Below, piece after piece: positions 1 to 35,189 of a DNA stretch of 35,189 nucleotides. The translations under genes were made by a program, and so were the position numbers. This stretch comes from Chloroflexota bacterium (GTDB taxonomy: Bacteria; Chloroflexota; Anaerolineae; DTLA01). Each line of letters starts with the position of its first letter. The first letter of the stretch is position 1. The DNA lies in assembly GCA_014360805.1 (NCBI GenBank), contig JACIWU010000027.1:1-35189 (forward strand). Direction: 5' to 3'. The notes under the pieces were generated by a model. That model made no database searches and was not told the DNA's origin. It worked only from the letters and a program-made list of their open reading frames with translations.

Positions 1-35
1 CTCGTGCGGGGTTGGCGGCGCTGATCCCGCACGAG
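1..35 (+). other. Perfect stem-loop upstream of hoxY
   Basis: CTCGTGCGGG (1-10) pairs perfectly with CCCGCACGAG (26-35) around a 15-nt loop. No T-tract follows, so it is not a typical intrinsic terminator. It lies just upstream of the hoxY ribosome binding site AAGGAGGA (48-55). It may be an mRNA stability or processing hairpin between an upstream gene and hoxY, or a protein-binding site. Its role is unknown. Confidence 0.5.
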
Positions 36-60
36 AGGTAGACTTCAAGGAGGATAATCC

Positions 61-600
61 ATGGCGAAAGTCAAGGTTGCAACCGATTGGCTGGCCGCTT
101 GCGCCGGGTGCCACATGTCCGTGCTGGACATGGATGAGCGGCTCGTCCAACTGCTGGACAAAATTGAACTCACGTCCACTCCCATCACCGACCTCAAGCA
201 TCCGCCCAAGGAGGGCGCTACGGTTGGGATTCTCACGGGCGCTATCTCCAACACCACCAACATTGAGGTCGCCAAGCAGATGCGCGAACGGTGCCAGATT
301 CTCATTGCGCTGGGCGACTGCGCCGTGTTCGGCGGGATTGTAACCATGCGCAACTTCTTTGACATGAACGAGGCCCTGAAACGCGCCTACGTGGAAACCG
401 AGAGCACGGTGGATGGCAAGGTCCCCTGCTCCGAGGAACTCGGAACGCCCGTTCGCGTGTGCGCCGTCAATCAGGTAGTCAAGGTGGATATCCATATCCC
501 GGGGTGCCCACCATCGCCCGACGCGATCTACTACGCCCTCTCTGAACTCTTGGAGGGCCGTATTCCCGTTCTCACGGGCGACAACTTGAAGTACGACTGA
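61..600 (+). CDS. hoxY: [NiFe] hydrogenase small subunit, HoxY-type
   Basis: This is the electron-transfer subunit of a cytoplasmic [NiFe] hydrogenase, passing electrons between the NiFe site in HoxH and a diaphorase. The protein has 179 residues, the short form typical of group 3 enzymes, with no Tat signal peptide. Four Cys fit the proximal [4Fe-4S] cluster: C14 and C17 (CAGC), C87 (GDC) and C149 (PGCPPSPD). No second or third cluster domain is present. A strong AAGGAGGA lies 5 nt before the ATG. hoxH follows after about 50 nt, so the two form one operon whose upstream part, possibly hoxE/F/U, is outside the window. Family assignment is firm. The HoxY (3d) rather than Mvh-type (3c) label rests mainly on the partner hoxH. 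Confidence 0.93.
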   Translation: MAKVKVATDWLAACAGCHMSVLDMDERLVQLLDKIELTSTPITDLKHPPKEGATVGILTGAISNTTNIEVAKQMRERCQILIALGDCAVFGGIVTMRNFFDMNEALKRAYVETESTVDGKVPCSEELGTPVRVCAVNQVVKVDIHIPGCPPSPDAIYYALSELLEGRIPVLTGDNLKYD

Positions 601-651
601 CGCATCATGCCTGCTAGGTCTCAGGATTTGACCCAGACAAGGAGCGCAACC

Positions 652-2073
652 ATGCAAAAGATTACGATAGAGCCTGTAACGCGAATTGAGGGCCACGCGA
701 AGGTTACCATCCACCTGGACGACGCCGGCAAGGTGGAGAGGGCGTTCTTCCATGTGAACGAATGGCGCGGATTTGAGAAGTTTTCGGAAGGGCGCCCCTT
801 CTTTGAGATGACGCAGATCACCCCGCGCATCTGCGGCATTTGCCCCGTCAGCCATCACCTGGCGTCGGCCAAGGCGTGCGATGTTGTAGCGGGAGTGAAG
901 CCCCCGCGCACCGCTAGTCTCCTGCGCGAACTGATGCACATGGGACAGATGATCCAGTCCCACTCCATGCACTTCTTTGAACTGGCTGGGCCGGACCTCT
1001 TGCTCGGCTTTGACGCAGATCCGGCCATCCGGAATGTCGTCGGCATCGTTCAGGCCAATCCCGAACTGGCGCTCAAGGCGGTGCGCCTGCGCGGGTTCGG
1101 CCAGGACATCATCAAGCGCCTGGGCGGCAAGCGGGTGCATCCCGTCTTCGCCGTGCCCGGCGGCGTCAATGCTCCCCTTTCCGTGCAAGACCGCGACGCC
1201 ATCCTCGCCCAGATTGACGAGATGACCGAGGTCATCAAGACCGGCCTGGCCATCGCCAAGCAGTGGTGCGAGGCCAACATGGACCTCATCAACCAGTTCG
1301 CGGTGTTCCCGTCGTCCTACATGGGCCTGGTGGACGAGGAGGGCGGCCTGCAATTGTACGACGGCAAGGTGCGACTGGTGGATAAGGACGGCCGGAAACT
1401 GGAGGAGTTTGACCCGCAGGACTACCTCACCTACGTCGGCGAACACGTGGAAGATTGGTCTTACCTGAAGTTCCCCTTCTACCGCAAGATGGGGTGGCCC
1501 AACGGCACCTACCGCGTGGGCCCGCTGGGTCGGCTCAATGCCGCCACGAAAATCAACACGCCGATGGCAGCCGAGGAATTCAAGGTCTGGAAGTCCATCA
1601 ACGGCGGCAAGCCGGTGGAAGGCACGCTGTGGTTCCACTACGCTCGCCTCATTGAGGACCTGTACGCCATTGAGCGCGCCAAGGAGATTCTGCTGGATCC
1701 CGACATCCTGTCTACGGACATCGTCGCGGACACCGGCACGTTCGCCGGCGAAGGCGTCGGGTGCGTGGAGGCCCCGCGCGGGACGCTGTTCCACCACTAC
1801 AAGACCGACGCCAACGGCATGCTCACGAAGGTGAACCTTATCGTGGCCACCGGCCACAACAACTGGGCCATGAGCAAGTCGGTGGAAATGGTGGCCAAGG
1901 CCTTCGTGGACGGGAAGAAATTGACCGAAGGCATGCTCAACCGCGTGGAGGCCGCCATTCGCGCCCACGACCCGTGCCTGTCGTGCTCCACCCACGCCAT
2001 CGGGGCCATGCCCATCGTCATTGAACTGTTCGGCCCGGACGGCAGCCTGCTCCAGCGCCTGACGCGGGACTAA
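652..2073 (+). CDS. hoxH: [NiFe] hydrogenase large subunit, HoxH-type
   Basis: This is the catalytic subunit carrying the Ni-Fe(CN)2CO centre for reversible H2 oxidation. The N-terminal metal motif [11 protein letters not shown] (C61, C64) and the C-terminal motif DPCLSCSTH (C442, C445) supply the four Ni ligands. The 25 residues after H448 are the tail expected to be removed by the endopeptidase encoded next door. The 473-residue length and the [16 protein letters not shown] context resemble group 3d bidirectional NAD-linked enzymes. The start at 652 was chosen because AAGGAG lies just upstream and [15 protein letters not shown] is the normal family N-terminus; an in-frame ATG at 607 would add 15 atypical residues. 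The gene ends at a strong terminator (2100-2137). All Ni ligands are Cys, with no selenocysteine. Confidence 0.95.
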
Positions 2074-2099
2074 CCTGCCCACACTGGGGGCTCACTCCA

Positions 2100-2137
2100 A
2101 GACCTCCGAGGGTACCAGACCTCGGAGGTCTGCTTTT
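2100..2137 (+). terminator. Rho-independent terminator after hoxH
   Basis: AGACCTCCGAGG (2100-2111) pairs perfectly with CCTCGGAGGTCT (2120-2131), giving a 12-bp stem and 8-nt loop. GCTTTT follows. It ends the hoxYH unit. The T-run also overlaps the -35 box of the next promoter. Confidence 0.85.
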
Positions 2138-2163
2138 GACACTTTCGGTTGGCGTGATACAAT
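2136..2163 (+). promoter_or_regulatory. Sigma70-type promoter for the hyp operon
   Basis: TTGACA (2136-2141), a 16-bp spacer and TACAAT (2158-2163) lie right after the hoxH terminator and about 47 bp before the maturation protease gene. The maturation genes therefore probably have their own transcription start. Confidence 0.75.
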
Positions 2164-2210
2164 AGCCTTTGACACTGTAAGATGCGGGTGAGGTGCATCA
2201 GGAATATCGG

Positions 2211-2705
2211 ATGAGACGGACTCTTGTCATCGGGTATGGCAACCCCTATCGCCGCGACGACGGCGTGGGATTCTACGTCGCCAATGCCCTGCGGGTGCAG
2301 CAGGGGCTGCGACGACTTGACTCGGACGAAGACGGCCTGGACGATTGCGGGCATCCCCTGGACGCCATCGCGCTGCACCAACTGCTGCCGGAGATCGCGC
2401 CCATGCTGGCCGATTACGAACTGGTGGTTTTCGTGGACGCGCATACGGGCGTCATCCCGGACGACGTCCGCGTGCTTCCCGTGCAGGAGGAATACGGGTT
2501 CCAGGCGGTTACGCACCACATGAGTCCGGGCATGATGCTGGCGGTGGCGCGGGCTGCCCGCGGACGAGCGCCGGAAGCCGCGCTGGTATCCGTCCGCGGC
2601 GGCGATTTTGACTTCGGCCTGGGGTTGACGGAAGCCTGCAGGGCGCGCGCGGAGACGGCGACCCGCATGATTCTGGACATGGCGCAAACCGACCGCGAAG
2701 GGTAG
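2211..2705 (+). CDS. Hydrogenase maturation endopeptidase (HoxW/HycI family)
   Basis: This protease trims the C-terminal tail of the Ni-loaded large subunit, here most likely HoxH. The N-terminus LVIGYGNPYRRDDGVG is the family's opening strand with the acidic Ni-sensing residues (D16/D17). VVFVDAH and a THHMSPG segment, the His region of the fold, follow. Its 164 residues match the family's usual 150-180. I chose the ATG at 2211 because AGGA (2200-2203) is correctly spaced and homologues start just before the first strand; a GTG at 2193 would add six residues. hypA follows after 4 nt. The substrate is inferred from adjacency. Confidence 0.9.
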   Translation: MRRTLVIGYGNPYRRDDGVGFYVANALRVQQGLRRLDSDEDGLDDCGHPLDAIALHQLLPEIAPMLADYELVVFVDAHTGVIPDDVRVLPVQEEYGFQAVTHHMSPGMMLAVARAARGRAPEAALVSVRGGDFDFGLGLTEACRARAETATRMILDMAQTDREG

Positions 2706-2709
2706 CGCG

Positions 2710-3051
2710 ATGCACGAACTCCCCGTTACCGAGCAGATCATCAAGGTCGTGCTGGAACACGCGCGCAAGGCGGATGCCCATCGCGTGGTGCAGGTCAACC
2801 TCGTCATCGGCGACCTGACCAGTTTCGTGGACGAGAGCATCCAATTCTACTTTGACTTCCTGGCCCGTGGGACGGAAGCGGAGGGCGCGGCGCTGCACAT
2901 CCGTCGCATGCCCGCACGGGTGCGGTGCCACGCGTGCCAGCACGAATTCGCGCCCGACGGCGTGGACTGGCGCTGCCCCCGATGCGGGAACCTTGGGGGC
3001 GAGGTCCTGTCGGGGCGCGAGTCGTACATAGAAAGCATTGAGGTGGAATGA
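2710..3051 (+). CDS. hypA: Hydrogenase nickel incorporation protein HypA
   Basis: HypA is a small Ni chaperone that works with HypB to load Ni into the hydrogenase large subunit. The N-terminal MHE holds His2, the Ni ligand. A zinc site is formed by CHAC (C73, C76) and CPRC (C89, C92). At 113 residues it is of standard length. Its stop overlaps the hypB start (ATGA at 3048-3051), indicating translational coupling. Confidence 0.96.
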   Translation: MHELPVTEQIIKVVLEHARKADAHRVVQVNLVIGDLTSFVDESIQFYFDFLARGTEAEGAALHIRRMPARVRCHACQHEFAPDGVDWRCPRCGNLGGEVLSGRESYIESIEVE

Positions 3052-3728
3052 AAACGATGCGGAAGGTAGAGGTCGTAACCGACATTCTGAACGCCAACGA
3101 TCAGATCGCGCAGGAGAACGCTGCGACGCTGAAGGCCCACGGCATCCTCAGCGTGAACCTCATGGCATCGCCCGGCGCCGGCAAGACGAGCCTCATCTTG
3201 CAGACGGCGCGGGCGCTGAACGGGCGCCTGCGCCTGGGCGCGATTGAGGGCGACGTGGCCTCGCGCGTTGACGCGGACAAGGTAGCCGCCGCGGGGATTC
3301 CCGTGGTGCAGATCAACACGGGCGGGGCGTGCCACCTGGACGCGCCCATGATCCGTCAGGCCCTGCGCGCCCTTCCGCTGGACGAGATAGACTTGCTCAT
3401 CGTGGAGAACGTGGGCAACCTCATCTGCCCGGTGGAGTTCCGCCTGGGCGAAGCCCTGCGCGTCATGATCGCCAGCGTGCCCGAGGGCCACGACAAGCCC
3501 TACAAGTACCCGGGCATCTTCACAGCGGTGGAGGCCGTCGTCATCAACAAGATGGATTTGGCCCCCTACGTGGAGTTTGACCTGACCGCGCTGCGCGAGG
3601 CGATACGCGGCATGAACCGCGACGCCGCCATCTTTGAGGTCTCTTGCCGCACCGGCGAGGGCATCGGCGAGTGGGCCGAGTGGCTATGGGGCCAGTGGCA
3701 GGCTCGCCGCGCCCCATCCGCGAGGTAG
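3048..3728 (+). CDS. hypB: Hydrogenase nickel incorporation GTPase HypB
   Basis: HypB is a SIMIBI-class GTPase that drives Ni delivery with HypA. The P-loop SPGAGKTS spans residues 41-48. ENVGNLICP is the family's conserved core segment, and NKMDL is the guanine-specificity motif. The protein has 226 residues and lacks both the N-terminal CxxCGC high-affinity Ni site and any His-rich Ni-storage stretch, so it is a minimal HypB. Start and stop sit within a tight run of genes: a 4-nt overlap with hypA, and hypF 17 nt downstream. Confidence 0.95.
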   Translation: MKTMRKVEVVTDILNANDQIAQENAATLKAHGILSVNLMASPGAGKTSLILQTARALNGRLRLGAIEGDVASRVDADKVAAAGIPVVQINTGGACHLDAPMIRQALRALPLDEIDLLIVENVGNLICPVEFRLGEALRVMIASVPEGHDKPYKYPGIFTAVEAVVINKMDLAPYVEFDLTALREAIRGMNRDAAIFEVSCRTGEGIGEWAEWLWGQWQARRAPSAR

Positions 3729-3745
3729 GCGGACGGAGCCCGCAG

Positions 3746-6151
3746 ATGGCGCTTGTGGTCGCTTCGCGGTTCAAGATAACCGGCGTGGTGCAAGGTGTGG
3801 GGTTCCGCCCTTTCGTCTATGGCCTTGCGGTGAGTCTGGGGCTGAGCGGCTGGGTCATCAACACCTCGTCGGGCGTCGTGATTGAGGCCGAAGGCTCGCC
3901 CGAGGCGCTGGAAGCCTTTGCGCGCGACCTGGTGGCCAAGGCGCCCCCCGTGGCCCACATTGAGAGCGTGCAGCGGGTGGACATTCCACCCAACGGCTGG
4001 GAGCGGTTTGAAATCCGCGAGAGCAAGGCCGAGGCAGGATACGTGCTCATCTCGCCCGACATCGCCACGTGCCCGGAGTGTCTCCGCGAGATCTTTGACC
4101 CCGACGACCGCCGCTATCGGTATCCGTTTACCAACTGCACCAACTGCGGCCCGCGATTTACCATCATCGCCGACGTGCCCTACGACCGTCCCCTGACCAC
4201 CATGGCCGCGTTCCAAATGTGCCCGGATTGCCAGGCCGAGTACGACGACCCGCTGAACCGCAGGTTCCACGCGCAGCCCAACGCCTGCCCCGTGTGCGGG
4301 CCGCGGGTGTGGCTTGTGCCCGCTTCGGCGGACGATGCGGATGCGCTGACGCCCCCCGACGACGACCCCGCCGGGGCACCGGCCCTCGCCCACGCGGCCC
4401 GCCTGTTGCAGCAGGGCGCTATTCTCGCCATCAAGGGCCTGGGCGGGTTCCATCTGGCCTGCGACGCGACCAATGCCGACGCCGTGCGCACGCTGCGCGA
4501 CCGCAAGCGTCGCCCCGCGAAGCCCCTGGCGGTGATGATGGCCTCCATGGAGGAAGTGCGCCGCCACTGCGTGGTAACGCCGGACGAGGAAGCGCTCCTC
4601 ACCTCGCGCCAATGCCCCATCGTGCTGCTGGAGTGGAGACCCGATTCGTCGGTGGCGCAAGAAGTTGCCCCCAACAACCGTTACCTGGGCGTCATGCTCC
4701 CCTACACGCCGCTGCATCACATCCTGCTGCACGATGCGGGGCGGCCCCTGGTGATGACGAGCGGCAACCTGTCCGAGGAGCCGATCGCCCAGGACAACGA
4801 GGAAGCCTGGCGTCGCTTGCGCAGTCTGGCCGATTGGTTTCTGCTCCACAACCGCGCCATCTATGCGCGCTACGACGACAGCGTCTGGTTCGTGCCGCGC
4901 GTGCCCGATGGCAAGGGAGGCGTGGCGTCGGCACCGCAGCCGTTGCGCCGCGCGCGCGGCTACGCGCCCTATCCCGTGCGGTTGCCCTTCCGTGCGCGCA
5001 CGGTGCTGGCCACCGGCACCGAACTGAAGAACACGTTCTGCATCACTCGCGACGAGCACGCCTTCATCAGCCCGCACATCGGCGACATGGAGAATCTGGA
5101 GACGTTGGAACACTATGAGACCGCCCTGGCCCTCTACGAGCGATTGTTCCGCCTTCGGCCCGAGGCGATTGCGTGCGACCTGCACCCGGACTATCTGGCC
5201 ACCCGCTACGCCCGCCAGCGGGCCTGGCGAGATGACCTTCCCCTCGTGGCCGTGCAGCACCACCACGCCCACATCGCAGCGTGCATGGTGGACAACGCCC
5301 GCACCGAGCCGGTCATCGGCGTGGCTCTTGACGGCACCGGCTATGGCCTGGACGGGCGCATTTGGGGCGGCGAATGGCTGGTGGCCGACCTGCGGGGCTT
5401 CTGGCGTGCGGCCTGGCTGGAGCCGCTCCCGCTCCCTGGCGGCGACGCCGGCATCCGCAACCCCTGTCGCATCGCGTATGCGTACCTGTACGCGCTGTTC
5501 GGCGAAGTCCCCGCGCTGCCGTTCCTGGCCCAGATGGACGAAGCCGAAATCCTCACCGTCCGGCGGCAGGTGGAGCGAGGGCTGAACACCGTCATGACGA
5601 CCTCGTGCGGCAGGCTGTTTGACGCGGTGGCTGCGATGGCTGGCGGGCGTGGCCGCGTTACCTACGAGGCCCAGGCCGCCATAGAGATGGAGATGGCCTC
5701 GCAATTGGCGCAGGGCGACGCATATGGCTACTTCTTCCGGCGCGCGGAACCGCTATCATGGGGCGACACCGCATCGCTGCCGCCGCTCCCCTGCGCCTAC
5801 GAGGTCGCCCTCAAGCCTTTGCTGGCCGGCGTGGTGCGGGATGTCCAGGAGGGGCGGACGCTCGCCCAGATTGGGGGGCGTTTCCATCGCACCCTGGCGC
5901 AGATGGCCGCCGAGGTGTGTTGCCTGATCTCGCAGGCCACCGGATTCACGACTGTGGCGTTGTCCGGCGGCTGCTTCCAGAACCGCCTGCTGCTGGCGCA
6001 GACCGTGGAGGAACTTCGGAAGCGCGGCCTGGAGCCGCTGTTGCACCGCCAGGTGCCGGCCAACGACGGGGGGCTGGCGCTCGGCCAGGCCGCCATCGGC
6101 CATTTCGCCCTCGCGGCAGGCGATTCGGCGGGCACAGGAGCGATAGGATGA
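3746..6151 (+). CDS. hypF: Carbamoyltransferase HypF
   Basis: HypF makes the cyanide ligand precursor by transferring carbamoyl phosphate, via carbamoyl-AMP, to the C-terminal Cys of HypE. The 801 residues have the full domain order. An acylphosphatase domain comes first (VVQGVGFRPFVYG near residue 12). Two zinc-finger units follow (CPEC/CTNC and CPDC/CPVC, roughly 105-190). A YrdC-like domain (KGLGGFHLACDA, KRRPAKPLAVM) and a Kae1-like domain (HHHAHIAACMVD and GGCFQNRLL) complete it. I chose the ATG at 3746 because it gives the normal N-terminus before the acylphosphatase motif; in-frame ATGs further upstream lie inside hypB. The stop overlaps the hypD start by 4 nt. The zinc fingers and both active-site regions look intact. 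Confidence 0.96.
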   Translation: MALVVASRFKITGVVQGVGFRPFVYGLAVSLGLSGWVINTSSGVVIEAEGSPEALEAFARDLVAKAPPVAHIESVQRVDIPPNGWERFEIRESKAEAGYVLISPDIATCPECLREIFDPDDRRYRYPFTNCTNCGPRFTIIADVPYDRPLTTMAAFQMCPDCQAEYDDPLNRRFHAQPNACPVCGPRVWLVPASADDADALTPPDDDPAGAPALAHAARLLQQGAILAIKGLGGFHLACDATNADAVRTLRDRKRRPAKPLAVMMASMEEVRRHCVVTPDEEALLTSRQCPIVLLEWRPDSSVAQEVAPNNRYLGVMLPYTPLHHILLHDAGRPLVMTSGNLSEEPIAQDNEEAWRRLRSLADWFLLHNRAIYARYDDSVWFVPRVPDGKGGVASAPQPLRRARGYAPYPVRLPFRARTVLATGTELKNTFCITRDEHAFISPHIGDMENLETLEHYETALALYERLFRLRPEAIACDLHPDYLATRYARQRAWRDDLPLVAVQHHHAHIAACMVDNARTEPVIGVALDGTGYGLDGRIWGGEWLVADLRGFWRAAWLEPLPLPGGDAGIRNPCRIAYAYLYALFGEVPALPFLAQMDEAEILTVRRQVERGLNTVMTTSCGRLFDAVAAMAGGRGRVTYEAQAAIEMEMASQLAQGDAYGYFFRRAEPLSWGDTASLPPLPCAYEVALKPLLAGVVRDVQEGRTLAQIGGRFHRTLAQMAAEVCCLISQATGFTTVALSGGCFQNRLLLAQTVEELRKRGLEPLLHRQVPANDGGLALGQAAIGHFALAAGDSAGTGAIG

Positions 6152-7245
6152 AGTTCGTGGATGAGTTTCGGGACCCTCGGCTGGCCCGCGCGCTGTTGGA
6201 GCGCATCCGCGAGCGGGCGCGGCGGCCCGTGCGCCTGATGGAGTTCTGCGGGGGGCACACCCACGCCATCCTGCGGTTTGGGATTCGTCAGGCGCTGCCG
6301 CCGACGGTGGAGATGCTGTCGGGGCCTGGGTGTCCGGTGTGCGTTACCGCCGCGGCAGACCTGGACCGCGCCATCGCCCTGGCGGACGTGCCCGGCGTCA
6401 TCCTGGCGAGTTTCGGCGACATGATTCGGGTGCCCGGAAGTCGGGAGAGCCTGCAACAGGCCAAAGCGCGCGGGGCCGACGTGCGCGTGGTCTATTCGCC
6501 GCTGGACGCCGTGCGCCTGGCGGAGCAGAACCCGTCCCGCCCCGTGATCTTCCTGGGCGTGGGGTTTGAGACCACAGCCCCCGGCGTGGCGGCTTCCATC
6601 CTGGACGCGCGGACTCGCAACGTGCGCAACTACTACGTCCTCGGCCTGCACAAACTCACTCCCCCCGCCACCCGCGCCATTCTGGATTCGGGCGAGGTGA
6701 ACCTGTCGGGCGTGCTGGGGCCCGGGCACGTTACCACCGTCATCGGCACCGATGCCTGGGGATTCCTGCCGCGCGAGTACGGCGTGCCCATCGCCGTCGC
6801 GGGGTTTGAGCCGCTGGACATCCTGCGGGGCATCGCCATGCTCGTGGAGCAGATTGCGGCGGGCGAGGCGCGGGTGGACAATGCCTACTCCCGCAGCGTG
6901 CTGCCGGAGGGCAATCGCGCCGCCCTGGACGTGATGAACCGCGTGTTTGAGGTGGCCGACGCCGAATGGCGCGGGCTGGGCGTGATTCCGGCCAGCGGCC
7001 TCCGCATACGGGCGGAGTTCGCGGCGCATGACGCGGCGGGTGTGTTCCCCGTGGATGCGACCCCGTCGCGGGAACCGCCGGGATGTCGCTGCGGCGATGT
7101 CCTGCGGGGGGTGTTGGCTCCGCCCTCGTGCCCGCTCTTCCGGAAGGTTTGCACGCCGGAGAATCCCGTGGGGCCGTGCATGGTCTCGGCCGAGGGGGCT
7201 TGCGCGGCCTACTACCAGTATGGAGGCGCGGCCGATGAAGCGTGA
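6148..7245 (+). CDS. hypD: Hydrogenase Fe-cofactor assembly protein HypD
   Basis: HypD is the [4Fe-4S] scaffold on which, together with HypC, the Fe(CN)2CO unit is built. Hallmark motifs are visible: FCGGHTHAI (C34), GPGCPVC, GFETTAPG, and a Cys-rich C-terminal cluster region (CRCGD, CPLFRKVC, GPCM, GAC). The 365-residue length is normal. The start at 6148 overlaps the hypF stop (ATGA), and the end overlaps hypE by 11 nt. The usual partner gene hypC is not between hypF and hypD, where it is often found, and I see no HypC anywhere in this cluster. Confidence 0.96.
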   Translation: MKFVDEFRDPRLARALLERIRERARRPVRLMEFCGGHTHAILRFGIRQALPPTVEMLSGPGCPVCVTAAADLDRAIALADVPGVILASFGDMIRVPGSRESLQQAKARGADVRVVYSPLDAVRLAEQNPSRPVIFLGVGFETTAPGVAASILDARTRNVRNYYVLGLHKLTPPATRAILDSGEVNLSGVLGPGHVTTVIGTDAWGFLPREYGVPIAVAGFEPLDILRGIAMLVEQIAAGEARVDNAYSRSVLPEGNRAALDVMNRVFEVADAEWRGLGVIPASGLRIRAEFAAHDAAGVFPVDATPSREPPGCRCGDVLRGVLAPPSCPLFRKVCTPENPVGPCMVSAEGACAAYYQYGGAADEA

Positions 7246-8242
7246 GACGATCCTGCTCGCCCACGGCAGCGGCGGGCGGCTGACCCACGACCTGATCCGC
7301 GATGTGTTCCAGCGCGCGTTGTCCAATCCATTCCTGGACGACCTGGGCGACGCCGCCATCCTGCCGCCTCCATCAGTCCGAATCGCCTTCACCACCGACT
7401 CGTATGTGATTCGGCCCATCTTTTTCCCGGGCGGCGACATCGGCAAACTGGCGGTGTGCGGCACGGTGAATGACCTCAGCATGGTGGGCGCGCGCCCGCT
7501 GTACTTGAGCATTGGCTTCATCCTGGAAGAGGGCTTGCCTTTCGCCGACCTGGAGCGCATTGTGAAGTCGGTGGCCGAGACGGCCCGCGATGCAGGCGTG
7601 CAGGTTGTGGCCGGCGACACGAAAGTGGTGGACAAGGGCAGCGCCGACCGGGTGTTTATCAACACGGCCGGCGTCGGCCTGATTGAGGACCATGTTTCCC
7701 TGTCGCCATCGCACATCCGTCCGGGAGACGCCGTCCTGGTTTCGGGGACCGTGGGCGACCACGGCATCGCCGTCATGGCTCAGCGGGAGGGCCTGGCGTT
7801 GAGCACGTCTCTGGTCTCCGACTGCGCGCCGCTGAACGGCCTGGCGCAGGCCATCCTGACCTGCGGAGGCGTGCGGGTGATGCGGGACCCCACGCGGGGC
7901 GGCCTGGCGACGACGCTGGTGGAACTGGCTCAGGCGGGCGATGTCGGCCTGGAGATTGAGGAAAGCGCGGTTCCGGTCAACGAGGCCGTGCGGGGCGCGT
8001 GCGAACTCCTGGGCCTGGACCCGCTGTATGTGGCGAACGAAGGCAAGTTGGTAGCCATCGTAGCGGCGGAGGCCGCGGAGGCCGCGCTGGCTGCAATGCA
8101 CGCCCACCCGTTGGGCCGGAACGCGCGCATCATCGGGCGCGCCAGCCAAGCGCATCCGGGGCGCGTTGTGCTGAAGACCGTGCTGGGCGTGTCCAGAGTC
8201 GTGGAGATGCTGACGGGCGAACAGTTGCCGCGCATTTGCTGA
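7235..8242 (+). CDS. hypE: Carbamoyl dehydratase HypE
   Basis: HypE is a PurM-like, ATP-dependent enzyme that dehydrates the thiocarboxamide on its own C-terminal Cys to thiocyanate and donates CN to HypCD-bound iron. HGSGGRLTHDLI (N-terminus), GDAAIL, GDTKVV and DPTRGGLATTL are all present. The chain ends in the required PRIC, with Cys as the last residue (335). The ATG at 7235 lies inside the hypD 3' end and gives the standard N-terminus. It is the last gene of the hyp run. No clear intrinsic terminator follows before the next promoter. Confidence 0.96.
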   Translation: MKRETILLAHGSGGRLTHDLIRDVFQRALSNPFLDDLGDAAILPPPSVRIAFTTDSYVIRPIFFPGGDIGKLAVCGTVNDLSMVGARPLYLSIGFILEEGLPFADLERIVKSVAETARDAGVQVVAGDTKVVDKGSADRVFINTAGVGLIEDHVSLSPSHIRPGDAVLVSGTVGDHGIAVMAQREGLALSTSLVSDCAPLNGLAQAILTCGGVRVMRDPTRGGLATTLVELAQAGDVGLEIEESAVPVNEAVRGACELLGLDPLYVANEGKLVAIVAAEAAEAALAAMHAHPLGRNARIIGRASQAHPGRVVLKTVLGVSRVVEMLTGEQLPRIC

Positions 8243-8301
8243 GCGCGGCGTGGGAGCGATTCGTGAGCGCGTCGGAACTGGCCGGGGCCCGCCCGCCGAC
8301 T

Positions 8302-8330
8302 TTGACGTGCGGCGGGTTTGGCCGTATAAT
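8302..8330 (+). promoter_or_regulatory. Strong sigma70-type promoter for the NuoE-NuoF-FdhA genes
   Basis: TTGACG (8302-8307), an exact 17-bp spacer and a perfect TATAAT (8325-8330). Transcription would start near 8337, about 180 nt before the first gene. It is one of the best-matching promoters in the window. Confidence 0.85.
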
Positions 8331-8519
8331 GCGCACACTTCGCCATTGCGTCGGAGAGAAAACCGCCATGTTGCGCAACGCAGCCAGCATGATGTTTGGA
8401 AAGCACCCCCATTCGCCTGGTATCCCCTCACTCGGTCCTAGTCCGGCGTCCGTGCCCAGCGGCTACCCGTCGCGCATGTGCAGCCGTTGCCGCAGAACTG
8501 CCGCTGAAAGGAGGTCGCG
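8331..8519 (+). other. Long 5' leader of the formate dehydrogenase operon
   Basis: About 180 nt lie between the promoter and the nuoE-like start. The only notable coding possibility is a small ORF at 8368-8523 (51 codons) whose TGA overlaps the downstream TTG start; it resembles no protein I know and lacks a convincing ribosome site. A GTTGCGCAAC palindrome and short GC-rich pairings are visible, but no complete known riboswitch. I looked for a molybdenum-cofactor-type element because the operon encodes a molybdo- or tungstoenzyme, and could not assign one by eye. The leader ends in AAAGGAGGT (8508-8516), a near-perfect Shine-Dalgarno. Confidence 0.4.
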
Positions 8520-8987
8520 TTGAACGACAAACTCAGCCAAATCTTGCAAGCGCCCGTAACCGGCAAGGGAGATCTCATCCCCCTGCTGCAGAAGGCCCAG
8601 GAGGCCGAGGGGTACGTCTCCGAGGAAGCCATCTACGCCATTGCCGAGAAACTCCGCATTCCTGCAAGCGAGGTGTTCGGTGTGCTGTCCTTCTACGCGC
8701 AGTTTCGGCTGCGTCCCATGGGCAAACACAACGTCAAAATATGCCGGGGCACGGCCTGCCATGTGCGCGGCTCGCCGCTCATCGTTACGGCGGTGGAGAG
8801 CGAACTGCAACTGGGAGGCGGCGAGGACACCACGCCCGACGGCCTGTTCACCGTGGAGAAGATCGCCTGTTTCGGCGCGTGCAGTCTGGCGCCGGTGATG
8901 GTTGTGGACGGGCGCACCTATGGGAACTTGAGCCCGGACAAGGCGCGCCGCCTGATTCGCAAGACCGCGGAGGAAGAGCATGTATAG
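8520..8987 (+). CDS. NuoE/HydC-like [2Fe-2S] subunit
   Basis: This is a thioredoxin-fold [2Fe-2S] subunit of a soluble NAD(H)-linked electron-transfer module (NuoE, HoxE, HydC/HylC family). Its four cluster ligands are C75 and C80 (CRGTAC) and C117 and C121 (CFGAC). A helical N-terminal part includes the conserved VFGVLSFYAQF. The 155-residue length is normal. The start is a TTG preceded by AAAGGAGGT; the strong ribosome site decides it. The gene overlaps the NuoF-like gene by 8 nt. Position before a HydB-like flavoprotein and a NuoG-FdhA fusion points to a formate dehydrogenase diaphorase rather than complex I, since no membrane subunits are near. Confidence 0.93.
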   Translation: MNDKLSQILQAPVTGKGDLIPLLQKAQEAEGYVSEEAIYAIAEKLRIPASEVFGVLSFYAQFRLRPMGKHNVKICRGTACHVRGSPLIVTAVESELQLGGGEDTTPDGLFTVEKIACFGACSLAPVMVVDGRTYGNLSPDKARRLIRKTAEEEHV

Positions 8988-10839
8988 CGATTACGCATCC
9001 CTGCGCGCCTGGGCCGAAAGCGAAATCGCGCGCACGCGGCCCCCTGACCGCACCCGCATCCTGGTTGGCCTTGGGACGTGCGGAATTGCCGCTGGCGGCC
9101 TGGATGTCTTGGCGGCCCTGCGCGAGAAATTGGCCGACATGCCCGTGTCCGCCGAGATCGTTCCCGTGGGCTGCATTGGCATGTGTTTTGAAGAGCCCCT
9201 GGTGGACATCGTAAGGCCGGGCGAGCCTCGCATCTGCTACGCCAAAGTAACCCCCAAGAGCATCCCGACCATTCTGGAAGAGCACCTGCTTCACAACAAC
9301 GTGCGCAAGGATGTGGCCTTCGCGGTCATCGGCGACGAGCCGTATGACGGCATCCCGGCCTGGAAGCAGTTGCCCTTCTTCGCCACGCAGCGGCGCACCG
9401 TGCTGCGCAACTGCGGCTTCATTGACCCCGAGTCGGTGGCCGAGTACATCGTCCGCGACGGGTACGCGGCGCTGGCGAAGGCCCTGTTTGAGATGACGCC
9501 CGAAGCCGTGATTGAGGAAGTCAAGCGGTCGGGGTTGCGTGGCCGTGGTGGCGCGGGTTTCCCGACGGGCATGAAGTGGGGCTTCTGCCGCCAGTCGCCT
9601 GGGGAGCACAAGTACGTCATCTGCAACGCGGACGAGGGCGACCCGGGCGCCTTTATGAACCGCAGCGTCCTGGAGGGCGATCCCCACAGCGTGCTGGAGG
9701 GGCTGCTCATTACCGCCTACGCCATCGGCGCCGACCATGGCTACATCTACTGCCGCGCCGAGTACCCGCTGGCCATCGTGCGGCTGCGCAAGGCGCTGGA
9801 GCAGGCGCGGGCGCTGGGCCTCCTCGGCGAACATATCTTCGGCACCGACTTCAGTTTTGACGTAACCATCAAGGAAGGTGCGGGCGCATTCGTCTGCGGC
9901 GAGGAGACCGCGCTCATGGCTTCCATAGAGGGCAAGCGCGGGATGCCCCGTCCACGCCCGCCGTTCCCCGCGCAGAAGGGCCTGTGGGGCCAGCCGACCA
10001 ACATCAACAACGTGGAGACGCTGAACAACATCCCGCCCATCATCCTCAACGGCGCCGATTGGTTCGCCTCCGTCGGCACCGAGAAGAGCAAGGGCACGAA
10101 GACCTTCGCCCTGACCGGCAAGGTGGTGAACAGCAGCCTGATAGAGGTGCCCTTCGGGATGACCCTGCGCGAAGTCATCTTCGGCGTGGGTGGCGGCATC
10201 GCCAACGGCCGGCAGTTCAAGGCGGCGCAGACGGGTGGCCCATCGGGTGGGTGCCTGTCCAGCGAGCACCTGGACTGGCCCATTGACTACGAGACGCTCA
10301 CGAAGGCAGGCTCCATCATGGGATCGGGCGGCCTGGTTGTCATGGACGACTCCACCTGCATGGTGGACGTGGCGCGCTTCTTCCTGAATTTCACCCAGAG
10401 CGAATCGTGCGGCAAGTGCATCCCGTGCCGTCTGGGAACCAAGCGCATGTTGGAAATCCTGGAGCGCATCGTGGCGGGCCAGGGGAAGATGGAAGACATT
10501 GACCTGTTGCTGGAACTGGGCGAGACGGTCAAACTCGGGTCGCTGTGTGGGCTGGGCCAGACGGCTCCCAACCCCGTGCTTAGCACCATCCGCTACTTCC
10601 GCGACGAGTACGAGGCGCATATCAAGGAGCACCGCTGCCCGGCCAAGGTCTGCAAGGCGCTCATCACGTATCGCATTTCCGAGGAGAAGTGCACGGGCTG
10701 TACCCTCTGCGCCCGCAATTGCCCTGTGAACGCTATCAGCGGCGAGAAGAAGAAAGTGCACGTGATTGACCCGACGGTATGCACGCGCTGCGACACGTGC
10801 CGCCAGGTGTGCAACTTTGACGCGGTCCTTGTGGAATAG
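8980..10839 (+). CDS. NuoF/HydB-like NAD(P)H-binding flavoprotein subunit
   Basis: This is the FMN- and NAD(P)H-binding subunit of the diaphorase. The domain order is that of HydB/HylB/HndC (about 600 residues, here 619) and not of plain NuoF. A thioredoxin-like [2Fe-2S] domain comes first (C34, C65, C69). The FMN/NADH Rossmann-like core follows, with RGRGGAGFPTG at 186-196 and GEETALMASIEGKRG. Next come the [4Fe-4S] motif SCGKCIPCR with a later CGLGQ, and a C-terminal two-cluster ferredoxin domain (CTGCTLCARNC and CTRCDTCRQVC). That C-terminal ferredoxin domain occurs in flavin-based electron-bifurcating hydrogenases and formate dehydrogenases, so coupling to ferredoxin is possible. Bifurcation itself is an inference. 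Confidence 0.93.
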   Translation: MYSDYASLRAWAESEIARTRPPDRTRILVGLGTCGIAAGGLDVLAALREKLADMPVSAEIVPVGCIGMCFEEPLVDIVRPGEPRICYAKVTPKSIPTILEEHLLHNNVRKDVAFAVIGDEPYDGIPAWKQLPFFATQRRTVLRNCGFIDPESVAEYIVRDGYAALAKALFEMTPEAVIEEVKRSGLRGRGGAGFPTGMKWGFCRQSPGEHKYVICNADEGDPGAFMNRSVLEGDPHSVLEGLLITAYAIGADHGYIYCRAEYPLAIVRLRKALEQARALGLLGEHIFGTDFSFDVTIKEGAGAFVCGEETALMASIEGKRGMPRPRPPFPAQKGLWGQPTNINNVETLNNIPPIILNGADWFASVGTEKSKGTKTFALTGKVVNSSLIEVPFGMTLREVIFGVGGGIANGRQFKAAQTGGPSGGCLSSEHLDWPIDYETLTKAGSIMGSGGLVVMDDSTCMVDVARFFLNFTQSESCGKCIPCRLGTKRMLEILERIVAGQGKMEDIDLLLELGETVKLGSLCGLGQTAPNPVLSTIRYFRDEYEAHIKEHRCPAKVCKALITYRISEEKCTGCTLCARNCPVNAISGEKKKVHVIDPTVCTRCDTCRQVCNFDAVLVE

Positions 10840-10870
10840 CCACGGTGCTCGGATGGAAGGAGACGCAAAC

Positions 10871-13588
10871 ATGACCATTACGCTGACCGTAGACGGCAAG
10901 CAGGTAACGGTAGAAGACGGGGCCACGATTCTGGATGCGGCCAAGAAGGCAGGCGTGTACATCCCCACCCTGTGCGCCGATGAGGATTTGCTGCCCTTCG
11001 GCGCGTGCCGCCTGTGTCTGGTGGAGGTGCAGGGCGATCGCCGCCCCATGCTCCCCTCCTGCACCACGCCCGCCACCGACGGCATGGTGGTACGCACGTC
11101 TAGCCCTATCATTGACAAGACGCGCCGCAACATCGTGGAACTGCTCCTCTCGGACCACCCGGAGGATTGCCTGACCTGTCCCCAAAACAACCGCTGCGAC
11201 CTCCAGCGCGTGGCGGCCTACGTAGGCGTTCGCACCAACCGCTTCCGCGGCGAAAAGCACGCCTACCCGATAGATGACTCCAACCCGTTCTACCATCGCG
11301 ACCTGGACCGCTGTATCCTGTGCGGCAAGTGCGTGCGCACCTGCGATGAGATTCAACAACTCGGGGCGATCAACTTCGCCTATCGCGGCTTCCGCACCAA
11401 GATCGCGACGGTGCTGGACCGGCCCGTGGCGACCTCCACCTGCGAATCGTGCGGGCAGTGCGTGGAGAAATGCCCCGTAGGCGCGCTGTACCCGGAGGCC
11501 TGGCTGCGGTACGGACTGCCCGCCGCCGAGACGAAGACCATCTGCTCCTACTGCGGCGTGGGGTGCGGCCTGATCCTCCAAACCCGCGGCAACACGGTGG
11601 TAGGGGTGCGCGGCGACCCCGACAACCCCGTGAACCGTGGCCGCACATGCGTCAAGGGGCGGTTTGGGTACGAGTTCATCAACCATCCTGACCGCCTGAA
11701 GAAGCCGCTCATCAAGAAGGATGGGGCTTTCGTGGAAACCACCTGGGACGAGGCGCTTGACCTCGTGGCCCAGCGGTTGGCGTCGGCGGTGCGCGAGCAC
11801 GGCCCCGACGCAGTGGCGCTGCTTACATCCGCGAAGTGCACGAACGAGGAGAACTACCTGCTCCAGAAATTCGCCAGGGGGGTGCTGGGGACGCACAATG
11901 TGGACCATTGTGCGCGTCTCTGACACAGCAGCACCGTGACCGGTCTGGTCACAGCATTCGGCTCCGGGGCGATGACCAACTCCATTGACGATATGAAGGA
12001 GGCCAAAGCCTTCCTGATCATCGGTTCCAATACCACCGAGCAGCACCCCGTCATCGGGCTGAATATCCGCAGGGCGGTGCGCGAGGGGGCGAAACTCATC
12101 GTCGTGGACCCCCGCAGCACGGATTTGGCGCGGCGCGCCGATATCCACCTGCCGATTGAGCCGGGCGGCAACATCGCCCTGCTGAACGGCCTGGCGCACA
12201 TCATCCTGAAAGAGGGATGGGAAGACAAGGAGTTCATCGCCTCCCGCACCGAGGGGTTTGACGAGTGGCGGGCGGTGGTGGACAAGTACACACCTGAACG
12301 GGTCAGCGAGATCACCGGCGTCCCGGTGGAGCGCCTGTACGAGGCAGCCCGCCTGTACGCCACAGCGAAGCCCGCCGCGCTGGTGTATGCCATGGGCGTA
12401 ACCCAGCACACATCCGGCCACCAAGGGGTGCAGGCGTGCGCGAATTTGCAGATGCTCACGGGCAACATGGGCATTCGCGGGGGCGGCGTCAACCCGCTCC
12501 GTGGCCAGAACAACGTCCAGGGTGCGTGCGACATGGGTTGCCTGCCCGACTTCTTCCCCGGCTATCAGCGCGTCGTGGACGAAAAGGCCCGCGAGAAGTT
12601 CGCCCAGGCGTGGGGCGCGACCTTTGGCGACAGGCCCGGCCTCACCATCGTGGAGATGCTCAACGCCGCCGAGAAGGGACGGCTGAAGGCGCTCTACGTT
12701 ACGGGCGAGAACCCGGTCATGAGCGACCCCGACAGCCAGCACGTGATCCATTGCCTGGAGAGCCTGGACTTCCTCGTGGTGCAGGACATCTTCCTGTCCG
12801 AGACGGCGCGCCTGGCCGACGTGGTGCTTCCCGCCGCGTCGTTCGCGGAAAAGGCCGGCACGTTCACCAACACCGAGCGGCGCGTCCAGTTGATTCGGCC
12901 CGCCATTGACCCGCCGGGCGAGGCGCGTCCCGACTGGGAGATCGTCGCCGACCTGGCGCGCCGCACGTTGAAGGCGCTCGGGCAGACGCCCGATGGCCCC
13001 TACGCAGGCTGGGACTACGCATCTCCCGCCCAGATCATGGACGAAGTGGCGGCGCTGGCACCCATCTACGGCGGCATTCGCCACTGTCGGCTGGAGAACG
13101 GTGGCATCCAGTGGCCGTGCCCATCGCCCGATCACCCGGGCACGCCCATCCTGCACGTCGGCAAGTTCTCGCGCGGCCTCGGCAAGTTCAACCCGGTGGA
13201 TTACGTGCCCCCGGCCGAGACGCCGGATGAAGCCTATCCGCTCATCCTTACCACTGGCCGGAGGCTGGAACACTATCACACCGGCACCATGACGCGCCGC
13301 GTGGCGGGGTTGAACAAACTGGCCCCGGAGGAGCGCGTGGAGATCAACGCCGAGGATGCAGCGAGGCTGAGAATCGCGGACGGCGACTGGGTGGTCGTGG
13401 AATCGCGGCGCGGACAGGTGAAGGCGCGGGCCGCGGTGGGGCACCGTTGCAGGCCGGGCGTCGTATTTATGACGTTCCACTTCGCCGAGGCGCTGGGCAA
13501 CGTGTTGACCCACGCAGCGCTGGATCCGGTGTCCAAGATTCCAGAACTCAAAGTCGCGGCAGTCCGAGTGCACAAGGCGCCTTCGTAA
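10871..13588 (+). CDS. fdhA: Selenocysteine formate dehydrogenase, NuoG-FdhA fusion
   Basis: This molybdo- or tungstopterin formate dehydrogenase has 905 residues with selenocysteine 351 encoded by UGA at 11921-11923. A conventional reading splits it in two ORFs, but both halves share one frame and join within the active-site segment DHCARL-U-HSSTV, where other family members have Cys or Sec followed by His. The N-terminus is NuoG/HoxU-like: [2Fe-2S] C35, C46, C49, C64; His-Cys cluster H96, C100, C103, C109; two ferredoxin clusters C148-C158 and C191-C201. The catalytic part carries [4Fe-4S] ligands C225, C228, C232, C260 and a C-terminal pterin-binding domain. ATG 10871 follows GGAAGGAGA; in-frame ATGs further upstream (10766, 10853) lack this spacing. 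It works with the NuoE/NuoF-like subunits on formate/CO2 and NAD(P)H, possibly ferredoxin. selA, selB, selC and selD are not in the window. Confidence 0.93.
11921..11952 (+). promoter_or_regulatory. UGA(Sec) codon with SECIS hairpin
   Basis: The in-frame UGA (11921-11923) is followed by GTGACC (11936-11941), loop GGTCT (11942-11946) and GGTCAC (11947-11952), a perfect 6-bp stem. From memory, Escherichia coli fdhF has the same loop, GGUCU, at the same distance (+19 to +23 after UGA). The G and U of that loop are what SelB contacts. No bulged U is obvious in the stem, a small difference from fdhF. Position, loop and protein context agree on recoding rather than termination. Confidence 0.9.
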
Positions 13589-13617
13589 GCCGTGGGTTTG
13601 CCTCTTCGCTGTCGGTT

Positions 13618-13658
13618 GCGGCGCTGTGGCCTCGGCCCAGCGCCGCGTATCTTTGTTT
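13618..13658 (+). terminator. Intrinsic terminator after fdhA
   Basis: GCGGCGCTG (13618-13626) pairs with CAGCGCCGC (13638-13646), a perfect 9-bp GC-rich stem. The T-rich stretch GTATCTTTGTTT follows. It closes the formate dehydrogenase operon about 30 nt after its stop codon and abuts the next promoter. Confidence 0.75.
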
Positions 13659-13684
13659 GACATCGCGGGTTTTTGCGGTAAGAT
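13657..13684 (+). promoter_or_regulatory. Promoter for the proC leader
   Basis: TTGACA (13657-13662), a 16-bp spacer and TAAGAT (13679-13684). Transcription would start near 13691, about 230 nt before proC, so a long leader is made first. Confidence 0.75.
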
Positions 13685-13706
13685 ACACCGCAAAGGCGGC
13701 AGGCGT

Positions 13707-13820
13707 ATGTGGCATCGCATTCCCACGCAAATCGGACGAGGGCAGCGCACGCCTATCCCTCCCAGGCCCCTGGGCATCGCTCAGGGGCACAGGCACCACG
13801 GGGAGGTAGGGCGGCGATAG
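13707..13820 (+). CDS. Possible proline-rich leader peptide
   Basis: A 37-codon ORF inside the proC leader, preceded by a weak AAAGG at the RNA 5' end. Codons 16-21 read Pro-Ile-Pro-Pro-Arg-Pro, with another Pro at codon 6. The Pro codons (13752-13769) form the 5' strand of P3. A ribosome stalled there for lack of charged tRNA-Pro would free 13801-13806 to pair with the terminator's 5' arm. One that reached the stop (13818-13820) would cover that segment and let the terminator form. This fits control of a proline biosynthesis gene. Pro codons are common by chance in C-rich DNA, so confidence is low. Confidence 0.35.
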   Translation: MWHRIPTQIGRGQRTPIPPRPLGIAQGHRHHGEVGRR

Positions 13821-13860
13821 CGTTCGCCTGCGATGGAACCATGTCGTTCGTCTTGAACAT

Positions 13861-13886
13861 GCCTCCCTCACGGGAGGCGTTTTGTT
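13861..13886 (+). terminator. Intrinsic terminator in the proC leader
   Basis: GCCTCCC (13861-13867), loop TCAC, GGGAGGC (13872-13878), then GTTTTGTT. It lies between the leader promoter and proC, so proC expression needs readthrough or another start. Confidence 0.8.
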
Positions 13887-13918
13887 AGGCATACAAAGCG
13901 GAAAGGGATATCCAAACA

Positions 13919-14809
13919 ATGGAAGAGACAGTCCAACAAGCGCGGTTGGCCTTCATCGGCAGCGGCACCATGGCCGAGGCCATGATTCAGGGCATTTTGC
14001 GGTGCGGCGTTACGGCGGCGGGCCACATCTGGGCGAGCGGCCCCCGCAAGGAACGCGCCGCCGAGTTGACCGCCAAGTACGGCATCCACGCCACGACCGA
14101 CAACCGCGAGGCCGCCCGCAATGCCGATGTCGTCGTCCTGTCGGTCAAGCCGCAGCGGCTTCGCATGGTTCTGCACGAACTTCGCGGGACGGTGCGGCCC
14201 GAGCAACTCGTCATGTCCATCGTGGCGGGCGCGAAGGTCTCCTACATCGCGCAGACGCTCGGCGCTCCGTCCGTCATCCGCGTGATGCCCAACACGCCCG
14301 CGCAGATCGGCGAGGGGATTTCGGTGTGGTTCGCCACGCCCCAGGTTACGCCCGAACAGCGGGAGGTGGGGCGCAGGATTCTGACCGCCCTGGGCGAAGA
14401 GATAGAGGTGGACGAGGAGCGCTATCTGGACATGGCGACGGCGGTGAGCGGCACCGGCCCGACCTACGTGTTCCTCATCATGGAGGCGCTGGTGGACGCG
14501 GCGGTGCACCTGGGATTCTCGCGGCGCATCGCCGAGGCCCTGGTTACGAAGACCGTCCTGGGGTCGGTGCTGTTCGCGCGCCAGTCCAACCTGCACCTGG
14601 CGCAACTCCGCAACATGGTAACCTCGCCAGGCGGGACGAGCGCCGAGGCCATCTACCAACTGGACAAGGGCAGCATCCGCACGGTGCTGTCCAAGGCCGT
14701 CTGGGCGGCCTACCAGAAGTCCAAACTGCTGGGCGAGTCGCTGTCGCAGGAATCCGAGCCGGAAGCCCGCCCCAACGGCAGCCCGCCGTCGGAAAAGTTG
14801 GAATCGTAA
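13919..14809 (+). CDS. proC: Pyrroline-5-carboxylate reductase
   Basis: This enzyme catalyses the last step of proline synthesis, the NAD(P)H-dependent reduction of 1-pyrroline-5-carboxylate in the cytoplasm. The Rossmann motif FIGSGTMAEAMI lies near the N-terminus (residues 12-23). MPNTPAQIGEG, AVSGTGPTYVF and SPGGTSAEAIYQLDKG are the family signature segments. At 296 residues it is somewhat longer than the usual 265-280 because of a hydrophilic tail of about 25 residues after the last helix. GGAAAGGG lies upstream of the ATG. A terminator-containing leader precedes it and dut follows. Confidence 0.95.
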   Translation: MEETVQQARLAFIGSGTMAEAMIQGILRCGVTAAGHIWASGPRKERAAELTAKYGIHATTDNREAARNADVVVLSVKPQRLRMVLHELRGTVRPEQLVMSIVAGAKVSYIAQTLGAPSVIRVMPNTPAQIGEGISVWFATPQVTPEQREVGRRILTALGEEIEVDEERYLDMATAVSGTGPTYVFLIMEALVDAAVHLGFSRRIAEALVTKTVLGSVLFARQSNLHLAQLRNMVTSPGGTSAEAIYQLDKGSIRTVLSKAVWAAYQKSKLLGESLSQESEPEARPNGSPPSEKLES

Positions 14810-14841
14810 TTCGGAGCAATCCGCAACATCAGGAGGCAGAT

Positions 14842-15252
14842 GTGGCTATCCGGTACAAGGTTCTCGCTGGCGGGCGCAGGCCCGTGAAGACCGGCGCGGC
14901 CTACGACCTGTTCGCACGCCTGGACGCGCCGCTTGTGCTGAACGGCCCCACGCTGGTGCCGTTGGGCATCGCGCTGGAACTGCCCCCGGGCTACGGCGCC
15001 ATCGTCAAAGCGCGATCCAGCGCGCCGCTCCGCCACGGCTACGAGGCGCATGTGGGCCTGATTGACCCCGAATTCAACGGGCGCGAGGTCTGCACGATTT
15101 TGGAGCCACTCCCTGGCGTGGGGCCGGTTACGATTCACCCCGGGGACCGCGTTGCCCAGATGTGGGCGCAGCGCATGGACGTGGAACTGGTGGAGACGGA
15201 CGAGGACATTCCGCTAGGCCCCAAGGAGGGGTTCGGGAGCACCGGCAAGTAG
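14842..15252 (+). CDS. dut: dUTPase-family nucleotidohydrolase
   Basis: A trimeric dUTPase-like protein (dUTP to dUMP plus PPi) of 136 residues. All five motifs are recognisable: AAYDLFA (I), KARSSAP (II), GLIDPEFNG (III, catalytic D75), PGDRVAQM (IV) and GFGSTG (V, near the C-terminus). The usual Tyr of motif III is Phe78, and motif III resembles the dCTP deaminase version, so substrate preference is slightly uncertain. The GTG start at 14842 is set by AGGAGG (14831-14836). The CPBP gene starts 1 nt after its stop, and proC is 32 nt upstream. Confidence 0.85.
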   Translation: MAIRYKVLAGGRRPVKTGAAYDLFARLDAPLVLNGPTLVPLGIALELPPGYGAIVKARSSAPLRHGYEAHVGLIDPEFNGREVCTILEPLPGVGPVTIHPGDRVAQMWAQRMDVELVETDEDIPLGPKEGFGSTGK

Positions 15253-15253
15253 C

Positions 15254-16066
15254 ATGGCGACATGGTTGCGTTGGGCTGGGGTTGCCGTCGCCTACGTCGG
15301 CGTGATGGCGGGGCTGGCGGCATTGGCGAGTTGGAGCGCCGACGCGGCCTATAGCGCGGCGCTCGTGTTGCCGCTCCCGTTCCTGCTCGGCCTCTGCCGG
15401 ACGCGAGTTTCCCCGCCGACTCGTGCGGCTCCGTGGTGGGCCGGCCTGGCGCTCTGGGTCTTCGTCGTGCTGTCGCGGGCGGCCGCAATGGTGCTGGTGG
15501 CCGCCAGCCTTGTCCCGCTTCGCGTGAGTTGGCACGCTTCCCTCGCGGCCACCGGCAGCCTGTTCCCCCTTGTGGCTCTGGCGATCCTGCTGGGCGAGCG
15601 GTCGGGCGGCGACGTGTTTGGGTTCACGGGGCGGCGCGCCTTGCGGCAGGTGTTGCTGGGCGCGGGCCTGGCGCTGGCGCTGCAGGCGATCATGCGCGCG
15701 CCGCTTGTGGCAACCGGCCAGTTGCGCCTGGGCGATGCCGGGTTTGCGGCGCTGGCCCAGAGTTTCCCCGTGGAGTTGATGACGATCGCCCTGGGCGAGG
15801 AAAGCCTGTTCCGCGGCTACATGCAGATCACCCTACAGCGGCGCTACCCCTGGTGGTTCGCCACGTTCCTGGCGTCGGTACTCTTCGGCCTCTGGCATCT
15901 CCCCGGCGCGCTCTTTGTGCCCAACGTGCTGGCCCTGTTCGGCGTCGTGGGCTTCCCCTTCGCCTTCGGGCTGCTGGCCGGCGTCATGTTCCGCCTCACG
16001 GGTTCTATCGTGGGGCCGGTTGTGGCGCATGCCCTGTACAACGCCGTCAATGCGATGTTCTACTAG
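15254..16066 (+). CDS. CPBP-family intramembrane metalloprotease
   Basis: An integral membrane protein of 270 residues with about seven or eight hydrophobic segments. It carries the CPBP (Abi, CAAX-protease-like) motifs in order: EESLFRG (E182, E183, R187), FGLWHLP with its His, and HALYN near the C-terminus. Glu and His residues in these motifs are thought to bind the catalytic metal. Substrates in bacteria are mostly unknown. It follows dut by 1 nt, which suggests co-transcription but not a shared function. It converges on the - strand yccF gene. Confidence 0.88.
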   Translation: MATWLRWAGVAVAYVGVMAGLAALASWSADAAYSAALVLPLPFLLGLCRTRVSPPTRAAPWWAGLALWVFVVLSRAAAMVLVAASLVPLRVSWHASLAATGSLFPLVALAILLGERSGGDVFGFTGRRALRQVLLGAGLALALQAIMRAPLVATGQLRLGDAGFAALAQSFPVELMTIALGEESLFRGYMQITLQRRYPWWFATFLASVLFGLWHLPGALFVPNVLALFGVVGFPFAFGLLAGVMFRLTGSIVGPVVAHALYNAVNAMFY

Positions 16067-16103
16067 GCGGCGCTGCAGGAACGCCCCGTGTTCGGCGGGG
16101 AAT

Positions 16104-16475
16104 CTAGGTGATCTTCGCGCCGAAGGGCACCAGCGCCAGGCGTAGCAACTTCATGTGCTGCCTGGCGAAGGGCAGCCCGATGATGGTGATGGCGCACAGC
16201 AGGGCGAAGACCAGGTGCACCGCCGCCACTTCCAGCCCGCCGAACACCAGCCACAGGATGTTGAGCAGGATGGGCAGCAACCCCTTCGCCGATCCGCTGG
16301 AGTCAATCTCCTTGCCGAACGGCGCCAGGGCCATCCACGCCAGTTTGAAGCATTGCACGCCGAACGGGATGCCCACGATGGTAGCGCACAGCGCGATGCC
16401 GCCGATGAGGTAGCACAGCGACACGAGGATGCCGCCGCCCAGGAAGATCCACAGCAGATTGCCGATGAGACTCAT
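16104..16475 (-). CDS. yccF: YccF-domain inner membrane protein
   Basis: A small membrane protein of 123 residues with two related halves, each a hydrophobic hairpin ending in a GIPFG or GLPFA motif (GGIALCATIVGIPFG and ALLCAITIIGLPFA) and followed by AWMALAPFG or RLALVPFG. This internal duplication is typical of the YccF (DUF307) family, whose function is not established. GGAAGGAGAG precedes the ATG. The start overlaps the stop of the upstream glycosyltransferase gene (ATGA), so it is the last gene of that - strand operon. Confidence 0.88.
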   Translation of the reverse strand: MSLIGNLLWIFLGGGILVSLCYLIGGIALCATIVGIPFGVQCFKLAWMALAPFGKEIDSSGSAKGLLPILLNILWLVFGGLEVAAVHLVFALLCAITIIGLPFARQHMKLLRLALVPFGAKIT

Positions 16476-17638
16476 GGTGCTCTCCTTCCGTGGTCGGAGG
16501 GCGACTCGCGCGTCGCCCCCACAGCATGGTACACGTCCACCAACTGGCCGGCCGCCCTGTCCCAGGTGAACATCCGCGCCCGTTCGGGCCCCCGCCCCGC
16601 CAATTCGCGGGCCAGCGCCGCGTCGCTCAGAATGCGCTCCATGGCGGCCTTGATCGCGCCCGTGTCGGTGGGCGACACCCGAAGCGCCGCATCCCCCACG
16701 ACTTCGGGCAGGGACGACGTGTCCGAGACCAGCGTCGGCACGCCGCAGGCCATGGCTTCCAGCGGCGGTATCCCAAACCCCTCGTACAGCGACGGGAACG
16801 CGAACAGGGCTGCGCCCGAATACACGGCGGGCAAATCCTCGTCGGCGATGTACCCGGGGAGAATCACCTCGTCCTGTAGGCCCAGGGCGGCGATGCGGTC
16901 AAAGAACGGCTGGTACAGCCACCCCTTGGCCCCCACGACGACCAGTTTGTGCGGGCGCCCTGCCTGCCGCAGGGCATGGTAGGCATCCAGCAGGCGCACC
17001 AGGTTCTTGCGCGGCTCAATGGTGCCCACGTACAGGATGTACGCCTCGGGCAGGCGGTACGCCGCGCGGACCCGGCGCAGGGTCTCGGCGTCGCGCACGG
17101 GATGGAAGCGCGCGTCCACGCCGTTGTAGATGACGGTGATCTTTTCTTCGGGCACCCCGTAGATGCGGATGGCGTCCTTCTTGGTGCATTCGGACACGGC
17201 GATGATGGCGTCGGCGCGGCGCAGGAAGCGCGGAAACATCAGGGTCAGAAACCAACGGTTCAGCGGCAGGTGGAACTCCGGGAACAGCAGCGGGATGAGG
17301 TCGTGCAGCGTGAACACCGTGCGGATTCGCCGAAAATACGGCAAGAGGTGATCGGTGCCGTGGAACAGCGCCACGCCCGGCACCAGACCGTCCTGCGGGA
17401 CGCGCGCGTAGTGGGCCAGCAGGACGCTCATGCGCCAGGGCTTGGCGGGCCACGGGACGGAGTAGGTGGGCAGGTGGGCCAGGCCGGGCGGGATCTGCCC
17501 CCGCGACGGCTGGTACGTGAAAAGGCTGTAGTCGTTGAGGGCGTCCAGCCGATGGGCGCGCTCGGCCAGTTCGCGGGCATGGCGGCCCAGCCCTGCCTTG
17601 CGGTGTGCTGCTGGCGAGATGTCTATGCAAATCCGCAT
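16472..17638 (-). CDS. GT4-family glycosyltransferase
   Basis: A 388-residue GT-B fold glycosyltransferase that probably adds a sugar from an NDP-sugar during surface polysaccharide synthesis at the inner face of the membrane. The N-terminal MRICIDISP with GLGRHARELAE and the mid-protein ILYVGTIEPRKNLVRLLDA are typical of GT4. EGFGIPPLEAMACG is the E-x7-E sugar-nucleotide motif. SECTKKDAIRIYGVP is also a family segment. The start is backed by GGGAG. It is separated from the flippase gene by 261 bp of repeats and is followed by yccF with a 4-nt overlap. Donor and acceptor cannot be predicted. Confidence 0.92.
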   Translation of the reverse strand: MRICIDISPAAHRKAGLGRHARELAERAHRLDALNDYSLFTYQPSRGQIPPGLAHLPTYSVPWPAKPWRMSVLLAHYARVPQDGLVPGVALFHGTDHLLPYFRRIRTVFTLHDLIPLLFPEFHLPLNRWFLTLMFPRFLRRADAIIAVSECTKKDAIRIYGVPEEKITVIYNGVDARFHPVRDAETLRRVRAAYRLPEAYILYVGTIEPRKNLVRLLDAYHALRQAGRPHKLVVVGAKGWLYQPFFDRIAALGLQDEVILPGYIADEDLPAVYSGAALFAFPSLYEGFGIPPLEAMACGVPTLVSDTSSLPEVVGDAALRVSPTDTGAIKAAMERILSDAALARELAGRGPERARMFTWDRAAGQLVDVYHAVGATRESPSDHGRRAP

Positions 17639-17685
17639 TCGTGCGTCTCCCGTGGCGACACAGGCGTTGATATGAGTGTACTACA

Positions 17686-17802
17686 GCCGTGCGTGGGCGC
17701 AAATGGGGGCCTACGGCTCGCGCGGGTTGTGGCCCTGCGGGTCGCTGCCCGAACGACGCGCGCGCACGAACCGCGCCGCGCGCTCCCCCACGGATGGCGA
17801 CA
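17686..17802. repeat. 117-bp direct repeat, copy A (flippase 3'-end remnant)
   Basis: This segment matches 17875-17991 with about five mismatches in 117 bp and no gaps. The second copy contains the last codons and stop of the flippase gene plus some 3' flank. Copy A is therefore a displaced, non-functional copy of that gene end, still encoding a recognisable version of the flippase C-terminus on the - strand. It lies between the glycosyltransferase and flippase genes. Confidence 0.85.
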
Positions 17803-17805
17803 GTT

Positions 17806-17865
17806 CGTAGGGCGGCTTTCCATAGCCGCCGAAGGCAGAGGGCAGGTATGGAAACCTGCCCTACG
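17806..17865. repeat. Palindromic 60-bp element (MITE- or REP-like)
   Basis: The element begins CGTAGGGC and ends GCCCTACG. Each half is a hairpin: GGCGGCT-TTCCAT-AGCCGCC (17811-17830) and GGCAGGT-ATGGAA-ACCTGCC (17841-17860). The loops are reverse complements of each other, so two related units lie head to head. It sits exactly between the two 117-bp direct repeat copies. A related half-element is at 23811-23849. Confidence 0.8.
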
Positions 17866-17874
17866 CTCGCTATG

Positions 17875-17991
17875 GCCGTGCGTGGGCGCAAATGGGGGCC
17901 TACGGCTCGCGCCGCTTGCGGCCCTGCGGGTCGCTGCCCGAACGACGCGCACGCACGAACCGCGCCGCGCGCTCCCCCAGGGATGGCGACA
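17875..17991. repeat. 117-bp direct repeat, copy B (in the flippase gene)
   Basis: The partner of copy A at 17686-17802. Positions 17900-17991 are the 3' coding end of the flippase gene; 17875-17899 are its 3' flank. Copy B is taken as the original because it is in frame with the intact gene. Confidence 0.85.
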
Positions 17992-19432
17992 AGCGGGCCA
18001 GCAGGTCCCGGTCTTCGGCGTCCAGCGGCTTGAGCAGGGCGAAGCAGGCGGCGAAAACCAGAAGGAATACCCCCGCGCCCCGCGCCAGCCCCCACAGGCC
18101 GCCGCCTGTGGCGAAGTGCGACGCCAGGGTAGCCACTGCGCTGCCGGCCCCCACCGCCAGGGCGAATCCCAGGGGGTACCCCGCACGGGTCGCCCGCATG
18201 ACCAGGAACACCTCGGCGGCGGTGGTGAGGATTCCGCAGAAGCCCGTGGCGGCCACCGCCCCCACCGCGCCCCATCGGGGAATCAGCGCGATGGCGAGGG
18301 CGACGTTCAGGACGCCCGTGGCCACCCGCAGCCCTAGGGCCCACCCTTCGCGCCGCATGGCGTACAGCGTGCCGGTGCTGGTTCCTCCGCCCAGGAATCG
18401 GTTCGCCGCCGTGAACAACGCGTAGACTTGCAGGAGCAAAGCGGCTTCCCGATAGGTCTCGCCGTACAGCGCCACCAGTTTCGCGGCGTGGAGCGCGCAG
18501 AACGCCAGCACGGGCACCGACAGGAGCATGGTTACTTTCATGAAGGCGCGCCACGCGGTGGCCAGGTCGCGCATACTCTTGGCCGCGACCTCGGCCATCG
18601 CCGACAGGCCCACGCCTTCCAGGCCCATGAGGAGCGCCGTGCCCGCGATGGTGGTGAGCGTCGCCGCCAGGTTGTAGAAGCCGATTTGGACGCTGTCGCG
18701 CAGCAGGAGGCCGATGAGCGCCACATCGGACTGTTGCCCCAGGACGTAGTTCAGCCCGTTGATGATGCCGGTGTTCACGGCGAAGCGATGGACGCGGCCC
18801 ATGGGCAGGGGCGAGGCAGGCCCCCGCAGGAAGCGCGCCGTGTACGCCAGGTACGCGGCGGATGCCAGGGCCGCCGTCGCGCCCAGGAGCAGGAGCATCG
18901 CCTGCGGCCCGTAGCCGCGCTGCAACAGGTACCACGCCGCCGCGTAGTTGACCACTTGCACGCCAATGCGAACCAGCGCCACGAGGCGCACTTCTAGGCG
19001 CCCCACCCAGAAATACGCCAGGAGATTGGCGACGTTGAACCAGAACAGGTAGGGGAGCACCCACACGACGGCGGAAGCCGCGGGGCCTGTCCAGCGCGAC
19101 AGAAGCGGCGCGCCTACGGCTCCCAGCACCACCAGGCAGGCCATGATGAGCGCCCGCAGGGCCAGCGTTCGGCGAAGCAAGAATCGCTGCCGGGCCGGGT
19201 CATCCAGGAGCGCGGGCACGAAGTTGTTCAGGGCCTGCTCGTAGCCCAGCGCGCCCAGCAGCGTGCCCGCCACGAAGACGCTGTAGGCGAAGGAATAGAC
19301 GCCGAAATCCCCCGGCCCCAGGCGCTTGGCGATGAGACTGACGAACAGGAAGCGGATGGCGTACTCGCCGATACGCCCCGCGTAGTTCCAGAACAGCCCC
19401 CTGCCGAAACGTGCGGGGAGGTCGCCGTTCAC
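17900..19432 (-). CDS. Polysaccharide flippase (MOP superfamily, Wzx-like)
   Basis: A 510-residue integral membrane protein with 12-14 hydrophobic segments, predicted to flip lipid-linked oligosaccharides across the membrane. The N-terminus (FWNYAGRIGEYAIRFLFV, then IAKRLGPGDFGVYSFAYS) is typical of the polysaccharide biosynthesis/flippase family. The chain ends in a short basic tail (RARRSGSDPQGRKRREP) encoded by the duplicated repeat. The GTG at 19432 overlaps the upstream glycosyltransferase stop (GTGA) and yields a normal-length protein; the longer reading frame further upstream encodes Arg-rich nonsense. Its place among two GT4 genes suggests export of their product. Confidence 0.9.
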   Translation of the reverse strand: MNGDLPARFGRGLFWNYAGRIGEYAIRFLFVSLIAKRLGPGDFGVYSFAYSVFVAGTLLGALGYEQALNNFVPALLDDPARQRFLLRRTLALRALIMACLVVLGAVGAPLLSRWTGPAASAVVWVLPYLFWFNVANLLAYFWVGRLEVRLVALVRIGVQVVNYAAAWYLLQRGYGPQAMLLLLGATAALASAAYLAYTARFLRGPASPLPMGRVHRFAVNTGIINGLNYVLGQQSDVALIGLLLRDSVQIGFYNLAATLTTIAGTALLMGLEGVGLSAMAEVAAKSMRDLATAWRAFMKVTMLLSVPVLAFCALHAAKLVALYGETYREAALLLQVYALFTAANRFLGGGTSTGTLYAMRREGWALGLRVATGVLNVALAIALIPRWGAVGAVAATGFCGILTTAAEVFLVMRATRAGYPLGFALAVGAGSAVATLASHFATGGGLWGLARGAGVFLLVFAACFALLKPLDAEDRDLLARLSPSLGERAARFVRARRSGSDPQGRKRREP

Positions 19433-20652
19433 GGTTGCGCTCCCTGTCTGATGGCGTGGCGGAGGAAAACCGACTCGGTGTCGGCGATCATCCTGTCCAG
19501 CGTGAACCGCGCGAGCACCGTTTGTCGGGCGGCCTGGGCGATGGCGGCGCGCGCGGCGGGATCGCGGGCCAACGAAGCCGCGAGGGTAGCCGCTTCGCCC
19601 TCGCCGCCCGGCGACACCAGAAATCCATTGTCGCCGTGGGAGATGAGCGAAACGACCCCGCCGACGGCGCTGGCGATCACCGGGCAGCCGCACGCCATTG
19701 GCTCTGCGACGGCGTATGAAAACGCCTCGGTGTGGATGGAAAGCATCAGCGCGATGTCCGCCGCATTGTACACGGCGGGCATCTGCTCATGCGGGACGTG
19801 GCCCAGCCAGCGGACGCGGTCGGCCAGGCCCAGGGATGCCGCCTGCTGGCGCAGCCAGGCTTCGTCCGGCCCGGTGCCCGCCACGAGAACCGTGGGCGCC
19901 AGGCCCTGCTCCACGAGCGACGCTGCCATGCGCAACACCCGATGGTGCCCTTTTGCTTGTTCCAGCCGTCCCGCCGTCAGGAGCACCAGCGCGTCGGCCG
20001 CGAGGCCCAGTTGGGCGCGCAATGCCCGCCGCGCCGAGGCGTCTGGTCGGAACTTCGCGGCGTCCACACCGTTGGGCACGACCGCTACCCTGCTGCTGGG
20101 GATGGACAGTTCGCCGATCGCGTCTTCGGCCAGTTGTGGGCTGACGCAGATGACGCCGGCCGCGCGCTGCGCCGTGGTGCGGAACATGCGCCTGAACAGC
20201 AACGTGCGCGCGGCGAAGCGGACGAGGCGATGCGCATGGCGGGGCGAGTCGCCCCATTGGCGTCGCATGGCGCGCCATTCGCCCAGGGGCGTGCCGTGGA
20301 GGATGGCGACGCACGGGATGGGCCGCTGGCGGGCTGGCAGACGCAGATAGCCGTAGGCCCCGATGCCCTGGCTCCAGACGATGTCCACGGGGTCGGCGGC
20401 GTGCAGCCGGGCAAAGGCGCGGGCGCTCTCCCGCCACCACGCGACGGCGTATGCGCGGTCGGCGCTGTAGGGCAGAAACAGCGTGCGGATGCCTGGGGCC
20501 CGGGTTTCGGTCTCGCCCTGCGGGTGGCGCGTGGTGATGACGGTGATGCGATGCCCCCGCTCCACCAGGCCCTGGCACAAATCCGCAGCGTGCCGCTCCA
20601 AGCCGCCCCCGATGTGCGCCAGGGTGGTGCGGGTCATCAGGCAGATGTGCAC
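19429..20652 (-). CDS. GT4-family glycosyltransferase
   Basis: A 407-residue GT-B glycosyltransferase. The N-terminal GGGLERHAADLCQGLVERGH is the acceptor-side glycine loop typical of GT4. VVPNGVDAAKFRPD and LTAGRLEQAKGHHRVLRMA mark the inter-domain region, and EAFSYAVAEPMACGCPVIAS is the donor-binding E-x7-E motif. The start is GTG with AGGAGGT just upstream. udk ends 9 nt upstream, and the flippase overlaps by 4 nt downstream. It is probably part of the same surface-polysaccharide pathway; sugar specificity is unknown. Confidence 0.92.
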   Translation of the reverse strand: MHICLMTRTTLAHIGGGLERHAADLCQGLVERGHRITVITTRHPQGETETRAPGIRTLFLPYSADRAYAVAWWRESARAFARLHAADPVDIVWSQGIGAYGYLRLPARQRPIPCVAILHGTPLGEWRAMRRQWGDSPRHAHRLVRFAARTLLFRRMFRTTAQRAAGVICVSPQLAEDAIGELSIPSSRVAVVPNGVDAAKFRPDASARRALRAQLGLAADALVLLTAGRLEQAKGHHRVLRMAASLVEQGLAPTVLVAGTGPDEAWLRQQAASLGLADRVRWLGHVPHEQMPAVYNAADIALMLSIHTEAFSYAVAEPMACGCPVIASAVGGVVSLISHGDNGFLVSPGGEGEAATLAASLARDPAARAAIAQAARQTVLARFTLDRMIADTESVFLRHAIRQGAQP

Positions 20653-20661
20653 GGCGACCTC

Positions 20662-21300
20662 CTAGCGGGCTGGGCCGCAGTTCTGCGCGCCCAGCATGCT
20701 CTCCACCCTGGCCACCACCATGTCAATCGCGATGGTGTTGAACCCGCCTTCGGGGATGATGATGTCGGCGTAGCGCTTGCTGGGTTCCACGAATTCCAGG
20801 TGCATGGGGCGCACGGTCTCCAGGTACTGCTGGCACACCGACTCCATGGTGCGCCCCCGCTCGGAGATGTCGCGCTTCAGGCGGCGGATGAAGCGGATGT
20901 CGGGATCGGTGTCCACGAAGATTTTGACATCCATCAGGTCGCGGAGCGCCTTGTCGGCGAAGATGAGGATGCCCTCCACCAGCACAACCTGGCGGGGTTC
21001 CACGGTGCGCGTCTCGCGTAGGCGCGTGTGGGTCGTGAAGTCGTAGATGGGGATTTGCACGGCCCGACCCTCGCGCAGGGCCAGGATGTGCTGGATGAGC
21101 AGTTCGTTTTCCAGCGAGTCGGGGTGATCGTAGTTGAGGCGGGTTCTTTCCTCAAAGGGCAGGTCGCTGCGGTCGCGGTAGTACGAGTCGTGCTGGATGT
21201 AGGCGATGCGCTCGCGCCCCACGCGCTCCAGAATCGCCTGGGACACGGTCGTCTTGCCTGAGCCGCTTCCGCCTGCCACACCGATAACTACCACTCCCAT
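20662..21300 (-). CDS. udk: Uridine kinase
   Basis: The enzyme phosphorylates uridine (and cytidine) to UMP (CMP) in pyrimidine salvage. It has 212 residues. The P-loop GGSGSGKTT lies near residue 10. QHDSYYRD, NYDHPDSLE and the VEGILIF strand are the uridine kinase signature, distinguishing it from phosphoribulokinase. SD AGGAGGG precedes the ATG. It lies 19 nt after the ccsA-like gene, in the same - strand run. The link to UDP-sugar supply for the neighbouring glycosyltransferases is speculative. Confidence 0.95.
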   Translation of the reverse strand: MGVVVIGVAGGSGSGKTTVSQAILERVGRERIAYIQHDSYYRDRSDLPFEERTRLNYDHPDSLENELLIQHILALREGRAVQIPIYDFTTHTRLRETRTVEPRQVVLVEGILIFADKALRDLMDVKIFVDTDPDIRFIRRLKRDISERGRTMESVCQQYLETVRPMHLEFVEPSKRYADIIIPEGGFNTIAIDMVVARVESMLGAQNCGPAR

Positions 21301-21319
21301 GGACTCCCTCCTCGGACTC

Positions 21320-22081
21320 TCACCAGGCCACGAACGACAACCCAGGCCACGCGGCGGCGATCCAGTCGGCGGCGAAGGCCCCCAGCAGCATCAGGCCCAC
21401 GCCCACCCATTGCGCCATCAGGCCCCATTGCGATGCGTCGCGGCGCAGAAACCTCCCCGCCACGACGCAGAGCCAACCGGCCACCATCAGGTTCAGTCGC
21501 GGGTCGTTGCGCCAGGCGACGCCCCAGTTGAGCCAGGCCCAGGCCGCCGTCAGGACAAAGCCGACGCCCATCAGGGCGATGCCGGCGAACTCGGCGGGCG
21601 GCTGCCCCTGCCGCATGTCGCGCGCGCCCAACGTGCCCAGCAGGGCCGCCATGCACCCGCCCACGCCCAGGGCATGCAGGCCCGCTTGCGCCACGTACAG
21701 GAGCGTCTGCTGGGCGGGAACGGCGGGCGCGGCGGCGGGCCTGGCCGTCCAGACATGCGTGAGGGCGGCCAACGCCAGCGCCAGAGGGCCAATCGGCGAC
21801 GCCCTGCCCCGCTCCGATATCGGCGCAAGCGCCAGCAACCCGACCGCGCCTGCGGCCAGGAAGTCGGCCACGCCCACGAAGAGCGCCCTGCGCGCCAGCA
21901 GCGCCTCAGCGAGCAGGTAGGCCGCCGCAAGCGCCGCAGCCGCCCACGCGAGGGCGCGGGCCACCGCCTGCGCCCGCGGCACATGCCGCGCGTAGGCCGC
22001 AAGCCAGAGCGCGACCCCCGCCAGCGATGCGGCGTAGGCCAGGCCCAAGAGTACCGTGCTGGGGTTCAACGGTAGTCCCAT
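21320..22081 (-). CDS. CcsA/ResC-like cytochrome c assembly protein, divergent
   Basis: A 253-residue membrane protein with about eight hydrophobic segments, predicted to handle heme for system II cytochrome c maturation. The signature tryptophan-rich loop reads NWGVAWRNDPRLNLM, aligning with the family's WGxxWxWDPRLN. The third Trp of WxWD is Asn here, and the His residues that usually flank the loop are not obvious. The adjacent ResB-like gene supports the assignment. It could be a degenerate or specialised heme transporter. The ATG at 22081 follows GGGGAAAG. Confidence 0.7.
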   Translation of the reverse strand: MGLPLNPSTVLLGLAYAASLAGVALWLAAYARHVPRAQAVARALAWAAAALAAAYLLAEALLARRALFVGVADFLAAGAVGLLALAPISERGRASPIGPLALALAALTHVWTARPAAAPAVPAQQTLLYVAQAGLHALGVGGCMAALLGTLGARDMRQGQPPAEFAGIALMGVGFVLTAAWAWLNWGVAWRNDPRLNLMVAGWLCVVAGRFLRRDASQWGLMAQWVGVGLMLLGAFAADWIAAAWPGLSFVAW

Positions 22082-22123
22082 CCAACTTTCCCCGTGCGAG
22101 ACGTGTGCAGGCGCAGGAGCCGC

Positions 22124-23485
22124 CTACCCAAGCGCCTCGCGGATCACGTCTGCGGTGTCGGCGTCGCTCGCCCAAAACCGAAGGGCGGCGCGATTGGCTG
22201 CTTGTGTCGCCTGCACAACGGCGGCGCGCGCGGAAACCCACGCGGATGCCAGGCCGCAAACCACGGCGAGCACCGCCCCCGCCCACAAAGGATAGCGCGA
22301 AGGGTCGCGTATGGCAACTGCCGCAGGGTACTGCCCCGCCGCGAAGCGGTAGGTGATGCCGTTGGATGCGGCCGTCCCCTCGTCCGAGAATGCCCCTTCG
22401 TGGGCGGGCTGGATGTCCGTGCCGTGGAAAACCTGGAACAGGAATGCAGGCGCGGCCCCGTCGGCGTCGGGGTTCAGGGCGATGCGGATGGTATCCCCCA
22501 CGTCGGGGGCGGCGAAGTACTGTTCGGGTTGGTCCTCGTCAAATCGCAGGAACAGCGTCCCCACGGCGGAGGATTCCCCCGCCGCCTGGAGCGACACGGG
22601 GACTCCCCCCTCGTCGGTCGCGCTGACCACGACGCCGGCGAACGACCGCGTCCGGTGCAGCGTCAAGTCCCCGGCCCACAGCGGGCGTTGCGGGCCGATG
22701 ACCCCCTGCGCCCTCACGTCGCCTTCGGGCCCCAGCAGGAGAACAGGCCACAGCGCCCCCTGCGCCCCATCCCCCAGCGACACCGACCACCCGGGGCGCA
22801 GCGCCAGGGTTGCGGCCTCCCCCGGCCCCAACGCGAGTTCCTCCGTGCGGGACACGCGTCCCGAAAGCAAGAGCGCGGTCGCAACCAGCAGCAGACCGAA
22901 GGCAGCGCCCGCGCGGAGTCCCCACGCCCAGCCGTCGCGCACGGCGTGGAGTTGCAGCGCCTCGCCCATGGACTCCGTGCGGGTGCGATAGCCGGCCTGC
23001 GTCAAGGCCGCATCCACGGACGCCAACACCTGCGCCGCGCTCCCATTGGCAACTCGCTGGCCCTGCGCCCGACGCGGGAGGCTGATGGCATCCGTCTTCG
23101 CGTATCGGAGCGCGCGGCGCAGGTTCTGGGCGAGATGGAGGAGCAGGACGAACACGCCAAGCCCCAGCGTCCCCTTCCAGAGCAACGAGTCGGCAATCTG
23201 AAACATCCCCAGGGCGCGCAGCGTGGGGCCGGGCGCGCCCCAGCGTGCGGCGGCTTCGGCCAGCCAGCGGAGTTGCGCGGCGGAGTCTGCGCCCGTGGCG
23301 GGAGCCTGGGGGAAGATGCCTGCCAGGAGGAACACGAACGCGACAAGGATGGTGAGGATGGCTGCACAGCGGGGAGAGGTCAGGAATCCCCAAACGCGCT
23401 CCCATCCCCCCGCGCGGTCGTCGGTGGGCATGGAGGCGGCGGGTTGTTCGGACCGAGCGGCCACCGGATCCTCCTGCTGGCGCAT
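22124..23485 (-). CDS. ResB/CcsB-like cytochrome c biogenesis protein
   Basis: The partner of CcsA in system II cytochrome c assembly, which carries heme to apocytochromes outside the membrane. It has 453 residues. Near the N-terminus, GFLTSPRCAAILTILVAFVFLLAG ends in IFPQ, the classic ResB first membrane segment. Further hydrophobic segments follow around residues 100 and 190. A long extracytoplasmic domain comes next, then a last membrane helix (YPLWAGAVLAVVCGLA). The start is uncertain between ATG 23485 and ATG 23431; neither has a strong ribosome site. I took 23485. The longer frame upstream would run into the tRNA terminator and tRNA. Confidence 0.82.
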   Translation of the reverse strand: MRQQEDPVAARSEQPAASMPTDDRAGGWERVWGFLTSPRCAAILTILVAFVFLLAGIFPQAPATGADSAAQLRWLAEAAARWGAPGPTLRALGMFQIADSLLWKGTLGLGVFVLLLHLAQNLRRALRYAKTDAISLPRRAQGQRVANGSAAQVLASVDAALTQAGYRTRTESMGEALQLHAVRDGWAWGLRAGAAFGLLLVATALLLSGRVSRTEELALGPGEAATLALRPGWSVSLGDGAQGALWPVLLLGPEGDVRAQGVIGPQRPLWAGDLTLHRTRSFAGVVVSATDEGGVPVSLQAAGESSAVGTLFLRFDEDQPEQYFAAPDVGDTIRIALNPDADGAAPAFLFQVFHGTDIQPAHEGAFSDEGTAASNGITYRFAAGQYPAAVAIRDPSRYPLWAGAVLAVVCGLASAWVSARAAVVQATQAANRAALRFWASDADTADVIREALG

Positions 23486-23496
23486 GGCTATAGACA

Positions 23497-23524
23497 AGCC
23501 CTGACCCGGCGTGCGGTCAGGGCT
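23497..23524 (-). terminator. Hairpin downstream of tRNA-Thr
   Basis: AGCCCTGACC pairs perfectly with GGTCAGGGCT (10 bp, 8-nt loop) just 3' of the tRNA on the - strand. TTGTCTAT follows, a weak T-tract. It probably reduces, but may not abolish, transcription into the resB-like gene. Confidence 0.65.
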
Positions 23525-23536
23525 CGCTAAGGATCG

Positions 23537-23612
23537 TGGAGCCACCCATCGGAATTGAACCGATAACCGGGCGCTTACGAAGCGCCTGCTCTGCCGATTG
23601 AGCTAGGGTGGC
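23537..23612 (-). tRNA. tRNA-Thr (anticodon CGU)
   Basis: The 76-nt cloverleaf has acceptor GCCACCC/GGGTGGC, D-arm GCTC/GAGC, anticodon stem GGCGC/GCGCC with loop TTCGTAA (anticodon CGT, reading ACG), T-arm ATCGG/CCGAT with loop TTCAATT, and an encoded CCA. The discriminator base is T. All stems are perfect. Confidence 0.96.
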
Positions 23613-23691
23613 CCAGAAGTATCGGCGAAACGACGGGTTCCCTTTGCCGCCTCGCACCATGCCGCGGTGCTTGAAAGGTCGTCGCGGGGCC

Positions 23692-23720
23692 ATTATAGCA
23701 GGATTCCCGCGGCCTGACAA
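23692..23720 (-). promoter_or_regulatory. Promoter for tRNA-Thr and the - strand operon
   Basis: On the - strand, TTGTCA (23720-23715), a 17-bp spacer and a perfect TATAAT (23697-23692). It lies about 80 bp upstream of the tRNA 5' end. No other good promoter is seen before resB, so it may also serve the genes from resB to yccF by readthrough. Confidence 0.75.
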
Positions 23721-23766
23721 ATCCGCGCCACACCTGACGAAGTTCGCTTTCGTCGCAGGCGCCATC

Positions 23767-23849
23767 CACGAATAACACGAATCCACACGAATGGAGAACA
23801 ATTGTAGACACGTAGGGCGGCTTCCCATAGCCGCCGGAGGCAGGGGGCC
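23767..23849. repeat. CACGAAT repeats and truncated palindromic element
   Basis: CACGAAT occurs three times with 9-10 bp spacing (23767, 23776, 23786). At 23811-23849 lies a copy of the element seen at 17806: CGTAGGGC, then GGCGGCT-TCCCAT-AGCCGCC, then GGAGGCAGGGGGC. The second half of the palindrome is missing. These look like debris of dispersed noncoding repeats in the tRNA-nusA gap. Open frames crossing this region encode no recognisable protein. Confidence 0.75.
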
Positions 23850-23885
23850 GACAAACTTTTGCACGGATGCACTGACACGTTTGAC

Positions 23886-23914
23886 TTGCGCAATCCGAAA
23901 CGGCGTGGTATAAT
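23886..23914 (+). promoter_or_regulatory. Promoter for the nusA operon
   Basis: A perfect TATAAT (23909-23914) with an extended -10 TGG directly before it. A weak TTGCGC (23886-23891) lies at 17-bp spacing. A better TTGACT at 23881 is 22 bp away, too far. The extended -10 probably compensates for the weak -35. Confidence 0.7.
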
Positions 23915-23939
23915 GCGTTTGTTATTACGATTGCGCTGG

Positions 23940-23973
23940 AGAAAAGTGGGCGTCCCCCACTTTTCTTGTTGTG
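23940..23973 (+). terminator. Terminator-like hairpin in the nusA leader
   Basis: GAAAAGTGGG (23941-23950), loop CGTCC, CCCACTTTTC (23956-23965): a perfect 10-bp stem, extendable by one A-T pair, followed by TTGTTGTG. It lies about 27 nt after the promoter and about 50 nt before nusA. It could act as an attenuator through which NusA or general termination efficiency controls the operon. Confidence 0.6.
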
Positions 23974-24016
23974 AGGCATTTGCGCCGCGCGGTCGCAGGA
24001 GGTAGGGGACGTATCT

Positions 24017-25708
24017 ATGAAGAGCGAGTTCATACAGGCCATCAACCAGGTGTGCGCCGAGCGGAACCTGCCCAAGGACGTGGTCCTTGAGGCGGTGGAA
24101 GTTGCCCTGGTCTCTGCCTACAAGCGGAACTTCGGCGACTGCGGGAACGTGGTGGCGAAGATAGACAACCAGACGGGCGAGGTCAAACTGTTCGCGGTCA
24201 AAGAAGTCGTGGACAGCGTCTCTGACCCCGACACGCAAATCGCCCTCAAAGAGGCGCGAAGCATCAATCCCGACGCCGCCGTGGGCACGAAGGTGATGGT
24301 GGAATGCGCCCCGCCCAAGGACTTCGGCCGCATCGCGGCGCAGGCCGCCAAGCAAGTGATTCTCCAGCGCATCCGCGAGGCCGAGCGCGACACGCTCTAC
24401 CAGTCCTACGCCGACCGCGTGGGCGAGATGATCAACGCCTCGGTGCAGACGGCCGAGCCGGGCCTGGTAACGGTGAACCTGGGCAAGACCGAAGGGGTCA
24501 TGCCGAGGGGCGAGATGATCCCCGGCGAGCGATACAGGCCGGCCCAGCGCCTGCGAGTTGTCATCGTGGACGTGCAGCGCGGCACCCGCGGCCCGGAAAT
24601 CATCGTGAGCCGCGCGCACCGCGACCTGCTCCGCCGCCTGCTGGAGATGGAGGTCCCCGAGATTCTCAACGGGGCGGTGGAAGTCAAGGCCATCGCACGC
24701 GAGGCCGGATCGCGCTCCAAAGTGGCCGTGGCATCTAAGCAGCCGCGCCTGGATCCCGTGGGGGCCTGCGTGGGCCAACGTGGGTACCGCATCCAGAACA
24801 TCGTCAACGAACTGAACGGCGAGAAGATTGACGTGGTGGCGTGGAGCGCGGACACGGCGACGTTCATCGCCAACGCGCTGAGCCCGGCCAAGCCCACTGA
24901 GGTCATCCTGGACGAAACCGCCGAGGGCGGCAAGACGGCCACCGTCATCGTGCCCGACAAGCAATTGTCGCTGGCGATCGGCAAGGAAGGCCAGAACGTG
25001 CGCTTGGCGGCCAAACTCACCGGCTGGCGCATTGACATCAAGAGCGCGTCGGAGTGGGAAGAGGAACAGCGCTACGCCCAGGAGAAAGCCCAGGCCGTAT
25101 CCGAGGATCTCCTGGCGAAGGCCGAGGCGATCCTGTTGGGCAAGGCAGAGCCGCAGGTCGGCGCCGAACCCGCCGAGGTGGCAGCGGAGGTGGCCGAGGC
25201 TCCACAAGTTGGGTCCGAACCTGCCGCCGAGGAGGCCGCGCTGGTTGAAGCCGCTCCCGAAGCGGAGGCCGCGCCTGCGGTGACGGAAGCGCCCGCCGCC
25301 GAGGAGGCCGCGCCGGTTGCAGCCGCTCCCGAAGCGGAGCCCGCGCCTGCGGTGACGGAAGCGCCCGTTGCCGAGGAGGCCGCGCCTGCGGTGACGGAAG
25401 CGCCCGCCGCCGAGGAGGCCGCGCCGGTTGCAGCCGCCCCCGAAGTGGAGCCCGCGCCTGTGGCGGAGGTAGCCGAAGCGCCTACGCCCGAACCCGAGGC
25501 GCTGCCGATCCGAATTGAGGTTGACGAACTGGCGTTTGACGACGAGGGCGAAGGCGAGTCCGAGGAAGAGGCCGGGAAGCGCGCCAAGAAGAAGTTCAAA
25601 AAGGGGCGCGCGGGAGCACCGCAACCCACCGAGGTCGCCCCGCGGCGCAAGCCCAAGCCGGCCGGCCGCCGTCGCGATTGGGGCGACGACTGGGAAGAAG
25701 AGTTGTAG
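24017..25708 (+). CDS. nusA: Transcription elongation/termination factor NusA
   Basis: NusA binds RNA polymerase and nascent RNA and affects pausing, termination and antitermination. The core is complete: an N-terminal polymerase-binding domain (residues 1-125), an S1 domain (about 130-200) and two KH domains, the first with [18 protein letters not shown] and the second with [20 protein letters not shown]. Residues from about 375 to 563 form an unusual low-complexity tail. It is first Ala/Glu/Pro repeats, then an acidic patch ([12 protein letters not shown]), then a Lys/Arg-rich stretch and an acidic end. AGGAGGT lies upstream of the ATG. rimP, the usual gene in front of nusA, is absent here. 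ylxR follows after 19 nt. Confidence 0.96.
25238..25453 (+). repeat. Modular tandem repeats in the nusA 3' end
   Basis: Two in-frame modules alternate: A is 39 bp ([13 protein letters not shown]) and B is 33 bp ([11 protein letters not shown]). The order is B' 25238-25270, A 25271-25309, B 25310-25342, A 25343-25381, A 25382-25420, B 25421-25453. Near identity at DNA level implies recent expansion by slippage or unequal recombination. The reading frame is kept throughout. Confidence 0.88.
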
Positions 25709-25727
25709 GAACTCGTGCAGGTAGGCC

Positions 25728-26036
25728 ATGCGACGCAAACACGTCCCACAACGCACCTGTGTGGGGTGCGGGGAAACGCGAAGCAAGCGGGAACTGACGC
25801 GCATCGTGAGGATGCCCGACGGCACCGTGGACATAGACCCGACGGGCAAGAAGCCCGGACGCGGGGCTTACCTGTGCAAGCAGGTTCGCTGCTGGCAGCA
25901 GGCGCTGGCCAAAGGCGCCATCAGCCGCGCGCTGGGCGTCGCCCTCCCGGACGATGTGAAGGCGCGATTGCAGGACCAGTTGCATCTCCTACAATTGGAG
26001 GGGAGCCTTTCCGGTGATGAGGAGCCGGAGCCATGA
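25728..26036 (+). CDS. ylxR: YlxR/RnpM-family RNA-binding protein
   Basis: A small basic protein of the YlxR (DUF448) family, 102 residues, almost always encoded between nusA and infB. The signature is visible at the N-terminus: PQRTCVGCGETRSKRELTRIV, followed by GRGAYLC. In Bacillus this family has been linked to RNase P activity. The acidic C-terminal end (SGDEEPEP) is an extension. Its stop is directly followed by a hairpin (26037-26058). No L7Ae-like ylxQ gene follows, although that is common in Firmicutes. Confidence 0.93.
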   Translation: MRRKHVPQRTCVGCGETRSKRELTRIVRMPDGTVDIDPTGKKPGRGAYLCKQVRCWQQALAKGAISRALGVALPDDVKARLQDQLHLLQLEGSLSGDEEPEP

Positions 26037-26357
26037 CGGGAATCAGGCGTGATTCCCGCGACTGGAAATCGGAAGTGCGTGGGTTATGGGAGCAGGTACG
26101 GTTGAGGGGTGTCATGAGATTCTGATGTAACTCGCGTGCATCGGCGCACCCTAGTAGCCTATATCAACCCTGCTCCTTCGCGTCGTCCTGCGGTCAGCGG
26201 GCGGCCGACCTGTTTGTCGTTCAGGGCGAGCTGAGCAGGGTTTTTTCGTACCCGTTCACCGCAGAGCCTGCTCTGGCCCGTGTGGTTTTCTATACTTCGG
26301 CCCGCAGGGCTTGTACGGAGCCGCGTCGCGGCGCGGGCCGAATCAGGAGGGGTGGAT
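26037..26357 (+). other. Structured noncoding leader before infB
   Basis: These 321 nt between ylxR and infB hold no convincing gene. Visible structure: hairpin CGGGAATC/GATTCCCG (26037-26058); GGAGCAGG (26089-26096) pairing with CCTGCTCC (26169-26176); the terminator at 26166-26246, which uses the same CCTGCTC strand; and TTCGGCCCGC (26296-26305) pairing with GCGGGCCGAA (26333-26342) just before the infB ribosome site. The two mutually exclusive pairings of 26169-26175 look like an antiterminator/terminator switch. A TATACT (26291-26296) might be a -10, but no -35 fits. A 14-codon ORF at 26086-26130 is the only short peptide of note. I could not match a known riboswitch class. Confidence 0.5.
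26166..26246 (+). terminator. Large terminator structure upstream of infB
   Basis: AACCCTGCTC (26166-26175) pairs with GAGCAGGGTT (26233-26242). Inside it TCGTCCTG (26183-26190) pairs with CAGGGCGA (26222-26229), one G-U pair, and GGTC (26192-26195) with GACC (26207-26210). The outer stem runs into a six-T tract (26241-26246). It would separate nusA-ylxR from infB unless antiterminated. Confidence 0.65.
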
Positions 26358-28253
26358 ATGGCGAAGGACAAGAACAAAAACGCAACTCGGAAGAGCGCGG
26401 CGGGCGGCACGGCGGCGCCGGCCTCTAGACCGCAGGCCGGCAGTCACGCCGGGGCGAAGAGCCAGGCCGAAACCCCGGCTGCGCCTTCCGTCATTGAACT
26501 GCCCAGCAGCCTGACGGTGCGCGACCTGGGCCATGCCCTGGGCGTCAGCCCGATTGAGGTGATGAAGAAACTGATCGGGTTCGGCATCATGGCCAATATC
26601 AACGAACTGATTGACTACGACACGGCGGCGATTGTGGCCGCCGAGATGGGATTTGAGACGCGCGAGGAAATGCCGGAGGAAGAGCAGGCCCCGGAGATCG
26701 CGCCGGCGCAGATCCCCAGTTGGCGCGATGTGCAGGACGAGCGCCCCGAGGATTTGCGGCCCCGGCCCCCGGTCGTTACGGTGATGGGGCATGTGGATCA
26801 CGGGAAGACCTCGCTCTTGGACGCCATCCGCAACGCCAACGTGGTGGAAGGCGAGGCCGGCGGCATCACCCAGCACATCGGCGCGTACCAGGTGGAACTG
26901 GGGGGGAAGAAGATCACCTTTCTGGACACACCGGGCCATGAGGCGTTCACGGCCATGCGCGCGCGGGGCGCTCAGGCCACCGACATCGTCGTGCTCGTCG
27001 TCGCGGCCGATGATGGCGTGCAGCCCCAGACCAAAGAGGCCATTGCCCACGCGCGGGCGGCGCAGGTGCCCATCATCGTCGCGCTCAACAAGATTGACAA
27101 GCCCGAGGCCAACCCGGAAGTGGTCAAGCGGCAACTGGCCGATTTGGGCCTGCTGGTGGAGGAATGGGGCGGCAACGTCATTTGCGTGCCCGTTTCGGCG
27201 AAGAAGCGGATCAACATAGAGGAACTCCTGGAGAACATCCTGTTGGTGGCCGAAGTGGCCGAGTTGAAGGCGAACCCGTTCCGCCCGGCGACAGGGGTTG
27301 TGGTGGAGAGCCGCCTGGACAAGACGCGGGGGCCTGTGGCCACCCTGCTGGTGCAGCGCGGAACCCTCCACGTGGGCGATAATCTGGTGATCGGCGAGAG
27401 CGCTGGGCGTGTGCGGGCCATGTTTGACGACAAGGGCCGCGCTGTTTCCGAGGCCACGCCATCCACGCCGGTGATGATCCTCGGCTTGAGCGAAGTCCCC
27501 AAAGCAGGCGACCTGTTTGAGGTGGTGGAAGATGAGCGCACTGCCAAGGCCATCGCCGCCGAGCGCGCCCAGCAGCGTCAGCAGGCGGCGGCCGCCCGCC
27601 CCGCCCGCGTTACGCTGGAAGAGGTCTTCGCGCGCATGCAGGAGGGCAAGGCCAAGGAACTCAACATCATCCTCAAGGCCGACGTGCAGGGGTCGCTGGA
27701 GCCCATTGAGTCGTCCCTTCAGAAACTCGGCAGCGAAGACCTGAAAGTGAAGATTCTGCACAGCGCCATCGGGAACATCGGCGAGTCGGACGTGATGCTG
27801 GCGTCGGCCTCGTCGGCCATCGTCATCGGGTTCAACGTGTCGGTGGATGCGGCGGCCCGCGCCCTGGCCGAGCAGGAAGGGGTGGACATCCGCCTGTACA
27901 ACGTCATCTACCAACTGGTGGAGGACGTGGAGAAGGCCCTGACGGGCATGTTGGAGCCGACGTACCAGCAGGTGGTTACGGGCCACGCCGAGGTGCGCGC
28001 CGTGTTCTCCATCTCCAAGCGGGGCAAGGTGGCTGGCTGCTACATGACCGATGGCCAGGTTACGCGGGCTTCCTCGGTGCGGGTGATCCGCGGCGGGCAG
28101 GTCCTGTTTGACGGGCGCATCGCCTCGCTCAAGCGGTTCACCGAGGACGTGAAGGAAGTCAGCGCGGGATACGAATTCGGCATCGGGCTTGAGAAGTACG
28201 AGGACTTCCAGGTGGGCGACGTGCTGGAGTTCTACAAGCAGGAGCGGGTATAG
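26358..28253 (+). CDS. infB: Translation initiation factor IF-2
   Basis: IF-2 is a GTPase that brings fMet-tRNA to the 30S subunit and promotes subunit joining. It has 631 residues, a short form of the family. A charged Ala/Lys-rich N-terminal stretch and an IF2N-type domain ([21 protein letters not shown], near 55-75) come first. The G domain follows, with G1 GHVDHGKTS from residue 144, DTPGHEAF, and NKID. Domains II, III and IV come next, including [23 protein letters not shown] just before ATG 26358 decides the start; an in-frame ATG at 26280 lacks support. rbfA follows after 27 nt. Confidence 0.97.
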
Positions 28254-28280
28254 CGCCTGGCCGCTCCAAAGAGGTGAGAC

Positions 28281-28649
28281 ATGACATCATCCAGACGACA
28301 ACGGCGCGTTGCCGAGTTGATCAAAGAGGAGATGGGCGACCTGCTGGGCCGCCGCGCCCACGACCCGCGGCTGCACTGGGTTACCGTTACCGACGTGCAG
28401 GTTACGCCAGACCTGGCCATTGCGCGCGTGTACTACGCCGTCATCGGCGAGGAGGCGGAGCGGGAGCAAGCCCGCGAGGGCCTGGAACACGCGCGCGGCT
28501 ACCTGCGGCGCGAGTTGGCGGCCAGGCTCCAGTTGCGCATCGTGCCGCAACTGGAGTTCTTCCACGATGAGGCGCTGGAATACGGCAGGCACATAGACGC
28601 CATCCTGGATCGCATTCACGGGGAAGACGCGGACGATGCCGACGCCTGA
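28281..28649 (+). CDS. rbfA: Ribosome-binding factor A
   Basis: A small KH-fold protein, 122 residues, that binds the 30S precursor and aids 16S rRNA 5'-end maturation. The N-terminal RRVAELIKEEMGDLL, the VTVTDVQVTPDLAIARVYYAV strand region and VPQLEFFHDEALEYG are family signatures. A short acidic tail (GEDADDADA) follows. SD GAGGTGA precedes the ATG. It overlaps nrnA by 14 nt in the usual infB-rbfA-nrnA-truB order. Confidence 0.95.
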   Translation: MTSSRRQRRVAELIKEEMGDLLGRRAHDPRLHWVTVTDVQVTPDLAIARVYYAVIGEEAEREQAREGLEHARGYLRRELAARLQLRIVPQLEFFHDEALEYGRHIDAILDRIHGEDADDADA

Positions 28650-29601
28650 ACAGATGATTCTCGCAGCAGACCGCATTCTGGTCCTGTGCCACACCTCGCC
28701 CGACGGCGACGCCATCGGGGCGCTCCTGGCGATGGGGCACATTCTGCGGGCGCTGGGCAAGCAGACCACGCTTGCCTGCGCCGACCCCGTGCCGCGGGAG
28801 TACCGCTTTATGCCCGGCGCGGACGAAGTCGTGCAGCGTCCGGAGGGCGAGTTTGACCTGGTCATCAGCCTGGATTCCAGCGACATTCCCCGCCTGGGCG
28901 AAGCCTACGACGCCTCTCGGCTCGGCCACCTGCCCATTCTGAACATAGACCACCACATCACGAACCTGGACTTCGGCACCGTGAACTGGGTGGAGCCCGG
29001 GTCGGCTTCCACGTGCCAACTGGTGTTGCGCCTGGCCGACGGTCTGGGCGTGGACATCACGCCCGAAATCGCCACATGCCTCCTGAGCGGGATCGTGATG
29101 GACACGCGCGGCTTCACGACGCCCAACACGGATTTGGCGGCGCTTCGGGCCGCAGAGCGACTCGTGGCCGCGGGGGCGAACCTCGCGGGCATCGCCCGCC
29201 GAATCCTGGTGCAGCGCTCCTTCGCCATGACCAAACTGTGGGGCGAGGCGCTGTCGCAGGCGCGGCTGGAAGATGGCATCGTGTGGGCGTCCTTGCCCGC
29301 GTCCCTCATGGCGCAGTCCGACGCCTCGGCCAACGGCTTGAGCGGGCTGGTGGCGTTCCTGGCCGGGGTAGAGGAGGCGCGCGTGGCCGTGCTTTTCAGG
29401 GAGCGGGACGACGGACGGGTGGAGGTCAGCCTTCGCTCGGTGCCGGGGGTGGATGTATCGGGCATCGCGCTGTCGTTGGGGGGCGGCGGGCATCCGCAGG
29501 CGGCGGGGTGCACGCTGGCCGGGCCGCTGGCCGAGGTGGAGTCCAGGGTGCTGGGCGCGGTGCGGGCGCTGCTGGATGGGAGCAGGCGCGCAGATGGGTG
29601 A
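28636..29601 (+). CDS. nrnA: DHH/DHHA1 phosphoesterase, NrnA-like
   Basis: A 321-residue DHH-family phosphodiesterase, predicted to degrade short oligoribonucleotides and possibly pAp to AMP. DHH-domain motifs: HTSPDGDAIGA near the N-terminus, SLDSSD, and NIDHHITN around residue 98, which supplies the DHH metal ligands. DTRGF follows. The DHHA1 domain ends in GGGGHPQAAGC. The Mn-binding residues look intact. The C-terminus overlaps truB by 8 nt. Bifunctional activity is a family inference. Confidence 0.93.
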   Translation: MPTPEQMILAADRILVLCHTSPDGDAIGALLAMGHILRALGKQTTLACADPVPREYRFMPGADEVVQRPEGEFDLVISLDSSDIPRLGEAYDASRLGHLPILNIDHHITNLDFGTVNWVEPGSASTCQLVLRLADGLGVDITPEIATCLLSGIVMDTRGFTTPNTDLAALRAAERLVAAGANLAGIARRILVQRSFAMTKLWGEALSQARLEDGIVWASLPASLMAQSDASANGLSGLVAFLAGVEEARVAVLFRERDDGRVEVSLRSVPGVDVSGIALSLGGGGHPQAAGCTLAGPLAEVESRVLGAVRALLDGSRRADG

Positions 29602-30541
29602 GGCGACCGGGTGCGGCGGGTGCGGCGGGCCGACGTGCGGCGCGGCCCAGGGCCTCCTGTCGGGCATCCTCAATGTGGACAAGCCGCGCGGCATGACCTC
29701 GCACGACGTGGTAAATGCCGTCCGCAAGATCGCAGGAACCCGCCGCGTGGGCCACGCAGGGACGCTGGACCCTATGGCCACGGGGGTGTTGCTTGTCTGC
29801 GTGGGCCAGGCCACACGAATCGCGGAATACCTAATGAACTCCAGGAAGACCTACGTGGCGGAAGTGGCCTTCGGCCAAACCACGACTACCTACGACGCCG
29901 ACGGCGACGTGGTGGAGGAACGCCCCGTCGCTCATCTGACGGCCGAGGCGCTACAGGCGGCCCTGGCAACGTTCGTAGGCCCCATTCGCCAGCGCGCGCC
30001 CGCCTTCTCGGCGGTCAAGCAGGCCGGGGTGCCGCTGTATCGCCGCGCGCGCCGAGGCGAGTCGGTGGAGCCGCCCGTCCGCGACGTGCACATCTACCGC
30101 GCCGCGATGGTGCGGTGGGAGCCGCCCGTTGCGACTGTGGAGGTAGAGTGCGGGCCGGGCACCTACATCCGCTCGCTGGCCCACGACTGGGGCCAACTTG
30201 TGGGGAGCGGCGCGCACCTGAAGTCGCTACGGCGGGTGGCGTCGGGGCGGTTCTCGGTGGAGGATGCCGTCCCGTTGGCCCGCTTGCAGGAGGCGGCCGC
30301 CGACGGCGATTGGCCGCGTTTCCTCATCCCCATGGACGAGGCGCTGCTGGACATGCCGGCGCTGGTTCTGACCGACACGCAGGCCGAGGCGCTGGGCCAC
30401 GGTCGGCCCGTGGACGCGAGGGCCGGCGCGGATGGGCAGGTGGCCCGCGCGTACACGCTGGCAGGTGATTTTGTGGCCCTTGTCTGCTATAATGCGGCAG
30501 CAGGCCGATGGCTTCCCGTGAAGGTCTTTGGCGGGCGCTAG
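29594..30541 (+). CDS. truB: tRNA pseudouridine-55 synthase
   Basis: The enzyme converts U55 of the tRNA T-arm to pseudouridine. It has 315 residues. GILNVDKPRGMTSHDVV and GHAGTLDPMATGVLL contain the conserved Lys and the catalytic D59. GPGTYIRSLAHDWG is another signature, and a PUA-like C-terminal part follows. The ATG at 29594 overlaps nrnA and gives a Cys-rich N-terminal extension (C7, C10, C15 within GCGGCGGPTCG) that most TruB proteins lack. No other good start lies before the core. In-frame ATGs upstream fall inside nrnA. Confidence 0.95.
   Translation: MGEATGCGGCGGPTCGAAQGLLSGILNVDKPRGMTSHDVVNAVRKIAGTRRVGHAGTLDPMATGVLLVCVGQATRIAEYLMNSRKTYVAEVAFGQTTTTYDADGDVVEERPVAHLTAEALQAALATFVGPIRQRAPAFSAVKQAGVPLYRRARRGESVEPPVRDVHIYRAAMVRWEPPVATVEVECGPGTYIRSLAHDWGQLVGSGAHLKSLRRVASGRFSVEDAVPLARLQEAAADGDWPRFLIPMDEALLDMPALVLTDTQAEALGHGRPVDARAGADGQVARAYTLAGDFVALVCYNAAAGRWLPVKVFGGR
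30485..30493 (+). promoter_or_regulatory. Possible extended -10 promoter inside truB
   Basis: TGC directly followed by a perfect TATAAT (30488-30493), with no good -35 box. It lies about 100 bp before ribF and could give ribF extra transcription. Chance occurrence in coding sequence is possible. Confidence 0.4.
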
Positions 30542-30589
30542 TCGCCGGGCACTCTGCAATCTCAATCCCGACACAAGGTTTGCAGGACA

Positions 30590-31534
30590 ATGCTGCTGAT
30601 TGACAACTGGGAACAGGCGCATCTGGAGCAGGATACGGTAGCCACCATCGGCGCATTTGACGGCGTGCACCTGGGGCATCAGTTCCTCATCCGCAATCTT
30701 GTGGCCAGAGCGAAGGAGACCGGGCGGCTGGCCATGGTGGTTACGTTCCACCCGCACCCCGTCGCCGTCCTGCGGCCCGATTTGCCGATACGCTATCTGA
30801 CGACACCGGGCGAGAAGGCCGTCTTGATGGAGCAGTTGTCGCTGGATATTCTGGCGATTCTGCCGTTTGACGCGCAGATGGCTCAGATGTCGGCGGCCGA
30901 GTTCACCGGCGCGCTGGTGCGCCACCTGCGCCTGCGGGAACTGTGGGTCGGCCCCGATTTCGCCCTGGGGCGCAATCGCGAGGGCGATATCGCGACGCTT
31001 CGCGCGCTTGGCGCCGACCTGGGATTCGCCGTGAGGGCGGTGGAGCCTTTCCTGCTGGACGGGGAAGTGGTGAGCAGCACGCGGATTCGGGCGTTGCTGG
31101 CCCAGGGCGACGTGCGCGGGGCCACGCGGCTGTTGGGGCGATACCCGACGGTGGCGGGCGAGGTGGTGCCCGGGGCGCGGCGCGGGCGCGCGCTGGGGTA
31201 TCCCACCGCCAACCTGGAAGTGCGCCAGGAACGCGCCGTCCCCGCCGACGGGGTGTATGCCGTGTTCGCCGTCCTGGGGACCGAGCGGTATCCGGGTGTC
31301 GCGAATATCGGCGTGCGGCCCAGTTTTGACAACGGCGCGCGCACTGTGGAAACCTTCATCCTGGACTTTGATCAGGATATCTACGGGTGCGACCTGGTGG
31401 TGGAGTTCGTGGAGCGCCTGCGGCCCGAGCAGCGCTTCCCGAACATCGCGGACCTGGTCAGGCAGATCGGCCAGGACGTGGAGGTAGCGCGCCGCATCCT
31501 GGACGACGAGGCGAGGAGCCGAAAGAACCCGTGA
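30590..31534 (+). CDS. ribF: Bifunctional riboflavin kinase/FAD synthetase
   Basis: The enzyme makes FMN from riboflavin and then FAD. It has 314 residues. The N-terminal nucleotidyltransferase domain has GAFDGVHLGHQ and TFHPHP, and VSSTRIRALLAQGD near its end. The C-terminal kinase domain has GRALGYPTANL and a GVYAVFA strand. The ATG at 30590 opens the canonical protein; its ribosome site is weak. Its stop overlaps the archease start (GTGA). FMN supply may matter for the flavoprotein at 8980, but that is only a general link. Confidence 0.96.
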   Translation: MLLIDNWEQAHLEQDTVATIGAFDGVHLGHQFLIRNLVARAKETGRLAMVVTFHPHPVAVLRPDLPIRYLTTPGEKAVLMEQLSLDILAILPFDAQMAQMSAAEFTGALVRHLRLRELWVGPDFALGRNREGDIATLRALGADLGFAVRAVEPFLLDGEVVSSTRIRALLAQGDVRGATRLLGRYPTVAGEVVPGARRGRALGYPTANLEVRQERAVPADGVYAVFAVLGTERYPGVANIGVRPSFDNGARTVETFILDFDQDIYGCDLVVEFVERLRPEQRFPNIADLVRQIGQDVEVARRILDDEARSRKNP

Positions 31535-31947
31535 GCGCGAACCGGTGCTTCTTCCGCGAACTGGATCACACGGCCGATTTGGCCATAGAGGTGTGGGGCG
31601 AGGACCTCGCAAGTCTTCTCGTCCATGCTGCCGAGGCGGTGTTCGCCCTGCAGGGCCTGCCCGGCGCGGCCGGGGAGCGCGCGCAGCACGACATTCACGT
31701 ACAGGCGGCCGACCGCGAGACGCTCCTGGTGGACTGGCTCAACGAGTTGCTGTTCCTGTCGGAGACGCTGGGCGAAGTGTACACGACGTTTGACCTTGCG
31801 CTCACCGGAGAGTTTACGGTGAGCGCGACGGTGGAAGGGTACAAGGGGCATCCTACCAAACGGCGCATCAAGGCGGCCACGTTCCACGACCTGCGCATCA
31901 CGTGCGAGCCGGGGCACTGCTCGGCGCGCGTTGTGTTTGACGTGTAG
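31531..31947 (+). CDS. Archease-family protein
   Basis: A 138-residue archease (former DUF101). Family members activate the RNA ligase RtcB by helping the guanylylation step. The motif ELDHTADLAIEVWG near the N-terminus contains the conserved metal-binding Asp residues. LLVDWLNELLFLSE and a C-terminal KAATFHDLRI with a hydrophobic end are also typical. The start is GTG overlapping the ribF stop (GTGA), with AGGAG upstream. No rtcB is in the window, so its partner must be elsewhere. Confidence 0.92.
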   Translation: MSANRCFFRELDHTADLAIEVWGEDLASLLVHAAEAVFALQGLPGAAGERAQHDIHVQAADRETLLVDWLNELLFLSETLGEVYTTFDLALTGEFTVSATVEGYKGHPTKRRIKAATFHDLRITCEPGHCSARVVFDV

Positions 31948-32009
31948 TGTTGGACCGGGCGAAGCATCTCACGTTTGCACAGCACGACGCTGTGTGAAAG
32001 GAGGGCAAG

Positions 32010-33719
32010 ATGAAACAGGGCGCGTTTACCTTCGTGTTGCATACGCACCTTCCCTACGTGCGGAAGGCCGGGCGCTGGCCCCATGGCGAGGAGATGGTGC
32101 ACGAGGCGATTGCCGAAACCTACGTGCCGCTGCTGAACGCGCTGTATGACCTCAAGGCGGCGGGGTACGAGCCGAGGCTCACCATCGGCATCACGCCCAT
32201 TCTGATGGAGCAACTGGCTGACCCGGACGTGCTGAACCACTTTGAGTTGTACGTGGAGGAGCGGATTGCCCTGATAGAGTCGGACCGGCGGCTGTGGGAG
32301 GGGAAGGACGCACGCCGCGTTGCCCTGGCCGACTTCTACCTGGGGTTCTACCAGGGCATCCTGGACTCCTTCCGGTCCCGCTACCACCGCGACCTGCTGG
32401 GGGCGTTCCGTCGGCTGCAAGACGCGGGCAACGTGGACGTGCTGACCAGCGCGGCCACCCACGGCTACCTGCCCCTCATGGAGCGGGATTCCACCCTGTG
32501 GGGCCAGATCAAGACCGGCGTGGACACGTACATTCGCCACATGGGGCAGCGGCCCCAGGGCATCTGGCTGCCGGAGTGCGGGTACCGTCCAGGGTACATG
32601 AAGGAAGGCACACCGTCCTACTACAAGCCCGGCGAAGAGGAGTTCCTGGCGGCGTTCGGGCTGAAGTATTTCTTCACCGACACCCACGTCATTGAGGGCG
32701 GCAAACTGGTGGGCAAGGTGGCGGGCGACGCTGTGGGGCCTTATGGGGCCATCCCACTGCGCAAGGTGGTGGTGAAGCCCGACACCCGCCCGGAGGCCAC
32801 CCAGCGCACGACATTCCGCCCGTACTACGTGCAGGCCGCCGAGGTCGCCGTCTTCGGGCGCGACGAACGCACGGGGATGCAGGTGTGGTCTGCCGCGCAC
32901 GGCTACCCGGGCGATTTCGTATACCGCGAGTTTCACCGCAAAGATCCCAACTCGGGCGCGCAGTACTGGCGTATCACGGGCGCCGGCGTGGATTTGGGCG
33001 ACAAGGATTTGTACGATCCCGAGACGGCGCGGCGGCAAGTGCAGGTTCACGCCGATCACTTCGTGAGCATCGTGGTGGAGCGGCTGCGCGAATGGAACAA
33101 GCGCCACAACGAGATGGGCATCATCGTGTCCGCCTACGACACGGAACTCTTCGGCCACTGGTGGTTTGAGGGCGTGGACTGGCTCAAGGAAGTCCTGCGG
33201 CAGTTGAGCATCAACCCGGACGTGGAGTTGACGACGGCCCGCGATTACCTCAACGATCACCCGCCCACCGAGGTGGTGGCCCTTCCCGAGAGTTCCTGGG
33301 GGGCGGGCGGCGGCCACTGGACATGGAAAAACCCGGAGACCGAGTGGATGTGGCCGCTCATCCACGCCGCGGAGAGGCGGATGGAGCGGCTTGTGGCCCG
33401 CTGGCCGTCGGCGCAGGGCGAACAGGCGGCGCTCCTGGCCCAGGTGGCGCGCGAACTGGTGCTCCTGGAATCCAGCGACTGGCCCTTCCTCGTCAGCACC
33501 GGCCAGGCCAAGGAGTACGCCACGGGGCGCTTCCAGCAGCACCTGGCGCGGTTCAACCATCTGGCGGCGGCAGCCGAGCGTGGAGCGCCCCTGTCCGAAG
33601 CCGACCGCCGATTCCTGGAGCAGGCGGCGGAGTTGGACAATCCGTTCCCGCAGATTCAGTACGCCGATTTCGCCGCCAGGGAGAACACCCCGCTGAAACC
33701 TCAGAGCGAGCGTGCATAG
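32010..33719 (+). CDS. GH57 family glycosidase, 1,4-alpha-glucan branching enzyme-type
   Basis: A 569-residue glycoside hydrolase of family 57, most like the alpha-glucan branching enzymes used in glycogen synthesis. The N-terminal VLHTHLPYVR holds the conserved His pair. WLPECGYRPGYM carries the nucleophile E189, and AYDTELFGHWWFEG carries the general acid D377. A helical C-terminal domain with Trp-rich SSWGAGGGHWTWKN follows, as in branching enzymes. AAGGAGGGC precedes the ATG. It is 62 nt from archease and 3 nt from the ATPase gene. An amylase or 4-alpha-glucanotransferase activity cannot be excluded from sequence alone. Confidence 0.9.
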   Translation: MKQGAFTFVLHTHLPYVRKAGRWPHGEEMVHEAIAETYVPLLNALYDLKAAGYEPRLTIGITPILMEQLADPDVLNHFELYVEERIALIESDRRLWEGKDARRVALADFYLGFYQGILDSFRSRYHRDLLGAFRRLQDAGNVDVLTSAATHGYLPLMERDSTLWGQIKTGVDTYIRHMGQRPQGIWLPECGYRPGYMKEGTPSYYKPGEEEFLAAFGLKYFFTDTHVIEGGKLVGKVAGDAVGPYGAIPLRKVVVKPDTRPEATQRTTFRPYYVQAAEVAVFGRDERTGMQVWSAAHGYPGDFVYREFHRKDPNSGAQYWRITGAGVDLGDKDLYDPETARRQVQVHADHFVSIVVERLREWNKRHNEMGIIVSAYDTELFGHWWFEGVDWLKEVLRQLSINPDVELTTARDYLNDHPPTEVVALPESSWGAGGGHWTWKNPETEWMWPLIHAAERRMERLVARWPSAQGEQAALLAQVARELVLLESSDWPFLVSTGQAKEYATGRFQQHLARFNHLAAAAERGAPLSEADRRFLEQAAELDNPFPQIQYADFAARENTPLKPQSERA

Positions 33720-33722
33720 AGT

Positions 33723-34898
33723 ATGGCACGAATCCTTCTGTTCACAGGCAAGGGCGGCGTGGGGAAGACGACCATCGCCGCGGCCACGGCCCTGCGCTGC
33801 GCCGAGCAGGGTCTGCGCACCATCGTGGTGAGCACCGACGCCGCCCACTCGCTGGCCGACAGCCTGGACTATCCCCTGGGCCCCGAGCCGACGGAAGTGG
33901 CCCCCAACCTGTGGGGGCAGGAGATTGACCTGCTGTACCAGATGGAGAAGTACTGGGGCACGGTGCAGGAGTACCTGGCCGCGCTCCTGTCCTGGCGCGG
34001 GATGGACGACCTCATCGCCGAAGAGGTGAGCGTGCTGCCCGGCATGGAGGAACTGGCGTCGCTGCTGCAAATCGTCAAGTTGCACGACGACGGGCTGTAC
34101 GACGTGATTATCATTGACGCGGCCCCGACGGGCGAAACGCTCAAACTGCTGTCCTTCCCCGACATGGCCCGCTGGTATCTGGAGAAAATCTTCCCCATTG
34201 AGAAACGGGCCATGCAACTGTCGCGGCCGCTGCTGCGCTCGCTGACCGATCTGCCCCTGCCCGAGGACGAACTGTTTGACGTGATAGAGGGGCTGATTCG
34301 CGACCTGGATCGGATGCACGCGCTCCTGTCGGATCCCGAGAAATCCACCGTGCGCCTGGTGCTGAACCCGGAGAAGATGGTCATCAAGGAGGCGCAGCGC
34401 ACCTACACCTACCTCAGCCTGTACGGCTATCCGGTGGACGCGGTCATCTCCAACCGCATCATCCCGGCGACGGTGCGAGACGCCTACTTTGACAACTGGA
34501 AGGCCATCCAGGAGAAGTACGGCCGCGCCGTGGAGGAAGCCTTCGCTCCGCTGCCCATCCTGCTGGTCCCGCTGATGGACAGCGAGGTGGTGGGGCTGGA
34601 GCGGCTGCGGCAACTGGGGCAACTGGTGTACGGCGACCGCGACCCCGCCGCGGTGTTCTACAAGGGCGCGCGGCACGTGGTCCGCAAGGAAGACGGCCGA
34701 TACATCCTGGTGCTCAAACTGCCGTTCGTGAGCAAGGAGGCGCTGAAACTCACCCGCTCGGGCGACGAACTGGTGGTACACATCGGCAACCAGAAGCGCA
34801 ACATCGTGCTGCCGCGGGTGGTGGCGGGGCTGGACGTGGAGAGCGCCAAGGCCGAGGAGGGCGAGGTTCGGGTGGTGTTCGGCCCCAAGGCCGAGTAG
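33723..34898 (+). CDS. ArsA/Get3-family ATPase
   Basis: A 391-residue SIMIBI-class ATPase of the ArsA/TRC40 type. The deviant Walker A is GKGGVGKTT (residues 9-17), STDAAHSLADSL is the switch I segment, and IIIDAAPTGETLKLL is the A-type Asp region. The last 80 residues (LPFVSKEALKLTRSGDEL to the end) form the HSP20-like domain found in many bacterial ArsA-like proteins. I see no Cys-rich arsenite site and no ars genes nearby, so arsenic export is unlikely. A chaperone-like or unknown role is more plausible. Transcription probably comes from the GH57 gene, 3 nt upstream. Confidence 0.9.
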   Translation: MARILLFTGKGGVGKTTIAAATALRCAEQGLRTIVVSTDAAHSLADSLDYPLGPEPTEVAPNLWGQEIDLLYQMEKYWGTVQEYLAALLSWRGMDDLIAEEVSVLPGMEELASLLQIVKLHDDGLYDVIIIDAAPTGETLKLLSFPDMARWYLEKIFPIEKRAMQLSRPLLRSLTDLPLPEDELFDVIEGLIRDLDRMHALLSDPEKSTVRLVLNPEKMVIKEAQRTYTYLSLYGYPVDAVISNRIIPATVRDAYFDNWKAIQEKYGRAVEEAFAPLPILLVPLMDSEVVGLERLRQLGQLVYGDRDPAAVFYKGARHVVRKEDGRYILVLKLPFVSKEALKLTRSGDELVVHIGNQKRNIVLPRVVAGLDVESAKAEEGEVRVVFGPKAE

Positions 34899-35015
34899 GG
34901 TCTCGGTTCCAAAGTTTGTTGGCCGCGCCACGGGCATGGGTGGGGCGCGCTTCCGAAAGTGCGTCGCGCCTTGGTCGCCAACACAGGGCGCGGCCGAATC
35001 CGCTCACAAAACCCC

Positions 35016-35044
35016 TTGACTTTCGCACAAAGTTGTCGTATGCT
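35016..35044 (+). promoter_or_regulatory. Promoter near the right end
   Basis: TTGACT (35016-35021), a 17-bp spacer and TATGCT (35039-35044). It points rightward out of the window. A TATACA overlapping its 3' side is a second possible -10. Confidence 0.65.
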
Positions 35045-35136
35045 ATACACGCAAGGGCGCGCCCGCGCATGGTAGGCGAGAGAACTCGCGTTGCGCATGC
35101 GGCGAATCTGCCAGATAACGAGAGCCTGTGGGCATG

Positions 35137-35175
35137 TTATGCGGAATTCTTTCCGTATAACAAATTGCCGCATAA
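35137..35175. promoter_or_regulatory. Operator-like TTATGCGG repeats
   Basis: TTATGCGG (35137-35144), its one-mismatch complement CCGTATAA (35153-35160) and its perfect complement CCGCATAA (35168-35175) lie 15-16 bp apart, about one and a half helical turns. The outer pair extends toward ATGT/ACAT. This looks like a transcription-factor site with several half-sites; the regulator is unknown. Confidence 0.5.
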
Positions 35176-35189
35176 TACATAGTTCAGCC

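Follow-up and report, generated by a model that had tools for sequence, protein, structure and literature searches.

A conserved leader and candidate proline-codon attenuator upstream of proC in a genus of Chloroflexota

The window analysed here, meaning the whole stretch of 35,189 nucleotides (positions 1 to 35,189 of contig JACIWU010000027.1), comes from a 3.24-Mb Chloroflexota genome, referred to below as G000. It includes proC, encoding pyrroline-5-carboxylate reductase, which carries PF14748 and PF03807 and scores above the TIGR00112 cut-off. Between this gene and an upstream molybdopterin oxidoreductase gene lies a leader of approximately 195 nt, bounded by a predicted promoter and a predicted intrinsic terminator, and transcription would be expected to begin at about position 13690. 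The promoter is the sole promoter-like site found before proC (0.2 expected). The features of the locus are as follows.

11936-13588: molybdopterin oxidoreductase gene, upstream of the proC promoter
13657-13684, + strand: predicted sigma-70-type promoter, TTGACA-16-TAAGAT, read from sequence; identical hexamers in G001 and G002
13707-13820, + strand: candidate leader peptide ORF, 37 codons followed by TAG, MWHRIPTQIGRGQRTPIPPRPLGIAQGHRHHGEVGRR
13733-13886, + strand: structured core, a long rod plus terminator, the basis of covariance model R1; its outer stem has three compensatory pairs
13752-13769, + strand: Pro-Ile-Pro-Pro-Arg-Pro codons (CCT ATC CCT CCC AGG CCC), on strand 1 of helix P3
13758-13763, + strand: strand 1 (CCTCCC)
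13766-13788, + strand: apical hairpin GCCCCTGGGC-ATC-GCTCAGGGGC; pair-preserving changes GU to GC and GC to GU in G001
13801-13806, + strand: strand 2 (GGGAGG), partner of strand 1 or, as antiterminator, of strand 3; invariant in three species
13859-13886, + strand: predicted intrinsic terminator, hairpin 13859-13880 with GTTTTGTT tail; stem GCCTCCC/GGGAGGC invariant in three species
13862-13867, + strand: strand 3 (CCTCCC), 5' side of the terminator
13872-13877, + strand: second GGGAGG copy
13919-14809, + strand: proC, pyrroline-5-carboxylate reductase

The region preceding the promoter differs somewhat among relatives. In G000 a GC-rich hairpin region (13599-13660) lies 3' of the oxidoreductase gene without a T-rich tail, and read-through from upstream into the proC leader is therefore possible in this genome. 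A T-rich tail is present after the upstream gene in G001, where a strong terminator closes the upstream unit, and by eye also in G002, where it follows a similar but less perfect hairpin. Elsewhere in the window, a direct repeat of 122 nt (17681-17802 and 17870-17991, 94% identical, start-to-start spacing 189) sits, by eye, between putative glycosyltransferase and flippase genes.

We compared the leader across G000, G001 and G002, three uncultured species of one genus that represent its whole order within the collection. Promoter, leader, terminator and proC follow one another in the same order in all three species, the unit before proC in the two other species showing DNA identities of 76% and 72%, and the terminator tail is separated from proC by 26-32 nt. 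The promoter, structured 195-nt RNA and intrinsic terminator that the preliminary description had placed before proC were thus all located by sequence and retained in three of three species, and the coordinates in that description all proved correct. The ATG of the ORF is invariant among them, as are three of its Pro codons (16, 18 and 21), strands 2 and 3 and the stem of the terminator, and a core of approximately 70 nt that includes the apical hairpin is mostly invariant; divergence is seen at the start of the leader, with the first ORF codons, and in the linker that joins strand 2 to strand 3. In none of the three species was a promoter-like site found in the interval from the leader terminator to proC, so expression of proC probably depends on read-through of the terminator. 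For this reason a regulated terminator has the strongest support of anything described here. Indeed, from these sequences it is very likely that a conserved conditional terminator controls proC.

To what extent does this element occur elsewhere? A search of 393 other genomes of the class with covariance model R1 and stricter filters returned no homologue; three weak matches were rejected, one lying in an ATPase coding region, one resting mainly on a look-alike terminator and one on a short GC-rich stretch. A DNA search of 57 other genomes of the class gave no match to the leader, a pattern scan of IMG/VR gave none either, and the regions upstream of proC in other Chloroflexota families looked unlike it among the matches listed. 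Within G000 itself we found no second copy of the element. The regions upstream of the ornithine aminotransferase genes of G000 and G002 carry no such leader, and a survey of the genomes studied for runs of His codons, which might mark further leader peptides, yielded none that was convincing.

The leader is also unlike described RNA families, as no Rfam family matched it even at E values up to 10. The T-box riboswitch (RF00230) gave no covariance match to the leader up to E = 10 or to its relatives up to E = 5, and 6S RNA (RF00013) gave none in the leader; the genuine 6S RNA of this genome is encoded elsewhere (G000:C36:30214-30393, 89.5 bits). The preliminary description had named two findings that would speak against it, namely helices retained without the ORF or its Pro codons and a match to a known RNA family such as 6S. 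In the three species and the Rfam searches, neither was seen.

The leader folds to -92.6 kcal/mol (z = -3.5), a value beyond all 200 shuffles. CCTCCC and GGGAGG each occur twice, as had been described, and they form mutually exclusive 1:2, 2:3 and 3:4 helices from an exact set of strands, with one G-G mismatch in the 1:2 helix of G001. An exact 6-nt antiterminator strand together with an exact competing upstream strand arose in 0.5% of dinucleotide shuffles. In the consensus fold, compensatory changes are seen at three pairs of the outer stem, a stem that is dispensable for a trp-like model, and the apical hairpin shows two changes that preserve its pairing. In helix P3 of G001 the uncompensated G-G mismatch is the same change that converts Pro19 to Ala (CCC to GCC). 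In the alignment of relatives that the preliminary description had called for, the ATG and Pro codons 16, 18 and 21 are kept; the covariation is only suggestive, since three sequences were available and the score was equalled by shuffled controls in 35 of 500 trials.

The 37-codon ORF was found with its Pro-Ile-Pro-Pro-Arg-Pro codons on the 5' strand of P3, precisely as first described. Across the three species the ORF spans 33-37 codons and begins at an invariant ATG preceded by Shine-Dalgarno-like sequences with duplex energies of about -7 kcal/mol each. Codons 16-21 specify P-I-P-P-R-P in G000 and G002 (four Pro codons each) and P-I-P-A-K-P in G001 (three), and CCT, which makes up 6% of the Pro codons in the genes of the window, is used twice in the leader. 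The trp-like geometry is common to all three species, with Pro codons on strand 1 and a stop codon that overlaps strand 2 or lies shortly after it. Set against this geometry, the sites that vary among the three species fall 10/16/11 by codon position and so give no sign of peptide-level selection, all reading frames of the leader are open apart from a single stop in one frame of G002, and G001 lacks one of the Pro codons; the Pro-codon reading proposed at the outset is partly supported. The ORF and its Pro codons fit the attenuator model but are weak independent evidence for it, because the peptide shows no constraint beyond the region already constrained by the RNA core and a C-rich strand yields some Pro codons in any frame.

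Stalling was modelled by constrained folding of each leader with a 30-nt ribosome mask, the 2:3 pairing being scored at the point where strand 4 is about to be transcribed. A ribosome placed on Pro codons 16-21 gave pairing of 0.18-0.70 in G000, 0.95-1.00 in G001 and 0.00-0.95 in G002, as compared to 0.00 in all three species with the ribosome at the stop codon and at most 0.22 without a ribosome. A free search for the sequence that pairs best with strand 3 in a stall-specific manner selected GGGAGG in each of the three species, and shuffles performed at least as well in 7 of 150 cases for G000, 0 of 150 for G001 and 19 of 150 for G002. The modelled switch is thus clear against shuffles in G001, marginal in G000 and indistinguishable in G002, and these stall-specific values are to be read with caution because the score was devised once a broader one, which counted pairing of strand 3 with any upstream sequence, had given no excess in G000 and weaker excesses in G001 and G002. 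The proposal that a stall at Pro codons would free the antiterminator, and that arrival at the stop would block it, finds partial support in the model, with a clear separation from chance in G001.

A scan of stall sites indicated that antitermination would be favoured mainly at about codons 13-25, a range that includes all four Pro codons. Other codons within this range also free strand 2 when the ribosome is stalled on them, and in G002 the model yields antitermination at stalls on non-Pro codons as well. Once strand 4 is present, the terminator wins in the models of G000 and G002, and kinetics must therefore be invoked for these two species. Stall-dependent antitermination is here a prediction of the modelling.

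Taken together, the leading explanation is ribosome-mediated, trp-like attenuation that would sense charged tRNA-Pro, to which we assign a probability of about 0.5. Under this model transcription would begin near 13690 and a ribosome would translate the leader of 33-37 codons. When Pro-tRNA is short the ribosome would wait at codons 16-21 (CCT ATC CCT CCC AGG CCC) with strand 1 hidden beneath it, leaving strand 2 (GGGAGG) to pair with strand 3 (CCTCCC), such that no terminator forms and polymerase reads into proC. When Pro-tRNA is plentiful the ribosome would instead run on to the stop codon, located at strand 2 or immediately beyond it, and the 3:4 terminator would form and stop transcription. 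Without translation, strands 1 and 2 (or the surrounding rod) would be expected to pair, and the terminator would form in this case too. Low proline would in this way raise proC expression.

The most serious competitor is a riboswitch of an undescribed class, in which the rod would be an aptamer that binds a metabolite (proline, ornithine, P5C or a different one) and governs this same terminator, the ORF being a by-product of GC-rich sequence. The near-invariant core of about 70 nt with its apical hairpin and pair-preserving changes, the three compensatory pairs located outside the Pro codons, and the lack of peptide-level constraint in the ORF are all features that such an RNA might show. This idea nonetheless sits poorly with the lack of any Rfam match even at E values up to 10, with an element known from one genus only and, in our own reading of the consensus, with a core that is mostly paired stem with few conserved unpaired joints; it also leaves the coincidence of Pro codons and a proline gene to chance. 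We therefore consider it unlikely, and the narrower version, in which the rod binds proline, ornithine or P5C and controls the proC terminator without any leader peptide, is somewhat more doubtful still.

A long conserved imperfect stem followed by a conserved terminator would also suit an RNA-binding protein that stabilises the rod or the antiterminator in the manner of PyrR or LicT, but neither a candidate protein nor a second copy of the element was found in the genome, and this kind of control appears improbable. A different possibility retains the leader peptide without tuning it to proline, the ribosome stalling at Pro-rich codons through EF-P shortage, an antibiotic or general coupling. 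The Pro-Pro within PIPPRP, the broad stall window of about codons 13-25 and the loss of one Pro in G001 are what one might expect in that case, yet the position of the element before proC would then be coincidental, and we give this explanation a small chance of being correct. Finally, the transcript would be a discrete rod of about 195 nt with a promoter and a terminator of its own, which would suit an independent small RNA gene from which proC is transcribed by leaky read-through only. This reading is very improbable, given the strict linkage to proC, the lack in all three species of a promoter after the terminator and before proC, and the location of the 6S RNA of this genome elsewhere.

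Ribosome-mediated attenuation is a long-known kind of control, of which the proC leader is a plausible new instance. Like the trp-, his- and leu-type attenuators, it has a short leader ORF in which strand 1 carries codons for the amino acid that the pathway makes, competing 1:2, 2:3 and 3:4 helices, and an intrinsic terminator before a biosynthetic gene. It differs from them in concerning proline and proC in Chloroflexota, in lacking a clean run of control codons (PIPPRP) and in having an extra long outer stem, and its translation and response are predictions from sequence and modelling. Proline-codon attenuators have been described in Salmonella, in mgtP of the mgtCBR leader and in the mgtA leader ORF, where transcription of the genes that follow increases when charged tRNA-Pro is scarce (PMC3641672). 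Judged from their description, these leaders resemble the one presented here in their proline-codon-rich ORFs, but control Mg2+ transport and other genes rather than proline synthesis. In Bacillus subtilis, proBA and proI, the latter encoding a P5C reductase, are under a tRNA-Pro T-box (PMC9245794); the pathway step (proI) and the control of transcription by tRNA-Pro are shared with the present model, whereas the T-box binds tRNA directly without a leader peptide, and the proC leader has no T-box match. A further parallel is the uORFC-8-2 motif before cysS in Rhodobacterales, which was likewise obtained from comparative genomics as a lineage-restricted structured uORF with conserved cognate codons (PMC8632094), although its codons are for cysteine and its gene encodes a tRNA synthetase. 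The preliminary description knew of no leader-peptide attenuator for a proline gene. We likewise found none on a proline biosynthetic gene in the open-licence literature, as represented mostly by titles and abstracts, but the mgt leaders and the proline-gene T-box show that proline-codon attenuators, and tRNA-Pro control of proline genes, each exist.

The proline pathway itself appears to be unusual in these organisms. In G000, G001 and G002, proA gave no match at all and proB none over its cut-off, while ornithine aminotransferase scored 589-593 bits in the three genomes. ProC is therefore probably supplied from ornithine, and likely catalyses the last step of proline synthesis by this route. 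Beyond proline, trpE and leuA fall below their family cut-offs in the three genomes, cut-offs that several control genomes also miss, and the genus would seem either to be auxotrophic for a number of amino acids or to depend on unusual routes. If the attenuation model is correct, the proC leader would place a gene of proline biosynthesis under a leader-peptide attenuator, the control we found described for such genes being the T-box, and would be a case of ribosome-mediated attenuation in Chloroflexota. It would also tie this regulation to an unusual metabolic arrangement, with ornithine as the probable source of the proline formed by ProC.
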